Shown in pieces: positions 1 to 64,000 of a DNA stretch of 64,000 nt (the stretch's first letter is position 1; every line of letters starts with the position of its first letter). This stretch comes from Pirellulales bacterium (GTDB taxonomy: Bacteria; Planctomycetota; Planctomycetia; Pirellulales; JAEUIK01), in NCBI GenBank assembly GCA_019745975.1, contig JAIESQ010000045.1, forward strand, positions 1 to 64,000, in the 5' to 3' direction. The notes beneath the pieces were generated by a model. The model did no database searches. It was given only the letters and a program-made list of their open reading frames with translations, and was not told the origin of the DNA. The translations under genes and the position numbers were made by a program.

Positions 1-70
1 CGGTAGCTCCGCACGTCCGGTTTGAGGAGGGGAGAGGCGGCAGCAACGTGCTGCCCCTCTCCTACTCGAC
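1..70 (+). mobile_element. 3' end of a group II intron (domain V 3' half and domain VI)
   Basis: Bases 9-23 (ccgcacgtccggttt) match the 3' strand of the conserved catalytic domain V hairpin of bacterial group II introns. They are followed at once by a strong stem, arms 31-45 and 49-62, with the sequence and placement of domain VI. The stem is followed by ctactcgac, a common 3' terminus in these introns. The ribozyme body and any reverse transcriptase would lie before the window start. The exact 3' splice site, near base 70, is inferred. A plain transcription terminator is the alternative, but there is no T-run and the domain V-like core argues against it. Confidence 0.6.
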
Positions 71-129
71 TGGTTCAGAATTCCTCTCCGTTGTTTCAAT
101 GGTCGCGCTAGGTTGGGAGCTACTTTGAC

Positions 130-840
130 ATGCAAGTTCATGCTCGCTCATTTTCTCGGCGGTTGTTGTCGGGCGCCGCTGTGCTGACATTGGTGGCCGC
201 CGCCGCGCAGGCCGCCGATAACACTCCGCCCAAGGGCTTTGTCGCGCTGTTCAATGGCCGCGACCTGACCGGCTGGAAGGGGCTCGTTAAGACCGAGAAT
301 CCGTTCAAGCGGGCCGAGCTTTCGCCAGACGCGCTCGCCGCCGAGCAAGCCGAAGCCGACAAGCTGATGCGCGAGCATTGGTCGGTCGAAGAGGGCGCGC
401 TAGTCTACGATGGTCGCGGCAAGTCGCTATGCACGGCGAAGGACTACGGCGACTTCGAGATGTATTGCGACTGGAAGATCGGGCCCGGCGGCGACAGCGG
501 CATTTACCTGCGCGGCTCGCCGCAGGTGCAGATCTGGGACAAGGACCAGGGCCTGGGAAAAGGCGTAGGGTCTGGAGGCCTGTTCAATAACAAAAAACAT
601 CCGTCGAAGCCGCTGGTGGTGGCCGACAAGCCCGTTGGCGAGTGGAACACGTTCTTCGTCCGCATGGTCGGCGACAAAGTGACCATCAAGCTCAACGACA
701 AGCTCGTCGTCGACAACGTGGCGCTCGAGAACTACTGGGACTACGACAAGCCGATTTTTCCGACGGGACAAATCGAGCTGCAGCACCACGGCGCGAAACT
801 GTGGTTCAAGAACATTTACCTGCGCGAGCTGAAGCCGTAG
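130..840 (+). CDS. Secreted DUF1080 (3-keto-disaccharide hydrolase-type) protein
   Basis: The 236-aa protein has an N-terminal signal peptide of about 28 residues (basic start, hydrophobic AVLTLVAAAA, cleavage near AQA). One DUF1080 domain fills the rest: it opens with FVALFNGRDLTGWKG and carries the family-typical GDSGIYLRGSPQVQIWD and GQIELQHHG segments. The fold is a concanavalin-like beta-sandwich, and some members hydrolyse 3-keto-glycosides; the exact substrate cannot be read here. The family is greatly expanded in planctomycetes. A GGGAG ribosome site lies 9 bases before the ATG. The gene stands alone, about 60 bases after the group II intron tail, and faces the CPBP gene. Confidence 0.9.
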   Translation: MQVHARSFSRRLLSGAAVLTLVAAAAQAADNTPPKGFVALFNGRDLTGWKGLVKTENPFKRAELSPDALAAEQAEADKLMREHWSVEEGALVYDGRGKSLCTAKDYGDFEMYCDWKIGPGGDSGIYLRGSPQVQIWDKDQGLGKGVGSGGLFNNKKHPSKPLVVADKPVGEWNTFFVRMVGDKVTIKLNDKLVVDNVALENYWDYDKPIFPTGQIELQHHGAKLWFKNIYLRELKP

Positions 841-936
841 TGGCCGTTCGATTGTTCGACGCGCTACCACGACGCGCGCGTGTTCGAGCCGGGTACAGTC
901 TCGGCGCGGTAGGGCCAACTACTAACGAAAGCTCTG

Positions 937-1683
937 TCACGTCCCGCCGAGCGACAAGGCGAGAAACGAAGGGCCATTGAGGGCTGCGTGCAGAATCACG
1001 CCGGGCCAGGTGTTTCTTCGCCGCGATGCCACAAACGGCAGCACGAGCGTCGTCGGCACGAGCAGCACGAGCATCGGCCAGCCCCACGACGCGTGAAATA
1101 ATAGCCAACCGAGGCCGTTCGCCGCCCAGGCCCAAGATCCCAAGGCGACCTCTTGTCGCGGCAACACCACGCCGCGCCACAAGAATTCCTCACCGAGAAT
1201 ATTGACGCAAAAAAAAGGGAACCAGGCAGCCAGAATCCACAATCGCTCCCCGCGCAATGGCTCCATTCGCAAGAACTCCGGCTGAGGTCCGTCGGCACCC
1301 ATGAGCGGTTTGAGCACGGCAATTGTGCCGCCGGTAACGACTCCGATCACGAGCATCCCACCCAGGCACCAAAGCCAGTCGACGCGATCGGGTGGGCGGT
1401 AGCGGAGCCGCTCGCGCCACAAGCTCGACTGACCGAGAGCTCTCTCCTGGCGCAGCATCAGAAAAGCCACGACAAGTAAGGGAACAAATAGCCCAAAGCC
1501 AGCCGCCGCGAACCACAACAGGACAGGCTCGACGGTCGTGCGAGCAGTTAGCCAGGGAATGACGACTCGCGTGATTGCCCAGAGCAAGAGGCCGGCGCTT
1601 CCAAACAAGATTGCCGTACCACGCGATCCGAGCGGCGGTGGTTGCGCGTGCTGTGGTGAGGTCGGCGCCCTTGCTGCAGGCAT
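937..1683 (-). CDS. CPBP family intramembrane metalloprotease
   Basis: This is a 248-aa multi-pass membrane protein. The three CPBP (Abi/CAAX-protease-like) motifs are visible in order: GEEFLWRG (EExxxR), a histidine in LLFHASWG, and HAALN (HxxxN). They supply the glutamate and histidines of the intramembrane active site. The chosen ATG gives a short polar N-terminus before the first helix; upstream in-frame codons run into the neighbouring isomerase-like gene and look non-coding. It lies 65 bases after that gene on the same strand and may be cotranscribed. The substrate is unknown. Confidence 0.82.
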   Translation of the reverse strand: MPAARAPTSPQHAQPPPLGSRGTAILFGSAGLLLWAITRVVIPWLTARTTVEPVLLWFAAAGFGLFVPLLVVAFLMLRQERALGQSSLWRERLRYRPPDRVDWLWCLGGMLVIGVVTGGTIAVLKPLMGADGPQPEFLRMEPLRGERLWILAAWFPFFCVNILGEEFLWRGVVLPRQEVALGSWAWAANGLGWLLFHASWGWPMLVLLVPTTLVLPFVASRRRNTWPGVILHAALNGPSFLALSLGGT

Positions 1684-1748
1684 CGATGGCACCCGACGTC
1701 GGCTCAATGCCGGTTTAGAAACCGCTGCTAGCAGCGAAAGTCGCGCCC

Positions 1749-3266
1749 TCACGCCGCGCTCATCACGCGTACCTTGAAGCCCAGCGACTGCGAGACCGAC
1801 ACCATCTCGCCCAGGATGTCGCCGTAGGCCACGGCGATGTGGTTGCTGTTGTAGTGGGCCATGATCGTTTCGGTCGAGCAGCGCAAGTCGGCCGCCATGA
1901 AGGGCCATTGCCGCGTGGTGCCGTTCCACCACTGGTCGCGCACTTTGGGGGGTAGTTTAACAACTTCGCCGCGTCCCAGGTCCATCCAGAGCACGCCATC
2001 CTTGATGTGAGCGCGGGCCCAGGTCATTTCACCCGGCAGGCTCTCGCCGGCGAACGTTCCGCCGGGAATGGGGAAATACCCCTTCGGCTGCCGGTAGCTG
2101 TGCACTCCCTTCAGCGTGCCAGGATCGTGGTTGAAAGCGTATGCCCCGCACGAGCCTGAGTTCAACAGCACCCAGAGGAAGCGCCCTTTGTGGGTCGCGC
2201 CCCAGCGCACGTCGTGGAACATCACGGCCTGGTGCAGCCCGCGGCGCTTGAGCACGCGCTTCATCAACTCCATCGGCACGAGGTTGCCTTGGTCGGCCTC
2301 GGTCGAGGTGATCAGGAGATCGCCGTCTCCCTCCGGGCGGCAGGTGCTATTAAGCAATCCTTCGCAGAAGTCGCTCGGCGGCAACAGCGGCAACAGGCCC
2401 AACTGATACTGCCAGCCGAGGCAATCGGCCTGAAACTCGTCGACCAGGTCGAGCACGGTGAGGTACATCCGCAATTGCTCGCGAGTGGCCGCGGCCGTGA
2501 AGTCGTCGGCGCCGTCCTCCCGCCAATGAAACTTGGCTCCTTTGGAGACGACGAATTTGAGCGCCTCGTCGATCCGCCGCTCGGTGATGAACTTGCCGCG
2601 GCTCACCAGCCAGGCCTGATCGACTTTGTGCTCGGTGAAACCGATCGGGTTCAGCAGGCGCGGCCCGAAGTAGCCGTTGATCATGCCCATCGAGGTGTCG
2701 CCGAGCATCAGGGCCAGCACGCGGCGGCTGCGCAGCTCGGCGAGCACTTCGTCGGCGATTTTGGCGGCCTCCGGCGAGACCGGCGCGCTGTAGTGCAGCT
2801 CGTCGGTGCGGTAGGGGATCTGCCCAGTGGTACACCACTGGTCGAGGCGTTCCATAAAGGCCCGATCGCGCGTCCAATCGGGAGCGTCGGTCCAGATGCG
2901 CGCATGCTTGCGGCCGACGCTTTCGAGGCAGGCAGCCGTGTTCAACAAGGCCACCAATCCCGGCCAGGTGCCCGAGAAATTCGACGCCAAGAGGAGCGGA
3001 CTATCCTTGCCGACGACGCCGTCGCAGGTGTGCGGGCCGTAGGTCCAGTGGCAGAAGACTCCGATCAACGGTTCGTCCACGGGGCCGAGCTGCTCGATCG
3101 ATTCGTGCGGCTTGCGCAAGAAGCTGCGAATCACGCGCGGCTTGCGGCCGAGTCGCTTGAGCGCTTGCACGAGCTGTTCGGTGGTCTCGCGCACCTGGGG
3201 CATGGCCAGCGCGTTGGGCTCGGCGCGATAGTCGCCGGGCCAGAAGATCGTCACCTGCTTCGACAT
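1749..3266 (-). CDS. L-fucose/L-arabinose isomerase-fold protein
   Basis: The protein has 505 residues, close to the length of L-fucose and L-arabinose isomerases, and no signal peptide, so it is cytoplasmic. The N-terminal half looks like the Rossmann-like domains of that superfamily (VTIFWPGDYRAEPNA, LIGVFCHWTYGP). The C-terminal half has MELMKRVLKRRG followed by AVMFHDVRWG and an FPIPGGTFAGE segment reminiscent of the isomerase C-terminal domain. A role in sugar isomerisation is an inference from fold; substrate and metal ligands cannot be assigned confidently. An AAGG ribosome site precedes the ATG. The CPBP protease gene follows. Confidence 0.7.
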   Translation of the reverse strand: MSKQVTIFWPGDYRAEPNALAMPQVRETTEQLVQALKRLGRKPRVIRSFLRKPHESIEQLGPVDEPLIGVFCHWTYGPHTCDGVVGKDSPLLLASNFSGTWPGLVALLNTAACLESVGRKHARIWTDAPDWTRDRAFMERLDQWCTTGQIPYRTDELHYSAPVSPEAAKIADEVLAELRSRRVLALMLGDTSMGMINGYFGPRLLNPIGFTEHKVDQAWLVSRGKFITERRIDEALKFVVSKGAKFHWREDGADDFTAAATREQLRMYLTVLDLVDEFQADCLGWQYQLGLLPLLPPSDFCEGLLNSTCRPEGDGDLLITSTEADQGNLVPMELMKRVLKRRGLHQAVMFHDVRWGATHKGRFLWVLLNSGSCGAYAFNHDPGTLKGVHSYRQPKGYFPIPGGTFAGESLPGEMTWARAHIKDGVLWMDLGRGEVVKLPPKVRDQWWNGTTRQWPFMAADLRCSTETIMAHYNSNHIAVAYGDILGEMVSVSQSLGFKVRVMSAA

Positions 3267-3494
3267 GTCGAAAACCTTGGGATTGCGGTTTGGGGCTACC
3301 TACTGCGTGGCCCCGGCATCGTGTTGCCGTTCTGCCAAGGCAGCAACGTACGGTGCCGTAGGCAGAAGAGGTCTAGAGTAATTGTCCCTAGCTGAGCTGC
3401 GTCGCCACAGGTGTACCTCTTGTCGCTGCGCGACCCGGATGCGGCTGCGCCGTCTCCGGGCCACCCGTCAGCCGTCGGGGAGACTGTCGTCCAG

Positions 3495-4784
3495 CTACCG
3501 GCGCCGCACCAACGGCACGAACTCGCGCAGCGTCGCCCCCGTGTAAATCTGTCGCGGCCGGCATATCCGCTTGTTCGGCGAAGCGTGCATCTCGCACCAG
3601 TGCGCGATCCAGCCAGGCAGCCGGCCGATAGCGAACAGCACCGTGAACATCTGCACCGGCAGGCCAATCGCCCGATAGATGATGCCCGAGTAAAAGTCGA
3701 CGTTCGGATAGAGTTTGCGCTCGATAAAGTACTCGTCGGAGAGGGCGGCCGCTTCCAGCTCCTGGGCGATCGGCAGAATGGGGTCGTGGATGCCGCGCTT
3801 CCCCAGCAGCTTATCGCAGATGACCTTGATGAGCGCGGCCCGTGGATCGTAATGCTTGTAGACGCGGTGTCCGAAGCCCATCAGGCGGAAGCCGCTGTCC
3901 TTGGTCTTGGCCAGGCGGACATACTTTTTGACGTCGCCGCCGTCGGCCAGAATCTGTTCGAGCATCTCGACGCAGGCCTGGTTCGCTCCGCCGTGCAGCG
4001 GGCCCCACAAGGCGCAAATCCCGGCGGCGATCGAGGCGAACAGGTTGGCGTCGGCCGAGCCGACCATCCGCACGGTCGAAGTGCTGCAATTCTGCTCGTG
4101 ATCGGCGTGCGCGATCAGCAGCACATTGAGTGCCTCGACGAAATCGGGGTCGATCTCATACGGCTCGCTGGGGACCGCGAACATCATCTGCAGAAAATTC
4201 TGCACGTAGCTCAGGTCGTTCTGCGGATAGATGAACGGCTGCCCGATCGATTTTTTGTAGCTGTAGGCCGCGATCGTCGGCAGCTTGGCCATGATGCGGT
4301 GGATCGAGTTCTGCACCTGATCCGGATCGCGCGGGTTGAGCGAATCCTGATAAAACGTCGACAGCGCGCCGACCACCGAGCTGAGGATCGCCATCGGGTG
4401 GGCGTCGCGCGGGAACCCGTTGTAAAAGTTCCGCATGTCCTCGTGCAGCATCGTGTGTCGGCGCAAGCTGTTCTGAAACCGCTCGAACTGTTCGGCATTC
4501 GGCAGTTCGCCATGAATCAACAAATAGCTGACTTCGAGAAAATCGCACTGCTTGGCCAGCACTTCGATGGGGTAGCCGCGGTAGCGCAGGATTCCTTGCT
4601 CGCCGTCGAGATAGGTGATCGCGCTGGTGGTCGAGCCGGTGTTGCCGTAACCGTCGTCGAGCGTGATATAGCCGGTCTGAGCGCGGAGCTTCGAAATGTC
4701 GACGGCGTGCTCGTTCTCGGTGCCGACGACGACGGGCAATTCCACCTCTTGCCCCCCAACCTGCAACCGGCCAGCCTCACTCAT
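3495..4784 (-). CDS. gltA: Citrate synthase
   Basis: The enzyme condenses oxaloacetate and acetyl-CoA to citrate at the entry of the TCA cycle. The 429-aa length fits the hexameric type II enzymes of bacteria. The catalytic residues are all present: His in GPLHGGANQACVEML, His in MGFGHRVYKHYDPRA, and Asp in KLYPNVDFYSGI. A short N-terminal beta-rich segment (VGGQEVELPVVVGTENE) is typical of this class. The ATG is preceded by AAGG. The gene is monocistronic, with 228 bases to the next gene downstream and 327 bases of gene-free sequence upstream. Confidence 0.97.
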   Translation of the reverse strand: MSEAGRLQVGGQEVELPVVVGTENEHAVDISKLRAQTGYITLDDGYGNTGSTTSAITYLDGEQGILRYRGYPIEVLAKQCDFLEVSYLLIHGELPNAEQFERFQNSLRRHTMLHEDMRNFYNGFPRDAHPMAILSSVVGALSTFYQDSLNPRDPDQVQNSIHRIMAKLPTIAAYSYKKSIGQPFIYPQNDLSYVQNFLQMMFAVPSEPYEIDPDFVEALNVLLIAHADHEQNCSTSTVRMVGSADANLFASIAAGICALWGPLHGGANQACVEMLEQILADGGDVKKYVRLAKTKDSGFRLMGFGHRVYKHYDPRAALIKVICDKLLGKRGIHDPILPIAQELEAAALSDEYFIERKLYPNVDFYSGIIYRAIGLPVQMFTVLFAIGRLPGWIAHWCEMHASPNKRICRPRQIYTGATLREFVPLVRRR

Positions 4785-5111
4785 CCCGTTTCAACCTTTC
4801 CGCCGAAAAAGTCACAGACTGCCCGCGCACACACAAGGACAACGCCGCAGCGCTCCGGGCGGCGGGTATGTCGGAACCGGTGGGAAGGCCCGCAACGCCG
4901 GGGTGTGCGGCCGGCTGCGTCGTCGCGGTCCGTGCCAATGGCGCGTGGCGTGCTCCAACTTGCTGTTGCGCCAGACGTTGAAGTTTAGCGGGGGCGGGCG
5001 AGCGCGACAATTCGCGCCGTGGCAGTTCGCGGTTGGGCCGAATCTGCGGCGATCCAGGCCGTAGTTTGCAATCGAGTGGCGACCGAATGTGATTGGTTTC
5101 GCGGATCGGCT
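4785..5111. other. Gene-free stretch upstream of gltA
   Basis: No coding sequence is supported on either strand in this 327-base interval. It must hold the citrate synthase promoter, read on the minus strand, and the end of the CYTH operon transcript. I see the gltA ribosome site but no convincing -35/-10 pair, riboswitch or T-tailed hairpin. Confidence 0.5.
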
Positions 5112-5630
5112 CTACGGACCCGCTTGCTGCGCCAATAAATCGCGGTACGAGCCGGTACAGATCGTCGCCGGGTCGATGCGGAAAGCCTCCTGCAAGGTGG
5201 CCAGCCGTTCATACCCTTGCGCTTCGTCTTGCCCTGGCGAGAGCACGGCCTCGAACTCGAGAAAGGCCCCGAGCCCCACGACTTCGTCGAGATGGATGCG
5301 CACGTTATCGACCAAGAAAATCTCGCGGCGCTTGTCGACCACGCCCACGATGCCCAGCGCCGCCGCCAAGGCTTGCTTGAGCGTTTCGGGATGCGCGACC
5401 GGCACCAGGTGATAGTCGCTCGGGCGGGCCGCGGCGGTGTCGCTGCGCGAGTAGGCAATCAGCGTGTTCGACAGCCCGTTGACCTGCCGCAGTTTGAGCC
5501 GGCCGCGCGGAGCGGCGAAGTAGGTGTCGATCTGGTGCTCGACGCCCATCCGCTTGGTGGCCAGCCGAGCCGCGACCTGGCGGGCAGAGTCGAGATTCCT
5601 CAGCCGGGCTTTCAGCTCGATGTTGCGCAA
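5112..5630 (-). CDS. CYTH domain protein (class IV adenylate cyclase / triphosphatase-like)
   Basis: The 172-aa protein begins with the CYTH signature NIELKARL (ExExK type), followed by VEHQIDTYF, GRLKLRQVNG and FLVDNVRIHLDEV, and by an acidic strand GAFLEFEAVL. These form the tunnel that binds triphosphate substrates in class IV adenylate cyclases and thiamine or inorganic triphosphatases. Which of these it does is not decidable by eye. I place the start at a TTG 4 bases after the stop of the upstream gene, because the motif begins immediately after it; an in-frame extension upstream reads like non-coding sequence overlapping that gene. It is last in a three-gene minus-strand unit. Confidence 0.8.
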   Translation of the reverse strand: MRNIELKARLRNLDSARQVAARLATKRMGVEHQIDTYFAAPRGRLKLRQVNGLSNTLIAYSRSDTAAARPSDYHLVPVAHPETLKQALAAALGIVGVVDKRREIFLVDNVRIHLDEVVGLGAFLEFEAVLSPGQDEAQGYERLATLQEAFRIDPATICTGSYRDLLAQQAGP

Positions 5631-5634
5631 AGGT

Positions 5635-6321
5635 TCAACGCTTCGATGGCTGGGGCGAATCGGGCCGCGAACCATGCGTCGTTTCCAGTCGCGACGCGGT
5701 CGCATACAGCTCGGGGAGGAACGATTCGAAGTTGCCGACCTCTTCGATGTTGTGTTTGATCCACGCCCGGCCACGCGCCTCGTCGAACACAGTCCGTCGG
5801 ATCAACCAATTAAGGGGTGCAGCCAGTGCGCCGGCGGCCCCCACGGTCAGGCTGTTCCGATACCGGGTCCCAGTGTCGGTGGCCTCGAACTCGTAGTCCA
5901 TCCGTGCCAGGCGCAGCCCGTGGAAGCGCGGGCGATGAATGAACCCCTGCTCGTCGAGCTTGAGGATTTCGGAATGCACGTCGACGAGGTAAGCGGGGTT
6001 GGCTCCGAGCATTTCGGTGAGGTGAATCACGCAACCGACTCCGATCGAGCCGTCGGCGTGGCGCCGCGAATACTCGATCGCGATGTGGTCGCGCGGATGC
6101 CAGACACGGTAGCGCGTGAGCCGCTGGCCAGCATAGACCATGTCCCCTTCGAGATGCTTGAACCACCAGACGAGCATTTGCGGAGTGACGCCGCGGATCA
6201 CTTCGTGCTCGATCCAACAGCGAGTTCGGCCAGCGGCCGTGATTTCGATGCCGCTACGCGCCGAGTCGAGCGATTTGCACGTCCAGGGAATGTCGAGCGA
6301 CTCAGGGGGGTGGCGCTTCAT
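5635..6321 (-). CDS. DAPG hydrolase-like (PhlG-type, START-like) protein
   Basis: The 228-residue soluble protein resembles the 2,4-diacetylphloroglucinol hydrolase (PhlG) family of the START/Bet v1 fold. Visible family-like features are IEHEVIRGVTPQMLVWWFKH, the YRVWHPRDHIAIEY strand with His residues that could bind zinc, and a C-terminal helix with HNIEEVGNFESFLPELY. Members cleave carbon-carbon bonds next to ketones on aromatic substrates, but this distant relative has no assignable substrate. It sits 6 bases after the SMP-30-like gene and 4 bases before the CYTH gene, so the three are probably cotranscribed. Confidence 0.6.
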   Translation of the reverse strand: MKRHPPESLDIPWTCKSLDSARSGIEITAAGRTRCWIEHEVIRGVTPQMLVWWFKHLEGDMVYAGQRLTRYRVWHPRDHIAIEYSRRHADGSIGVGCVIHLTEMLGANPAYLVDVHSEILKLDEQGFIHRPRFHGLRLARMDYEFEATDTGTRYRNSLTVGAAGALAAPLNWLIRRTVFDEARGRAWIKHNIEEVGNFESFLPELYATASRLETTHGSRPDSPQPSKR

Positions 6322-6327
6322 CGTGAA

Positions 6328-7497
6328 TCAATTGGGCCCGAGTTCCAACCGCCCGACGCGGTCGCCCGAGAGGGTGCCGAAATAAAGCGCGCCGTCGTGC
6401 TCGTGAGCGCTGGTCACTTCGCGATAGTTCTGGCCGTCCGGATCCTGAAAGCTCCGCAGGATATTCCCTTGTTCGTCCAGCGCCACGACAAAGCCATACG
6501 GCGCCGGCGCCGGCCAGAGCGCCTTGGGCAACCGCGACAGCGCCTTCTTCAGAAACGGATAGGGATGCAAGCGATCGATGGTCGAATTGCGGACCGTGAA
6601 CAGCGCCAGCCAGAACGTGCCGCGCCGGTTCGAACTGATGTTGTCGGGAAAGCCGGGCAGGTTGTCGACGAACGTGTCGGACGTGCCGGCCTTGTCCCCC
6701 TTCAGCCAGTAGCGAGTGATGCGGTAGCGATACGTCTCGTTGACCAGCACGAAATCTTCCTGTTGCGACAGGGCAACGCCGTTGGCGAAGTACAGGTCAG
6801 CGAGCAACACGCGCGTCTCGCCGGTCGCCAGGTCGTGCATCAACAGCCGCCCGTGCGGCCGAGCTTCGAGCAGGTCGTAGAGATACTCGCCATCGCCGAA
6901 CTTGTCGCTGGCATCGGAGAAGTAGACGCGTCCGTCGCTGGCCACGTCGACGTCGTCGGCAAAGCCAAAGGGGACACCGTCGACTTCGGTCGCCAGCGTG
7001 CTGACCTGGCCGTCGGGGGTGACGGCCAGCAGCCCGAGCCGCGCGTCGACCACGATTAACCGCCCGTCGGGCGCGCGAGCTATGCCCAGCGGTCGGCCTG
7101 GCGCGGATTCGGTGCCGGTGCGAGCGAACGTTTCGACCTGGCCGTCGGGCATGATGCGTACGATGCGGCCATCGACCAGGCCGGTGAGCACGCTGCCATC
7201 GGCCTCGATCTCGACATCCTCAGGGCCGACAATCTGGCCGGCGGCCAGCGGCGCGGCGTCGCGCAGCAGCGTGTTGGGAGCGAGCGGTCCGGCGAGCGGC
7301 GGCGGCGCGGGGGGATCGTAGGCGATCGGATCGAGGGGCGTGGGGGCGAAGAGGAGAAAGGCGGCCGCAAGCGCGATGATCACGAAGACGATTACCACGA
7401 TCCTGCGCGGCCAGCGTCGCGGGGCACGAGGCGCGGTGCCTGGCGGCGGGGACTGCGCGGCTGTGGCGGTGCCTGTCGGGCGTGCTGAATCGGCCAT
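6328..7497 (-). CDS. Membrane-anchored SMP-30/gluconolactonase/strictosidine-synthase-like protein
   Basis: The 389-aa protein has a short Pro-rich cytoplasmic N-terminus, one helix (IVVIVFVIIALAAAFLLF, about residues 32-49), then a six-bladed beta-propeller. Propeller features include GPEDVEIEADGSVLTG, FADDVDVASDGRVYFSD, FANGVALSQQEDFVLV and a NLPGFPDNISSN segment that fits the metal or substrate site of strictosidine-synthase-like proteins. The likely role is esterase or lactonase chemistry outside the membrane; the substrate is unknown. The ATG is chosen because a GGAGGGAG site lies just upstream. It is the first gene of the minus-strand unit ending with the CYTH protein. Confidence 0.85.
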   Translation of the reverse strand: MADSARPTGTATAAQSPPPGTAPRAPRRWPRRIVVIVFVIIALAAAFLLFAPTPLDPIAYDPPAPPPLAGPLAPNTLLRDAAPLAAGQIVGPEDVEIEADGSVLTGLVDGRIVRIMPDGQVETFARTGTESAPGRPLGIARAPDGRLIVVDARLGLLAVTPDGQVSTLATEVDGVPFGFADDVDVASDGRVYFSDASDKFGDGEYLYDLLEARPHGRLLMHDLATGETRVLLADLYFANGVALSQQEDFVLVNETYRYRITRYWLKGDKAGTSDTFVDNLPGFPDNISSNRRGTFWLALFTVRNSTIDRLHPYPFLKKALSRLPKALWPAPAPYGFVVALDEQGNILRSFQDPDGQNYREVTSAHEHDGALYFGTLSGDRVGRLELGPN

Positions 7498-7799
7498 GTG
7501 GCGACTCCCTCCAGTGCATGCGATCTGGCGCAGCGAGCGCGCCGTGCGGACGGCAACGGCGGTAACAACGGTCGGCCATGCCGTGCGTGGCGAGCGCGCC
7601 GCGTTATCGACCGGCGGCCGGCGGCTGTCAAGCGAAACGCAGGTGGCGCTAGGGGAACACCGCGGCAACGGAGTTCGCTACGGCCAGCCTTACATTGGCC
7701 ACGTTGACCGACTAACCTGAGAGACTCCGCGTTGCCGGCGGCACGCAAGATGCCGCTTGCGCATCCAGCCCAACTTCGAGCAGCTAGTTTGCCGCCGGC
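7498..7799. other. Divergent intergenic region
   Basis: This gene-free interval separates the SMP-30-like gene (minus) from the first glycosyltransferase (plus) and must carry both promoters. Apart from the GGAGGGAG ribosome site of the minus-strand gene I see no recognisable operator, hairpin or RNA element. Confidence 0.45.
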
Positions 7800-9563
7800 A
7801 TGGCCACCGACTCAAGCGCCGCGATTTCAGCCGCCGTTGAAATGGGACTCGCGCCGACACCGAGGCCGTCGGCTCGCGGCCCAAGCGCGGACCTGTTCAG
7901 CGATCTCTGGTTGCTGGCGCTGGGAACGCTCGGCCTGTTGGTGCCGTTTCTCGCCAAGCCGGTGAACATGGACGATCCGCTGTTCGTGTGGACGGCGCAG
8001 CAGGTCCTGCGGCATCCGGGCGATTTCTACGGTTTCGATGTCAACTGGTATGGCTTCGTGCAACCGATGCACGTAGTGAACAAGAATCCGCCCGGCGCCG
8101 CGTACTTTCTGGCGGGCGCCTTGTGGGTAGGGGGCGACCGCGAGCTGGTTATGCACGCGGTGTACCTGGCGCCGAACATCGCGCTGGTGTTGGGGACCTA
8201 TTTGTTGGCCCGCAGGTTCTGCCAGCACGCGGTGCTGGCGGCCGTGGCGGCCTGCGCCACGCCTGTGGTTTTCGTGTCGGCGACGACCCTGATGTGCGAC
8301 AACCTGATGGCCGCCTTGTGGTGCTGGTCGATGCTGGCCTGGCTGAGGGGGCTCGATCGCGGCGGCTTGCTCTGGTTCCTGGCGGCCGGACTGCTGGCCG
8401 CGGCGGCGGCGCTGTGCAAGTATTTTGGCATTTGCGTCGTACCGTTGATGGTGGCGTACACGCTGGTGCGAGTGCGGCGCCCCGGATGGTGGTTGGTCGC
8501 GGCTGCCCTGCCCTTGGTGGCGCTGGCGCTCTTCGAGTGGTATTGCCATCAGCTTTACAGCCACGGTCTGTTGCGCGGCGCCGTGGACTATGTGGGCGCG
8601 AAGCAAGACTGGGATTCGGCGCCGTTTCGGTTATTTCAGGCATTGATCTTTCTGGGGGGGTGCCTGATTACGATCGGCTGCGCGGCGCCGTGGTGCTGGT
8701 CGCCCAGAGTGACCTTGCCAGTGGTTGTCATCGCGGGGCTGGCCTTCGCCGCTTGGACTGCCGCGGCCGTGTTTCCCGACCCGGAGTTGCGCGACGCAGC
8801 GGCGCTGCGCTGGGCGTTGCCGCTACACGCCACGTTGTTTCTCTTGGTCGCCGCGCATGTGATTGGACTGGCCGTGAGCGACCTGGCTCGTCGCTGGGGC
8901 GGTCGCGGCGCGCACGGCATGGCCGACAGCTTGCTGTTGTGCTTATGGTTCGCGGGCACGCTGTTGTTCGCGGCGTTGGGGAACTGGACGATTACGGCGC
9001 GCACCTTCGTGCCGTTGGCTGCTCCGGCGGGTATCTTGTTGGTCCGTCGTCTGGAGAACTATCGACAATTGGCATCGGCAGGTGTACGGCGCGGCGTGTG
9101 GTTCGCCGTGGGACTAGGCGGAGTGGTCGCGCTCTCCACGGCTCGGGCCGACTACACGTTCGCTAAGTCGGCTCGCGAAGCTGGATCCGCGCTTGTCCAT
9201 AACTTCGCGGAACCCGGCCACATCCTCTGGTTCCAAGGACACTGGGGCTTTCAGTACTACATTATCGACTCGGGTGCCCAGGCGCTCGACGTGACGCGCG
9301 ACACACTGTTGCCTGGCGACATCCTGATCGTACCGCTGGAGAACTCCAACCTGATCATCCCTCCCACGGAAGTCGCCGAGTTGCTCGGCAACACGTCGTG
9401 GGGGTTCCGGCGCACGCCCTGGATAGCGACCCAGTCGGTACCTTGGCGGGGGAAGTTCTACGCGACGCTAGGGCGGCTAGCGCTTCCGTACGTGTTCGGC
9501 GCCATCGACCCCGACAATTATCTCGTGTTCCGCATGAAGCAGCCGTATCGATTCACGCACTAG
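7800..9563 (+). CDS. GT-C family membrane glycosyltransferase (GT39/ArnT-like)
   Basis: The 587-aa protein has about a dozen hydrophobic helices. The first periplasmic loop carries VNMDDPLFVWTAQQVL, with the acidic pair expected of GT-C enzymes that use polyprenyl-phosphate sugars, followed by GFVQPMHVVNKNPPGAAYF, which resembles the substrate loop of PMT/ArnT proteins. A soluble C-terminal tail follows the last helix. The likely role is transfer of a sugar from a lipid carrier to an acceptor on the outer face of the cytoplasmic membrane. The next gene is a clear paralogue 22 bases downstream. Donor and acceptor are unknown. Confidence 0.8.
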   Translation: MATDSSAAISAAVEMGLAPTPRPSARGPSADLFSDLWLLALGTLGLLVPFLAKPVNMDDPLFVWTAQQVLRHPGDFYGFDVNWYGFVQPMHVVNKNPPGAAYFLAGALWVGGDRELVMHAVYLAPNIALVLGTYLLARRFCQHAVLAAVAACATPVVFVSATTLMCDNLMAALWCWSMLAWLRGLDRGGLLWFLAAGLLAAAAALCKYFGICVVPLMVAYTLVRVRRPGWWLVAAALPLVALALFEWYCHQLYSHGLLRGAVDYVGAKQDWDSAPFRLFQALIFLGGCLITIGCAAPWCWSPRVTLPVVVIAGLAFAAWTAAAVFPDPELRDAAALRWALPLHATLFLLVAAHVIGLAVSDLARRWGGRGAHGMADSLLLCLWFAGTLLFAALGNWTITARTFVPLAAPAGILLVRRLENYRQLASAGVRRGVWFAVGLGGVVALSTARADYTFAKSAREAGSALVHNFAEPGHILWFQGHWGFQYYIIDSGAQALDVTRDTLLPGDILIVPLENSNLIIPPTEVAELLGNTSWGFRRTPWIATQSVPWRGKFYATLGRLALPYVFGAIDPDNYLVFRMKQPYRFTH

Positions 9564-9585
9564 GCGATCCAGGGCTACGAGAGAA

Positions 9586-11544
9586 TTGCGATTTCGCGTA
9601 TCGCGCATTGGCCAGAAACGCACGACCGACAAGTGCTCGATGAAGAATCCCGACAGCAGCCGCGCACCGTCCCTCGACATGCCACCTGGAAACGGTGACG
9701 CCGCCACGCCCGCGGCGGCGCATCCGAGCACGGGCTTTCACTGGACGGAACGCGCCTACCGCCGCGCGGTGGACGAAGCTCAGCTCAAAGTGGTCCTGCT
9801 CGTGGCCCTGGTGCTGGCGTCGCTCGTGCCGTTTCTGAACAAGGCGGTTCACATGGACGACCCGCTGTTCATCTATTCTGCCCAGCAGATTCTGCGGCAG
9901 CCCACCAATTTCTATGGCTTCGACATCAACTGGTACGGCTTCGTGCAGCCGATGCACGAAGTGAACCAGAATCCACCTTTGGCCGCGTACTATCTGGCCC
10001 TCGTCGGCCTGGTGGGGGGCTTCGACGAGTGGGTCATGCACGCGGGCTTCTTGGCGCCGGCCTTGGGAGCGGTGCTGGGGACGTATGCCCTGGCCTGGTA
10101 CTTTTGTGGCCGGCCGACCATCGCGGCCGCGATCGCGCTGGCCATGCCCGTCACGCTCGTCTCTAGTACAACGCTGATGTGCGACACGCTGCTGTTGTGC
10201 TTTTGGTGCTGGGCTGTCGCGCTGTGGCTCGGAGGCGAGCGCCGGGGCCGGTCGTGGAGCTTCGTGTTGGCGGGTCTCTGCATTGCCGCGGCGGCGCTGA
10301 CCAAATACTTCGGGATCTGCCTGGTTCCGTTGTTGTTCGTCTATAGCGTGGCCTGCCGCACGCCGCTCGGGCGGCAAGATCGCGATGCGCACGGGCGCGA
10401 TTGGCGCTGCGCGGTGGCACAGGTGGTCGGTCTGGCGCTACCCTGCCTGGCATTGGCTGCTTTCGAGTGGTGGACGCGCCGACTCTACGGACATGGTCTG
10501 GTCAGCGACGCCAACTTGTACGCCGACGCGGCACGCCAGTTTGCCGATGTCGCCTGGTCGCGACAGTTTCTGTTGGGCGCGACGTGCCTGGGGGGCTGCG
10601 TATTGTCAGTGCTGTTCTATGTTCCGCTGATGTGGGGCCGCTGGGGAAGCCTGGCGGCGGTCGTGGTGTTCGCCGCTCTGGCCGGCGTCGTTCATTGGCA
10701 CGGCAGTTACTTGGACTTCACGCCGCCCGCGGAACGAGGCTGGACCTGGCTGACGCCGCTGCAGGCGTCGGCTTTCCTGTCGGCGAGCCTTGCGGTCGTG
10801 CTCTTGGGGCTCGTCGACCTGGCGCGGCGCCGCGATGCCGAGTCGTTGCTCTTGGCGCTCTGGGCTGGGGGCACCTTCGTGTTCGCCACGTTCTTCAATT
10901 GGACTGTGACGGCGCGCACGATCCTGCCCGTGGTTCCGGCCGTCGCGATTTGGATCGTACGGGCGCTGGACAGGCCGCTGACGACAGGTTCGTTCTTCCA
11001 ATCGCGGTTCGCTTTGATCGCCCCGTTTGCGCTCTCGCTAGCGCTTTCGATCGCGGTTGCCGTGGGAGACCAGAGCCGCGCCAATTCGGCGCGCGTGGCA
11101 TCCGGGCGGATTCCCGAGTATTTGTTCGAGAACTACCAGGCGGATGCCGCCGATCTGTGGTTCCAAGGTCATTGGGGTTTTCAGTATTACCTGGAACGTT
11201 TGGGCGCGCGGGCCGTGGACTTTACAAACGGCGAGCTTGTCCGCGACGAGTTCGTGCTCGCTCCGGTGTTCGGCTCGAACGTCAGAATGCTCCCGACCGA
11301 GGACGCCGCGCTCGAACCACCCATGACCGTTCGCGTCGCCCAGGGCGTCACGACCATCAGCTCGGAGGCAGGGGCATGCTTCTACAACTGTCGGTCGGGA
11401 GCGCCGTTCCCCTATGCGTTTGGCCCGAATTCGGTCGAATACTATATTGTGTTTCATGTCCGCAACACGATTCCGTTGCGCCAGCCGAAGCCGGGTATGC
11501 TGCCTGGGCGAAGCCCCGGGCCAGCCTCGGACGGCACCGAGTAG
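9586..11544 (+). CDS. GT-C family membrane glycosyltransferase, tandem paralogue
   Basis: The protein is 652 aa from a TTG start, or 634 aa from the ATG at 9640; the start is uncertain because neither has a strong ribosome site. It repeats the architecture of its upstream neighbour: VHMDDPLFIYSAQQIL with the catalytic-type acidic pair, GFVQPMHEVNQNPPLAAYY, many membrane helices and a C-terminal domain containing LWFQGHWGFQYYLE (compare LWFQGHWGFQYYII in the first copy). Conservation of all these blocks shows an ancestral tandem duplication with later divergence. It probably acts in the same glycan pathway with a different donor or acceptor. Confidence 0.8.
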   Translation: MRFRVSRIGQKRTTDKCSMKNPDSSRAPSLDMPPGNGDAATPAAAHPSTGFHWTERAYRRAVDEAQLKVVLLVALVLASLVPFLNKAVHMDDPLFIYSAQQILRQPTNFYGFDINWYGFVQPMHEVNQNPPLAAYYLALVGLVGGFDEWVMHAGFLAPALGAVLGTYALAWYFCGRPTIAAAIALAMPVTLVSSTTLMCDTLLLCFWCWAVALWLGGERRGRSWSFVLAGLCIAAAALTKYFGICLVPLLFVYSVACRTPLGRQDRDAHGRDWRCAVAQVVGLALPCLALAAFEWWTRRLYGHGLVSDANLYADAARQFADVAWSRQFLLGATCLGGCVLSVLFYVPLMWGRWGSLAAVVVFAALAGVVHWHGSYLDFTPPAERGWTWLTPLQASAFLSASLAVVLLGLVDLARRRDAESLLLALWAGGTFVFATFFNWTVTARTILPVVPAVAIWIVRALDRPLTTGSFFQSRFALIAPFALSLALSIAVAVGDQSRANSARVASGRIPEYLFENYQADAADLWFQGHWGFQYYLERLGARAVDFTNGELVRDEFVLAPVFGSNVRMLPTEDAALEPPMTVRVAQGVTTISSEAGACFYNCRSGAPFPYAFGPNSVEYYIVFHVRNTIPLRQPKPGMLPGRSPGPASDGTE

Positions 11545-12235
11545 CGAAGCAGCCGCGGCGTGGCGACGATCGTCGCCACGCTTATCGCTGCGGCGCCTCT
11601 GGCCTGCCTTGGTGCTCGCCACGCTTGTCGGCACGATGGTCCTCGGGGCCGAGGACGAAGCCGATATCGCCGCGGCGGAGCGCGCTGGCGAGATCGCCGC
11701 GCCCCGGCTTGTCGCGACCACGCCCGAGTGTTTTGTGCACTCTTTGCACGCGCCGCTGGACCCGGCGGGCGATCGCTTCCTGCGTCGACCGGCGAGCACT
11801 TGCGCCGCCGTACTGTGGACCAGCCGCGCTACAGGCGAGATGAAGCCACTCTTGGCGACCGGCACGTTTGCGATCCCGACGCGGCGGCGTTCGTTCGCGC
11901 AATCGCGGCTCTTGGGGGCAGTGGCCGACGACGAGCGTTTGTATCTGGCGGTGTGGCGCTCGGGTCGCACGTTCGACGAGCCGCCGCCGACGGCCGACGA
12001 ACCGTTCGACTGGACGCCGCGCGAGCCAAGCCGGCGCGAGGGCGCGATCGGGTTCGCGCTTGTGGTGTTCTGGCTGGGCGATGGCAGCCAGTTGATCGAT
12101 GAGCCGCTGCCACCGATCGCGCAGGTGTCGCGCGAAACCACATCGGCCGGGCTGCTGAAGCTATCCGCCGGCGGCGTCGAGGTCGCCGGCAAGGTATTCA
12201 AGTTCAACGGCCGGGACGTGCTCCGCGACGAGTGA
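11456..12235 (+). CDS. Hypothetical secreted protein in the glycosyltransferase cluster
   Basis: I do not recognise a family. The reading frame has a hydrophobic segment WPALVLATLVGTMVLG that fits a signal peptide, then an Ala-rich region and a beta-rich C-terminal part ending in GVEVAGKVFKFNGRDVL. The start is uncertain. The ATG used here overlaps the previous gene by 89 bases; a TTG at 11609, immediately before the hydrophobic segment, is a good alternative and would give about 208 residues. Its reality is supported by a 4-base GTGA overlap with the following glycosyltransferase, which implies translational coupling. Confidence 0.6.
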   Translation: MSATRFRCASRSRVCCLGEAPGQPRTAPSSEAAAAWRRSSPRLSLRRLWPALVLATLVGTMVLGAEDEADIAAAERAGEIAAPRLVATTPECFVHSLHAPLDPAGDRFLRRPASTCAAVLWTSRATGEMKPLLATGTFAIPTRRRSFAQSRLLGAVADDERLYLAVWRSGRTFDEPPPTADEPFDWTPREPSRREGAIGFALVVFWLGDGSQLIDEPLPPIAQVSRETTSAGLLKLSAGGVEVAGKVFKFNGRDVLRDE

Positions 12236-13470
12236 ACGACGCGCGCGCTTCGCTGCCGAGTTATCCCATGCCAAAGCTGCTCTGGCTGCTCGAGTATCCG
12301 ACCGTCAATGGCGGGGAGCGCTCGCTGGCGGCTGCTGCGCCTTGGGTGCGCGCGGCTGGCTTTGACCTGGCAGCGGTTGTGCCCGAAGCGAGCGATGTTG
12401 CCGCGCTGTTGAGGTCGCTGGGTGTGCGCGTGGTTGAGTTGGTAGCTGACGCAATGACTGACGGCGCTCGACAGTCTCAGGCCGAGCGCCGCGCGCGATT
12501 GGTTGAACTGTTCACGGCCGAAGCACCGGACCTGGTGGTCGCCAACAGTTTGTCGATGGCGCGATTGACTGGGCCGGTGACCCGCGAGATGGCGATCGCG
12601 GCCGGCGGGCATCTGCGCGACATCGTGGGCTTGAGCCCGGCCGCGGTCGCCGACATCAATTGCCTGGATCGCTTGTGGGCTGTGTCGCAGGCGGCATGCG
12701 ACTTTCATGTGGGGCAGGGCGTTTCCGCAGACAAACTGCGCGTGGCCTACAACGGGATCGACCTCGAGCACTTTCGGCCGCGACCGCGCACCGGGAGCTT
12801 GGCCGCCGAGTTGGGCTTGCCGCGCGAGACGCGGTTCCTGGGCACGATCGGTCAGCTTGTCCAGCGCAAGGGCGTCGACGTGGTGCTCGACGGGTTTTTG
12901 CAAATCGCCGGCGAACTGCCCGACTGGCACCTGGTGATGGTGGGCGAGCGTTACTCGCAGAAGGACGAGGCGCGCGTGTTTGAGCGCGCGCTGCACGAGC
13001 GAGCCGGGAAATCGCCTTCGGGCGAGCGTGTCCATTTTCTTGGTCGGCGCGACGACGTTGACATGCTGTTGCCCGAGTTCGATCTGCTGGTCCACGCCGC
13101 CCGGCAGGAGCCGCTGGGGCGCGTGCTCTTGGAAGCGGCGGCCTGCGGCGTGCCGATCGTCGCGACCGACGTCGGCGGCACTCCCGAGATTTTTAGTATT
13201 ACAGACCGCGCGAATAACACGCTTGAACCGGGCGCCGCCTGCGAGCTCGTTCCGCCTGGCGATGTCGCGGCCTTCGCGGCGGCCTTGCGGCGCCTGGCCG
13301 GTGATCCGGAGCAGCGTGAGCGTATGCGTGTAGCGGCCCGAGGCTGCGTGCAAGCGAAATTCGATATCCGCCTGCGGGGTCCCGCGATCGCCGCCGAGTA
13401 CCACGATTTGTTGCGGCCTAACGCCGCCGTCGAGAACTCATCCGCCATGTGTTACAACAACAAGCGTTGA
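12232..13470 (+). CDS. Glycosyltransferase family 4 (GT-B fold)
   Basis: The 412-aa soluble protein contains an N-terminal acceptor domain (LLWLLEYPTVNGGERSLA) and a C-terminal donor domain. The latter has the GT4 pattern: NGIDLEHFRPRPR, LGTIGQLVQRKGVDVVLDGF, VHFLGRRDDVDMLLPEFDLL, then RQEPLGRVLLEAAACGVPIV with the conserved glutamates, and ATDVGGTPEI. It should transfer a nucleotide-activated sugar on the cytoplasmic side. The GTG start overlaps the previous stop by four bases. Together with the two GT-C enzymes it suggests a glycan assembly and export unit. Confidence 0.9.
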   Translation: MNDARASLPSYPMPKLLWLLEYPTVNGGERSLAAAAPWVRAAGFDLAAVVPEASDVAALLRSLGVRVVELVADAMTDGARQSQAERRARLVELFTAEAPDLVVANSLSMARLTGPVTREMAIAAGGHLRDIVGLSPAAVADINCLDRLWAVSQAACDFHVGQGVSADKLRVAYNGIDLEHFRPRPRTGSLAAELGLPRETRFLGTIGQLVQRKGVDVVLDGFLQIAGELPDWHLVMVGERYSQKDEARVFERALHERAGKSPSGERVHFLGRRDDVDMLLPEFDLLVHAARQEPLGRVLLEAAACGVPIVATDVGGTPEIFSITDRANNTLEPGAACELVPPGDVAAFAAALRRLAGDPEQRERMRVAARGCVQAKFDIRLRGPAIAAEYHDLLRPNAAVENSSAMCYNNKR

Positions 13471-13536
13471 CCCTGCCCTGTCGCAAGTCTGCGCGCTAGA
13501 GATATAGTGCGAGCGAGGAATGGAGAGTCTCCGAAT

Positions 13537-14955
13537 ATGCCCACTCAAACTGACCGTGCGCCGCGCACGTCGGCAGCGGCGACAGCTTCCACGTCCGGCT
13601 CCGCGCTGTTGGACGAATATCGCCGACTGACCAGCACGTCGGCGCGGTTGGCCGAGCGGGCGCGACAGGTCTTCCCCAGCGGCGTGACGCACGACAGCCG
13701 GTACCTCGAGCCCTATCCGCTGTACGTCGAACGCGCCGCCGGCTCGCGAAAATGGGATGTCGACGGCCGCGAATACGTCGACTACACGGGCGGCCACGGA
13801 GCGCTGTTGTTCGGGCACAATCATCCGCGCGTGGTGGCCGCCATCGAAGAACAGCTCCGGCGCGGCACGCACTACGGTTCGGGGCACGAATTGGAAATCC
13901 GCTGGGGCGAATTGGTGCAGCGGCTCGTCCCCTCGGCAGAGCGCGTACGATTCACCAGCTCAGGGACGGAAGCGACGCTCTTGGCACTGCGGTTGGCGCG
14001 GGCTGCCACCGGCAAGCCGAAGATTGTGCGTTTCGCCGGGCACTTCCATGGCTGGCACGATCACGTGGCGTTTGGTCTGGGGCCCGACAACCGGCCGCTC
14101 TCCTCGCCCGGTGTGCTGGCGGAGCTGGCCGAGCAGATGATCATTGCGCCGCCGAACGACGCGGCCGTGCTCGAGCGCATTTTCGACGAAAACCCCGACG
14201 CGGCCGCTGTCATTCTGGAGCCGACGGGCGGTAGCTGGGGCCAAACGCCGATCGTGCCGCAGTTCTTGCGCGAGCTGCGCGAGTTGACCGCGCGGCGCGG
14301 CGTGCTATTGATTTTCGACGAAGTGATCAGTGGTTTTCGCGTCTCGCCCGGCGGCGCGCAGCAACATTTTGGCATCCGGCCCGACCTGACCACACTGGCG
14401 AAGATTCTGGCGGGGGGCTTGCCGGGGGGCGCGATCGCCGGACGCGCCGACTTGTTTGAGGCGCTGTCGTTCCCGTCGACCGGCGGGCCGCGGCGCGACA
14501 AGGTTCCGCATCATGGCACCTACAACGCCAATCCGTTGTCGGCGGCGGCCGGCATCGCGGCGCTGGAATTGGTCGCCACGACCGACGCTTGCCAAAAGGC
14601 GAACGACTACGCCGCGCGGTTGCGCTCGCGGCTGCAAGCGGTCGTCGACGAAGCGGGCGCGCCGTGGGTCGTGTACGGCACGTTCTCCGGGTTTCATATC
14701 TTCACGAATCCCGAGGGGCAGCCGGTCACGCAGGCGGATATCGCCTCGGGTCGCTGCGAGTGGCGCTCGATCAAGGCGCCGGCCAAACCGGGGCTGATCT
14801 CGAAGCTTCGCGCGGGCATGATCGTGCATGGCGTGGAGATCTTTAGTTGGCCGGGCGGACCGACCTCGTCGGTGCATAGCGACGACGATCTCGAGCGCAC
14901 GGTCGCTGCATTTCGCGGCACGCTACGACGCCTACGCGACGAGGGGGAGATTTGA
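13537..14955 (+). CDS. Class III PLP aminotransferase, glutamate-1-semialdehyde aminomutase-like
   Basis: The 472-aa protein shows the fold-type I class III signature: GTEATLLALRLARAATGK, the FHGWHDH loop, LLIFDEVISGFR with the PLP-binding Asp, and the Schiff-base lysine (about residue 289) in TTLAKILAGGLPGG. These motifs are closest to glutamate-1-semialdehyde 2,1-aminomutase (HemL). It is longer than HemL and the neighbours are not tetrapyrrole genes, so it may instead be one of the HemL-like aminotransferases of specialised metabolism. The ATG has GGAG 11 bases upstream; an in-frame GTG 30 bases earlier is less likely. Confidence 0.85.
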   Translation: MPTQTDRAPRTSAAATASTSGSALLDEYRRLTSTSARLAERARQVFPSGVTHDSRYLEPYPLYVERAAGSRKWDVDGREYVDYTGGHGALLFGHNHPRVVAAIEEQLRRGTHYGSGHELEIRWGELVQRLVPSAERVRFTSSGTEATLLALRLARAATGKPKIVRFAGHFHGWHDHVAFGLGPDNRPLSSPGVLAELAEQMIIAPPNDAAVLERIFDENPDAAAVILEPTGGSWGQTPIVPQFLRELRELTARRGVLLIFDEVISGFRVSPGGAQQHFGIRPDLTTLAKILAGGLPGGAIAGRADLFEALSFPSTGGPRRDKVPHHGTYNANPLSAAAGIAALELVATTDACQKANDYAARLRSRLQAVVDEAGAPWVVYGTFSGFHIFTNPEGQPVTQADIASGRCEWRSIKAPAKPGLISKLRAGMIVHGVEIFSWPGGPTSSVHSDDDLERTVAAFRGTLRRLRDEGEI

Positions 14956-15015
14956 TGTGACGAGTGATGTCGTCGACCGCTCGCCTCACCTGCCATCATC
15001 GACCAGGAGAATTCC

Positions 15016-15969
15016 ATGTCGCGGTTCAATCGATTTCTAGGACTCCGCAAAGTGGCGCGCATCGCCCTGGCGGCGGCGCTCGGCATTGGTCTTGCTTCTG
15101 CGGCCAGCGCACAAAGCGGCGGCGTGGCAACCGATGCCAGCAAACCGGCCGATCGCGCGGCGGATGAAAAAGCCATTCGAGCCAGCGCCGAGAAGTTCCT
15201 GGCGGCCTTCCGCTCCGGCGACGCCAAGGCCGTGGCCGCCGCCTGGACTGAAGCCGGAGAGTACATCAACGACGAAGGGATCGCGATCCGCGGCCGCGCG
15301 GCGATCGAAAAGGCGTACATCGAGCTTTTCAAGTCGGGCAAGCCCAAGGAAGTCGCCGTCAAGATCGACGCGATCCATTTCCTCAGTCGCGATACGGCCG
15401 TCGAGGATGGTACGTTCACCGTCGCCGGCAAGAATCCCAACGAAGTGCTCGTCAGCCGCTACGGCGCGCTGCACGTCCGCGAGAATGGCGGCTGGCGGAT
15501 GGCGTCGCTGCGCGAGTGGGCCGCCGAGCCGGCCGCGCAGGGCAACCCGCTGACTCAGCTCGCCTGGCTGGTCGGCAAATGGAGCGCGAAGGGAGAGCAG
15601 GCGGAAGTCAGCCTCCAATATTCTTGGCTCGACGAAGGACACAACTTCTTGGAAAACCGCTTCAAGGTCACCGAAGGGGGTAAATCCAAGGCGGCTGGCG
15701 TGCAAATTATCGGCCGCGATCCCAATTCGGGCTTGCTGCGCAGTTGGACGTTTGATTCGCGCGGCACGCTGGCCGAGGCGCTGTGGACGTTCGACAAAGG
15801 ACGCTGGCTGATCGAGTCGACCAACTCGAGCCCCGACGGCGAAGTGGTCGAAGCCACGAACCTGATGATCCCCGGTGGCCCGGACGCCTTCACCTGGCAG
15901 TCGCTAGTGGTTGCCGAGAACGCGGCGCTGGCGGGCGTGAAACCGATCAAAGTCGTTCGTGTGAAATAG
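15016..15969 (+). CDS. Secreted SnoaL-like / SgcJ-EcaC (NTF2-fold) protein
   Basis: The 317-aa protein has a signal peptide (IALAAALGIGLASAASAQ, cleavage near residue 34). An NTF2-fold domain of the SgcJ/EcaC or DUF4440 type follows: IRASAEKFLAAFRSGDAKAV, GEYINDEGIAIRGRAAIEKA, then LHVRENGGWRMASLRE. The second half, from about residue 175, is a separate beta-rich domain beginning PLTQLAWLVGKWSAKGE. An AGGAG site lies before the ATG. No catalytic residues can be assigned. It starts a plus-strand run continuing through the Gly-rich protein and both sulfatases. Confidence 0.85.
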   Translation: MSRFNRFLGLRKVARIALAAALGIGLASAASAQSGGVATDASKPADRAADEKAIRASAEKFLAAFRSGDAKAVAAAWTEAGEYINDEGIAIRGRAAIEKAYIELFKSGKPKEVAVKIDAIHFLSRDTAVEDGTFTVAGKNPNEVLVSRYGALHVRENGGWRMASLREWAAEPAAQGNPLTQLAWLVGKWSAKGEQAEVSLQYSWLDEGHNFLENRFKVTEGGKSKAAGVQIIGRDPNSGLLRSWTFDSRGTLAEALWTFDKGRWLIESTNSSPDGEVVEATNLMIPGGPDAFTWQSLVVAENAALAGVKPIKVVRVK

Positions 15970-16015
15970 CCGCGTCGACGATTTCCCGGGCTCGAACTCT
16001 TCTGAGGATTCCACG

Positions 16016-17485
16016 ATGCCAACCACGGTGAAGTTACTCGTCGGCATTGTCCTGGCGGCACTTGCTTGCATTCCGCAATCCGTGTTGGCGCGTGGCGGTT
16101 TCCGCGGCGGTGGCATGGGAGGCGGGTTTCGCGGCGGCCTGGGGGGCGCCGGCGTGTCGAGCTTTTCGCGCGGCGGGTTCAGTGGCGGCGCTTCAAACTT
16201 TTCGCGCGGAGGTTTCAGCGGCAATTACGGCGGACGCGCTGGCGGCTACGGCAACTTCGGCGGACTCTCCGGTGGCTACGGAGGTCTTGGTGCCCGACCC
16301 GGCGGCTACGGCAACTTCGGCGGCGTATCGGGTTTCTCGGGAACTGGCCCACACGGCGGCAGTTGGAGCGGCGCGAGCACCGGCATCAACAGCCACACAG
16401 GACCAGCCGGCGGCACGTATTATCACGGCGCGGGGGCTGGTACTTACACCGGGCCGCGCGGCAGCACCGTCAGCGGGGCGGGGCGCGGTGGTGTTTATGT
16501 GGGTCCCAACGGCGCGGTGATGGGACGCGGCGGACATGTTGGCACGGCCAACGGTTATCGCGGTGGAAGCGCGGCATTTGGTGGCCGCAGTTCGTTTGGC
16601 GTAGGCCCCGGCGGCAACTTCGCGGCTCGCGGTTCGCGCGGCGGCGTGGCGATTGGCCCAAATGGCGGCGTCGCGGCAGGCGGGCGCTATGGTCGCGTCG
16701 GCGGTTACATGAACAACGGTACGTTCCATGTCAATAGCGGCTACCTGCACGGCCGGGCGGCGGCGGTCAACGGCGCGTTCATTCACAACGGCGTGTTTGG
16801 CCGCGGTTGGTACTCGCTCTATCCGCGCGCCTGGTATCCGTATCGCTGGGCGGGCGCCGGATTGTGGGCCACGGCCGGTTGGGCCTCGACCGCCGCGTAT
16901 CTGGGGTGGGCAGCCGATCCGATTGCCTACGATTACGGCACCAACATCGTCTACAACGACGACGGCCAGGTCTATCAAGATGGCACTCCGATCGCTTCGC
17001 AAGACGACTACGCCCAGCAGGCGCAGGACATCGCCGACACCGGCCGTCAGGCCATGCCCGACGATCAGTCGCAGTGGCAGGCGCTCGGCGTTTTCGGCCT
17101 GGTGCAGGGAGACGACACCACGGCCAACGATTTGTTCCAGTTGGCGGTCGACAAAACGGGCACGCTCCGCGGCAACTACTACAACGCGCTTTCGGAAACG
17201 ACGCTACCGGTTTACGGATCGGTCGATCAGCAGACGCAGCGCGCGGCCTGGAGCATCGGCGACAAGAAGGATGTCGTCTACGAAGCGGGCTTGTCGAATC
17301 TTACGCAGGAGGCCACTCCCTGCCTGGTGCACTTCGGCAAAGACAAAACGCAGCAGTTGACGTTGGTGCGGATCGAGCAGCCGGCGGGCGACGGGCAGGG
17401 CGATCAACCGGCCGATGGGCAACCGGGCGACGCCGCGCCGGCGCCGGCACCTGAAGACGCGCCAGCCGAGGGAGTCGAGACGTGA
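16016..17485 (+). CDS. Secreted glycine-rich repeat protein with C-terminal globular domain
   Basis: The 489-aa protein has a signal peptide (LLVGIVLAALACIPQSVLA), then about 200 residues of Gly/Ser/Arg/Tyr-rich sequence with short repeats such as GGYGNFGG, found twice. Next is a Tyr/Trp-rich stretch that may associate with membrane or wall, and a globular C-terminal domain (WQALGVFGLVQGDDTTANDL to about residue 455). The tail is Pro/Ala/Asp-rich and disordered. Similar planctomycete proteins are often loosely annotated as protocadherin-like cell-surface proteins; that name has no functional basis. It overlaps the sulfatase start by four bases. Confidence 0.8.
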   Translation: MPTTVKLLVGIVLAALACIPQSVLARGGFRGGGMGGGFRGGLGGAGVSSFSRGGFSGGASNFSRGGFSGNYGGRAGGYGNFGGLSGGYGGLGARPGGYGNFGGVSGFSGTGPHGGSWSGASTGINSHTGPAGGTYYHGAGAGTYTGPRGSTVSGAGRGGVYVGPNGAVMGRGGHVGTANGYRGGSAAFGGRSSFGVGPGGNFAARGSRGGVAIGPNGGVAAGGRYGRVGGYMNNGTFHVNSGYLHGRAAAVNGAFIHNGVFGRGWYSLYPRAWYPYRWAGAGLWATAGWASTAAYLGWAADPIAYDYGTNIVYNDDGQVYQDGTPIASQDDYAQQAQDIADTGRQAMPDDQSQWQALGVFGLVQGDDTTANDLFQLAVDKTGTLRGNYYNALSETTLPVYGSVDQQTQRAAWSIGDKKDVVYEAGLSNLTQEATPCLVHFGKDKTQQLTLVRIEQPAGDGQGDQPADGQPGDAAPAPAPEDAPAEGVET

Positions 17486-19029
17486 GTTTGAATCGATATC
17501 GTCCGCCGCGCTCGCATTGGTTCGCCGTTGCGATTTGGGTGGCACCGCTGGCTTGTCCAGCTGTGACACCTGTCTGTGCGGGAGCTGACGAGCCCGCGTC
17601 GCGCCCCAACATCATCTTCTTTCTGGCCGACGATCTGGGCTATGGCGACCTGGGCTGCTTCGGCCAGACCAAGACGCGCACGCCGAATCTCGATCGCCTG
17701 GCCGCCGCCGGCGTGCGGCTCACGCAGCACTACTCGGGCAGCGCCGTTTGCGCGCCATCGCGCTGCGTGCTGATGACCGGGCTTCATCCGGGGCACGCTT
17801 TCATACGCAACAACCGCACGGTGCCGCCCGAGGGGCAATATCCGCTCTACGCCGGCGCGGTCACCTTGGCCGAGCTGTTGAAGCAGCAGGGCTACGCGAC
17901 CGGCGCCTTCGGCAAGTGGGGGCTGGGTCCGCCCGGCAGCGAGGGGGACCCGCTGCGGCAGGGGATCGATCGCTTCTTCGGCTACAACTGCCAGGGGGTC
18001 GCCCACAATCACTATCCGGCCTACCTGTGGGATAACGATCGTCGACGCGCGTTGGACAACCCGCCGTTTGAAGCACACCAACCGCTGCCGGCCGGCGCGG
18101 CAGTCGACGACCCGGCCAGCTACGCGCCGTACGTCGGTCGGCAATATGCCCCCGACGCGATCGCCGCTGAAGCCTTGAAGTTCGTGCGCGAGAATCAGCG
18201 CCGCCCGTTCTTCTTGTATGTGCCGACGACGATCCCGCACGTCTCGCTGCAAGTGCCCGACGATTCGCTGGCCGAATACCGCGGCCGGCTGGACGACGCG
18301 CCGTACGACGGACGTCGCCGCTACCTGCCGCATCACGATCCCCACGCTGCGTATGCCGCCATGATCACGCGCATGGATGGTGTCGTAGGCCAGATCATGG
18401 CGCTCGTCGAAGAGCTGGGGCTCGGCGAGCAGACATTGTTCGTCGTCAGCTCCGACAACGGGCCGGCGGCCGAGCGCGTCGGCGGCAGCGACTCGGAGTT
18501 CTTTCATTCGGCGGGGCCGTTGCGCGGGCTCAAGGGTTCGCTCTACGAAGGGGGCTTTCGCGTGCCGGGAATCGTCTACTGGCCCGGCCACATCGAGCCG
18601 GCCGTGTGCGATCGCGTGACCGGTTTCGAGGATTGGTTGCCGACCTTGTTGGAGCTGGCCGGCGCGGCGGGCGCGATCCCCGCGGGCATCGATGGCATCA
18701 GCTTCGCTCCCACGCTGCTGGGCGAGGAGCAAGAGCCGCGGCCGTTTTTGTATCGCGAGTTTCCCGCCGGCGCTGGGCAACAGGCGGTGCGCGTCGGTAA
18801 CTGGAAGGGAATCCGCCCGCATCTCAAGCGCAAGAACGCCGGCGGCCGTGCTGCCGAGAACCCAGGCCCCGACTTGCACATCGAGCTGTATGATCTGGCG
18901 GCCGACGTGGGGGAAACTCGCGACGTGTCGGCCGAGCACGCCGACCTGGTCGCGGAGATCGAAAAGTTGATGCGCGACGAGCATCGCCCCTCGGCCGAGT
19001 TCCCGCTGCCGGGGATTGATGAGTCATGA
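17482..19029 (+). CDS. Secreted type I sulfatase (arylsulfatase family)
   Basis: The 515-aa protein has an N-terminal signal peptide (to about residue 33) and the alkaline-phosphatase-superfamily sulfatase fold. It begins RPNIIFFLADDLGYGDLG, with the first calcium-binding Asp pair. The maturation motif C-A-P-S-R at residues 90-94 provides the cysteine converted to formylglycine. Further motifs are GKWGLG, IPHVSLQVP and FVVSSDNGP, the second metal site. It should remove sulfate esters from an exported polysaccharide or small ester. A GTG start overlaps the preceding stop (GTGA), and its own stop overlaps the next sulfatase (ATGA), so the three genes are translationally coupled. Confidence 0.95.
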   Translation: MSLNRYRPPRSHWFAVAIWVAPLACPAVTPVCAGADEPASRPNIIFFLADDLGYGDLGCFGQTKTRTPNLDRLAAAGVRLTQHYSGSAVCAPSRCVLMTGLHPGHAFIRNNRTVPPEGQYPLYAGAVTLAELLKQQGYATGAFGKWGLGPPGSEGDPLRQGIDRFFGYNCQGVAHNHYPAYLWDNDRRRALDNPPFEAHQPLPAGAAVDDPASYAPYVGRQYAPDAIAAEALKFVRENQRRPFFLYVPTTIPHVSLQVPDDSLAEYRGRLDDAPYDGRRRYLPHHDPHAAYAAMITRMDGVVGQIMALVEELGLGEQTLFVVSSDNGPAAERVGGSDSEFFHSAGPLRGLKGSLYEGGFRVPGIVYWPGHIEPAVCDRVTGFEDWLPTLLELAGAAGAIPAGIDGISFAPTLLGEEQEPRPFLYREFPAGAGQQAVRVGNWKGIRPHLKRKNAGGRAAENPGPDLHIELYDLAADVGETRDVSAEHADLVAEIEKLMRDEHRPSAEFPLPGIDES

Positions 19030-20957
19030 GTACCGCGGGGGGCGAACGACATGCGGCGGCAGCGAGACTCGCGCTGGCTTCGTTCGTTTTCGCGATCGTC
19101 GGCGTTGGGTTCACGGTGGCGACGACGACTGCCGCCGCGGCGCAATCGGCGCCGCGACCCAACATCCTCTGGATCACCAGCGAGGATCACGGGCCGCAAC
19201 TGGGCTGCTACGGTGACAAGTACGCCACCACGCCGAACATTGATCGGCTGGCCGCGCGGGGGATCACGTACACGCACGTCTGGTCTTGCGCGCCGGTCTG
19301 TGCGCCAGCCCGCACCACGCTGATCTCGGGCTTGTATGCTTGCTCGCTGGGGGCCGAGCACATGCGCAGCATGGTCGTGTTCCCGGCCGGCATGCCGGTG
19401 TTCACGCAGCTCTTGCGCGGGGCGGGCTACTACTGCACCAACAATGCCAAGGAAGATTACAACGTCACCCAGCGGGGCCCGCTGTGGGACCAGTCGTCGC
19501 GGCAGGCGCATTGGAACAAGCGGCCCGCTGCCGCGCCGTTCTTCGCGGTGTTCAATTGCGAGCGGAGTCACGAGGGGCAGATTCGCAAGCGGACCGGCAA
19601 AACCGTACACGATCCGGCCGGTGTCCGCGTGCCGGCCTATCACCCCGACACGCCCGAGGTACGCCACGACTGGGCCGCCTACTACGACGGAGTGAGCGAA
19701 GCCGACGCCGCGGCCGGGCGCCGCCTGCAAGAACTGGCCGACGCCGGACTGGCCGATGAGACGATCGTGTTCTACTTCGCCGATCACGGGCCGGGCATGC
19801 CTCGCAGCAAACGCACGGCTTGCGACAGCGGGCTGCACGTGCCGTTGGTGGTCTACGTGCCGGCGAAGTTCCGCGACCTGATACCAGCCGATACAGTGTC
19901 CGGGGCGCGCTGCGATCGCGTGGTGAGCTTCGTCGACTTCGCGCCCACCGTGCTCAGCCTGGCTGGCATCAAGCCGCCCGTGTGGCTACAAGGCCGAGCG
20001 TTCTTGGGCCAGTTCGCCAGCGCGCCGGCTCAGTACGCGTTTGGTTTCCGCGGCCGGATGGACGAGCGCTACGACCTGGTGCGCGCGGCGACCGACGGGC
20101 GCTACGTGTATGTGCGGAACTACCTGCCGCACCGCATCGCCGGGCAGCACGTGGCATACATGTTCGAAACGCCGACGACGCAAGTCTGGCGGCGCCTGCA
20201 CGAGTCCGGCCAGTTAAACGCCGTGCAAGACGCCTTCTGGCAACCGCGCGCGTGCGAAGAGCTGTATGATCTCGATTGCGATCCGGATGAGACTCACAAT
20301 CTGGCGGGCTCACCTGAGCACCGCGATTTGCTATTGCGGCTACGCGCGGCGCAGCAGCAGTGGGTTCGCGAGATTCGCGACGTGGGGTTCTTGCCCGAAG
20401 GCCAGATGCACGCGCGATGCAAAGATACTTCGGCTTACGACCTGGCACGCGACGAGGCGACATATCCGCTGGAGCGCGTGTTTGCCGCGGCCGAGTTGGC
20501 ATCGCGCGTCGAGTCGGACGATCTCGATCGCGTCCTGGCGCTGTTGGACGACGCTGACTCGGCGGTGCGCTACTGGGGGGCGGTTGGCGTATTGATACGC
20601 GGCGGTAGTGCCGTGGAGACGGCGCGCGAGCGGTTGCTGACGCTGGCCGATCCGCCGATGGATTCCCAGGAAGCGCCCTCGGTTCGCATCGCGGCGGAAG
20701 AAGTACTCTGGCGCTATGGTAACGAAGCGGATCGCCAGTTGGCGACGCGCGTGCTCGTCGAGCTGGCCGACTGGAGCAAGCAAGACGTGTTCACGGTGAT
20801 GGCGGCGCTAGGAGCGTTCGATCCCTGGGAGCCGGTCGATCGAGCGCTTGGCGAGCGCTTGGCCGAATTGCCCAAGCGAGGACCGCTCCCTCACCAACGC
20901 TACGCGAGCTACGTCCCGCGGCTCTTGGAAACGTTGCTGCCACGGCCCACGCGCTAG
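19026..20957 (+). CDS. Secreted sulfatase with C-terminal HEAT-like repeats
   Basis: This 643-aa sulfatase has a signal peptide (to about residue 40), RPNILWITSEDHGPQLGCYG for the metal site, and the formylglycine motif C-A-P-A-R at residues 92-96. Ala replaces Ser at the fourth position compared with its neighbour. IVFYFADHGPGMPRSK gives the second metal site. After the catalytic domain (to about residue 470) comes an all-helical tail of HEAT-like repeats (LDRVLALLDDADSAVRYWGA; VRIAAEEVLWRYGNEADRQL), a fusion common in planctomycete sulfatases. It follows the first sulfatase with an ATGA overlap and may act on the same sulfated glycan. Confidence 0.93.
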   Translation: MSTAGGERHAAAARLALASFVFAIVGVGFTVATTTAAAAQSAPRPNILWITSEDHGPQLGCYGDKYATTPNIDRLAARGITYTHVWSCAPVCAPARTTLISGLYACSLGAEHMRSMVVFPAGMPVFTQLLRGAGYYCTNNAKEDYNVTQRGPLWDQSSRQAHWNKRPAAAPFFAVFNCERSHEGQIRKRTGKTVHDPAGVRVPAYHPDTPEVRHDWAAYYDGVSEADAAAGRRLQELADAGLADETIVFYFADHGPGMPRSKRTACDSGLHVPLVVYVPAKFRDLIPADTVSGARCDRVVSFVDFAPTVLSLAGIKPPVWLQGRAFLGQFASAPAQYAFGFRGRMDERYDLVRAATDGRYVYVRNYLPHRIAGQHVAYMFETPTTQVWRRLHESGQLNAVQDAFWQPRACEELYDLDCDPDETHNLAGSPEHRDLLLRLRAAQQQWVREIRDVGFLPEGQMHARCKDTSAYDLARDEATYPLERVFAAAELASRVESDDLDRVLALLDDADSAVRYWGAVGVLIRGGSAVETARERLLTLADPPMDSQEAPSVRIAAEEVLWRYGNEADRQLATRVLVELADWSKQDVFTVMAALGAFDPWEPVDRALGERLAELPKRGPLPHQRYASYVPRLLETLLPRPTR

Positions 20958-20964
20958 GAATCGC

Positions 20965-22038
20965 ATGAGCGAACCGCAAGAAGACGTTCCCGCGCCGACG
21001 ACCGAGATCGCCGGAATTACGACGAACACCAGCGACGTCGTGCTCGTCGAAGAGTACGTCGAACTGCTGGTCGACGAGCCACAGCCGCCGCCCGGGCCGG
21101 GCTTTGGGATGTCGCTCGTCTGGATGCTCATGCTCTTGCTCGGGCAAACGCTCGGCACCATCGTGGTGGCCGTGCCGATTTTCATCGTCTGTACATTGAT
21201 CGAGTATCCGCTCAATGACTTCGACCAGTTGAACGTGCTGCTCGTGCCCGTGGGCACGGCCAGCGTGATCGTCGTGGCGCTGGTGATCGTGGTGGCGCAT
21301 TACTGCTGGCGGACGCGCCCGTTGTTGGCTTGGCGCGGCCTCGGTCTCGGGCAAAGTTTGCTAGTCGTGTTGACGGTCGCGCCCTTGTGGCTGGTGGCCA
21401 ACGAGCTGAGCACGTGGATCTCAAAGGTGCTCCCGTCATGGTTCGGGGAGCTGTTGGTCGACTTCGGCAAGTTTCCGCTGTGGCTGGTACTGATCGGCGG
21501 CTGCTTGTTTCCCGCGTTGGGCGAGGAGATTTTCTTTCGCGGCTTTGTGGGCCGCGGTCTGGTCGCGCGGCACGGCGTGTGGCGGGGGATGTTGTTGACG
21601 TCGTTCTTGTTCGGGCTGATGCACATCGACCCGGCACAGGCTGCCGGCGTGATCCCCCTGGGGTGGGCGTTTCAATACGTGTACCTGACCTCCAAGTCGC
21701 TGACCGCGCCGATCCTGCTGCACGCGCTGAACAACGCCACGTCGTTCGTGACGATCCGGTATGTTGCACCGATGGGCGAAATCGACCACTTGCCTCCGGC
21801 GCTGGTCGCCGCTGCAGCGCTGGCGCTGGCGGCGATACTCAGCTTGCAGTACCAGTCCCGCTCTCGTTGGGTGCTTGCCGATGGCAGCGATTGGTCGCCC
21901 GGTTACGTCACGGCCGAGGAGCCGCCGGCCCAGCTAGGGGCGACGCTTGTCGCGCGACGCCCCGGCGCGTGGTCGATCGTCGCTGCTGCGGGATGCTATA
22001 GCATTTTGATCGGCGCGATCGCGCTGGCGAGTGTTTGA
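20965..22038 (+). CDS. CPBP family intramembrane metalloprotease
   Basis: The 357-aa protein has an acidic cytoplasmic N-terminus (to about residue 45) and eight or so membrane helices. CPBP motifs are ALGEEIFFRG (EExxxR), FGLMHIDPAQA (histidine motif) and LLHALNNATSF (HxxxN). The ATG, 7 bases after the sulfatase stop with AGGAA upstream, was preferred to an in-frame extension that overlaps the sulfatase. It is longer than the first CPBP protein of this window and only distantly related. Its coupling to the sulfatases could be incidental; the substrate is unknown. Confidence 0.85.
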   Translation: MSEPQEDVPAPTTEIAGITTNTSDVVLVEEYVELLVDEPQPPPGPGFGMSLVWMLMLLLGQTLGTIVVAVPIFIVCTLIEYPLNDFDQLNVLLVPVGTASVIVVALVIVVAHYCWRTRPLLAWRGLGLGQSLLVVLTVAPLWLVANELSTWISKVLPSWFGELLVDFGKFPLWLVLIGGCLFPALGEEIFFRGFVGRGLVARHGVWRGMLLTSFLFGLMHIDPAQAAGVIPLGWAFQYVYLTSKSLTAPILLHALNNATSFVTIRYVAPMGEIDHLPPALVAAAALALAAILSLQYQSRSRWVLADGSDWSPGYVTAEEPPAQLGATLVARRPGAWSIVAAAGCYSILIGAIALASV

Positions 22039-22082
22039 CTGAGCGCATGCCGGCAAGCAATGGGGCCGTCACGCGGCGCGGA

Positions 22083-22158
22083 GGGGGACAGTCCCATGTT
22101 TTCGGACAGCGCGGCTCGGTTGATACACCATCTCGCACCGAAAAATGGGACAGTCCCC
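22083..22158. repeat. Inverted repeat with GGGGACAGTCCC ends
   Basis: The left arm (22083-22105) and right arm (22138-22158) are near-perfect inverted copies: each carries gggacagtccc followed by an A/T run and cgg, differing by one substitution and a one-base indel. The spacer is about 32 bases. The arms can form a long hairpin. The element fills most of the gap between the convergent CPBP and SGNH genes. It looks like a short REP-type or MITE-like dispersed repeat; no transposase is present. It could also act as a bidirectional transcription barrier. Confidence 0.8.
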
Positions 22159-22165
22159 GGCGCGA

Positions 22166-23392
22166 TCATGGCGCGTGCACAGCAGCCGGCGCTTCCGGTT
22201 TTAAGAACTCCGGCGCGTCGCTCTTCAGCCATTTCAAGATCGCCTCGACGGCGATCGCGTTCGCTCGGCCGTTAGGATGATGATCGGACGTGTGCACCCA
22301 CAGCTCGTTGGTGGTCTGGCCGGCGAAGGCCGGCGCGAGATCGAGCACTGGCAAGCCCGCCTCGCGCGCCATCTGCCCCACGCGCGCGTGAATCGGCGCC
22401 AGCGGCCAGTTGCCTTCGAGCCCCTCCAACAGCGGATACATCACCAGCGCCACCTGGCAATCGTCGATCGCGGCCAACTGACGGAAGGCGTCGGCCAGCC
22501 GCGCCAGGCCGTCGGCGTTCTGTGCGGGGTCGTAACAATCGAGATACCACTGGATCGTCATGTCGGTGACGCGCGTGAGCGCGTCGCGCGAAAAGATCAA
22601 GTTCGCCAACCGGCTGGGGCCGGCATTCCAGGCATGTCGGCGCAGCGCTCCCACACGCTCGTCGCGGACGTTGACCAGGTCGGTCAGCAGATTCTGCCGA
22701 TCGAGCAGTTGCTGGCTGGGGACGACGTCGTTGGCCAGGAAAACCACGATCGCCCGACGGCAGCCAAATTCGCCGGCGAACAAGCGGGCCAGCTCCACTT
22801 CCTGGTCGGTTTGCAGGCCCGACTGGCTGGCATTGATCACTTCGAAATCCGGGCCCAGCTTGGCCTCGAGCTGACGGCCGAGCGTGCGCTCGATCGGTAC
22901 CCCTTCACCAAAGACGAACGAATCGCCGATCGCCGCGATCCGCAGCACGCCATCGGCGGGTCGAGCTTCATATTTGCGATCTCGAATCTTGAACAGCCCC
23001 CGGCTGAACGGCGCGTACTCGAAGCGGTACTCGACGCAGTGCGGCGTGTCGCGCAGTTCGGCGAGCGGATACTCGTGCTTGGCGAAGTCGATTAACCGCC
23101 AGCGACCCTGCGACGTCTCGGGGGGCGAAGTGAACTCGCCGTGCGGATCGCTCGGGTAACAGTGGTATTCGAGCATTCCCTGCGTGTCGAGCGGCAGCAG
23201 ATAGCGCTTGCTAAGCACCGGCTGCGGGCCGATCGGCAGCACGCGCAGCGCCAGCTCGACCAACAGCAGCCCCAGCACCAGGCCCGCGACCAGCGCGGTC
23301 AAGCGAAACAACCACCGTCGCATGCGCGCGAGTCGTTTGCGAGGCGAAGCGTCGGCTGGCGCGAGCGTTGTTGAATGCGTCGTGGCGACCAT
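22166..23392 (-). CDS. Membrane-anchored SGNH/GDSL hydrolase family protein
   Basis: The 408-aa protein has a basic N-terminus, one membrane helix (LTALVAGLVLGLLLVELALRVLP) and an extracytoplasmic SGNH domain. The nucleophile block is IAAIGDSFVFGEGV (Gly-Asp-Ser). INASQSGLQTDQE carries the conserved glycine region, FLANDVV the Asn block, and HTSDHHPNGRAN the C-terminal Asp-xx-His dyad. Such enzymes act as O-acyl esterases or acyltransferases on exported glycans. I chose the ATG that leaves a short N-terminus; an in-frame GTG or ATG up to 93 bases earlier is possible. Confidence 0.85.
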   Translation of the reverse strand: MVATTHSTTLAPADASPRKRLARMRRWLFRLTALVAGLVLGLLLVELALRVLPIGPQPVLSKRYLLPLDTQGMLEYHCYPSDPHGEFTSPPETSQGRWRLIDFAKHEYPLAELRDTPHCVEYRFEYAPFSRGLFKIRDRKYEARPADGVLRIAAIGDSFVFGEGVPIERTLGRQLEAKLGPDFEVINASQSGLQTDQEVELARLFAGEFGCRRAIVVFLANDVVPSQQLLDRQNLLTDLVNVRDERVGALRRHAWNAGPSRLANLIFSRDALTRVTDMTIQWYLDCYDPAQNADGLARLADAFRQLAAIDDCQVALVMYPLLEGLEGNWPLAPIHARVGQMAREAGLPVLDLAPAFAGQTTNELWVHTSDHHPNGRANAIAVEAILKWLKSDAPEFLKPEAPAAVHAP

Positions 23393-23764
23393 CGTGGACA
23401 AGATCGAATGCAGATTAGGCCGATCGGGTTTGATTGATTGAAGGACAGATTGTCGCACGGCGGCGTTTTGTCGCACACTGTTCAAGCGGCGATCGCGCGG
23501 CAGAATTCAACACACGCGCTACCACGCATTGCCGAGGCACTGCCGAGACCGCGCCATTATCGCACGAAACCGGCGCCGCAGCCGGCGGACAGTTGCCTAA
23601 CCAGCGCGATTTGGCATACTACGGCGGTCGCGTTCGCGCCGGCCATGGCGACCCCGGCGCGCGGTCTCCGACATCAGGCGGATTGACCAGCTTTTTATCC
23701 GCGTAGCGCATTGAGCCAGCCGCACGGCGGCGCCCGGCCTCGGCTCACAGATGTTGTTCTTCGC

Positions 23765-24526
23765 ATGGCACAGCTCTTTCATCCCAGCATGAACACCTTC
23801 TCCCGGATGACCATCTTCGGGGCGGTGTTCTTGTTGGGCGGGGCGCTCTGGCTGGCGTCGGTCTGGTCGCGCTCGAACTACGTGACCGAGGTCGGCGTCG
23901 TGCGCGATCAACCGGTGCCGTTCAGCCACGTGCATCACGTGGCCGGCTTGGGAATCGACTGCCGGTATTGCCACACCTCGGTCGAAACCAGCGCCTCGGC
24001 CGGCATGCCGAGCACCGCCACGTGCATGAATTGTCACGCCCACATCTGGAAGCAAAGCCCGCTGTTGGAGCCGGTGCGCGCCAGCTACCGTACGGGCGAG
24101 TCGCTCGAGTGGACGCGCGTGCACGATCTGCCCGACTTCGTTTATTTCAATCACTCGGTGCACGTGGCGGCGGGCGTGGGCTGTGTGTCGTGCCATGGGC
24201 GCGTCGACAAAATGCCGCTGATGTGGCGCGAGCACTCGCTGCACATGGACTGGTGCCTGGAGTGTCATCGCAATCCCGAGCCGCATCGCCGCCCGCGGGA
24301 GGAAGTGTTCAACCTGGCGTGGGAACGGCCGACGAAAGAACCCACGACACCCGGAAGCCACGCGGCGAAGCCTGCCGATCACGCGGAAGCCGTCGCTGGG
24401 CACGCCCAGACCGACGACATCCACCTGGCCGCGTTGGAAATCGCCGCCGCGATTCCGCCGGGCTACGACAGCGATGTCGCCCGGCAAGTCACGATCCTGA
24501 CCAGTTGTTCGACGTGCCACCGATGA
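23765..24526 (+). CDS. actA: Alternative complex III pentahaem cytochrome c subunit ActA
   Basis: The 253-aa protein has one N-terminal helix (IFGAVFLLGGALWLASVW) and five haem-binding C-x-x-C-H motifs: CRYCH, CMNCH, CVSCH, CLECH and CSTCH. This matches the pentahaem subunit of the quinol:cytochrome c oxidoreductase known as alternative complex III. ActA passes electrons on the periplasmic side towards ActE or the oxidase. The ATG just before FHPSMNTFSRM matches the usual family start; a TTG 54 bases upstream is possible. It heads the respiratory operon, and its stop overlaps actB by four bases. Confidence 0.93.
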   Translation: MAQLFHPSMNTFSRMTIFGAVFLLGGALWLASVWSRSNYVTEVGVVRDQPVPFSHVHHVAGLGIDCRYCHTSVETSASAGMPSTATCMNCHAHIWKQSPLLEPVRASYRTGESLEWTRVHDLPDFVYFNHSVHVAAGVGCVSCHGRVDKMPLMWREHSLHMDWCLECHRNPEPHRRPREEVFNLAWERPTKEPTTPGSHAAKPADHAEAVAGHAQTDDIHLAALEIAAAIPPGYDSDVARQVTILTSCSTCHR

Positions 24527-27500
24527 GCGATTCGCAGCTACAACCGCCGAAAAACGTTTCGCCCGCGTCTGCCGGCGGCGCGGCGGCCGACGCGCTGCGC
24601 ATCTTGTCGGCGGCCGAAGTGCGCGAGGCGCGCCGTGGGGACGCCGGCCAGTGGGCGAGCCTCGATGAACTGGACGACGACGGGCAAGTTCACGCGGTCA
24701 TTACGCGCGAATTCCCCGATCTGGCCGATCGCTGGGACGGCGACCCCGTCGGTCGGCGCCGCTTCCTCGAAATCATGGGGGCGTCGCTGGCCTTGGCCGG
24801 CGTGGCAGGCACCGCCGGCTGTGCGCGTCGGGCACCCGAGAAGATCGTGCCGTACGTCAAACCGCCGGCAGGGCGCACGCCGGGTGACGCTCAGTACTTC
24901 GCCACGTCGATGCCGCTGCCCGGCGCGAGCCTGGGCCTGTTGGTGAAGAGCGTCGACGGCCGGCCAATCAAGATCGAAGGCAACCCCGAGCATCCCGACA
25001 GTTTGGGGGCGACCGACGCCTTCGTTCAAGCGGCGCTCCTGGGCCTGTACGATCCCGATCGCTCGCAGATCGTGCTGGGGGCCAGCGCGGTCAGCACCTG
25101 GCAATCGTTTTACGAAGCGCTCGACGCGGCCCTGAAGATCGAAGACGGCCGCGGCGGCGCCGGGCTGCGCATCGTCACCGGCGCGATCGACTCGCCAACT
25201 TTGCTCGGCCAACTAGCGGCGATTCTCGCGCGCTATCCGCAAGCGAAGTGGTGCCCGTATGAGCCCGCCGTGGCTCATTTGGAGCCCCTCGGCGCGTCGT
25301 TCGCTTATCCGGAAGGGCCATTCAACTGCAATTACCGTCTCGCCGAGGCCAATGTCATCGTGGCGCTCGATGCCGACTTGTTGCACGATGGGCCCGGCGC
25401 GGTGCGCTACAGTCGCGATTTCGCCGAGCGGCGCCGGGCGTACCGCGATCGGCCGCTCAATCGCTTGTATTCAATCGAGAGCACGCTGAGCGTCACGGGT
25501 GCCGCGGCCGACAATCGTCTCGCGCTGCGGCCGAGCCGGATTCCGGCCTTCGCGGCGGCCTTGGCCAGCGCCGTTGGTGTCGATTTGGGCACGATCGGCG
25601 TCTCGGCAGCGGGCAAGCTCGACAAGCGCGAAACGCGCTGGGTCGACGCGCTAGCCGCCGACCTGTTGGCCAATCGCGGCAAGTCGGCGATTCTTGCGGG
25701 GCGCGAACAGCAGGCGTCGGTTCAAACGTTCGCTCACCTGATGAACGAACAGCTTGGCAATGTCGGCGCGACCGTACGATACGTGAAAGCCGAGTCCCAG
25801 ACGATTCAATCTGGCTTGCGCGTGCTGGAGAGCCTCGCCAAGGACCTGCGGAACGGTGAGGTCGGCCTGCTGTTGATACTGGGCGGCAACCCGGCCTACA
25901 ACGCGCCGGCGAATCTCGACTTCGCCAAGCTGATCGGCAAGGCCAAGTTCTCCGCGCACCTCAGTTTGTACGAGGACGAAACTTCGGCGCTGTGCGATTG
26001 GCATTTGCCGGCGGCCCATTTCCTCGAATCGTGGGGTGACGGCCGCGCGGTCGACGGCACGCTCACCACGCGTCAGCCGTTGATCGCGCCCTTGTACGAA
26101 GGCAAGACCGAATACGAACTGTTGTCCGCCGTGATGCGTCAGCCGCAGCGCACGAATCTCGACATCGTCAAGCAAGCCTGGCGCGAGCGCTATCAGGGCA
26201 ACGACTTTGAAGACTATTGGCGCAAGGCGATTCACGATGGGCTAGTCGCCGACAGCGCGCCGCAGCGCGGTCCGGAAAGCGTCGTTTCGAAAACGGCCCC
26301 GTTGGCTCTTGGCTTGGCCGACGAAACGAAACCGCCGGCTCATGGTGCGGCTACAACGATCGAGCTTTGCTTGCGCCTCGACCCCACGATTTACGACGGC
26401 CGATTCGCCAACAACGGCTGGCTGCAAGAACTGCCCAAGCCGCTAACGAAGCTCACTTGGGACAACGCAGTGCTCTTGTCGCCAACGACCGCCAAGGAAC
26501 TCGGCGTCGTCAATGAGCAAGTCGTCGAGCTGGAACACGGCGGTCGCAAAGTCCGTGGGCCCGTTTGGATTTTGCCCGGCCACGCGGATGGCTGCGCGAC
26601 GGTTCATCTGGGCTACGGGCGACGGGCAGGCGGAAAGGTCGCCAAGGGTGCCGGCTTCGACGCCTACCCACTCTGGACGTCAGCGGAACCTGCCGCGCCA
26701 TGGACGGTGTTAGGCGTCACGATCCGCCCCACCGCCGATCGCGTCGCATTGGCCTGCACGCAAACGCACAGCCGCATGGAAGGGCGACACCTGGCTCGTA
26801 GCGCTTCGCTTGCCGAGTATCAGCGCGATCCCGCGTTCGCCAAGCAGTTCAGCCACGGAGTCACCGGCGGCCCGCAGCGCGGCGCGCATGGCCACGGCGA
26901 GCATGCACACGCGCACGACGATCACGAGCTTGGAGATCACGCGCACGCCGACGAGTCGCTCTTCCCCTCGTGGAAATACACCGGCCACGCCTGGGGGATG
27001 AGCATCGACCTTGGCTCCTGCACCGGCTGCAATGCCTGCGTGGTGGCCTGTCAGGCCGAGAACAACATCCCCGTCGTCGGCAAGCAGCAGGTCATCAATG
27101 GCCGCGAGATGCACTGGCTGCGGATCGACCGCTATTGGGAAGGGCCCGAAGCAGCACCCGACTCGACGCACTTTCAGCCGGTCGCCTGCATGCACTGCGA
27201 GCAAGCGCCGTGTGAACTTGTCTGCCCCGTGGCCGCCACGGTTCACAGCGCCGAGGGGCTCAACGACATGGTCTACAACCGCTGCGTCGGTACGCGCTAC
27301 TGCTCGAACAACTGTCCTTACAAGGTGCGGCGGTTCAACTTCCTGCAGTTCGCCGACGAAACGACGCCCAGTCTGAAGCTGCTGAACAATCCCGAAGTCA
27401 CGGTCCGCAGCCGGGGCGTGATGGAAAAGTGTACGTACTGCGTGCAGCGGATCGACAACGCGCGGATCAAGGAGACGGTCGACGGCCACCCGCTGGCCGA

Positions 27501-27714
27501 CGGCGCGCTGGTGACCGCCTGCCAGCAGGCCTGCCCTGCGCAAGCGATCGTGTTCGGCGACTTGAACGATCCCAACAGCGAAGTCAGCCGGCGCAAGGCG
27601 CTGCCGCTCGACTATGGCCTGTTGACCGAGTTGAACACGCGCCCGCGCACCAGCTACCTGGCGCAGGTCCACAACCCGAATCCGGCGCTGGCCGCCCTGG
27701 AGGCGCCAGCATGA
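24523..27714 (+). CDS. actB: Alternative complex III iron-sulfur / molybdopterin-like subunit ActB
   Basis: The 1063-aa fusion has an N-terminal half related to molybdopterin oxidoreductases (from GRRRFLEIMGASLALAGVAG, a Tat-like signal ending in a possible lipobox GTAGC) and a C-terminal ferredoxin-like domain. In alternative complex III the first half lacks molybdenum. The Fe-S cysteines start at Cys833 (CTGCNACVVAC) and continue with CMHCEQAPCELVC, CVGTRYCSNNCPYK and CTYC plus CQQAC, enough for one 3Fe-4S and three 4Fe-4S clusters. A His-rich linker lies at about residues 786-811. It is translationally coupled to actA and actC by ATGA overlaps. Confidence 0.95.
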   Translation: MSDSQLQPPKNVSPASAGGAAADALRILSAAEVREARRGDAGQWASLDELDDDGQVHAVITREFPDLADRWDGDPVGRRRFLEIMGASLALAGVAGTAGCARRAPEKIVPYVKPPAGRTPGDAQYFATSMPLPGASLGLLVKSVDGRPIKIEGNPEHPDSLGATDAFVQAALLGLYDPDRSQIVLGASAVSTWQSFYEALDAALKIEDGRGGAGLRIVTGAIDSPTLLGQLAAILARYPQAKWCPYEPAVAHLEPLGASFAYPEGPFNCNYRLAEANVIVALDADLLHDGPGAVRYSRDFAERRRAYRDRPLNRLYSIESTLSVTGAAADNRLALRPSRIPAFAAALASAVGVDLGTIGVSAAGKLDKRETRWVDALAADLLANRGKSAILAGREQQASVQTFAHLMNEQLGNVGATVRYVKAESQTIQSGLRVLESLAKDLRNGEVGLLLILGGNPAYNAPANLDFAKLIGKAKFSAHLSLYEDETSALCDWHLPAAHFLESWGDGRAVDGTLTTRQPLIAPLYEGKTEYELLSAVMRQPQRTNLDIVKQAWRERYQGNDFEDYWRKAIHDGLVADSAPQRGPESVVSKTAPLALGLADETKPPAHGAATTIELCLRLDPTIYDGRFANNGWLQELPKPLTKLTWDNAVLLSPTTAKELGVVNEQVVELEHGGRKVRGPVWILPGHADGCATVHLGYGRRAGGKVAKGAGFDAYPLWTSAEPAAPWTVLGVTIRPTADRVALACTQTHSRMEGRHLARSASLAEYQRDPAFAKQFSHGVTGGPQRGAHGHGEHAHAHDDHELGDHAHADESLFPSWKYTGHAWGMSIDLGSCTGCNACVVACQAENNIPVVGKQQVINGREMHWLRIDRYWEGPEAAPDSTHFQPVACMHCEQAPCELVCPVAATVHSAEGLNDMVYNRCVGTRYCSNNCPYKVRRFNFLQFADETTPSLKLLNNPEVTVRSRGVMEKCTYCVQRIDNARIKETVDGHPLADGALVTACQQACPAQAIVFGDLNDPNSEVSRRKALPLDYGLLTELNTRPRTSYLAQVHNPNPALAALEAPA

Positions 27715-29156
27715 CGCCTCCCGATCATGTCGCCACGCAAGCCGCGGCACATTCATCGGTGCAACCTCCCGATGCGCCGCCGCCGGTGCTTGAGCCAGGG
27801 CACACGCTCTCGACGGTCACCGACAAGATCAGTTCGATCGTGCTCACCGCGCCGCCGCCGCGCAGTTGGTACTTCGGGCTGGCGATTTCCTTCGCGCTCG
27901 TGATGCTGTTGATGTGGACCATCACGCAGCTCCTGTGGCGCGGCGTCGGCATCTGGGGGATCAACATCCCGGTTGGTTGGGGTTTCGACATTGTCAACTT
28001 CGTCTGGTGGATTGGCATCGGCCACGCCGGCACGCTGATCTCGGCCATCTTGCTGTTGTTGCGGCAAACCTGGCGCACCAGCATCAACCGTTTTGCCGAA
28101 GCAATGACCTTGTTCGCCGTGGCCTGCGCCGGGCTGTACCCGCTGTTGCACATGGGGCGCCCGTGGTTCTTCTACTGGCTGATCCCCTATCCCAACACGA
28201 TGGGGCTGTGGCCGCAGTTCCGCAGCCCGCTGGTGTGGGACGTGTTCGCGGTTTCGACCTACGCGTCGGTGTCGCTGTTGTTCTGGTACGTGGGGCTGAT
28301 ACCCGACCTGGCGACATTGCGCGATCGATCGCGGCATCGCCTCGGGCGCAAAGTATACGGCATGCTCGCGATGGGCTGGCGCGGCTCGGCCTTGCATTGG
28401 CATCGCTACGAGACCGCCTACCTGCTGCTGGCCGGACTGGCCACACCGCTGGTCATCTCCGTGCACACCGTGGTGAGTTTCGACTTCGCCGTTGGGCAGG
28501 TGCCCGGCTGGCACACGACGATCTTTCCGCCGTACTTCGTCGCCGGGGCGATCTTCTCGGGCTTCGCCATGGTAGTGACGCTGGCCGTGCCGCTGCGGGC
28601 GGTGTACGGCTTGCAAGATTTCATCACCGAGCGGCACCTCGACAACATGGCCAAGATCATGCTGGCCACCGGTTGGATCGTCGCCTACGGCTACGCCATG
28701 GAAGCGTTCCTCAGTTGGTATAGCGGCAGCCCGCCCGAAGAGTACGTGCTCGTCAACCGCATGTTCGGCCCGTACCGCTATCAGTACTGGGCGCTGTTGG
28801 CCTGCAATATCGCGGTGCCGCAGTTGATGTGGTCGCGCACAGTGCGGCGCACCGGCTGGATGCTGTTCATCGTCTCGATCCTGATCAATGTCGGCATGTG
28901 GCAAGAGCGCTACATCATCGTGGTCACGAGCCTGCATCGCGACTTCCTGCCATCGAGTTGGGGCATGTACCACGGCACCAAGTGGGACTGGTCGATGTTC
29001 GCCGGCACGATCGGCCTGTTCCTGGCACTGTTGTTCGTCTTTCTGCGCTTGCTGCCGATGATCTCGATCTTCGAGATGCGCACGCTCGTCGAGGAGGAGA
29101 AGCACGTTCACGGCGGGCACAGTGACACCTCCGATCCCCGAGGGCCCGCGCCATGA
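27711..29156 (+). CDS. actC: Alternative complex III quinol-binding membrane subunit ActC (NrfD family)
   Basis: The 481-aa polytopic protein of the NrfD/PsrC family has about ten helices (first near FGLAISFALVMLLMWTITQL). Family blocks include NIPVGWGFDIVNFVWWIGIG, GRPWFFYWLIPYPNTMGLWP and VSVHTVVSFDFAVGQVPGWH. It forms the menaquinol oxidation site facing the positive side and one possible proton path. The 4-base overlaps with actB and actD fix both the start and the operon. A Pro/Ala-rich N-terminal tail of about 50 residues precedes the family core. Confidence 0.95.
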   Translation: MTPPDHVATQAAAHSSVQPPDAPPPVLEPGHTLSTVTDKISSIVLTAPPPRSWYFGLAISFALVMLLMWTITQLLWRGVGIWGINIPVGWGFDIVNFVWWIGIGHAGTLISAILLLLRQTWRTSINRFAEAMTLFAVACAGLYPLLHMGRPWFFYWLIPYPNTMGLWPQFRSPLVWDVFAVSTYASVSLLFWYVGLIPDLATLRDRSRHRLGRKVYGMLAMGWRGSALHWHRYETAYLLLAGLATPLVISVHTVVSFDFAVGQVPGWHTTIFPPYFVAGAIFSGFAMVVTLAVPLRAVYGLQDFITERHLDNMAKIMLATGWIVAYGYAMEAFLSWYSGSPPEEYVLVNRMFGPYRYQYWALLACNIAVPQLMWSRTVRRTGWMLFIVSILINVGMWQERYIIVVTSLHRDFLPSSWGMYHGTKWDWSMFAGTIGLFLALLFVFLRLLPMISIFEMRTLVEEEKHVHGGHSDTSDPRGPAP

Positions 29157-29700
29157 GCGAACAACTCGCCACAGTCACCGGGTTGTACGGCCTGCTGGCC
29201 GAGTTCCGCGAGCCCGAGCAAGTCGTCGCGGCGGCCCGCGCCGCGCGGTCGGCCGGCTATCGAAGGCTCGATGCCTACAGCCCGCAGCCGGTCGAAGGTC
29301 TGGCCGAGGCGATTGGCCATCGCACGAGTCGGGTGGCGCTGTTGGTGCTGGTCGGTGGCGTGGTCGGCTGCTTGTCGGGCTTTGCCTTGCAGTACTGGAC
29401 GATGGGTGTCGCCTACCCGATCAACGTCGCCGGCCGCCCGTTGAACAGTTGGCCCGCCTGGGTGCCGGTGATGTTTGAGCTCACGGTGCTCTGCGGCGCG
29501 CTGGCCGCGGTGCTCGGCATGCTGGGCCTCAACGGGTTGCCGATGCCATATCACCCGCTGTTTCACGTGCGGCGTTTCGAAGCGGCGACGCGCAACCGCT
29601 TCTTCTTGTGCATCGAAGCCCGCGATCCGCTCTTTGACCGCGAAGCGACACAATCTTTCCTCGAACGGCAGAAACCGCTGGAAGTCTACGAGGTGCCGTG

Positions 29701-29704
<4 letters not shown>
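29153..29704 (+). CDS. actD: Alternative complex III subunit ActD (DUF3341)
   Basis: The 183-aa protein begins with the DUF3341 pattern TGLYGLLAEFREPEQVVAAA and has two membrane helices (VALLVLVGGVVGCLSGFALQ and an Ala-rich second one after LTVLCGALAA). It ends with the soluble segment PMPYHPLFHVRRFEAATRNR. It is an integral subunit that contacts ActC and ActB without cofactors. The ATG overlaps the actC stop and the stop overlaps the annotated GTG of actE. Confidence 0.94.
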
Positions 29705-30491
<787 letters not shown>

Positions 30492-30495
<4 letters not shown>

Positions 30496-31715
30496 GCGCG
30501 ACCACCTCGACCGAGGTAGTGGCAAACTCAGCGCTAGTGCGCGATGACTTGCTGGCCCTGGTCGAGCGCCGCGCGCTTTACGTCGGCGCGGGGGCCGCGG
30601 TCATTTGCGCCCTCGGTTGGTTGATCGACTCGGCCGGCTTTTACCGCGCGTACCTGTGGGGCTACGTTTACTGGCTGAACATTGCGCTGGGGCTCGTCGG
30701 CTGGCTGTTGCTGCAGAACCTGGCCGGCGGACGCTGGAGCGTGGCGATCATCGACGTGCTCTCCAGCGGCGCGCGAACCCTGAAGTGGTTGGCGCAGTTG
30801 TTCCTGCCGATCGCGCTGGGGATTCCGTCCCTCTACCGCTGGGCGCAACCGGCGGAGGTGGCCGCCAGCGAGTTGTTGCAGCACAAGCAGCCGTATCTCA
30901 ATACGTCGTTTTTCCTCGGCCGCGCGGCCGGCTATTTCGCGCTGTGGATCGTGCTGGCCTGGCTCCTGAATCGCTGGGCGGTCCCCCTGGCCCAGCGCGG
31001 CGACGACGACACCACGCGCCGCATCCAGCGCACCGGCGCCATCGGCTTGATCGCGGTCGCGGTTACCGTCAGCCTGGCGATGGTCGATTGGATCATGTCG
31101 CTGGAGCCTGAGTGGTACTCGACCATCTACGGCTTGATCTTTGTGGCTGGTGACATGCTGGCCGGTATGGCCTTCGCCCTGTTGCTTTCGGGCTTTCAGG
31201 ATCGTCGCGCGCAACTGGTCGCTCCCCCCGGCACAGCGGCCGCGCCGCTGGTGCGCCCCGACCAGTACAACGACCTGGGAAACTTGATGCTCGCCTCGGT
31301 CATGGCCTGGGCCTATCTGGTGTTCTCGCAGTACCTGATCAACTACTCGGGCAACACCCTCGAAGAAATCCCCTGGCACCTGCGGCGCACGCGCGGCGCA
31401 TGGGGCGCGGTGGCCATCTTGTTAATCGTGTTTCACTTCGCACTGCCGTTTGTGCTGCTGTTGATCCGCGATATCAAGCGCGACGCCAGCCGCCTGGCCG
31501 CGGTTGCCGGCCTGGTGCTCGTCGTGCAACTGCTGGCGCTGGCCTGGATCGTCAAGCCGGCCTTCGGTGCGGGCCAGGGCTTCAGTTGGCTCGATCCGTT
31601 CGCGCTCTCCGCCGTCGGCGGGCTATGGCTGTCGCGGTTTCTTGGGCAATATCGGCGGCAATTGGCACTGACCCGCGGCGATTCGCCGGCGTTCAGCTCG
31701 GAGGCGCAACCATGA
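30492..31715 (+). CDS. actF: Alternative complex III membrane subunit ActF
   Basis: The 407-aa polytopic protein has about ten helices and is distantly NrfD-like. Conserved blocks of the quinol:cytochrome c oxidoreductase second membrane subunit are YRAYLWGYVYWLNIALGLVG, the loop around HKQPYLNTSFF, VDWIMSLEPEWYSTIYG and QYLINYSGNTLEEIPWHLRR. ActF pairs with ActC and is proposed to contribute a proton-translocation path. The ATG overlaps actE's stop and its stop overlaps the next start. Confidence 0.93.
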
Positions 31716-32320
31716 GCGAGCATCAATTGCCCGGTGATACGTCGCTGCCGCGCGACTCGGCGCCAGGCCCCGGCTACGACCCGGCCCGTCCCGACTCAGG
31801 CACGCGCGCGATGATCATCGGCGATCGCCCGCTGCCACACGAAGCGCACGGCGACGACCATCCGCTTCCCGATCCCGAGCCCGCCGAGGTGCGCATCGGG
31901 CCGATCCTGGCTGTCGGCTTCGGCCTGCTGTTGGTGATGGTCGTCGGCATCTTCGTCACGCTCGAAATGGTGCGCCGCTGGGGGCAGCGCATCGCCGACG
32001 AGCGGCCCCGCCCACAAGGCATCTTCCGCGAGACGGATCCCAAGGCGCCGCTGCTGCAAGTCGGCGGCCGGCAGTCGATGACCGAAATGCGCCAGCGCGA
32101 ACACGAACTCTTGGAGAGCTACGGGTGGGTCGATCGCGAGCGGGGAATCGTGCGTATCCCGATCGAGCAGGCGATCGACGAGTATCTGGCCATGTCGGTA
32201 GCACCGGCGAAGGATGGCGCCGCTCCGGCCGATGATACGGCACGACCAGCCGGGACATCGCCGACCAGCGCGCCAAGCGGAGTACCGGCCAACGGTTCCA
32301 ACACCCCCGACAAGCCATGA
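31712..32320 (+). CDS. Single-pass membrane protein of the ACIII/oxidase operon, function unknown
   Basis: I do not recognise a named family. The 202 residues divide into an acidic, His/Pro/Asp-rich N-terminal region of about 70 residues, one helix (ILAVGFGLLLVMVVGIFVTL), and a soluble segment with QGIFRETDPKAPLLQ and ELLESYGWVDRERGIVRIPI. The last motif resembles short membrane proteins that accompany caa3 oxidase and SCO genes. An Ala/Pro/Thr-rich tail follows. Four-base overlaps on both sides tie it to actF and the SCO gene, suggesting an assembly factor or accessory subunit. Confidence 0.75.
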   Translation: MSEHQLPGDTSLPRDSAPGPGYDPARPDSGTRAMIIGDRPLPHEAHGDDHPLPDPEPAEVRIGPILAVGFGLLLVMVVGIFVTLEMVRRWGQRIADERPRPQGIFRETDPKAPLLQVGGRQSMTEMRQREHELLESYGWVDRERGIVRIPIEQAIDEYLAMSVAPAKDGAAPADDTARPAGTSPTSAPSGVPANGSNTPDKP

Positions 32321-33255
32321 GCCAACGCCGCCACCGCACCGTCGTGCTGCCAATCGCCACGTGCTGCCTCGCGCTGGCCGCAGTGTGTGCTGTGCCTGCG
32401 CGCGCCGCCGCGCCCGTACAAACTCCGCAAGCGCTCAAAGAACAACTGCCGATGATCGGCATCGATCAACATCTTGGCGCGCTACTGCCGCTGGATGCCA
32501 CGTTCCGCGACGAACAGGGCGCCAGCGTGCGGCTCGGGCAGTTCTTCGGCGGCAAAAAGCCCGTGCTCTTGATGTTGGCCTACTTTGAGTGCCCCGGCCT
32601 CTGCAACGCGGCCTTGAACGGACTGTTGCGTGGTATGCACGGGCTGGCGTTTTCGGCAGGCCAGGAGTTCGACGTGGTGGTGATCAGTTTCGATCCGCGT
32701 GAAGGCGCGCACCTGGCGGCCACTAAGAAGCGCCGCTACGTCGAACAATACGATCGCCCCGGCGCCGAGCAGAGCTGGCATTTCCTCACGGGCGATGCCG
32801 AAGCGATCCGCCTGGTGACTGAGGCTGTGGGCTTCCGCTATCGCTGGGACGAGCGGACCGCGCAGTTCGCCCATGCCAGCGGGATGTTCGTCGCCACGCC
32901 CGAGGGCCGTCTCGCCCGCTACTTCTATGGCGTCGAATACTCGCCGCGCGACATGCGCCTGGCGTTGGTCGAAGCCGCTGATGGCCGGATCGGCTCGCCG
33001 GTCGATCAGGTGCTGCTGCTTTGTTACCACTACGACCCGCTCACGGGCCGCTACGGGGTGGTGATCCATCGCGTCCTGCAAGGGGCCGGCGTGCTCACGC
33101 TCGCGCTCTTGGGAGGCTGCATCGCCTTCTCGCTGCGCCGCGAACGGCGCCGCGCGCGCCGCTCCTATCAAGCAAAGACCGAGGGCGCCACGTCTGGCAT
33201 TTCCGCCACTTCGGCCGCCGCCGCACACGCGAACCCGCTGGGGGAGGAGGCCTGA
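32317..33255 (+). CDS. SCO1/SenC family copper chaperone for cytochrome oxidase
   Basis: The 312-aa protein has a signal peptide (to about residue 30), a thioredoxin-fold SCO domain and a C-terminal membrane helix ([19 protein letters not shown]) with a basic tail. The copper ligands are Cys92 and Cys96 in ECPGLC and His186 in [11 protein letters not shown] proteins deliver copper to, or reduce, the CuA centre of oxidase subunit II, whose gene starts 6 bases downstream. The C-terminal anchor is a variation seen in SCO proteins of ACIII operons. Confidence 0.93.
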
Positions 33256-33261
33256 CCGACC

Positions 33262-34232
33262 ATGCCCAGCCAATTCCGTTTCTTTCCCGAACAAGCCTCG
33301 ACGTTCGCATCGCGGATCGACTTGCTTTATTTCGTACTGCTGGCGATTACCGTCGTGATGAGCGTGCTCATCTTCGTGATGATCCTGTTCTTCATGATCC
33401 GTTATCGCCGCGGCTCGAAAGTGATTCGCGGCCCGCAAGTCGGCTCCAACCTGCGGCTCGAGCTACTGTGGTCGATCATTCCGCTAGTGATCATGATGGG
33501 CATCTTCGCCTGGGGCGCCGACATCTACTTCGATCGCTCGTATCCGCCGGCCGCCGCGCTCGATGTCTACGTCGTCGGCAAGCAGTGGATGTGGAAGTTG
33601 CAGCACCCGCAGGGCAAGCGCGAGATCAACGAGCTGCACGTGCCGCGCGGCTATCCCGTGCGGCTGACGATGATCTCGCAGGACGTGATCCACAGCTTCT
33701 ACGTGCCGGCCTTCCGCATGAAGCAGGACGTGCTACCGGGCCGCTACACCACGACCTGGTTCGAGGCCACCAAGACCGGCGAGTTCCACTTGTTCTGCGC
33801 CGAGTATTGCGGCACCGACCACTCGCGCATGAAGGGGCGCGTGATCGTCATGGAGCCGGCCGAGTACCAGGCCTGGCTGCAAAGCTCGACCGGCACGTTC
33901 GCTTCGCGCGGCGAGCAGGTGTTCAACGACTTCCGCTGCGGCAGTTGCCACTCGCCCGAGGCCGGCAACCGCGCGCCGCTCTTGACCGGCGCCTTCGGCC
34001 GGCCTGTGGCGCTGGTGGGCGGGCAGACCATCACGTTCGACGAAAACTATGCCCGCGAGAGCATCCTTCACCCGCAGGCAAAAATCGTGGCCGGCTTCGG
34101 CGAAACCGCCATGCCCACCTTCGAGGGGCAACTCGACGAAGAGCAAATCCTGGCTCTGATCGATTACCTCAAGTCGCTCTCCGGCCAGGCAGCGTCGCCG
34201 TCGGCCGCACCATCTGCCGGGAGCTCCGCGCC

Positions 34233-34236
<4 letters not shown>
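33262..34236 (+). CDS. coxB: Cytochrome c oxidase subunit II with fused cytochrome c domain (caa3 type)
   Basis: The 324-aa protein has two N-terminal helices (first [20 protein letters not shown]), a cupredoxin CuA domain and a C-terminal monohaem cytochrome c domain. CuA ligands are Cys179 and Cys183 in [13 protein letters not shown], with His in DVIHSFYVP. The haem motif C-G-S-C-H starts at Cys226, and an axial Met is in [11 protein letters not shown]. The fusion identifies a caa3 oxidase that can take electrons directly from ActE. It overlaps coxA by four bases. Confidence 0.95.
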
Positions 34237-35874
<1,638 letters not shown>

Positions 35875-35882
<8 letters not shown>

Positions 35883-36507
35883 CTCAGCCGGCGCGCTGGC
35901 GCATCATTTCGCCAACATCCACCAGCAGCGCACCGCCGCGCGGCTGGGGATGTGGATCTTTCTGTTGACCGAAGTGATGTTCTTCGGCGGCGCGATCGCC
36001 ACCTATTGCATCTACCGCACGCTCCATCCCTACGTGTTCGAGGCCGCCGGCCGCGAGCTGAGCAAGCCACTGGGCACACTCAACACCGTGGTGCTGATCA
36101 CCAGCAGCCTGACCATGGCCCTGTCGGTCGTCGCGGCGCACTCGGGCAATCGCCGCCGGCTGCTCGGCTGGCTGGCGGCCACGATGGGACTCGGTTTGGT
36201 GTTCCTGGGCGTCAAGGCGATCGAATGGTACACGGAGTACGCGCACCATCGCGTGCCGGGCTTGAACTTCACGCCCGACGAGTTGGGCCCCACGGCCGAA
36301 CTGTTCTTCGCCTGCTACTTCGCGCTGACTAGCCTGCACGCGCTGCACATGATCATCGGGCTGGCAGTGATGGGCGTGCTCGTGCGATTGGCGTATCAAG
36401 GCCGGCTGGGGCCCGAGCGGTTTATTCCCGTCGAAGTGACCGGCCTGTATTGGCACTTCGTCGATATTGTCTGGATATTTCTGTTTCCCCTGTTGTACTT
36501 GTTGTAG
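35875..36507 (+). CDS. coxC: Cytochrome c oxidase subunit III
   Basis: The 210-aa protein has five helices, the short form of subunit III. Family blocks are [39 protein letters not shown], the segment with a lipid-facing Glu ([11 protein letters not shown]), [20 protein letters not shown] and [20 protein letters not shown]. It stabilises subunit I. The ATG lies within the end of coxA, giving an eight-base overlap; an upstream in-frame extension overlaps coxA and is not used. Confidence 0.95.
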
Positions 36508-36518
36508 GCCGCGCGCCG

Positions 36519-36920
36519 ATGTCAGCACACGCCCACCAACAGCACGACGCAACCGGCCATCACGACGAAGCCGGCTCAGTGAAACTTTACGTGACGATCT
36601 TCGTCGCACTGTTGGTGCTCACGGCGGCCACCGTCGCTGCCTCGAACGTGCCGCTCGGGCGCTGGCACATCCCGGTGGCGATCAGTATCGCCGTTATCAA
36701 AGCGCTGTTGGTGCTGTTGTTCTTTATGCACCTGCTGGGGGGCAGCCGGCTGCAGTGGCTCGTCGTGGCCGCGGCCGGTTGCTTCGCGACGATCTTCGTG
36801 TCGCTGATCGGGGCCGACTACGCCAGCCGCGACTGGTACTTGCCTCCACCGGCGCCACTCGAGCAGCAAATCTGGCAGCCCGCGGAAATACCGCCGTCAG
36901 CTCCGGCAGATAAGCCATAG
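36519..36920 (+). CDS. Cytochrome c oxidase subunit IV-type protein
   Basis: The 133-aa protein starts with a His-rich cytoplasmic segment (SAHAHQQHDATGHHDE) and has three helices: LYVTIFVALLVLTAATVAAS, PVAISIAVIKALLVLLFFMH and LQWLVVAAAGCFATIFVSLI. This pattern and the KALLVLLFFMH motif match the prokaryotic subunit IV (CtaF/CoxD-like). It stabilises the oxidase. It is the last gene of the run; 11 bases separate it from coxC. Confidence 0.88.
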   Translation: MSAHAHQQHDATGHHDEAGSVKLYVTIFVALLVLTAATVAASNVPLGRWHIPVAISIAVIKALLVLLFFMHLLGGSRLQWLVVAAAGCFATIFVSLIGADYASRDWYLPPPAPLEQQIWQPAEIPPSAPADKP

Positions 36921-36950
36921 CGCGCCTTCACGACCGCGCGCCAGGCAAAA

Positions 36951-37727
36951 CTACGTCTTCCGCGCCAGCGCCGCCACGGCCGAGGGGACCGAGTAGACGA
37001 TCAGCATCTGTCCCGGTCCGTAGGAGAGCCACACGGCGTCGCCGGCCATCGCGAACGGGCCGTGAAAGATGCGAAACGCCAAGATAAAGTCGCTCACCAG
37101 AAAGAGCACCGCGCCGGCCGCCAGCCCCCAGAAGCGCCGATCGCCCAGCGCCAAACCCATGGCCACGCCGGTCGTGCCGGCCAAGAGCAACGAATACGGC
37201 AATGCCGGCACCCGCAATTCGGTCGCCTGCGTGCCGGGCCAGACCACGAAGGCCCAGGCCACCAAGCCAATCAATTGCCAGACGACGATCGCCCCCAGCA
37301 GCCGGCCGCTTGTCGTCAAATTCCCCGCGCGATTGGCCCACACCTGTGCGGCGATGTACGAGATATGTCCGATGCCGAACGCGATGATTCCTCCCAGCGT
37401 GTTCCCCTGCCAGTTGAACAGGTCGCCGACGAAGCCCAACGTCATGCCGACGGCTAGCCCCAGAGAGTAAGGCTTGGCGCGCGTGGACCAGGCTGCGGCC
37501 AGCCATCCCCAGGCGGCCACGACCAGCACGGCCGAGGAGCCCAACCGAGTCGAGGCCGGCATCCGCTGACCCTCATCACCAGCGAACACTCCGAACAGGA
37601 AGCCGCCAAACAAGAGCGCCGCCCATAGTCCCCACAAACCGCTTTCGGCAGCGCGCGAACCACGCGCGCAACTCGCTTCGCCACCGGCTGCGGACGCGGC
37701 AGAAACAACGGCAGTGTCAGACGTCAT
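36951..37727 (-). CDS. Lysoplasmalogenase (YhhN/TMEM86 family)
   Basis: The 258-aa integral membrane protein has about eight helices after a 30-residue polar N-terminus. YhhN-family motifs are LGLAVGMTLGFVGDLF and GIGHISYIAAQ in the first half, and FLVSDFILAFR and WLSYGPGQMLIVYS near the end. Family members hydrolyse the vinyl-ether bond of lysoplasmalogens or remodel membrane ether lipids. The ATG has GAGGG 8 bases upstream. It follows the kinase gene on the same strand by 11 bases, and may be cotranscribed with it. Confidence 0.85.
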   Translation of the reverse strand: MTSDTAVVSAASAAGGEASCARGSRAAESGLWGLWAALLFGGFLFGVFAGDEGQRMPASTRLGSSAVLVVAAWGWLAAAWSTRAKPYSLGLAVGMTLGFVGDLFNWQGNTLGGIIAFGIGHISYIAAQVWANRAGNLTTSGRLLGAIVVWQLIGLVAWAFVVWPGTQATELRVPALPYSLLLAGTTGVAMGLALGDRRFWGLAAGAVLFLVSDFILAFRIFHGPFAMAGDAVWLSYGPGQMLIVYSVPSAVAALARKT

Positions 37728-37738
37728 GCGCGAAGCCC

Positions 37739-39448
37739 TCAACTAAGTGTCGTGGCGGTGACATCGGTCGCGGTCTCGATTGGTTGCTCGTCCGGCCGGG
37801 CCGCCCACCAGCGGATTGCCATCTGCTGCGTCCATTGATCGGCGCAACTGCATCCGGCCAAGGCGCGCTCGAGTTCAACGGCGTCGGGATAGCGATCCTC
37901 CGGCGACTTCTCCAGGCAGCGCATGATGACCGCTTCGAGGTCGGCCGGCAAGCTGGCGTCCAGCTCGCGCGGCCGCACCACCGGCTCGCGGGCGTGGGCG
38001 ATCATTAGCTTCAGCGGCGACTCACCCCGGAACGGCGGCCGCCCCGTGAGCACGTAGTAGAGTACGCCCCCCAAGGCATAAATGTCTGAACGTGCGTCGG
38101 GCTCGCCTCCTTCGAGGAACCGCTCGGGAGCCAGGTACAAGGGCGACCCGGCGATCGTGCCGTCTTGCGTCAAGCGCATGTCGACCAACTCTTCGGTCGA
38201 CGTGGCCAGCCCGAAGTCGAGCAGCTTGGCGACATCGTACACGCCGCCGCGCTGCGAGGCGATGATGTTGCTCGGCTTGATGTCGCGGTGAATGATCCCC
38301 ATCGAGTGGGCTTCGCTCAGCGCCTGGCAAACTTGCCTTAGCAAGTGCACGGCCCGCTCGGGCTGCATGGGGCCTTGCCGTTCGACGACCTGCTGCAGGC
38401 TCAGGCCGGGAAGGTATTCCATCGCATAGTAGAAGGTGCCGTCGTCGGCCCGGCCGTAGTCGAAAATCTCGACGCTGTTCCAGTGAGTGAGCCGCGAAAT
38501 CGCCCGCACTTCGCGCTCGAAGCGGGCCAGCGCCTTGCTGTCGGCCGCCTGCCCGGGGCGGATCAGCTTTACCGCGCAAGGGCGTTTGAGCATCTGGTGC
38601 TCGGCCAGAAAGACCTCACCCATGCCGCCGGCGCCCAGGCGTTCGGTAAGGCGATACTGGCCCAATTGTCGCGCTTCGAACGCCTCGCGCCGCAACATGG
38701 TGACCTTGTACGAACCATACCAGGCGGTCGCGAAGCCCACGCCCGACACTGCCATCGCCACGGTCAGCTCGTTAGGGAAGATGATCGGCCAGATCGATAC
38801 GTGCAGCCAGCCGGCGGTCGCCAGCACGGCCAAAGGCGCCAGGCTCATCGCGCCCATCACCACAGCCCCGCGGCGCGGTGAGTTCGGAATGAAAGTGCCG
38901 TAGATTACTACCAGCGCGAACCACATCAACTCCACGACCATCGTCGAGCGCCGCACGCGGTCGATGTCGACCGCCGCCGCGGCACCCGGCGCGGCGAACA
39001 CCGGCACGGCCGCCTCGCGCAGCGAACTTAGGTGCAGGAATAAGAAAAACACGCACAACAGCCCGAAGATCGCCAGCTCCAGGCCGCGCAGCTCCTGCAT
39101 CGACAGGTTCCAACGGCTCCACAGTGCGATGGTGGCCAGCAACAGCACGACCATCACCAGGTAGCGATAGGCCAACAATGCCGAGCTGATCTGATCGCCG
39201 GGAAATGCCGTGCGCGCGCTACCGACCACCAGACCGCGCAAAGTGAAGAACAGCGTGGCCGCCAACAGCAAGGCCGCGGCCATGCGCAGCCGGCCGCGCA
39301 GTTGCAACTGCGTTTCGGCTGCGAGCTGAGGTCGTGTGCCGGCGACGAGCTCGACTTTCGGACGCTCGTGCGACGCCGAAATTTCGTCGACGATGGGGCC
39401 ATCGAGCGTATCGCCCGGTAATTCTGGGTTGCGCGAAGCGACGTTCAT
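37739..39448 (-). CDS. Hanks-type Ser/Thr protein kinase with N-terminal multi-pass membrane domain
   Basis: In this 569-aa protein about six hydrophobic helices occupy residues 55-250 and the kinase domain follows at 265-532, the reverse of the usual kinase-helix-sensor order. The kinase core is complete: glycine loop LGAGGMGEVF (271-280), Lys294 in CAVKLI, HRDIKPSN (387-394), DFGLA (411-415) and APE (440-442). It should autophosphorylate and phosphorylate targets. The membrane domain may sense a signal directly, since there is no sizeable extracytoplasmic domain. It is adjacent to, and probably cotranscribed with, the lysoplasmalogenase gene. Confidence 0.92.
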   Translation of the reverse strand: MNVASRNPELPGDTLDGPIVDEISASHERPKVELVAGTRPQLAAETQLQLRGRLRMAAALLLAATLFFTLRGLVVGSARTAFPGDQISSALLAYRYLVMVVLLLATIALWSRWNLSMQELRGLELAIFGLLCVFFLFLHLSSLREAAVPVFAAPGAAAAVDIDRVRRSTMVVELMWFALVVIYGTFIPNSPRRGAVVMGAMSLAPLAVLATAGWLHVSIWPIIFPNELTVAMAVSGVGFATAWYGSYKVTMLRREAFEARQLGQYRLTERLGAGGMGEVFLAEHQMLKRPCAVKLIRPGQAADSKALARFEREVRAISRLTHWNSVEIFDYGRADDGTFYYAMEYLPGLSLQQVVERQGPMQPERAVHLLRQVCQALSEAHSMGIIHRDIKPSNIIASQRGGVYDVAKLLDFGLATSTEELVDMRLTQDGTIAGSPLYLAPERFLEGGEPDARSDIYALGGVLYYVLTGRPPFRGESPLKLMIAHAREPVVRPRELDASLPADLEAVIMRCLEKSPEDRYPDAVELERALAGCSCADQWTQQMAIRWWAARPDEQPIETATDVTATTLS

Positions 39449-39929
39449 CGACGCACCGCCGCCGGGGCCTGCCGCCGCGAACCGTCGAACCGGCCCCGCG
39501 GCGGACTTACACCAGCGGCGCCTGGCCAGATCGATCGCTAGCGTCGCGGGTGAAGTTGACTCGATGTTCCGAAAGGAGAGTTCAGTATAGACCGCGGCAG
39601 CCACGTCGGGGAGCGGCCTTTGGTGTCTGGAACCGCCGAAATAGAACGACACGGCCAAATCACTCAGTTCCGCCAATTCGCGCCACACTAGCCCGAAGCG
39701 CAGCGAAGGTCGTTCGGCGTCGCCCCGCCGGCACTACCTGGCGAACTCGCACGCTCCCTTACAAACCCTTGCTGCGCTTCGGGCTGGTGTGAGGGACCAT
39801 GCGAGTTTACGAATCGCAACCCTTCCCCGTGCTACAATCCGTGGCGATCGCAACCGGCAAGCGATAAAACGGGGGCGGCCCGACCGCTTCACAACTCCAA
39901 GCGCCACTTGCTCGACAAGGAACCTTCGC
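39449..39929. other. Divergent intergenic region with nested palindromes
   Basis: This 481-base stretch separates the kinase (minus) from the DUF1080 gene (plus). Apart from the repeat described at 39686-39810 I see no gene. In-frame upstream extensions of both flanking genes exist but have no ribosome sites and cover the repeats. AAGGAACC just before the GTG at 39930 is the likely ribosome site of the plus-strand gene. Confidence 0.5.
39686..39810. repeat. Nested palindromic repeat (AGCCCGAAGCGCAGC family)
   Basis: Left arm 39686-39710 and right arm 39766-39790 are inverted copies built around agcccgaagcgcagc. A second pair, around gcgaactcgcacgctccc (from 39740) and gggaccatgcgagtttacg (to about 39810), is also inverted and partly interleaved with the first. 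The two hairpins cannot both form fully, so alternative structures are possible. It fits a dispersed palindromic element and lies about 120 bases upstream of the DUF1080 start. Confidence 0.7.
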
Positions 39930-41042
39930 GTGGCCCACACCGCTTCGACACTTCTCATCGGCATGGTTTTCGGCTTGACAATCGCCAGCGAAAACGTGCT
40001 GGCTCAAACCGATGCCGCCGCACAAAAGCCGGCCCGCTGGCTGGCCCACGACATGACTCGGCCCCGCCCGCCGGTGGTCGCGCCGGGCAAGCTTGCGCTG
40101 CCGGCCCCCGCTCCCAGCGACGCCTTGGTAATCTTCGACGGCAGCGACCTTTCCAAGTGGCGCAGCGCCGACGGCGGCCCCGCCAAGTGGAAAGCCCGCG
40201 ACGGCTACATGGAATCGGTCCCGTTGAGTGGCTATCTCGTGTCGGCCGACAAATTCGGCGACGTGCAACTGCACATCGAGTGGGCGACGCCGTCGCCGGC
40301 GCACGGCCGCAGCCAGGGGCGCGGCAACAGCGGCGTCTTCCTGATGAGCCTCTACGAAGTGCAGGTCCTCGACTCCTACGAAAACGAAACCTACGCCGAC
40401 GGTCAGGCCGGCGCCATCTACGGTCAGTACCCTCCGCTGGCCAACGCCTGCCTTCCGCCAGGCGAGTGGCAAGCATTCGATATCGCATTCCGCCGCCCGC
40501 GTTTTCACGACAACGGCACGCTCGAGCGCGCCGCGCGCATCACGGTCTTCCACAATGGCGTGGTAGTGCAAGACGCCGTTGAACTGTGGGGCCCCACGAC
40601 CTGGATGCAGAACCTGCCGTACACCTCGCACGCCGACCGGTTGCCCATCTCGCTGCAAGATCACGGCAACCCGGTGCGCTACCGCAACATCTGGGTGCGC
40701 GAGATCGTTGACCCCGTTGGCCCCGAGGCGACCAAGCTCCCCCAGCGCGAGCTCGTCACGCTGGCCACCAGCCAGCTAGAGAAGTTTGTCGGCGGTTATG
40801 GCAGCCTGCTAGGGCCTTTGGGAGAGATCAAGCTCGTAGGCGATCAGCTTCAGTTTCACATGAAGACCGGACAGGTGATCGACTTGCTGCCGTTGTCGGA
40901 TCACGAGTTCGCACTGCGCTGGACGGCGGCCTCGGTCGATTTCGAGCTCAAGGAGCCCGGCGATGTCGTCGGCTTCACGCTGAACCTGGCGGGCGACAAG
41001 CAAACGATCCGCAAGCTGCCGCCAGACAAGCAAAAAGAATAG
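39930..41042 (+). CDS. Secreted DUF1080 protein with C-terminal beta-rich domain
   Basis: The 370-aa protein has a signal peptide from the GTG (STLLIGMVFGLTIASENVLA), then a DUF1080 domain at about residues 60-250. Family motifs are DALVIFDGSDLSKWRS, GNSGVFLMSLYEVQVLDSYE and LPISLQDHGNPVRYRNIWVR. A separate C-terminal domain of about 100 residues follows. It is larger than, and clearly divergent from, the first DUF1080 protein in the window. GTG is preferred because AAGGAACC precedes it and the signal peptide begins there; an in-frame ATG at 39789 lies within the repeat region. Confidence 0.88.
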   Translation: MAHTASTLLIGMVFGLTIASENVLAQTDAAAQKPARWLAHDMTRPRPPVVAPGKLALPAPAPSDALVIFDGSDLSKWRSADGGPAKWKARDGYMESVPLSGYLVSADKFGDVQLHIEWATPSPAHGRSQGRGNSGVFLMSLYEVQVLDSYENETYADGQAGAIYGQYPPLANACLPPGEWQAFDIAFRRPRFHDNGTLERAARITVFHNGVVVQDAVELWGPTTWMQNLPYTSHADRLPISLQDHGNPVRYRNIWVREIVDPVGPEATKLPQRELVTLATSQLEKFVGGYGSLLGPLGEIKLVGDQLQFHMKTGQVIDLLPLSDHEFALRWTAASVDFELKEPGDVVGFTLNLAGDKQTIRKLPPDKQKE

Positions 41043-41101
41043 TTCGACATAGCGTCGCTTCCCCGTATGCCCGTACTTCTCGAGCCTCAAGCCTGCGCCG
41101 C

Positions 41102-41130
41102 GGGTGCCACTGCTGGCTTGTCCAGCAGTG
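41102..41130. repeat. Hairpin repeat (GTGCCACTGCT family), partial copy
   Basis: The segment gggtgccactgctgg, a five-base loop cttgt and ccagcagtg match the half-element seen in the actE repeat almost exactly. Only one half is present here, without the distal arm. It lies 60 bases after the DUF1080 stop and could double as a 3' RNA hairpin, though there is no T-run. Confidence 0.75.
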
Positions 41131-41213
41131 TTGGGCTGAGCGACTCGCGGATCGAAGTGTTAGTGACCGCATGCAGACGAGGTTCGGAACGAACCCTCTG
41201 CCCATGACCTTGT

Positions 41214-42125
41214 GTGGAGTATCCAGTGTCGGCGCCAACACTACGACAACCGACTCGAACCGTGCTGCTACCAGCGGTCGCATGGCTGGCGATTGCGGCC
41301 TGCGAGGTTCAGTCCGCCGAGCGCGTCGCTGAGTCCACCGCAGAGCAGCCCGCCGCAGCCGATCGTCCCAACGTCCGCGTGGCCGGCATCGTGCTCAAGT
41401 GGATTCGCGGCGACAAGGCGGCCAACCTGCGGCGCGTCGAACCGCTGATCCGGCAGGCCGCCGAGCGCGGCGCCCAGATCGTCTGCACCACCGAGTGCTT
41501 CTTGGACGGCTACGCCATCGCCGACAAGTCGATCCCGCTCGACACCTATCGCGCGCTTGGCGAGGCGATTCCCGACGGGCCCAGTTTTCGCAAGCTGGCG
41601 GCCCTGGCCGATGACCTCGATATCCACCTCATCGCCGGCATGCTCGAAGCCGACGGCGAGCTGCGCTATAACACCGCCGTGCTCATCGGGCCCGACGGTA
41701 AGCTCATCGGCAAATACCGCAAGCAGAAGCTCCAGCACGAACTGGTCCGCAACACACCGGGCAGCGATTCGCCGACCTTCGCGACCCCCTACGGCAAGAT
41801 CGGCCTGATCATTTGCGCCGATCGCACCGAGGCCGACATCGTCGGCCGCATCTGCGCCCGCGGCGCCGACTTGGTGATCTGCCCCTCGGGCGGCATGTTC
41901 GGCGAAAAGAAGAACGATCCGATCGTGCAGGCCCGCTCGCGCGAGAACCGCATCCCGATCGTCTTCGTCCACCCGGCCGAGTTTCTCGTTACCGGGTCGG
42001 ATGGCAAGATCGTCGCTCGCGAACTGGTTGGCGATCGGCTGCTGATCGACCCCGCGCAAATCGGCGGGCCCGAGGACAGCTCGGGCGTGTACACGGTCGA
42101 CTTGCCGCTGCCGGCCGCCCAGTAG
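41214..42125 (+). CDS. Secreted nitrilase-family carbon-nitrogen hydrolase
   Basis: The 303-aa protein has a signal-like N-terminus (TVLLPAVAWLAIAAC, possibly with a lipobox Cys) before the nitrilase domain. The Glu-Lys-Cys triad is visible: Glu in IVCTTECFLDGYA, Lys in LIGKYRKQKLQHE and Cys in IGLIICADRTEAD. GADLVICPSGG and ENRIPIVFVHPAEF are typical flanking blocks. It should hydrolyse an amide or nitrile outside the cytoplasm; export is unusual for the family but recurrent in planctomycetes. The GTG start has no strong ribosome site, so the N-terminus is uncertain. Confidence 0.88.
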   Translation: MEYPVSAPTLRQPTRTVLLPAVAWLAIAACEVQSAERVAESTAEQPAAADRPNVRVAGIVLKWIRGDKAANLRRVEPLIRQAAERGAQIVCTTECFLDGYAIADKSIPLDTYRALGEAIPDGPSFRKLAALADDLDIHLIAGMLEADGELRYNTAVLIGPDGKLIGKYRKQKLQHELVRNTPGSDSPTFATPYGKIGLIICADRTEADIVGRICARGADLVICPSGGMFGEKKNDPIVQARSRENRIPIVFVHPAEFLVTGSDGKIVARELVGDRLLIDPAQIGGPEDSSGVYTVDLPLPAAQ

Positions 42126-42219
42126 CACAGCGTCGATAGCGCGCTTTGCCGGCGATTCGCCGACAGGTTAAAACAGTCGCGCAATCGTCTCCTTTGCTAA
42201 CCCATTGGTGGATGCTTCG

Positions 42220-42993
42220 ATGCAACCCAACGCGTTATTCGATCTGACGGGGCGCGTCGCCCTGATTACCGGCGGCAGCAAAGGGCTCGGCAAGGCGATG
42301 GCCCGCGCCTTCGCCGCGGCTGGCGCCAGCGTGGTGATCTCCAGCCGGCACGAAGACGAGCTCCGCCAGGCCGCCGACGAAATCACGCTCGGCCTGCCGG
42401 CGCGCGCCGCGTATGTGGTGGCCGACGTCTCGCGTCGGCCCGAAGCCGAACGCCTGGCCCGCGAGGCCTGCCAGCCCTTCGGCCGCATCGACATTCTGGT
42501 GAACAACGCGGGGGGAAACGTACCGCAGCCGATCGACGAAATCACCGACGACGAGTGGGACCACCTCTTGGAGTTGAACCTCACAAGCTGCATGGTCCTC
42601 ACCCGCGCGTTGGTACCAGGCATGAAAGAGCGCCGCTGGGGGCGCGTGATCCACATTTCGTCGATCATGGGACTGGCCAGCAAGGAAGGGCGCAACGCCT
42701 ATTCGGCGACCAAAGCCGCCTTGATCGGCATGGCGCGCTCAAGTGCCCTGGAGCTTGGGCCGTTCGGAATCACCGTCAACTGCCTGGCGCCGGGTCCGTT
42801 TCTCACCGATTTGCCGATGAATTTGCTCAAGCCCGAAGAGAAGCAGACCTTCGCCGAGCGGACCGCCTTGCGGCGTTGGGGTGAACCGCGCGAGCTGGCC
42901 GGGCCCGCCTTGCTCTTGGCCAGCGACGCGGGGAGCTACATCACCGGCACGACGATCGTCGTCGACGGCGGCACGTTGGTGAAGACTTTTTAG
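42220..42993 (+). CDS. Short-chain dehydrogenase/reductase (classical SDR)
   Basis: The 257-aa classical SDR has the cofactor motif ITGGSKGLGKAMARAF, NNAG in DILVNNAGGNVPQ, catalytic Ser in VIHISSIMGLASK and Tyr-xxx-Lys in NAYSATKAALIGM. The C-terminus has PRELAGPALLLASDAGSYIT and GTTIVVDGGT. An Arg after the second strand (ISSRHEDELR) favours NADP(H). The sequence type resembles gluconate-5-dehydrogenase or 3-oxoacyl-reductase-like SDRs, but the substrate cannot be read. It is followed 29 bases later by an aldolase, which suggests a sugar-acid or 2-keto-acid degradation pair. Confidence 0.92.
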   Translation: MQPNALFDLTGRVALITGGSKGLGKAMARAFAAAGASVVISSRHEDELRQAADEITLGLPARAAYVVADVSRRPEAERLAREACQPFGRIDILVNNAGGNVPQPIDEITDDEWDHLLELNLTSCMVLTRALVPGMKERRWGRVIHISSIMGLASKEGRNAYSATKAALIGMARSSALELGPFGITVNCLAPGPFLTDLPMNLLKPEEKQTFAERTALRRWGEPRELAGPALLLASDAGSYITGTTIVVDGGTLVKTF

Positions 42994-43022
42994 CACCTCG
43001 CTAGCCAAGGCAGAGCCACGCG

Positions 43023-43778
43023 ATGTTCGACCAGCGCCCCAATCGAGCTCATCCGCTGCTAGGAATCTGGCAGTCGATTCCGTCGCCGGCGGTTTCGCGC
43101 TATCTGGCGCGCACTGGCTGGCCGGCGGTGATCCTCGACATGCAGCACGGGGCGATGAGTTTCGAAACCGCCTACGAGTGCGTGCATGTGCTGCGCGACG
43201 CCGGGAGCCAGCCTGTTGTGCGCGTGTCGGTCGGCGTGCCGCACGAGGTTGAGCGCGCGCTCGATATCGGTGCGGCGACGGTCGTCGTGCCGATGGTCAA
43301 CTCGCTGGCCGCCGCGCAGGCGTTGGCCGCCGCGGCCAAGTACCCACCGCTAGGGTCTCGCTCGTTCGGCGGCGACATGGCGGTACACGTTGGCGACGAT
43401 TACGCCGAACGCGCCAATCGCCAGACGTGGTTGCTGGTGCAGATCGAGCACGCCCGCGGCCTGGCCGAAGTCGAGGCAATCCTGGCGGTCGAAGGCGTCG
43501 ACGGCTGCTTTGTTGGCCCGACCGACTTGGCCCTCTCGATGGGCTTGCCGCGCGACAACTATGCCGAACACCCCGAACACCAGCGGGCGATGGCACGCAT
43601 CGTGGCCGCCTGCCAGAAGTCGCGGAAGATCGCCGGCTGCAACACCTACAGCTTGGACGACGCGCAGGCCAAGCTGGCCGATGGCTTCGACTTCATCACG
43701 TTGCGGTCGGAGGTCGACCTGTTTCTGACGGCCTCGAACGAGCTTCGTTCACGACTGCAGCAGTTGGTCGCGCCATGA
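43023..43778 (+). CDS. HpcH/HpaI family class II aldolase
   Basis: The 251-aa TIM-barrel aldolase has LGIWQSIPSPAVSRYLARTG at the start, VILDMQHGAMSFETA with the catalytic His, metal-binding Glu in LLVQIEHARGLAEVEAI and Asp in GCFVGPTDLALSMGLP. It should cleave a 4-hydroxy-2-oxo acid reversibly to pyruvate or glyoxylate plus an aldehyde using a divalent metal. The SDR upstream could supply or remove the carbonyl; pathway and substrate are inference. It ends 202 bases before the ABC operon. Confidence 0.9.
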   Translation: MFDQRPNRAHPLLGIWQSIPSPAVSRYLARTGWPAVILDMQHGAMSFETAYECVHVLRDAGSQPVVRVSVGVPHEVERALDIGAATVVVPMVNSLAAAQALAAAAKYPPLGSRSFGGDMAVHVGDDYAERANRQTWLLVQIEHARGLAEVEAILAVEGVDGCFVGPTDLALSMGLPRDNYAEHPEHQRAMARIVAACQKSRKIAGCNTYSLDDAQAKLADGFDFITLRSEVDLFLTASNELRSRLQQLVAP

Positions 43779-43980
43779 ACGCCGTGTTGTCGACTGGCGC
43801 CGCGCATGTCCGAAGGATTGCTTGCCCGCGATGCGAAGTTTCGGCGAGGGCGACACTTCGGTCTCGTAGTTCGAAGTTCCAACACAACGGCGGCGCTTTG
43901 GCTCTTTTGCTTTCCTCATGCGGATGCTCCCCGTACACTCAAAGTCGGGTAGCGCCGCGGAAGTTTCGGAGCAGAGGGCC

Positions 43981-46635
43981 ATGAAATCGAGTCGGCCGCA
44001 ATCGCTTTGCGGCGCTGGGCGCTGTCGACCAGCGGCACTGGTGCTCGTCGCGATCATCGCCCTGGTTGGCGTATCGGGGTGCGGCGGGTGCCGCCGCGCC
44101 GAGAACCCCGACGCGGCGCAACAAGCCAAGTCCGAGGCCGAGCGCGAAGCCGAGCGCAAACGGCTCGAAGCCGAGCGGGCCAAGCCCGACTTTGAGCTGG
44201 GCTCGAGCGCCTCGCTGCCGGCGGACCCCAACCGCATGCAGTTGTTTGCCAAGCCGGGGCACTGGACCGCGGCCCAGTCGCAACTGGTGGCCAATCACCA
44301 CGATTTTCGCGGGCGGTTTCGAACCGGCGCGCTCGACCTGGGAGCGGCCGCTCGGTTCCGGCTCGAAGTGACACGCGAAGTCGCTCTGGCGAAGGGACAG
44401 AAGAAGCGGATCGAGTTCAGCTTCTATCTACCGGCCGGACAGGAAACGAAGCAGGTTCCGCTGGCTCTGACGACCGACTCGGGCCGAGACGTGCTCGCCG
44501 CGCGCGATCCGGCGACGCGGCTGTTCGCGCATCAGTACTATTTCACGGTGCTGGCGCGCGAGCCCGACACGTTTCAGTTCGTGCGCCAGCTCGACACGCT
44601 GCAAGCTCCCAGCGGCAAGTACTTTTCGTTCAACGAACCGGTCGATCCGCACTATCGGTTGACGATCGTTGAACCTGGCAGCAGTGCCGCGCTACCCAGT
44701 CGCGCTGCGGCCTGGACCAGCGTGGCGGCGCTCGTGTGGGACGATTTCGATCCCAAGCCGCTGTCGCCCGAGCAGCAGCGCGCGCTCGTCGATTGGCTGC
44801 ACTGGGGCGGAGAGCTGATCGTCAGCGGCCCGCAGACGATCGACTTGTTGAAGCAGAGTTTTCTGGCCGACTATCTGCCGGCCGACGGCGCCGGCGCGGT
44901 TGAGCTGGGGGCCGAGCAGCTCGGCGAGCTCGATCGTGACTATAGCCCGGCGACCGCCGCGCTGCGGTTGCCGGCCGCGTGGACGGGCGAACGCTTGACG
45001 CCACGCAGCGGAGCGCGCGTGGTGCTGGGGAGCGACGAGCTGCCGCTGGTGGTCGAGCGCGCGGTGGGGAGCGGCCGGGTGGTGGTCACGGCCTTTCGCC
45101 TCAACGAACGGGCGCTAGCGCGGTGGCCGGGCTTCGACTCGTTCCTGAACTGCTGCTTGCTGCGGCGACCGAGCCGCAAGTTCTCGCGCGCCGGAAACTC
45201 GGTGGCGCTCGCCTGGCGCGATGAGCATTCGTGGTTCGATCCGCGGCGCGTTTCGCGGGTCCGCTACTTCAGCCGCGACGCGGGCGAGTGGCGCCCCTGG
45301 AATCAATTCGGAACGGCCGAGGCGCCGCGCGAAGACCCCAACAGCACCCGCCAACTCTTCTATGCCAACCAGGTTGTGCCAGGAGCAGCCCCGGCAGCCG
45401 AGGACCAGCCTTTCGCCCCGCCCGGCTTCGGCCCGGGCGTCGCCGGCTGGAGCGATTTTGGCGACGTCAGCCGAGTGGCCGCGGGGCAATTGCAGGAGGC
45501 GGCCGGCATCAAGATTCCCAGCGCCGAGTTCGTCGTGCGTGTGTTGGGGGTCTACCTGCTGGTGCTAGTGCCGTTGAACTTCGCGTTGTTCCGGCTGCTG
45601 GGGCGCGTCGAATGGGCGTGGCTGGCGGTGCCGGTGATCGCGCTGGGGGGCGCGCTGGCCGTAGTTTACCTGGCACAGCTCGACATCGGCTTTGTCCGCG
45701 CGCAGAACGAGCTGGCAATCGTCGAGCTGCAAGGCGCCTATCCGCGGGCTCACGTGACGCGCTACACGGCGCTCTATACATCGCTGACGACGCGCTATGC
45801 AGCCGAGTTCGACGATCCCGGCGGGGTCGCGCTGCCGCTGGCGGCGGCCGACGAGGCGTTGCTCCCCGGTCAGTCGCGCTCGACGATCGCGCTGGCCACA
45901 GATCAAACCGCGCGGCTGAGCGACTTTCGTGTGGCCTCGAATTCGATCGGCATGTTGCACAGCGAACACGTGCTCCCCTTGGCCGGCGGCCTGATGCTCG
46001 AGCCCGCGCGCGCCAACGCGCCTGATGCCTGGCAAGTGCGCAACGCCACCGGCCTGGCGCTGCGCGACGTGCGCGTGGTGCACCGCCACATCGGGCGAGG
46101 GGGGGATCGCTACGGCGCCGGCGACATGCCGCGCGATGGTCGAGCGGAAGTTGCCACGGTGGGCAATCTCGCGCCGGGCGAGGTACGAGAACTGACATTC
46201 TCGGCCATGCCGCGAGTATCAGTAGCACTCAAACAGGCTGTGGCGCCGCCAGTCAACGGCGCAGATCAATCGAGTGGCAAGACCGATCCGCATGCCAGGG
46301 CCGGTGCCGCAGCGGCGCCCATCGCTCGTCCCGACCACGCTGCGCTCGTCGAGCTGGCTATCGACGATTGCCTTAACGGCGAGTACCGGCTGGTGGCCTG
46401 GTGCGATGCGCCGCTGGGGGGCATGACGATCGAGCCGCGGGCGACGCAGTTGCAGCAATCGTCGCTGGTCGTGGCGCACTTGCAATACGATTCAACTGCA
46501 ACGGCGCTGGCGCGCGACAGTTCGAGCCGCCGTGAGGTGGAGCTGGAAATCGGCCGCTTGCCCGACGACCCAAACGTGTTCGACTACGGTGAACCGAAAC
46601 CAGCCGCGGAAGCAGCTCCCCCGCCGAATCCGTAG
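43981..46635 (+). CDS. Large membrane lipoprotein partner of an ABC exporter
   Basis: The 884-aa protein has a lipoprotein signal (ALVLVAIIALVGVSGCGGC), a charged coiled-coil segment (residues about 35-65) and a domain with a GATase-like element (LVDWLHWGGELIVSGPQTID) reminiscent of DUF4350/GldG-type proteins. Two helices follow at about 519-565, then a beta-rich C-terminal region and a Pro-rich tail. The family is not certain. It lies 21 bases before an ABC ATPase and its permease, so the three probably form one export complex. The ATG has GAGGG upstream; a TTG/ATG 63 bases earlier is less likely. Confidence 0.7.
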   Translation: MKSSRPQSLCGAGRCRPAALVLVAIIALVGVSGCGGCRRAENPDAAQQAKSEAEREAERKRLEAERAKPDFELGSSASLPADPNRMQLFAKPGHWTAAQSQLVANHHDFRGRFRTGALDLGAAARFRLEVTREVALAKGQKKRIEFSFYLPAGQETKQVPLALTTDSGRDVLAARDPATRLFAHQYYFTVLAREPDTFQFVRQLDTLQAPSGKYFSFNEPVDPHYRLTIVEPGSSAALPSRAAAWTSVAALVWDDFDPKPLSPEQQRALVDWLHWGGELIVSGPQTIDLLKQSFLADYLPADGAGAVELGAEQLGELDRDYSPATAALRLPAAWTGERLTPRSGARVVLGSDELPLVVERAVGSGRVVVTAFRLNERALARWPGFDSFLNCCLLRRPSRKFSRAGNSVALAWRDEHSWFDPRRVSRVRYFSRDAGEWRPWNQFGTAEAPREDPNSTRQLFYANQVVPGAAPAAEDQPFAPPGFGPGVAGWSDFGDVSRVAAGQLQEAAGIKIPSAEFVVRVLGVYLLVLVPLNFALFRLLGRVEWAWLAVPVIALGGALAVVYLAQLDIGFVRAQNELAIVELQGAYPRAHVTRYTALYTSLTTRYAAEFDDPGGVALPLAAADEALLPGQSRSTIALATDQTARLSDFRVASNSIGMLHSEHVLPLAGGLMLEPARANAPDAWQVRNATGLALRDVRVVHRHIGRGGDRYGAGDMPRDGRAEVATVGNLAPGEVRELTFSAMPRVSVALKQAVAPPVNGADQSSGKTDPHARAGAAAAPIARPDHAALVELAIDDCLNGEYRLVAWCDAPLGGMTIEPRATQLQQSSLVVAHLQYDSTATALARDSSSRREVELEIGRLPDDPNVFDYGEPKPAAEAAPPPNP

Positions 46636-46656
46636 ACGCATTCTCGGGTTGCCTCC

Positions 46657-47583
46657 ATGATCGAAATCCGCCAGTTCCATAAGAAATACGGCGACTTCAC
46701 CGCCGTCGAGGCGCTCGATCTCTCGATCGCGGCGGGGGAACTGTTCGGCTTTATTGGCCCCAACGGCGCCGGCAAAAGTACGACGATCCGTTTTCTGGCG
46801 ACGCTCTTGCAGGCCACGAGCGGCGACGCCACGGTCAACGGTTTCAGCGTGCGCACGCAGCCGCTCGACGTGCGTAAAAGCGTCGGCTACATGCCCGACA
46901 ACTTCGGCGTCTATGACGGCATGAAGGTCTGGGAGTTTCTCGATTTTTTCGCCGTGGCGTACCAGATCCCGCGCAGCAAGCGGCGGGCGGTCATCGGCGA
47001 CGTGCTCGAACTGTTGGACCTGACGCACAAGCGCGACGACTTCGTCAACGGCCTGTCGCGCGGCATGAAGCAGCGGCTCTGCCTGGCCAAAACGCTCGTC
47101 CACGATCCCCCCGTGCTGATTCTCGATGAGCCGTCGAGTGGGCTCGATCCACGGGCCCGCCTGGAGGTCAAAGCGCTGCTCAAAGAGCTATCTCGGATGG
47201 GCAAAACGATTTTGATTTCGAGCCACATCCTTACCGAGCTGGCCGATTGCTGCACTTCGATCGGCATCATCGAGCGCGGCCGGCTGCTGTTGCACGGGCC
47301 GATGGACGATGTTTACCGCCGGATTCACCGCAATCGCCACGTCGAGATCAAGGTCAACGATCGGCTCGAGGCGGCGCTGGCCATCGTGCGCAGCCAACCC
47401 GAGACATTGTCGGTCGACGCGACGGACCACACGCTGCGGGTCGAACTGGCCAGCGACGACGAGCACCTGGCCCGCCTGCTCTCGCAGTTGGTCGCGGCCG
47501 GCGTGCCGATTCGCAGCTTCGCCGACAAGGACCCCACGCTCGAAGACGTGTTCATGCTGGTCACGAAGGGGCTGGTGACCTGA
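46657..47583 (+). CDS. ABC transporter ATP-binding protein
   Basis: The 308-aa ATPase carries Walker A FIGPNGAGKSTT (33-43), the Q-loop region VGYMPDNFGVYDG, ABC signature LSRGMKQRL, Walker B LILDEPSSGLDP and the H-loop His in ISSHILTEL. The roughly 90-residue C-terminal extension is typical of exporters of the CcmA/NodI/GldA class. It powers the permease encoded next; their genes overlap by one base (TGATG). The transported substrate is unknown. Confidence 0.96.
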   Translation: MIEIRQFHKKYGDFTAVEALDLSIAAGELFGFIGPNGAGKSTTIRFLATLLQATSGDATVNGFSVRTQPLDVRKSVGYMPDNFGVYDGMKVWEFLDFFAVAYQIPRSKRRAVIGDVLELLDLTHKRDDFVNGLSRGMKQRLCLAKTLVHDPPVLILDEPSSGLDPRARLEVKALLKELSRMGKTILISSHILTELADCCTSIGIIERGRLLLHGPMDDVYRRIHRNRHVEIKVNDRLEAALAIVRSQPETLSVDATDHTLRVELASDDEHLARLLSQLVAAGVPIRSFADKDPTLEDVFMLVTKGLVT

Positions 47584-49205
47584 TGTACCTGGTCGAGAAT
47601 CCAGTGCTGCAGCGCGAGCTGCTGTTGAACCTGCGGATGAAGCGGGCGTTTGTGCTGATGTTCGCGTATCTGGCGGCGCTGGGGGGCGTGGTTTACCTGG
47701 CCTGGCCGCGGCAGGAGCGCGTCGACTTGTTGAACCCCGTGGCGTCGCAGCGGCTGGTCAATCTGTTTTTTCTGGGGCAGTACTTGCTGGCCTCGCTGAT
47801 GGCGCCGAGTTTCGCCGCGGGAGCGATCACCGGCGAGAAGGAACGCAAGAGCGCCGAGATGCTGCTGGCGAGTCCCTTGGCCCCCAGCGCGATTCTGCTG
47901 GGCAAATTGCTGGCGTCGCTGGCCCACTTGGCGCTGTTCGTGCTGGCGTCACTGCCGATCGTGATGCTCTGCCTGCCCTTGGGGGGCGTGAGCTTGTACG
48001 AAGTGCTGGCCGCGTACATCGCACTTTTGACGTCGACGATCACCTTCGGCATGATCAGCCTGGCTTGCAGTGCGTACTTTCAGCGGACCAGCGCGTCGCT
48101 GTTGGTCAGCTACCTGGTGATCTTGCCGCTGGCCATGGCGGGCTCGATCTTCTGGTGGACGACGAGCGAAACGGCCGCCGGCCTGCGGCTCGTGGCGTCG
48201 TTAACCGTGGTGCCGGCCGTGGGGGTGGCGATCATCGGCGTGCTGTTTGTGGGCACGACTGCGCGGCTGTTGCGTCCGCCCGACGTTGGCAGCGAAGGCA
48301 AGGAAGTCGTCGACGCCGAGGCCGAAATGCAGCAAGCCGTGGGGCTGGTGATCCAGCGCGGGCAGTTCCCCGACAGCTTGTTCGCGCCGGCCAAGCGCGA
48401 CGATCTCTTGCCCGACGGCGCCAATCCTGTCTTCGACAAGGAGATGCGCAGCGAGATTTTCAGCCAGGGAACGCTGATGCTGCGGGTGGTGATCCAGATC
48501 AGCATGGCGCTGGCGATTCCGCTGATGTTCTTCTGCTTCTACCACACACACCCCGAATGGGCGCCGTGGTACGTCTGCTATGTGCTGTTGTTCAACGTGC
48601 TGGTCGGGCCGGTCTTTTCGGCCGGCAGCGTGACCAGCGAACGCGAGCGCGAAACACTCGAACTCTTGCTGACGACGATTCTCTCGCCGTGGCAGATCTT
48701 GTGGGCCAAGCTGATCTCGGGCCTGCGCGTGTCGAGCGTGCTGACGATGTTCTTGGTATGGCCGCTGTTGCTGGCGGCCGGCATGGTCCGTAGTTATTGG
48801 ACGAACTTGCCGGCGCTGGGGATGTACGTGGTGATCATCGCGATCACCTGTTTGACGACCGGCAACCTGGCGCTGTTCTGCTCGGTGCTGATGCGCAAGA
48901 CGTCGGTCGCGCTGATGACGGCCTACCTGACGGTGCTGGCGTTGTTTCTGGCGCCGCCAGCCGCCAGCTTCTTCGCGCGCACATTCTTCGGCGGCACGGC
49001 GGCGCCGGCGATCGTCGATCGGTTGGGAACGGTCAGCCCGTTTTCTGCCGCGTTGGCAGTCCCGCTGTCAGTCGAAGGCCAGAGTTACGGTGGCAGTTGG
49101 CGCATGCCGGTGGATCATCTCGTTTTCGCCCTGGTGCTGAACGTGATGCTGCTGGCGACAATGAGCTGGCTGTTTCGCATTCGCTGGCGTGTGGCCAGGG
49201 AATAA
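47583..49205 (+). CDS. ABC-2 type transporter permease
   Basis: The 540-aa permease appears as two ABC-2 type halves in one chain: each has an amphipathic EKERKSAEMLLASPL or SERERETLELLLTTILSP segment followed by helices, with a soluble linker at about residues 240-280. It has about 12 helices. The EreR/Eke(R)-type coupling motifs contact the ATPase. The fused-dimer form means that one permease chain and an ATPase pair could form a full exporter. The start is fixed by the TGATG overlap. Confidence 0.92.
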   Translation: MYLVENPVLQRELLLNLRMKRAFVLMFAYLAALGGVVYLAWPRQERVDLLNPVASQRLVNLFFLGQYLLASLMAPSFAAGAITGEKERKSAEMLLASPLAPSAILLGKLLASLAHLALFVLASLPIVMLCLPLGGVSLYEVLAAYIALLTSTITFGMISLACSAYFQRTSASLLVSYLVILPLAMAGSIFWWTTSETAAGLRLVASLTVVPAVGVAIIGVLFVGTTARLLRPPDVGSEGKEVVDAEAEMQQAVGLVIQRGQFPDSLFAPAKRDDLLPDGANPVFDKEMRSEIFSQGTLMLRVVIQISMALAIPLMFFCFYHTHPEWAPWYVCYVLLFNVLVGPVFSAGSVTSERERETLELLLTTILSPWQILWAKLISGLRVSSVLTMFLVWPLLLAAGMVRSYWTNLPALGMYVVIIAITCLTTGNLALFCSVLMRKTSVALMTAYLTVLALFLAPPAASFFARTFFGGTAAPAIVDRLGTVSPFSAALAVPLSVEGQSYGGSWRMPVDHLVFALVLNVMLLATMSWLFRIRWRVARE

Positions 49206-49517
49206 ACGGCTCAGCCACTGCATCCTATTGATTTGAAGGGGCTGCTAGCCTGAGGTTACTCACGTTTGTGTGCCACTGCTTGGCGGCAGAGACAGTGTGT
49301 TGCTCGTCTGCCGGACGCGCCGACAAGCAGTGCCGCGCGGGTGAGCTTGTGACCGACACTGCTTGCTTGTCCGCCGGTGTATTCTTTGCCAACAAGAGTT
49401 ATCAGTAACAAGCAAGCAGTGGCACACCCGGAATAAACGGCGCGCGAAGTGCATCCCTTGAGGTAGAGTACCTCTGACTGATCTCCGCGGGCCGACCCAC
49501 CTTTCGCGTTCTTGCGC
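49206..49517. other. Gene-free interval holding a palindromic element and a flanking direct repeat
   Basis: Nothing coding is supported. The interval contains the inverted-repeat element at 49268-49427. It also contains two copies of ggaataaacggc, each followed at about the same distance by tgcatcc (from 49199 and from 49430). The first copy includes the permease stop codon, so the element appears to lie between duplicated ends. Confidence 0.55.
49268..49427. repeat. 160-base palindromic element (GTGCCACTGCT family)
   Basis: The left end gtgtgccactgcttg and right end caagcagtggcacac are perfect inverted copies. Internal motifs repeat gacaagcagtgccg and gacactgcttgcttgtc. No reading frame of note lies inside. 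It is longer than the copy in actE and carries CTTG where other copies have CTGG, so it is a subfamily variant. Confidence 0.8.
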
Positions 49518-49943
49518 ATGCCAGACTGCCTCAGCGCCCTGACACTCTCCGATTGGCTCCCTAGCAGCATGTGGGCGTTGGCCATCGGGGTGGCGACCGC
49601 GGTTGTCAGCCTGTGGGGGGCGCGCTGGTACGTGTTGCGTTTGCCGAGCAATTACTTCGCGCCTGGCTATCAGCCGACCGATCGTTGGCGCGATCGGCAT
49701 CCGGCGCTACGCCTGACGCTCAAAATTCTCAAGAACGCACTGGGCGTGGTCTTGCTGTTCGCGGGGTTGGTGATGCTGGTGACTCCTGGACAGGGGATTC
49801 TGGCGGTGTTGATCGGACTGTCGCTGTTGGACTTTCCGGGCAAGCGGCAACTCGAGCGCCGGCTAGTCGCGCGGCCGGGGGTGATCCGTTTCCTCAACCT
49901 GGTTCGCAGGCAAGCGGGGCGGCCGGGGTTCGAAAGGCGATAG
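49518..49943 (+). CDS. PGPGW-type small transmembrane protein
   Basis: The 141-aa protein has an N-terminal helix (WALAIGVATAVVSLWGA), a polar loop, and a hydrophobic hairpin LGVVLLFAGLVMLVTPGQGI followed by LAVLIGLSLLDFPGK. The TPGQGI turn corresponds to the PGPGW motif of a small membrane-protein family with unknown function. A basic C-terminus (RQLERRLVARPGVIRFLNLV) stays in the cytoplasm. The ATG lies 6 bases after an alternative TTG. Confidence 0.8.
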   Translation: MPDCLSALTLSDWLPSSMWALAIGVATAVVSLWGARWYVLRLPSNYFAPGYQPTDRWRDRHPALRLTLKILKNALGVVLLFAGLVMLVTPGQGILAVLIGLSLLDFPGKRQLERRLVARPGVIRFLNLVRRQAGRPGFERR

Positions 49944-50139
49944 TGCGCTGGCGCTCGAACGCAGCTCTTGTCGCGGACGCGACAGGAGATCGCTCGAACC
50001 CACGACGGGGCTTATGCGTCGTATTCTGTGGATGACGGTGCATGCGTCGATTGAGGTGCGAACGGATTGGCCGTCGCGATCCGTGCGAATGCGGCAGCGC
50101 ACGGTTGCGTAACTTTCAAACTGAATGGACCCGAAAGCT

Positions 50140-50225
50140 GGGTGCCATGCCCACTGAGGTACTCCGAAGTGGGCATGCGGTCACGACTTCGCGCATGCCC
50201 ACGCAAGCGTGGAGCATGGCACCCC
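50140..50225. repeat. Palindromic element with GGTGCCATGCCCAC ends
   Basis: The left end gggtgccatgcccac and right end gtggagcatggcacccc are inverted copies with a two-base difference. Inner palindromes are cccactgaggtactccgaagtggg and cccacgcaagcgtgg (hairpins at 50150-50173 and around 50198-50212). The element resembles the GTGCCACTGCT family in size, end sequence GGGTGCCA and two-hairpin layout, but has different internal stems. Confidence 0.8.
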
Positions 50226-50278
50226 AGTCGTGTCACTTGAAACAGTGCGTGGCGCTGAGGCGACACCGGCCGACGCGG

Positions 50279-50307
50279 TTGACACCGTCGCCCTGTGCCG
50301 GTTAACT
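50279..50307 (+). promoter_or_regulatory. Possible sigma-70 promoter of tRNA-Glu
   Basis: A perfect TTGACA (50279-50284) is followed after 17 bases by TTAACT (50302-50307), a weak -10 match. The tRNA begins 66 bases further on. The perfect -35 and spacing are seen; the assignment is inferred. Confidence 0.35.
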
Positions 50308-50373
50308 AGCTCTCAAGCGTCGGCTGGCGTGACCGTGGGAGACGCAATTTCCCTGGCCATGCGGCGGTCGCGG

Positions 50374-50446
50374 GCCCCCATCGTCTAGAGGCCTAGGACA
50401 TCGGGTTCTCAGTCCGAGAACAGGGGTTCGACTCCCCTTGGGGGTA
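50374..50446 (+). tRNA. tRNA-Glu (anticodon CTC)
   Basis: The 73-base sequence folds as a full cloverleaf. The acceptor is gccccca with tgggggt (first pair G-U), the D-arm gtct/ggac, the anticodon stem tcggg/tccga with loop ttctcag giving anticodon CTC, and the T-arm agggg/cccct with loop ttcgact. The discriminator is A and the CCA end is not encoded. A strong terminator hairpin follows 8 bases later. Confidence 0.96.
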
Positions 50447-50453
50447 CTGAACG

Positions 50454-50490
50454 CAGCAAAAGGCCCCGCCAACCGCGGGGCTTTTTGCTG
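50454..50490 (+). terminator. Rho-independent terminator after tRNA-Glu
   Basis: The hairpin cagcaaaaggccccgc, loop caacc and gcggggctttttgctg has a GC-rich core and the A-run/T-run sides of a bidirectional intrinsic terminator. It directly follows the tRNA and could also stop transcripts from the minus-strand DUF4838 gene, which ends 85 bases away. Confidence 0.9.
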
Positions 50491-50574
50491 CGCGGCGGTC
50501 GGGCAGATTTTCGCGACTCATCTGGCTGAGCACGCGACATCACCAGACAATCGCACGGCGCTATCCGCCACGCT

Positions 50575-52470
50575 TCAGGGCTTTGTGAGTTTCTGCTCAG
50601 CCAGGTACTGCTCGCGCCCCGCGACGATCCAGTCCCAAAAAGCGTGTCGCCACAGTGCCACGCGCTGCCTCTCCCGGGGCGTAGTGACTTGCCCTTCGGC
50701 TGCCGCGATTAGCGCGCCCAATTCTTGCACGCGCTCGGCCGTGCCCAGGTGCTCCCAGGCCACGGTGCGCCAATCGGTGCTGTACTTGGTGCGCGTCGAG
50801 GCGGGGTAGTTCGCCGGGTCGCAGGCGATTTGTTCGAGGCGCAAATAGAAGCGCTTCATCGGTTCCGCGGCCGCCCCGAAGTAAAGCCGAAAGAACTCAT
50901 CGAGCAGTTGATCAACGTCCAACTCGGCGTTGTCCCACAGCTTGACCATCACGTAATGTTCGAGCTGATCCTGCTCGCCGCAGACGAAAATGCCGCGCAC
51001 CTTGTCGCCCACGAACCGCCGCATGTTGTCGGCCGTCTGGTGAACCATCACGTTGGGGAAACACTTCCAGCCCTGGATCAGCGCCGGTTCCATGGGGTGA
51101 TGAAAGTAGACCCACATGAACATGGGGGCCTGCGTCTTCGGAAACCAATTCTGGTAAAGCTCCAAGTCGCTGTCGCGCACGACCGGATTGGCCGAGAACG
51201 CGCACGTGCCCAGGCAAGGCGCGATCGAGACATTCGGCTCGAGGTTGAAATCGGGCGGGATCGCGTAGAGCCAGTAGCCCAACGTGGCGATGTACTTGTC
51301 GGGGTGCGTTTTGCGGACCTCGCGGGCGACTTCGTTGACGAACGTGAACCAGTAGACGCTCGCCTCGCCACTGTTGAAGTAGCCGGTTTTGAGCTTTTGA
51401 CCTTGCGCGAGCAGCGCTTTGCAATTCTGACACTGGCAGAAATTGGAGTTATCGTCGGGAACCAGGGCGAAGTAATCGCCCAGGGCCTTCCAGCCCTCGG
51501 GCAGTTCGCCTTGGCCATCGAAGTAGTCGCGCGCCATTTGCGCCACCTGCTCGATGAGCTTGCGGTTCGTGTAGCAGAGCTGCGAGCCATATCCGCGGAG
51601 ATTTCGACATTGATATTCGCGGTCGCGGAAGGTGCTGTGGACGGTCTGCCGGTGAAAGGTGTGATTGCAGGCCCAGCGCTCGCCAATCAGTCGCAAGCGT
51701 CGCCAATGGAGCTGGATCTGCTCCGGCGAGACTTCGCCCCATTGGTTTTTCATAAACGGCCAATTGCCGCTGGCCAGCGCGTTGCGCTGCTTCAGGGCGG
51801 GCGCGCGGCGAACATCGTCGCCGGCCACCGTCAACGTCGATCGTTCGGGGATGACCGCGCCGATTTCGCCTGGGCCGTACCAGCGCACACCACAGTGGCG
51901 CTCCAGGAAATCACACGTGGCCAGATAGGTTCCCTGGTCGTCGTACAGGCCCGGCAGTTGCAGGTTGCCGGCGTCTCGATCTGTGCAACCGACGGTCTTC
52001 CAGTAGTTGATCTGATGTCGCGCCTGTTCGAGAGTATCGCCGCCAACCATCGGGCGCCCCTTGCGTTCCGTTGCGGCATCGCCTGGCCGCCAATCGCGGC
52101 CGATCAACACTAGCGTGTCAGGCCGAAACGCCACACAGTACTCTTGCGGCGCAAGGTCGTCACCGCGGAAGCCAAGTTCCGCGGCGGCCGCACTGTCGCC
52201 GACGAGGATGCGTCGCCCCGCGGTCGGCGAGTCGTCGGTCCGGATCGGTAGCTGGGCGCCGGTGATCTTCAGCACATGGAATTGCAGCTCCAGCGCCGCC
52301 AGTTGGGCCGCGGGCGTCGGGCTCTTGGAAACGACGATCGAACAGACTGGCTGTCCTTGCTCGACGAGGCGCAAGGCATCGGCGGCGCCAGCAGACGCGC
52401 ATTGAAGCGCGAGCGCCAGGAGGCTGACGCCGCAGGCGATCACCAGGCGGAGATGGTCGAATCGGCACAT
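50575..52470 (-). CDS. Secreted DUF4838 protein (glycoside-hydrolase-like)
   Basis: The 631-aa protein has a signal peptide (LVIACGVSLLALALQCASAG). An N-terminal alpha/beta domain like that appended to many glycosidases (LAALELQFHVLKITGAQLPI, GRRILVGDSAAAAELGF) is followed by the DUF4838 core from about residue 200. The core has the catalytic-barrel-like segments GDYFALVPDDNSNFCQCQNC and ATLGYWLYAIPPDFNLEP, and PMFMWVYFHHPMEP. The fold suggests a carbohydrate-active enzyme; no substrate is known. A degenerate copy of its N-terminal third lies at 54561-55106. It lies 59 bases after the DUF1559 gene on the same strand. Confidence 0.88.
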   Translation of the reverse strand: MCRFDHLRLVIACGVSLLALALQCASAGAADALRLVEQGQPVCSIVVSKSPTPAAQLAALELQFHVLKITGAQLPIRTDDSPTAGRRILVGDSAAAAELGFRGDDLAPQEYCVAFRPDTLVLIGRDWRPGDAATERKGRPMVGGDTLEQARHQINYWKTVGCTDRDAGNLQLPGLYDDQGTYLATCDFLERHCGVRWYGPGEIGAVIPERSTLTVAGDDVRRAPALKQRNALASGNWPFMKNQWGEVSPEQIQLHWRRLRLIGERWACNHTFHRQTVHSTFRDREYQCRNLRGYGSQLCYTNRKLIEQVAQMARDYFDGQGELPEGWKALGDYFALVPDDNSNFCQCQNCKALLAQGQKLKTGYFNSGEASVYWFTFVNEVAREVRKTHPDKYIATLGYWLYAIPPDFNLEPNVSIAPCLGTCAFSANPVVRDSDLELYQNWFPKTQAPMFMWVYFHHPMEPALIQGWKCFPNVMVHQTADNMRRFVGDKVRGIFVCGEQDQLEHYVMVKLWDNAELDVDQLLDEFFRLYFGAAAEPMKRFYLRLEQIACDPANYPASTRTKYSTDWRTVAWEHLGTAERVQELGALIAAAEGQVTTPRERQRVALWRHAFWDWIVAGREQYLAEQKLTKP

Positions 52471-52529
52471 GGATGGAACCCTTTGCTAAGGAAGTTGCGC
52501 TCGCCGGCCGTGCGATACGGCCGCCGCAT

Positions 52530-53681
52530 CTAAAACTCACCGGGAGGCTCGTTGCCGGCGCGGGTGGCCAGGCCGCGATAGGTTGCGGCGTCGACCTGGT
52601 CGGCAATGAAGTGCACGCTGCCGTCGACCATCAAATGATGGGCGCCACTCGCGTGTTCACTACTTGGTCCCCACTTCCAATCGCTTTGGAAACCGCTGCT
52701 GGAGGGCGTGCCGTTGAGGTCGCTCTGCAGCATGTAGACCGAACGATTCAAGGCTGTTTGCGTGTCGCCGCTGGGGCTGGGATGGAGCATTAGCGCGACG
52801 GCTGCCGTGCTCCCCTCCCACCAGGCAGCGTAACTGCGCTCCTTGGTTTCGGTACACAACACCGTGTTCGTGGCCCCGTCCCTGATGTCGGCAAACCGGG
52901 TCGGGTTAGGGCGTCTGGTCGTGGGCGGAGACAGCACACCGTTGGGCACGGCGCCTGTCAAGAATCCCCACGTGCTCCCACCGACCCCGACGTAATTTGT
53001 CAGCGCCGGACTCTTCCAGGGAATCACATCATACTCAACGGCCTCGGAGACGAATTCATCGCCAAACGACGGGCAGCGAAAGGCCGGGAGTTGGGCCTGT
53101 GAAACGAGCACGTTTCCCTGCGGGGCCGCACCGCTGAACCCTGCCTCGTTCCATGTCGCGCGGCGAAAATCGATCGTGGCTTGCAGACTCTGTTGTTCCA
53201 GATGGGGCAACAACATCGCGAGCCAACTGAAAACGTGACCGCAAGGAGTGCCAGGTCGACTACCGACCGGCGCAAGCTTTGTGCGAAAGGTACCGCCAAA
53301 TGGACCAACCACCGGGCCGGTGGAACTCGGCGGAAACGCGCCGCAGGAGCCGTGGTAGTTGTGCAAGGCCAAGCCGAGCTGTTTGAGATTGTTGCGGCAC
53401 TGAGTGCGCCGCGCGGACTCGCGGGCCGCCTGAACTGCCGGTAGCAGCAGGGCGATCAGTGCGCCAATGATGGCGATTACGACCAGCAACTCCACCAACG
53501 TAAACGCGCTGCGGAGTTCTCGGGCTGTCCTCGCGGGGGATCTTCGATCGAGGCGCGACAGCCAGACGATGTCAGCGTGAATGGAATCGAGGCGGGTACG
53601 ACCCCTGGCTAGTGATTCGCGCGGGTCGCGTTGTTCGGTGCGTGCGACGACTGTGTTACGGGGAAGGTGGTGCATGGTCAT
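52530..53681 (-). CDS. DUF1559 protein with prepilin-type N-terminal methylation helix
   Basis: The 383-aa protein has an unusually long, Arg-rich N-terminus of about 45 residues. The type IV prepilin segment AFTLVELLVVIAIIGALIAL follows, with the processing site before Phe and Glu at +5. DUF1559 follows with LPAVQAARESARRTQCRNNL and LALHNYHGSCGAFPPS, and the C-terminal block GAHHLMVDGSVHFI (H-x-DG motif). Planctomycetes carry many such pseudopilin-like proteins, probably exported and assembled at the cell surface. A GAGGACGGAG site precedes two possible ATGs six bases apart. It is downstream of an ECF sigma gene on the same strand. Confidence 0.9.
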   Translation of the reverse strand: MTMHHLPRNTVVARTEQRDPRESLARGRTRLDSIHADIVWLSRLDRRSPARTARELRSAFTLVELLVVIAIIGALIALLLPAVQAARESARRTQCRNNLKQLGLALHNYHGSCGAFPPSSTGPVVGPFGGTFRTKLAPVGSRPGTPCGHVFSWLAMLLPHLEQQSLQATIDFRRATWNEAGFSGAAPQGNVLVSQAQLPAFRCPSFGDEFVSEAVEYDVIPWKSPALTNYVGVGGSTWGFLTGAVPNGVLSPPTTRRPNPTRFADIRDGATNTVLCTETKERSYAAWWEGSTAAVALMLHPSPSGDTQTALNRSVYMLQSDLNGTPSSSGFQSDWKWGPSSEHASGAHHLMVDGSVHFIADQVDAATYRGLATRAGNEPPGEF

Positions 53682-53910
53682 GTCTCCGTCCTCAGGCGCC
53701 TGTGCCCGGCCATCGGCAAGTCGGTGGCCGGCGTGGGGATCGTTGCGGCCCGTCAAGAGAGCGGGCTTGCGATGATCTACGCCGCCGCCGCCTGGGCGTT
53801 GCGCGCTGGCAAAAAAAATTCTTGTCGGGCACCATCCACTCGCGTGACAACAAGCTCCCGCCACACGACTTTACGGCTACTTCCCTTGGCGCCCTAGTCA
53901 GCCGGGGTGG

Positions 53911-54564
53911 CTAACCGGCCCTGTGGTGCTCGCCTGTCAAGAGGAGAAACAAGTCACGGAACTTCCGCACCATGCGATGGTGACGGTAGCGAACTCTTTC
54001 TGGCGTCGATCCGGTTCGCAGCGCCACCTCGGAAACCGATAGCTCCTGTACCGAACGGAGATAGAAAACTTCAAAGTTGCGTGGTGATACCTCACCGCGT
54101 AAGTGGTCGATAACCGTGTGGACCACGGCGGCGCGCCAGCGGCGGTCGATCTCTACCGTGGGATCGTTGCAGGGTGCGGCGACATGATCCGTGCGCTGCT
54201 GCGCCTTGAATCGCGCGGCGCGGCGCAAGCGGCGACGCATGAGATCGGTAGCGCGGGATCGCACGAGCGTGTACAGCCAACCGCGAAAGCTCCCGCGCTG
54301 GCGATCGTAGCGGAAGTCGCGAAGAGTCGACGTCACCGTCTGCAGCGCTTCCTGAACGCAATCGTCCACTTCGTCGCTCGGAACGCGACAGCGCAAGGCG
54401 AAGCCGCGAATCAGCGGTTCATAGATCTCGTAAAACGGCCGCCAGCCTTCGTCCGAAATCGGTTCGCCCCGACCCAAACGCTGTTCCAGATAGAATTGGG
54501 CGGCCACCAGAATCGCCGAATTGGTATAGCCGCTTCCTGAGTTCGACGATGCTTCCAAGTTCAC
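53911..54564 (-). CDS. ECF-type RNA polymerase sigma factor
   Basis: The 217-aa protein has sigma region 2 at about 45-112 (FALRCRVPSDEVDDCVQEAL with the core-binding acidic stretch, RGSFRGWLYTLVRSRATDLM with the -10 recognition helix) and region 4 at about 155-210 (VFYLRSVQELSVSEVALRTG, a helix-turn-helix). The long N-terminus is a planctomycete feature. The GTG start overlaps by four bases the stop of the degenerate DUF4838 frame upstream. No anti-sigma gene is adjacent. Likely targets are the DUF1559 and DUF4838 genes downstream, by inference from position only. Confidence 0.88.
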   Translation of the reverse strand: MNLEASSNSGSGYTNSAILVAAQFYLEQRLGRGEPISDEGWRPFYEIYEPLIRGFALRCRVPSDEVDDCVQEALQTVTSTLRDFRYDRQRGSFRGWLYTLVRSRATDLMRRRLRRAARFKAQQRTDHVAAPCNDPTVEIDRRWRAAVVHTVIDHLRGEVSPRNFEVFYLRSVQELSVSEVALRTGSTPERVRYRHHRMVRKFRDLFLLLTGEHHRAG

Positions 54565-55106
54565 GAGCGATCAATCCAAAACCAGGCCGTAGTTGCCAGG
54601 CCACAACCCTGGCTGACGAATGCCGCCGCCAAGGTGGTCCATTGTTCACAGGGCGGTCGTCGCCAATCCGACGCCACGGGCCTGGGGCAACCGTCTTGGG
54701 GACGCGGAGGCCCCAGGCCGAGCGGTCGATCGGCGCCAACGTGTCGAACCGAGAGGCGACACAATTGCGGCGCAAATTCGTCGACGCGGAAGCCAAGCTC
54801 CGCGGCGGCCGAACTGTCGCCAACGAGGATGCGTCGCCCCTTGGTCGGCGTATCCTCGCTGCGAATCGGCAGCTCCGCGCCGGCGATTTTCAGCACGTGA
54901 AATTGCAGTTCCAACGCCGCCAATCGCACGGCCGGATTCGGATTCTTCGCAATAACGATCAAACACGCCGGCTGCCCTTGCTCGACCGGCACGAAGGGCT
55001 CGGCACCGCGCGACGAGGACGCACTTGCCAGCAGTATCCCGCCTCGCAGTACCACGTACGCGACCAAGCACGTTGCATCCTTCGCCGCTCCACAAGTCAA
55101 CAGCAT
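54561..55106 (-). pseudogene. Truncated, frameshifted copy of the DUF4838 gene
   Basis: The first 110 residues match the N-terminal domain of the intact DUF4838 protein at 50575-52470: VEQGQPACLIVIAKNPNP, LAALELQFHVLKIAGAELPI and GRRILVGDSSAAAELGF align block by block. After APQ the two diverge. At the DNA level five bases present in the intact copy (two codons for Glu-Tyr) are missing near 54764, and the homologous protein continues in another frame (CVASRFDTLAPIDRSAWG against CVAFRPDTLVLIGRDW). The rest of the gene, about 500 codons, is absent, and the shifted frame ends at the sigma-factor start. It is almost certainly non-functional. Confidence 0.85.
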
Positions 55107-55177
55107 CGAGCCCTCCGGTGCAATCCCGCATCCCCTTGCGACGAACAGTTCTATAGACCAGAGGACGACCTGGAAGT

Positions 55178-55261
55178 GGGCGCCACTGCTGGATGGGCCT
55201 TGTCGTGCGCCATCGAGCTTAACATTGCTGGATTACCCGCGCACTCCAGCAGTGGCACCCC
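55178..55261. repeat. Palindromic element (GTGCCACTGCT family)
   Basis: The left end gggcgccactgctgga and right end tccagcagtggcaccccc are inverted copies with one mismatch. It is 84 bases long, without large internal hairpins. It lies between the DUF4838 pseudogene and the PEP-CTERM gene. It is the fourth member of this family in the window. Confidence 0.75.
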
Positions 55262-55303
55262 CGCCAGGCGCGAGATGCGCGTTGCCACTCGAGTCGGAAT
55301 TGC

Positions 55304-55316
55304 TTTCACCGAGACG
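55304..55316. repeat. 13-base direct repeat, copy 1
   Basis: The sequence tttcaccgagacg is identical to 56164-56176. This copy covers the stop codon of the PEP-CTERM gene. With the other copy it brackets that gene and its promoter region. It may be coincidence or a remnant of insertion. Confidence 0.4.
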
Positions 55317-55950
55317 TGCGGCGACGACGCAGCGCGACCAAGCCGATGGTTCCGATGCCCAACCCGGCGAGGCCGATCGAGCTGGGTTCCGGAACCAGGT
55401 GAGCATCGAGGTCGGCCAGAAAATTGATTTCCTCCTCGTACCAGTTCGCTACCCCGAAGCTAATGGTATTCACGCCCGGTACGAAACCGCTCGTGATATC
55501 GAAGGTGATATCCCTGTAGTGGGGAGGATCGTACGTGTTTATGTTAGCGGTAAGTACTGGACCGGCGATGCCATCCCCCTCGCTCCAAATTGTGGCGCCG
55601 TTGAGAACGATGTTGTGGATATATCCGTACTGAGCGTAAGCGCCCGCAAGGCCACCAATGTGCGCCTTCGTTTCGTCGTATCCGGTTAGATCGAAGTTCT
55701 GCAAGAATTCGCCTGAACCCGCGGGGCTGCTAATGCCAAGAGCCCAAGTAACGGTGGAAGTAGCAGAACCACCAATGGCGTCGCCGATCCACACGCCCGG
55801 CCTGTGCCCGAGCCACCCCCCCCAACCGCCATCGACCAGATCCTCGCCCGTGTCGTCGAGTGACCAGAGCACGTGGCTCGCAAGTGCGTTACCCGCCATG
55901 AGCCCGCTCAGGGCGAGGCCAAACGTAGCCAGACAGAATAAACGTTTCAT
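55306..55950 (-). CDS. PEP-CTERM sorting domain protein
   Basis: The 214-aa secreted protein has a signal peptide (LFCLATFGLALSGLMAGNAL), a beta-rich body of about 160 residues (WGGWLGHRPGVWIGD, ISFGVANWYEEEINFLADLD) and a C-terminal sorting signal: VPEPSS, a Gly/Leu-rich helix and RRRRTSR. The signal is recognised by exosortase, which removes the tail and links the protein to an extracellular matrix or glycan. The body matches no fold that I recognise. AGGAGA precedes the ATG. No exosortase gene lies in the window. It is divergent from the second sigma gene. Confidence 0.92.
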   Translation of the reverse strand: MKRLFCLATFGLALSGLMAGNALASHVLWSLDDTGEDLVDGGWGGWLGHRPGVWIGDAIGGSATSTVTWALGISSPAGSGEFLQNFDLTGYDETKAHIGGLAGAYAQYGYIHNIVLNGATIWSEGDGIAGPVLTANINTYDPPHYRDITFDITSGFVPGVNTISFGVANWYEEEINFLADLDAHLVPEPSSIGLAGLGIGTIGLVALRRRRTSR

Positions 55951-56369
55951 TAGCGTCTCCTAGTAAAAAGGGCCAACAGTTCCAAGAATCACACGGAAAC
56001 CTTCCGCGAAGCCGCACTCAATGCCCCCCAGCTTCGGAGCATCCAGGGTCAGTGACTGGCTACAGAAACCTTCCACCGTCGAGGAGTCGCCGCCGCCTCA
56101 GGCCGACTTTGCGACGGGGTGCCTGACAACCGCGCTACGGGCGCTGCACGCCAGTTCTTAAGGTTTCACCGAGACGCCTCCCCGCCTTCACCGATAGTAA
56201 AGACGTAGCGCCAAGGGAAACCGAACGAGGAATTCTTGTTTTTTACTCGTCGGCAGTCGGTTCCCAACGGCAGTTGTGAAGTTGGTTGCACTGCCGGTAT
56301 CGCAAAACTACGATGGAGTTAAGTGCAATTCTTTGCTGGTTCTTCTCTTCGGGCAGCGGCGACTTCTCC
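55951..56369. other. Divergent region between PEP-CTERM and sigma/kinase genes
   Basis: This 419-base stretch must carry promoters for both directions. It contains the second copy of tttcaccgagacg (56164-56176) and several cttcc-type repeats, but no clear -35/-10 pair. A/T-rich ttgttttttactcg at 56236 is the likeliest promoter area for the sigma gene. An in-frame extension of the sigma gene into 56286-56369 is possible but lacks a ribosome site. Confidence 0.45.
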
Positions 56370-56975
56370 ATGACCCCCAAGAGCGACTTGCAGGCGGACG
56401 TTGACCAAGATTTGCTCTTGGCTCGTGCTGGTGACCAAGAGGCGCTGGGCCGGTTGCTGGAATATTTCCGTGACTACCTGCAACTGGTGGCCGCCGATGA
56501 GCTGTATTCGGGCGTGCGGCCTAAGGTGGGCGCGTCCGATGCCGTACAACAGACCCTGCACGCGGCGGTTCGTGGTTTCTCAGCGTTCCGCGGCGACTCT
56601 GAGCCAGAACTGCGGGCCTGGCTGCGACAGATTCTCGATCACCAGATGATCGACTTGGCGCGATCGTTCCGACAAGCCCGACGCAACGTCGCCCGCGAAC
56701 GCGCCCTGAACCCGCTGCCGACGGTGGTCGATCCGCCAGCACGTGATGCCACGCCGTCGAAGGACGCTTGCGACAAGGAACAGCGGCTTGCGCTGCTGCG
56801 GGCGATCGAACAATTGCCCACCGACTATCGCGTCGTGATCGTCATGCGAAGCCTGGAAGAGAAGAGCTTCCAGGAGATGGGCGCGGCGCTAGGACGCAGC
56901 TCGGATGCCGTCCGCATGCTGTGGACACGCGCCGTGGAGCGCCTCCGCGTGGAGCTGGAGCGATCGCACGGCTGA
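56370..56975 (+). CDS. ECF-type RNA polymerase sigma factor paired with a lectin-kinase
   Basis: The 201-aa sigma factor begins DQDLLLARAGDQEALGRLLE. Region 2 has VGASDAVQQTLHAAVRGF and FRGDSEPELRAWLRQILDHQ with RSFRQARRNVARER; region 4 is at about 140-195 (LLRAIEQLPTDYRVVIVMRS, FQEMGAALGRSSDAVRMLWT). The VGASDAVQQT form is typical of planctomycete ECF factors linked to Hanks kinases. The start is the ATG that begins the family core; ATGs at 56313 and 56286 would extend it. The kinase gene starts 34 bases later on the same strand, so phosphorylation rather than an anti-sigma factor may control it. Confidence 0.88.
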   Translation: MTPKSDLQADVDQDLLLARAGDQEALGRLLEYFRDYLQLVAADELYSGVRPKVGASDAVQQTLHAAVRGFSAFRGDSEPELRAWLRQILDHQMIDLARSFRQARRNVARERALNPLPTVVDPPARDATPSKDACDKEQRLALLRAIEQLPTDYRVVIVMRSLEEKSFQEMGAALGRSSDAVRMLWTRAVERLRVELERSHG

Positions 56976-57009
56976 GTGGGCGGGGGGATCTGGACGTGGA
57001 TTGAAGCGC

Positions 57010-58794
57010 ATGGGCGATCGCCAGCAATCCGACGAGCTGCGCGTGCCGCCAGACGCAGGCGTGGTCCCGGCGGATGCGCTAGCGCCAATCCTGGAGCGCT
57101 TTCGCACGTCGACAAGTCCCGCACTTTGGGAGTATCTCAAGGGGTTAGACGAACCCCTCTCGGCGCATGCGGATCAGCGGCGCTGCATTGGTCGCTTCGA
57201 AATTGTTCGCTGCATCGGCGAAGGAGGTTTCGGCAAGGTTTTTGAAGCCTACGACCCCGACAACGATCGGAAGGTGGCGCTCAAGGTGCCCAGCGCCGAT
57301 ACGCTTCTTGACAGCGAGCGCGTCCGCCGTTTCGTGCGCGAGGCCCAAATTGGCGCTCGCCTGCGCCACCCGAATGTCGTCAGCGTCTTGGAAGTCGACA
57401 CCGACGGTGTGGTCGTCTTCTTGGTGATGGAGCTGTGCCGGGGTCCCGATCTGGCGCGCTGGTTGGCGACGCGCGACGGGCGGGTCGATGTCGACACGGC
57501 CCTGGAAATCTTGCTGCCGATCGTCGACGTGGTCGCGCTGGCCCATCGTCAGGCCATCGTGCATCGTGACATCAAACCGAGTAATATCCTGCTGGACCTG
57601 GCGGGCGACAGCCGCGACTCCAAGTCTCCGCCAAGGGCCTTCACCCCCAGGTTGTCCGACTTTGGTCTCGCCAAACTGCTCGACGGTGAGTCGTCGCGCC
57701 ACACGCAAAGCGGTGTGGCCGTCGGCACCCCCAGCTACATGCCGCCGGAGCAAGCCGACCGACGTCTCGGCGAGATTGGCCCCTGGAGCGATGTCTACGC
57801 GCTGGGGATCGTCCTGTTCGAATTGCTCTGCGGACAGTCGCCCTTTCAGGGGAAGACCCCCGGCGAAACGGCCAGATTCGTGCTGGCTCGACACGTGCAG
57901 CTACCGCGAAGCGTGCGACGGGAGATTCCGCGTTCGCTCGAAGCGATCTGTTTGCATTGTCTCGAGACGGCGCCGCGTGACCGCTATCAGACGGCCGGCG
58001 AGTTGCAGGATGACCTGCGCCTCGCCCTGGCGCGCAAGCGCACGCGCGCCCAAGCGCGCCGCGGATGGACAGGACCAGGTCGCCGACAATGGCGGGCCGC
58101 CGCAGCGGGCCTGCTGCTAGCGGCCGTTGCCGTCGTCCTCGGCGCATTCTGGGTTCGTGAAGCCGAGGTCGCGCTACCTGTTCCGGCTGATGACAAAGTG
58201 GCAACATCGCTGGCGATGGCGCACATGCTTAGCGGCGACCGCCGACCGATGTTGGAGCGGATTGGCCGCTTGCAGCAGCCTGCCGGCGTCGCTGGGGACG
58301 ACGCGATCGACGCGGCTGGCGCGCTCAACCGCATCGCCACCTGGGTTGATTCGGATACCGGCAAGAAACACGTCTATCAGTTGGTTTATATGTATCAGCA
58401 GGTCACCTGGGAGGACGCTCGCGACCTGGCGGCCGCCAGCGCCTATCAAGGAAAGCCTGGCCATCTCGCCTCGATCACCTCGCCGAGCGAGGCCACGTTC
58501 ATTCGCAAAGAGCTCTTGGCGCCAGCCTTGAAAGCTGGGCATGGCAGGGACGTTGATAACGTCGAGGCGTGGATCGGGCTCGTGCGAGACAAGGCCAGCG
58601 GCGACTTCCGCTGGGTGACTGGCGAGAAATTCGAGTTTAGCGTGTGGGGAAATGCGGAGCCCAGCAATGGCGATACCGAAGATTGCGCAAGTGTCGCGCT
58701 GCGCTGGGGAATTTCGTCGCACTACGGTGACTGGAACGACTACAATCACGCCTCGCCGTTCGTGCGCTTCTTTCTTATCGAGTATGAGCTGTAG
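57010..58794 (+). CDS. Hanks-type Ser/Thr kinase with extracytoplasmic C-type-lectin-like domain
   Basis: The 594-aa protein has a cytoplasmic kinase at residues 63-340: CIGEGGFGKVF, Lys92 in VALKVPS, HRDIKPSN (185-192), DFGL (217-220) and TPSYMPPEQ. One helix follows (about 362-382, AAAAGLLLAAVAVVLGAFWV), then a linker and a C-type-lectin-like domain at 455-594. The domain shows WEDARDLAAASAYQGKPGHL, AWIGLVRD, an EPSNG loop near 550, EDCA and GDWNDYN, which look like the calcium/sugar sites (EPN and WND types). Only one cysteine is present in the domain, so the usual disulfides are missing. A kinase-lectin receptor for extracellular glycan is the inferred role. Confidence 0.88.
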   Translation: MGDRQQSDELRVPPDAGVVPADALAPILERFRTSTSPALWEYLKGLDEPLSAHADQRRCIGRFEIVRCIGEGGFGKVFEAYDPDNDRKVALKVPSADTLLDSERVRRFVREAQIGARLRHPNVVSVLEVDTDGVVVFLVMELCRGPDLARWLATRDGRVDVDTALEILLPIVDVVALAHRQAIVHRDIKPSNILLDLAGDSRDSKSPPRAFTPRLSDFGLAKLLDGESSRHTQSGVAVGTPSYMPPEQADRRLGEIGPWSDVYALGIVLFELLCGQSPFQGKTPGETARFVLARHVQLPRSVRREIPRSLEAICLHCLETAPRDRYQTAGELQDDLRLALARKRTRAQARRGWTGPGRRQWRAAAAGLLLAAVAVVLGAFWVREAEVALPVPADDKVATSLAMAHMLSGDRRPMLERIGRLQQPAGVAGDDAIDAAGALNRIATWVDSDTGKKHVYQLVYMYQQVTWEDARDLAAASAYQGKPGHLASITSPSEATFIRKELLAPALKAGHGRDVDNVEAWIGLVRDKASGDFRWVTGEKFEFSVWGNAEPSNGDTEDCASVALRWGISSHYGDWNDYNHASPFVRFFLIEYEL

Positions 58795-58805
58795 CGCGAG
58801 CATCC

Positions 58806-59948
58806 TTACACGCGCGTGATCGTGTTGCCCCCCAGGCGGCGCACGAGGCGGCGGATTTCCAGCGCGCTGGTGATCGCCAGAACTTGCGCCGTCGGCATTT
58901 CGCAGGCACGCACGACTTCGTCGATCGTCGACTGGCCCGTGCCGATCGCGTCGAGCACCTTGCGCTCCAGATCATTCAGTTTCAATTCGGCCGGATGATG
59001 TATCACGCGGCCGTCGGCGGCTGGCGTGGGCGCGACCAGCGGGCCCAGCTCCTCGAGCACGTCGTCGGGTGTTTCGACCAGCTTGGCGCCGTCGCGAATC
59101 AGCCGATGGCAGCCGTGCGACAGGCGATTGTCGACCCGACCGGGAATCGCGAACACGTCGCGTCCTTGCTCGCCGGCGTGGCGGGCCGTGATCAGCGCGC
59201 CCGATTGCACCGACGCTTCGACGACCAGCACGCCGAGCGACATTCCGGAGATCAACCGGTTGCGCTGCGGGAACGTGCCGGCCAGCGGTTTGACGCGCAG
59301 CGGCAGCTCGCTTAGGACCGCGCCGCTGCGGGCGACGTCGGCCGCCAGCTCACGATGCTCGGGGGGATAGATGTTCAACAGCCCGCTCCCCAACACGGCC
59401 AGGGTGCGTCCGCCGGCTGAAAGCGCGCCGCGATGAGCGGCGCCGTCGATGCCGCGCGCCAGGCCGCTGATGATCGTCAAACCCGCGCGAGCTAGGCTCG
59501 CGGCAAAACGCTCGGCAAGCTGCAATCCGTATTGCGTGGCGTGCCGCGAACCGACGATGGCGATCGCCAGCGAGTCCTCGGGCAAGAGCTCGCCGTGCAC
59601 GTAGAGCACGCTCGGCGGGTCGGGGATTTCCAATAGCGTGCGAGGGTAGTTCGGCCGCTCGCGTGCCAAAAGCGTGATGCCGCTGCGGCGGGCTAATGCG
59701 ACTTCTTCGGCCGCATCGATTTCGCTACGGGCAGCTACGATCGCCGCGCTGAGCTTGGCCCCAATCCCCTCGACCAGACAGAGCTCGTCGCGCGAGGCCG
59801 CGAAGATCGCCGACGCCGTCCCGAAGCGCGCCAACAGCGCCTGCGCCAAGCGCGGGCCGATGCCTGGTACCATCGCCAGCCGCACGCGCTCGACCAACTC
59901 GTCGTCTTCGGGCATGGGCGCCGGGGTCTGCGGTACTTCGAGACTCAT
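58806..59948 (-). CDS. dprA: DNA processing protein DprA
   Basis: The 380-aa protein contains an N-terminal helix-hairpin-helix region (MVPGIGPRLAQALLARFG), the Rossmann-like DprA core (IVGSRHATQYGLQLAERF, ISGLARGIDGAAHRGAL, VLGSGLLNIYPPEH, FPQRNRLISGMSLGVLVVEA) and a C-terminal winged helix (LERKVLDAIGTGQSTIDEVV). It loads RecA onto incoming single-stranded DNA in natural transformation. The ATG has AGGGG five bases upstream. It converges with the lectin-kinase gene, 11 bases away. Confidence 0.96.
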   Translation of the reverse strand: MSLEVPQTPAPMPEDDELVERVRLAMVPGIGPRLAQALLARFGTASAIFAASRDELCLVEGIGAKLSAAIVAARSEIDAAEEVALARRSGITLLARERPNYPRTLLEIPDPPSVLYVHGELLPEDSLAIAIVGSRHATQYGLQLAERFAASLARAGLTIISGLARGIDGAAHRGALSAGGRTLAVLGSGLLNIYPPEHRELAADVARSGAVLSELPLRVKPLAGTFPQRNRLISGMSLGVLVVEASVQSGALITARHAGEQGRDVFAIPGRVDNRLSHGCHRLIRDGAKLVETPDDVLEELGPLVAPTPAADGRVIHHPAELKLNDLERKVLDAIGTGQSTIDEVVRACEMPTAQVLAITSALEIRRLVRRLGGNTITRV

Positions 59949-60386
59949 GCTGCCCCTACTGGTCTGGTGGCAATACCACGGCTGGAAGCCGGCGTCGCTT
60001 GCCGGGGACGCCACATGTTTCGCACCAGTGTATCGGATGAAAGGTCGCGTCGCAGATTGTCGGATGCAACTGCCGAATCACATGGCCAGCCCACAAATAT
60101 TTTGCGAGCCGACCGAGTGGTCCCCCTCGAACAGGTGAGTCGTTGGGTTTGACGATTGGTGTGTCCCCATCGCGATACGGTAGTCGAATAGACAATTTGT
60201 TTGCTAATCAGTTTGGCGTGGGTAAAACAGGGACTACCCACTGCTGGCACGGAGTCGAGGCAATCGGGCGGAGCCGGAAGCGCCGCTCGAAGAGGACAGA
60301 AGAGCGCTGTCGGGGATTTTGGATTCGCTCCCTCGGGGGCCGGTAAGCGGCCCCCCAACGCTAGCACGATCAAGGGTTTAAGTCGC
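59949..60386. other. Divergent intergenic region upstream of dprA and the redoxin fusion
   Basis: No gene is supported in 438 bases. A GC-rich hairpin gggggcc/ggccccc (60335-60356) lies about 30 bases before the plus-strand start. With no T-run it could be an mRNA leader structure rather than a terminator. An in-frame extension of the downstream gene to 60201 is possible but reads across this hairpin and lacks a signal peptide. Confidence 0.45.
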
Positions 60387-62285
60387 ATGCACTTGGCATC
60401 TGGCACGTTCGGACGACTCGTTGGCGGCTTCGCGGGATTGTTTGTGTTGTGCACCTCGTTGCCACGGCTCGACGCGGCCGAGGCGACGCGCGTCGGTCGC
60501 AAGATCGACGATTTCTCGCTCCGCGATTTCCGCGGCAAGCAGCATTCGCTCGGCGAGCTATCGGACGAGAAGCTCCTCGTCGTGGTATTCCTGGGGACCG
60601 ATTGCCCATTGGTGAAGCTGTATGCCCCACGCCTGCAGGAGCTGGCGACCGAGTATGCGGAGCGCGGCGTGGAGTTCGTCGCCATCAACTCGAACTTGCA
60701 AGACACGGTGACCAAGATCGGCGCGTTCGCCCAGCGCGCCGGCATCAAGTTCCCGATTCTCAAAGACGCCGACAGCGCGATCGCCGATCGCTTTGGCGCT
60801 GAGCGCACGCCCGAGGCGTTCGTACTCGATGGCGATGGCGTCGTGCAGTATCGCGGACGGATCGACGACCAGTTCGGCGTCGGCTTCCAGCGCCCCCAGG
60901 TGGGCCGCAAAGACCTGGCGATCGCGATCGACGAACTGCTTGCGGGCAAGCCGGTCAGCATGCCCGAGACCGCCGCCCCCGGCTGCCTGATCGGCCGCGC
61001 GGCGAAAGTCGCGCCGACCGGCGACGTGACCTACACCAAGCATATCGCCAGCGTCCTGCAGGCGCGCTGCCAGGAATGCCATCGCTCGGGCGAGATCGCC
61101 CCCTTCCCGCTTACGAGCTACGACGAAGTGGTCGGTTGGGCGCCGATGATCTGCGAGGTGGTGGATCAAGGTCGGATGCCGCCGTGGTTCGCCAATCCCG
61201 AGTACGGCAAGTTCGCCAACGACTGCCGCCTGTCCGACGACGAGAAGCAGTTGATTCACACCTGGGTGGCCAACGGCTGCCCCGAGGGGAACAGGAGCGA
61301 CCTGCCCGCCCCGCGCGAGTTCGTCGACGGCTGGCGGATCAAGCCCGACCAGATCGTATACATGGACGAGAAGGCGTTTCAGGTGCCGGCCGAGGGGGTT
61401 GTGGACTACCAGAACTTCTCGGTCGACCTGCAGGTGACCGAAGACAAGTGGCTGCAAGCAGCCGAAGCGCGCCCCGACAATCGCTCGGTCGTGCACCACA
61501 TCGTTTGCTGGATTTCGCCCCCAGGGTCGGGGAGCGGCCAGATTTCGTTTGGCAACCGGCTGGTGGCGGTCTACGCCCCCGGCACGCCGCCGTGGTCGTT
61601 CCCCGAGGGGACGGCGATCCCCGTGCCGGCCGGTTCGCGGATCAGCTTCCAGATGCACTACACCCCCAACGGCACCGCGGCCGAGGACCGCAGCTACATC
61701 GGGCTGGTGTGGGCCGATCCCCAGACCGTCAAGCGCAAGGCGCAGAGCCTAATGGCGCCGCAACTGGGGATCAACATCCCGCCAGGGGCCGACAACCACG
61801 AGATTCGCTCGCGGTTCAAGGTCAAGCGCGACATGCTGCTTTTGAATTACTTCCCGCACATGCACCTGCGTGGGAAGGACTTCCGGTTTGAGGTCGAGTA
61901 TCCCGACGGCACCCGCGAGATCCTGCTCGACGTGCCGCGGTACGACTTCAACTGGCAGTTGCGCTACGACCTGGTCGAACCGAAGCTGGTGCCGAAGGGT
62001 TCACGGATTCACTGCGTGGCGCATTTCGACAATTCGGCGGCCAACCCCTTCAATCCCGATCCCACGCAAACCGTGCGATTTGGTGAGCAGACGTGGGAAG
62101 AGATGATGGTCGGCTTCTTCACGGCGGCCAGCACCGAGGAAGACGCTGGCGAGGCCGATGAAGAGGCCGAGCACGGCGATGACGGGGATGATGGCGGCGA
62201 CGATGAAAAGCCCGCGGCCGACGGCAAGCCACGCCGCCGAGGTCATTCCCCCAGCAAAGCGCTGCTCGACGCGCTACTGCCGTAG
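60387..62285 (+). CDS. Secreted redoxin / cytochrome c / copper-monooxygenase-like fusion
   Basis: The 632-aa protein has a signal peptide (LVGGFAGLFVLCTSLPRLDA), a thioredoxin-fold redoxin domain (residues about 35-190, single active Cys in GTDCPLVKLY), a haem motif C-Q-E-C-H near residue 230, and a copper type II monooxygenase-like half. The last has VVHHIVCWI, ISFQMHYTPNG and FPHMHLRGKDF, histidines arranged as in peptidylglycine monooxygenase CuB sites. The tail is very acidic (about residues 575-610) and ends in a basic segment. Such fusions are frequent in planctomycetes; their chemistry is undetermined. The start follows AAGGG and begins the signal peptide. Confidence 0.85.
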   Translation: MHLASGTFGRLVGGFAGLFVLCTSLPRLDAAEATRVGRKIDDFSLRDFRGKQHSLGELSDEKLLVVVFLGTDCPLVKLYAPRLQELATEYAERGVEFVAINSNLQDTVTKIGAFAQRAGIKFPILKDADSAIADRFGAERTPEAFVLDGDGVVQYRGRIDDQFGVGFQRPQVGRKDLAIAIDELLAGKPVSMPETAAPGCLIGRAAKVAPTGDVTYTKHIASVLQARCQECHRSGEIAPFPLTSYDEVVGWAPMICEVVDQGRMPPWFANPEYGKFANDCRLSDDEKQLIHTWVANGCPEGNRSDLPAPREFVDGWRIKPDQIVYMDEKAFQVPAEGVVDYQNFSVDLQVTEDKWLQAAEARPDNRSVVHHIVCWISPPGSGSGQISFGNRLVAVYAPGTPPWSFPEGTAIPVPAGSRISFQMHYTPNGTAAEDRSYIGLVWADPQTVKRKAQSLMAPQLGINIPPGADNHEIRSRFKVKRDMLLLNYFPHMHLRGKDFRFEVEYPDGTREILLDVPRYDFNWQLRYDLVEPKLVPKGSRIHCVAHFDNSAANPFNPDPTQTVRFGEQTWEEMMVGFFTAASTEEDAGEADEEAEHGDDGDDGGDDEKPAADGKPRRRGHSPSKALLDALLP

Positions 62286-62338
62286 CAAGCTGCGTAAGGC
62301 CCGCCGTGCTCAGTCGGTTACGCGCAACAGGAACGGGC

Positions 62339-62677
62339 TTAGCGGTCGACAATCGCTTCGAGAGCCGCCACCAGCGGCGGCAAGTCCATTTGAATCGTTT
62401 GCCAGACGATATCCAAGTCGATGGCGTCGTAACCGTGGATCAAGCGGTGGCGCATGCCGATGATTTGCGTCCAAGGAATCTCGGGATGTTGATCTCGGGT
62501 CGCCTGGGAGAGGCGAGCGGCGGCTTCACCAATTACGGAAAGTCGCCAGGCAACCGCGGCGCCCAAATCTTCCTCATGCTCGAGGTCGTCCCGAGTGATG
62601 GTCCGCGCGCGTTCCAGAACCTTGCGCGCCTGGGCGAGCATGTGTTCAAGCCGAGCGACGTCACGGGCTGCCGTCAA
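62339..62677 (-). CDS. hepT: HepT-like ribonuclease toxin (DUF86)
   Basis: The 112-aa helical protein has the HepT signature R-x4-H-x-Y in MRHRLIHGYDAIDLDIVW and the preceding RLSVIGEAAARLSQATRDQH. HepT is an HEPN-fold RNase neutralised by MntA through AMP transfer to its tyrosine. I choose a TTG that overlaps the end of the mntA frame by 17 bases and begins at TAARDVARLEHML, the normal start of the family; an ATG at 62641 would remove the first helix. Confidence 0.85.
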   Translation of the reverse strand: MTAARDVARLEHMLAQARKVLERARTITRDDLEHEEDLGAAVAWRLSVIGEAAARLSQATRDQHPEIPWTQIIGMRHRLIHGYDAIDLDIVWQTIQMDLPPLVAALEAIVDR

Positions 62678-62978
62678 ACTGCACCTCGGCCGTCGCGAGC
62701 ACGTGCTGTCGAAACCCCTCGTGAAGCGACGCTCGCGTGTGCAAGTCGATTCGCCGTCCGCCGAATAGAGCGGACAGCTCCAGTTCGATCGTGCCCAGCC
62801 CAATTAAGCCCGGCGTTCGTCCCGGCTCGAACTCGACCAGCACGTCGATATCGCTCGTGGGTGTGAAGTCGTCGCGCAACACCGAGCCAAACAGGGCCAG
62901 CCGTCGAATGCCACGACGGCGGCACAATTCACCTAACTCGGCCCTTGGAATCTCAACGCGTTGAGCTTTGCCGATCAT
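62661..62978 (-). CDS. mntA: MntA-like nucleotidyltransferase antitoxin
   Basis: The 105-aa minimal nucleotidyltransferase has the motif GSVLRDDFTPTSDIDVLVEF (G-S then D-x-D), a metal-binding pair in the active site. MntA proteins adenylylate HepT and thereby block its RNase. It is upstream of, and overlaps, hepT, the standard order. The pair may have been acquired horizontally, but no mobile gene flanks it. The start ATG is preceded by a purine-rich stretch. Confidence 0.9.
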   Translation of the reverse strand: MIGKAQRVEIPRAELGELCRRRGIRRLALFGSVLRDDFTPTSDIDVLVEFEPGRTPGLIGLGTIELELSALFGGRRIDLHTRASLHEGFRQHVLATAEVQFDGSP

Positions 62979-63011
62979 GGTGCGATTTGCTCCTGCCCTT
63001 ATTCTACCGCA

Positions 63012-64000
63012 TCACCCCAAAATCGGCCGGATCACTTCGCCCGCCACGTCGGTCAGGCGGAAGTCGCGCCCCTGAAAGCGGTAGGTGAGCCGCGTGTGGT
63101 CGATGCCCAACTGGTGTAAAAGCGTCGCGTGCAGATCGTTGACGTGCACGCGGTTCTCGGTGGCGCGGTAACCGAGCTCGTCGGTCGCGCCATAGCTGAT
63201 GCCGCCGCGGATACCGCCGCCGGCCAGCCAGATCGAAAAGCCGGCCAGGTGATGGTCGCGGCCGTTGCCTTGGGCCATCGGCGTGCGGCCGAACTCAGTG
63301 CCGAAGACCACCAGCGTGTCTTCGAGCAAGCCGCGCTGGCGCAGATCGGCGATCAAGGCCGCCGCTCCGCGATCGACTTCGGCGGCCGTGCCGGCGACGT
63401 TATCCTTCACGCCGCCGTGATGATCCCAATCGCGGTGATAAAGCTGAATGAAGCGCGCCCCACGCTCCGCGAGCCGCCGAGCCAGCAGGCAGTTGGCCGC
63501 GAAGGAACCGTCGGCCCCTTTCGTGCCATACAAGTCGAGCACGTGCTGCGGTTCGTCGGCCAGATTGACCAGCTCGGGCACGCCCGTCTGCATGCGGAAA
63601 GCCATTTCGTACTGGCTGATGCGGGTGGCGATCTCCGGATCGTCGACGACTTGGTTCTCCAGTTCGTTGAGTGCTCGAACCGTGTCGACCACGTCACGCT
63701 GCCGCGACGCGCTGACGCCAGGCGGATTGCCGACGTATAGCACCGGATCGCCCTTGCTGCGGAATTCCACGCCCTGGAACCGGCTCGGCAAAAACCCGCT
63801 GTGCCATTGGCGGGCGGCGATCGGCTGGTTCTGTCCGTGTCCGCCGGTCGAAACCATCACGACAAAGCCAGGCAGGTTTTCGACGTCGCTTCCCAGCCCG
63901 TACGTCAGCCAGGAGCCGACCGAGGGGCGGCCGGCGATCATCGTGCCGGTGTTCATGAAGGTGTGGGCTGGATCGTGATTGATGGCTTCGGTGAACATCG
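63012..64000 (-). CDS. DUF1501 protein, 5' end outside the window
   Basis: This is the C-terminal 328 or so residues of a DUF1501 protein, a family of about 450-480 aa with an alkaline-phosphatase-like (sulfatase-like) fold. Visible blocks are PSVGSWLTYGLGS, FVVMVSTGGHGQNQP, RFIQLYHRDWDHHGG, LEDTLVVFGTEFGRTP, GRDHHLAGFSIWLAGGGIRG and HDLHATLLHQLG-type VNDLHATLLHQLGID. The conserved His/Asp residues may bind metal. In planctomycetes it is usually exported by Tat and paired with a DUF1549/DUF1553 cytochrome-like protein, which would lie past the window edge. The true start is not in the window. Confidence 0.9.
   Translation of the reverse strand, partial: MFTEAINHDPAHTFMNTGTMIAGRPSVGSWLTYGLGSDVENLPGFVVMVSTGGHGQNQPIAARQWHSGFLPSRFQGVEFRSKGDPVLYVGNPPGVSASRQRDVVDTVRALNELENQVVDDPEIATRISQYEMAFRMQTGVPELVNLADEPQHVLDLYGTKGADGSFAANCLLARRLAERGARFIQLYHRDWDHHGGVKDNVAGTAAEVDRGAAALIADLRQRGLLEDTLVVFGTEFGRTPMAQGNGRDHHLAGFSIWLAGGGIRGGISYGATDELGYRATENRVHVNDLHATLLHQLGIDHTRLTYRFQGRDFRLTDVAGEVIRPILG

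Follow-up and report, generated by a model that had tools for sequence, protein, structure and literature searches.

The window, that is, the whole 64 kb stretch of DNA that was analysed, carries an ECF sigma factor gene followed by the gene of a receptor-type Ser/Thr kinase, and a gene encoding a PEP-CTERM surface protein diverges from them. The features of the locus are the following:

55306..55950, minus strand: divergent PEP-CTERM surface-protein gene, 214 aa, with a signal peptide and a VPEP...RRRR tail (PF07589, E 8e-6)
55951..56369, no strand: 419-base gap between the starts of the divergent PEP-CTERM and sigma genes, presumed to hold the promoters of both
56370..56975, plus strand: ECF sigma factor gene, 201 aa, nearest to the planctomycete subfamily TIGR02984
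56529..56540, plus strand: codons of GASD, the region 2.2 tetrapeptide of the sigma factor (DAED in canonical ECFs)
56535-56537, plus strand: Ser56, proposed phosphorylation site of the sigma factor, aligned with the phospho-Thr of ECF43
57010..58794, plus strand: receptor-type Ser/Thr kinase with a predicted extracytoplasmic C-type-lectin domain, 594 aa (Pfam, hydropathy, motifs)
57199..57996, plus strand: protein kinase domain (Pkinase), residues 64-328 (E 1e-47)
58093..58158, plus strand: single transmembrane helix, residues ~362-383 (hydropathy, mean 2.4 over 19 residues)
58327..58791, plus strand: C-type-lectin domain, residues 440-594, modelled alone (profile, alignment, model)
58657..58740, plus strand: positions of the primary calcium/sugar site, E550, S552, E557, N576 and D577 (equivalences by alignment and from C-type lectins in general)

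The stop codon of the sigma gene and the ATG of the kinase-lectin gene (57010) lie on the same strand and are separated by 34 bases. No anti-sigma gene adjoins the pair, whose neighbours are the PEP-CTERM gene, found in the divergent orientation first read from the sequence, and a convergent dprA, which is the next gene downstream. An adjacent kinase and no anti-sigma gene is the gene layout of the kinase-regulated ECF class. With all the catalytic motifs present, GEGGFG (70), VALK (89), HRDIKPSN (185), DFG (217) and GTPSYMPPE (239), the enzyme looks like an active Hanks-type Ser/Thr kinase. An arginine-rich stretch just before the single membrane helix predicts that the kinase domain is inside and that the lectin domain, connected to the helix by a linker of ~55 residues, should face outward.

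Beyond the PEP-CTERM gene, a second ECF sigma gene without kinase partner (53911-54564, minus strand) is located beside a DUF1559 prepilin-like gene (region 52530-54564). The 181-aa ORF at 54561-55106, located between the PEP-CTERM gene and this second sigma gene, matched nothing in Pfam and may be a gene remnant.

Fold and putative sugar site of the lectin domain

The kinase-lectin protein is the sole Lectin_C match of the 6.98 Mb genome, and its match at residues 480-579 scored 38.5 bits with the whole protein and 43 bits with the domain alone (cut-off 22.6). Lectin-type domains taken from the window and from related loci of planctomycetes, 35 in all, could be aligned along their length, and the model of residues 440-594 built on this alignment reached a mean pLDDT of 92.3 and a pTM of 0.89. 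The best solved structures retrieved with Foldseek were CEL-I, CD23, langerin and the mannose receptor (E 1e-9 to 1e-8), and a second structural aligner gave Z scores of 18-19 against C-type lectins, with rmsd of 1.4-2.0. These values establish a true C-type-lectin fold for the C-terminal domain, which had been called C-type-lectin-like from its motifs. An FGE-like fold was also considered and rejected, as no PF03781 match was obtained up to E 1, either with the whole protein or with the domain alone, and the structure matches were C-type lectins.

The domain contains the motifs EPSN (550), EDC (557) and GDWNDYN (573). At the five positions of the primary calcium/sugar site, whose counterparts in mannose-binding protein we take to be E185, N187, E193, N205 and D206, four residues are retained (E550, E557, N576 and D577) and the Asn of EPN is replaced by Ser552. 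In addition, Cys559 is the single cysteine of the domain and the usual C-type-lectin disulfides are absent. Sugar binding by this domain is possible to judge by these residues, and it may be weak or absent because of the Ser at the calcium-site Asn position and of the missing disulfides. These same two changes would fit a lectin-fold domain which recognises no sugar and instead dimerises or binds a protein (the PEP-CTERM product, for example, or some other surface protein), the kinase still switching the sigma factor; the close structural matches also include non-sugar domains, such as CD23 and snake-venom proteins. However, four of the five site residues, those of WND among them, are kept, and CD23, which by our own reading of its sequence likewise has a hydroxyl residue at the substituted position, was solved with calcium bound (4g9a). 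We regard such a sugar-independent role as plausible without being probable.

Retroelement target loci of other bacteria bear protein kinase and C-type-lectin-fold domains (PMC10907252), and the lectin domain could by this precedent be the target of a diversity-generating retroelement in an immune-type sensor. Nevertheless, no template repeat, and no near-copy of the lectin-encoding sequence that might act as one, was found in the 64 kb window, and this candidate, which was rejected, appears extremely improbable.

Conservation of the sigma-kinase pair and rarity of the lectin version

The sigma factor scored 69.6 bits with the general ECF model TIGR02937, over its cut-off of 42.9. TIGR02984 (Sig-70_plancto1) was its best NCBIfam subfamily (E 7e-47), with a score of 159.4 bits that is below the curated cut-off of 183.75 and places the protein near this subfamily and not within it. 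In the family of this sigma, comprising loci of its own genome and of relatives, a kinase gene is directly downstream at 41 of 50 loci, and several of the other nine end at contig ends. ECF and kinase are thus strongly conserved neighbours, in agreement with the original prediction.

The lectin version of the pair is not conserved. No lectin domain was detectable in any other partner kinase among the 50 sigma loci surveyed, and the partner kinases scanned had either WD40 propellers or TPR repeats, or lacked any named domain. At E 1e-80 the full-length kinase-lectin protein had no other match in 57 relatives, and scanning of genome contigs with the whole protein gave relatives of the kinase domain only, none being reported across the lectin domain. 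Searching for DWNDYN as an exact pattern at the DNA level proved uninformative, with two other matches, at chance level, in 397 genomes. The lectin-domain searches covered an order-level set of 397 genomes and a phylum-level set of 392 (with some genomes in both; about 800 in total) and, among the best loci inspected, one further kinase-lectin fusion was identified. In this locus (L123:3347-6898, genome G395) a TIGR02999 ECF sigma with QATA in region 2.2 is followed by a kinase with one membrane helix and two Lectin_C domains. The L123 kinase had no orthologue at E 1e-20 in 240 genomes of its own family, and the two weaker L123 matches were a non-kinase protein and a contig-end fragment. The occurrence of this layout with sigma factors of two subfamilies suggests that the kinase-lectin design probably arose twice independently.

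This rarity, with no near-full-length relative in the 57 related genomes and one other fusion in about 800, would also be expected if the fusion were incidental, either because a paralogous ECF-linked kinase had recently captured a lectin domain for which no sensing role was selected, or because of an assembly error. Against it, the reading frame is single and intact, the membrane helix is well placed, the domain is confidently folded, and the independent fusion L123 shares the gene context. An incidental fusion is judged improbable.

Two other loci with lectin-type domains were noted. A fragment (L312/L313) with FGE-sulfatase and lectin-type domains opens in an apparent kinase membrane segment; a possible third fusion, it was set aside because it begins at a contig end and its kinase part is out of reach. 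In genome G210 (L128:3010-5812), an ECF-kinase pair is preceded on the same strand by the gene of a secreted protein that combines LamG-like and lectin-type domains with a PEP-CTERM-like tail, and by another PEP-CTERM-like gene.

Ser56 of the sigma factor and the divergent PEP-CTERM genes

ECF43 sigma factors are inactive until the partner kinase phosphorylates a Thr at the third DAED-equivalent position of region 2.2, by which the negative charge required for RNA polymerase binding is given back (PMC8999054; PMC13147305). In the window sigma the DAED-equivalent motif is GASD, and its third position is Ser56. Within its own genome, Ser is found at this position in 9 of 13 kinase-paired ECFs vs 2 of the 24 that are unpaired (Fisher p 2e-4). 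For this count the sigma at 53911-54564, inside locus L091 and without kinase partner, was transferred by hand from the paired set to the unpaired one. Among rows from relatives 34 of 41 have Ser there, with GASD as the commonest form. As Ser tracks kinase pairing and occupies the ECF43 position, the motif supports an ECF43-type phospho-switch for the window sigma, although it does not prove it. Counting against such a switch, GASD still has one acidic residue. Groups other than ECF43 retain acidic motif residues, and it has been cautioned in a review that their mechanism may differ (PMC8999054).

This retained acidity is in line with a kinase that acts otherwise than through Ser56 of its neighbour, at another sigma site such as the interdomain linker or on other targets, the activity of the sigma being set by its level. 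In Xanthomonas citri, EcfK is phosphorylated at five sites and the linker is important (PMC13147305). However, Ser at the motif position follows kinase pairing within one genome, and sigma-kinase adjacency is kept across most loci of the family (41/50). Action at another site or target is in our view rather unlikely, and phosphorylation of Ser56 is the reading developed below.

The own genome has 78 PEP-CTERM matches and 43 ECF matches, 15 of the latter being kinase-paired. A divergent PEP-CTERM gene is just upstream of 5 of these 15 vs none of the 28 unpaired ECFs (Fisher p 0.003), and such a neighbour would be expected for ~1.2 percent of random genes. Two of the divergent cases, L278 and L279, are outside the strong subfamily and are also kinase-paired. 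When 48 sigma upstream regions of the own genome and relatives were taken together, 16 of the 17 PEP-CTERM genes present pointed divergently, a count in which PEP-CTERM genes of relatives were called by sequence pattern and the loci are non-independent. Loci with the divergent layout are L085, L087, L278, L279 and the window (55306-56370), as well as L238, L244, L253 and L265. The PEP-CTERM proteins of L085, L244 and L265 are mutual orthologues between genomes, and that of the window has no homology to the other divergent PEP-CTERM proteins. With this bias in orientation, the suggestion that the pair is linked to surface-protein genes, at first only a hint, has gained support.

Among hexamers in seven divergent PEP/sigma regions no convincing shared ECF promoter motif was found. 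The 419-base gap contains four copies of GAAACC (three on the plus strand and one on the minus), two of them inside the repeated GAAACCTTCC; this hexamer was rejected as common promoter motif for being absent from four of the seven regions. At L085:277-3038, two tandem PEP-CTERM genes diverge from the ECF-kinase pair, and the distal one has an FGE-sulfatase domain, whose own fold is C-type-lectin-like.

Proposed mechanism and comparison with known systems

We propose, with somewhat more confidence than doubt, that the locus encodes a module of one receptor and one sigma factor. According to sequence and model, the kinase would span the inner membrane, its kinase domain being cytoplasmic and its lectin domain lying outside. 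The ligand bound there would most likely be a glycan, or surface material that is glycosylated. Ligand binding would bring the kinase domains together and activate them, as is the case for other bacterial kinases of the receptor type, and the activated kinase would phosphorylate the sigma factor encoded immediately upstream, most likely at Ser56, in the GASD that replaces the acidic DAED. The added negative charge would restore RNA polymerase binding as in ECF43, and the active sigma would then transcribe the operon to which it belongs and, probably, the PEP-CTERM gene that diverges from it, a last step which is supported by the neighbourhood statistics. The lack of conservation of the lectin-kinase fusion itself counts against this mechanism, as does the failure to find a convincing promoter motif in common.

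The PEP-CTERM genes of Proteobacteria are associated with PrsK/PrsR and sigma-54; this control was seen only there, and the regulators of other groups were left open in the 2006 study defining PEP-CTERM (PMC1569441). A broader proposal, which we consider doubtful, is that kinase-linked ECFs are the general control of planctomycete PEP-CTERM genes, in the role that PrsK/PrsR and sigma-54 have, and that the module described here is one that reads extracellular glycans through a lectin kinase. If true, the cell would tune its surface coat to the surrounding sugars. Kinase-linked ECF sigmas are numerous in planctomycetes and hardly any of their signals or targets are known; this locus offers a sensor fold amenable to ligand screening on glycan arrays and an adjacent candidate target gene. 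The divergent PEP-CTERM layout at kinase-paired sigmas provides these bacteria with a concrete and testable regulator candidate, and this association is, to our knowledge, the more original result.

The overall design of the protein recalls plant C-type-lectin receptor kinases, which have an outer C-type-lectin domain, one membrane helix and an inner kinase. The plant proteins differ in that the lectin is N-terminal, giving the opposite chain order, and they are an unrelated assembly with no sigma partner. The putative sensors of Thiohalocapsa retroelement loci likewise join a prokaryotic C-type-lectin fold and protein kinase domains, but they are diversified by the retroelement, have been proposed as conflict systems and are described with no ECF sigma (PMC10907252). 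Pairs of an ECF and a Ser/Thr kinase are already catalogued, among them the planctomycete groups ECF59, ECF61, ECF62 and ECF217, for which control by the neighbouring kinase has been predicted (PMC8999054). These publications do not sustain the initial view that the pairing was undescribed. The window sigma resembles those four groups as a planctomycete ECF with a neighbouring Ser/Thr kinase, although the neighbour alone assigns no group, and differs from them in its lectin sensor, the other partner kinases of our survey having WD40, TPR or no named domain.

The window pair shares with the ECF43 pairs, EcfP/PknT of Vibrio parahaemolyticus and EcfK/PknS of Xanthomonas citri, an ECF gene beside a membrane Ser/Thr kinase with no anti-sigma, a hydroxyl residue at the third DAED position and an outer sensor domain. 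However, its sigma is nearest to TIGR02984 and has Ser instead of Thr with one acidic residue left, and its sensor is a C-type-lectin fold, whereas that of PknS is a TPR-rich periplasmic domain. Since ECF43 requires an uncharged QTTA or STTA with Thr, the GASD motif places the window sigma outside that group, with which it has the neighbouring kinase in common. Our search yielded no account of an ECF sigma partnered with a Lectin_C receptor kinase in the open literature, a scope outside which the original ECF43 and planctomycete ECF surveys fall. A counterpart is L123, with the same order of sigma and then kinase, membrane helix and lectin, which differs in its TIGR02999 sigma with QATA, in the N-terminus of the kinase and in having two lectin domains without WND. 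The ECF-kinase pairing is thus a known one, and the lectin sensor is a rare new version of it.
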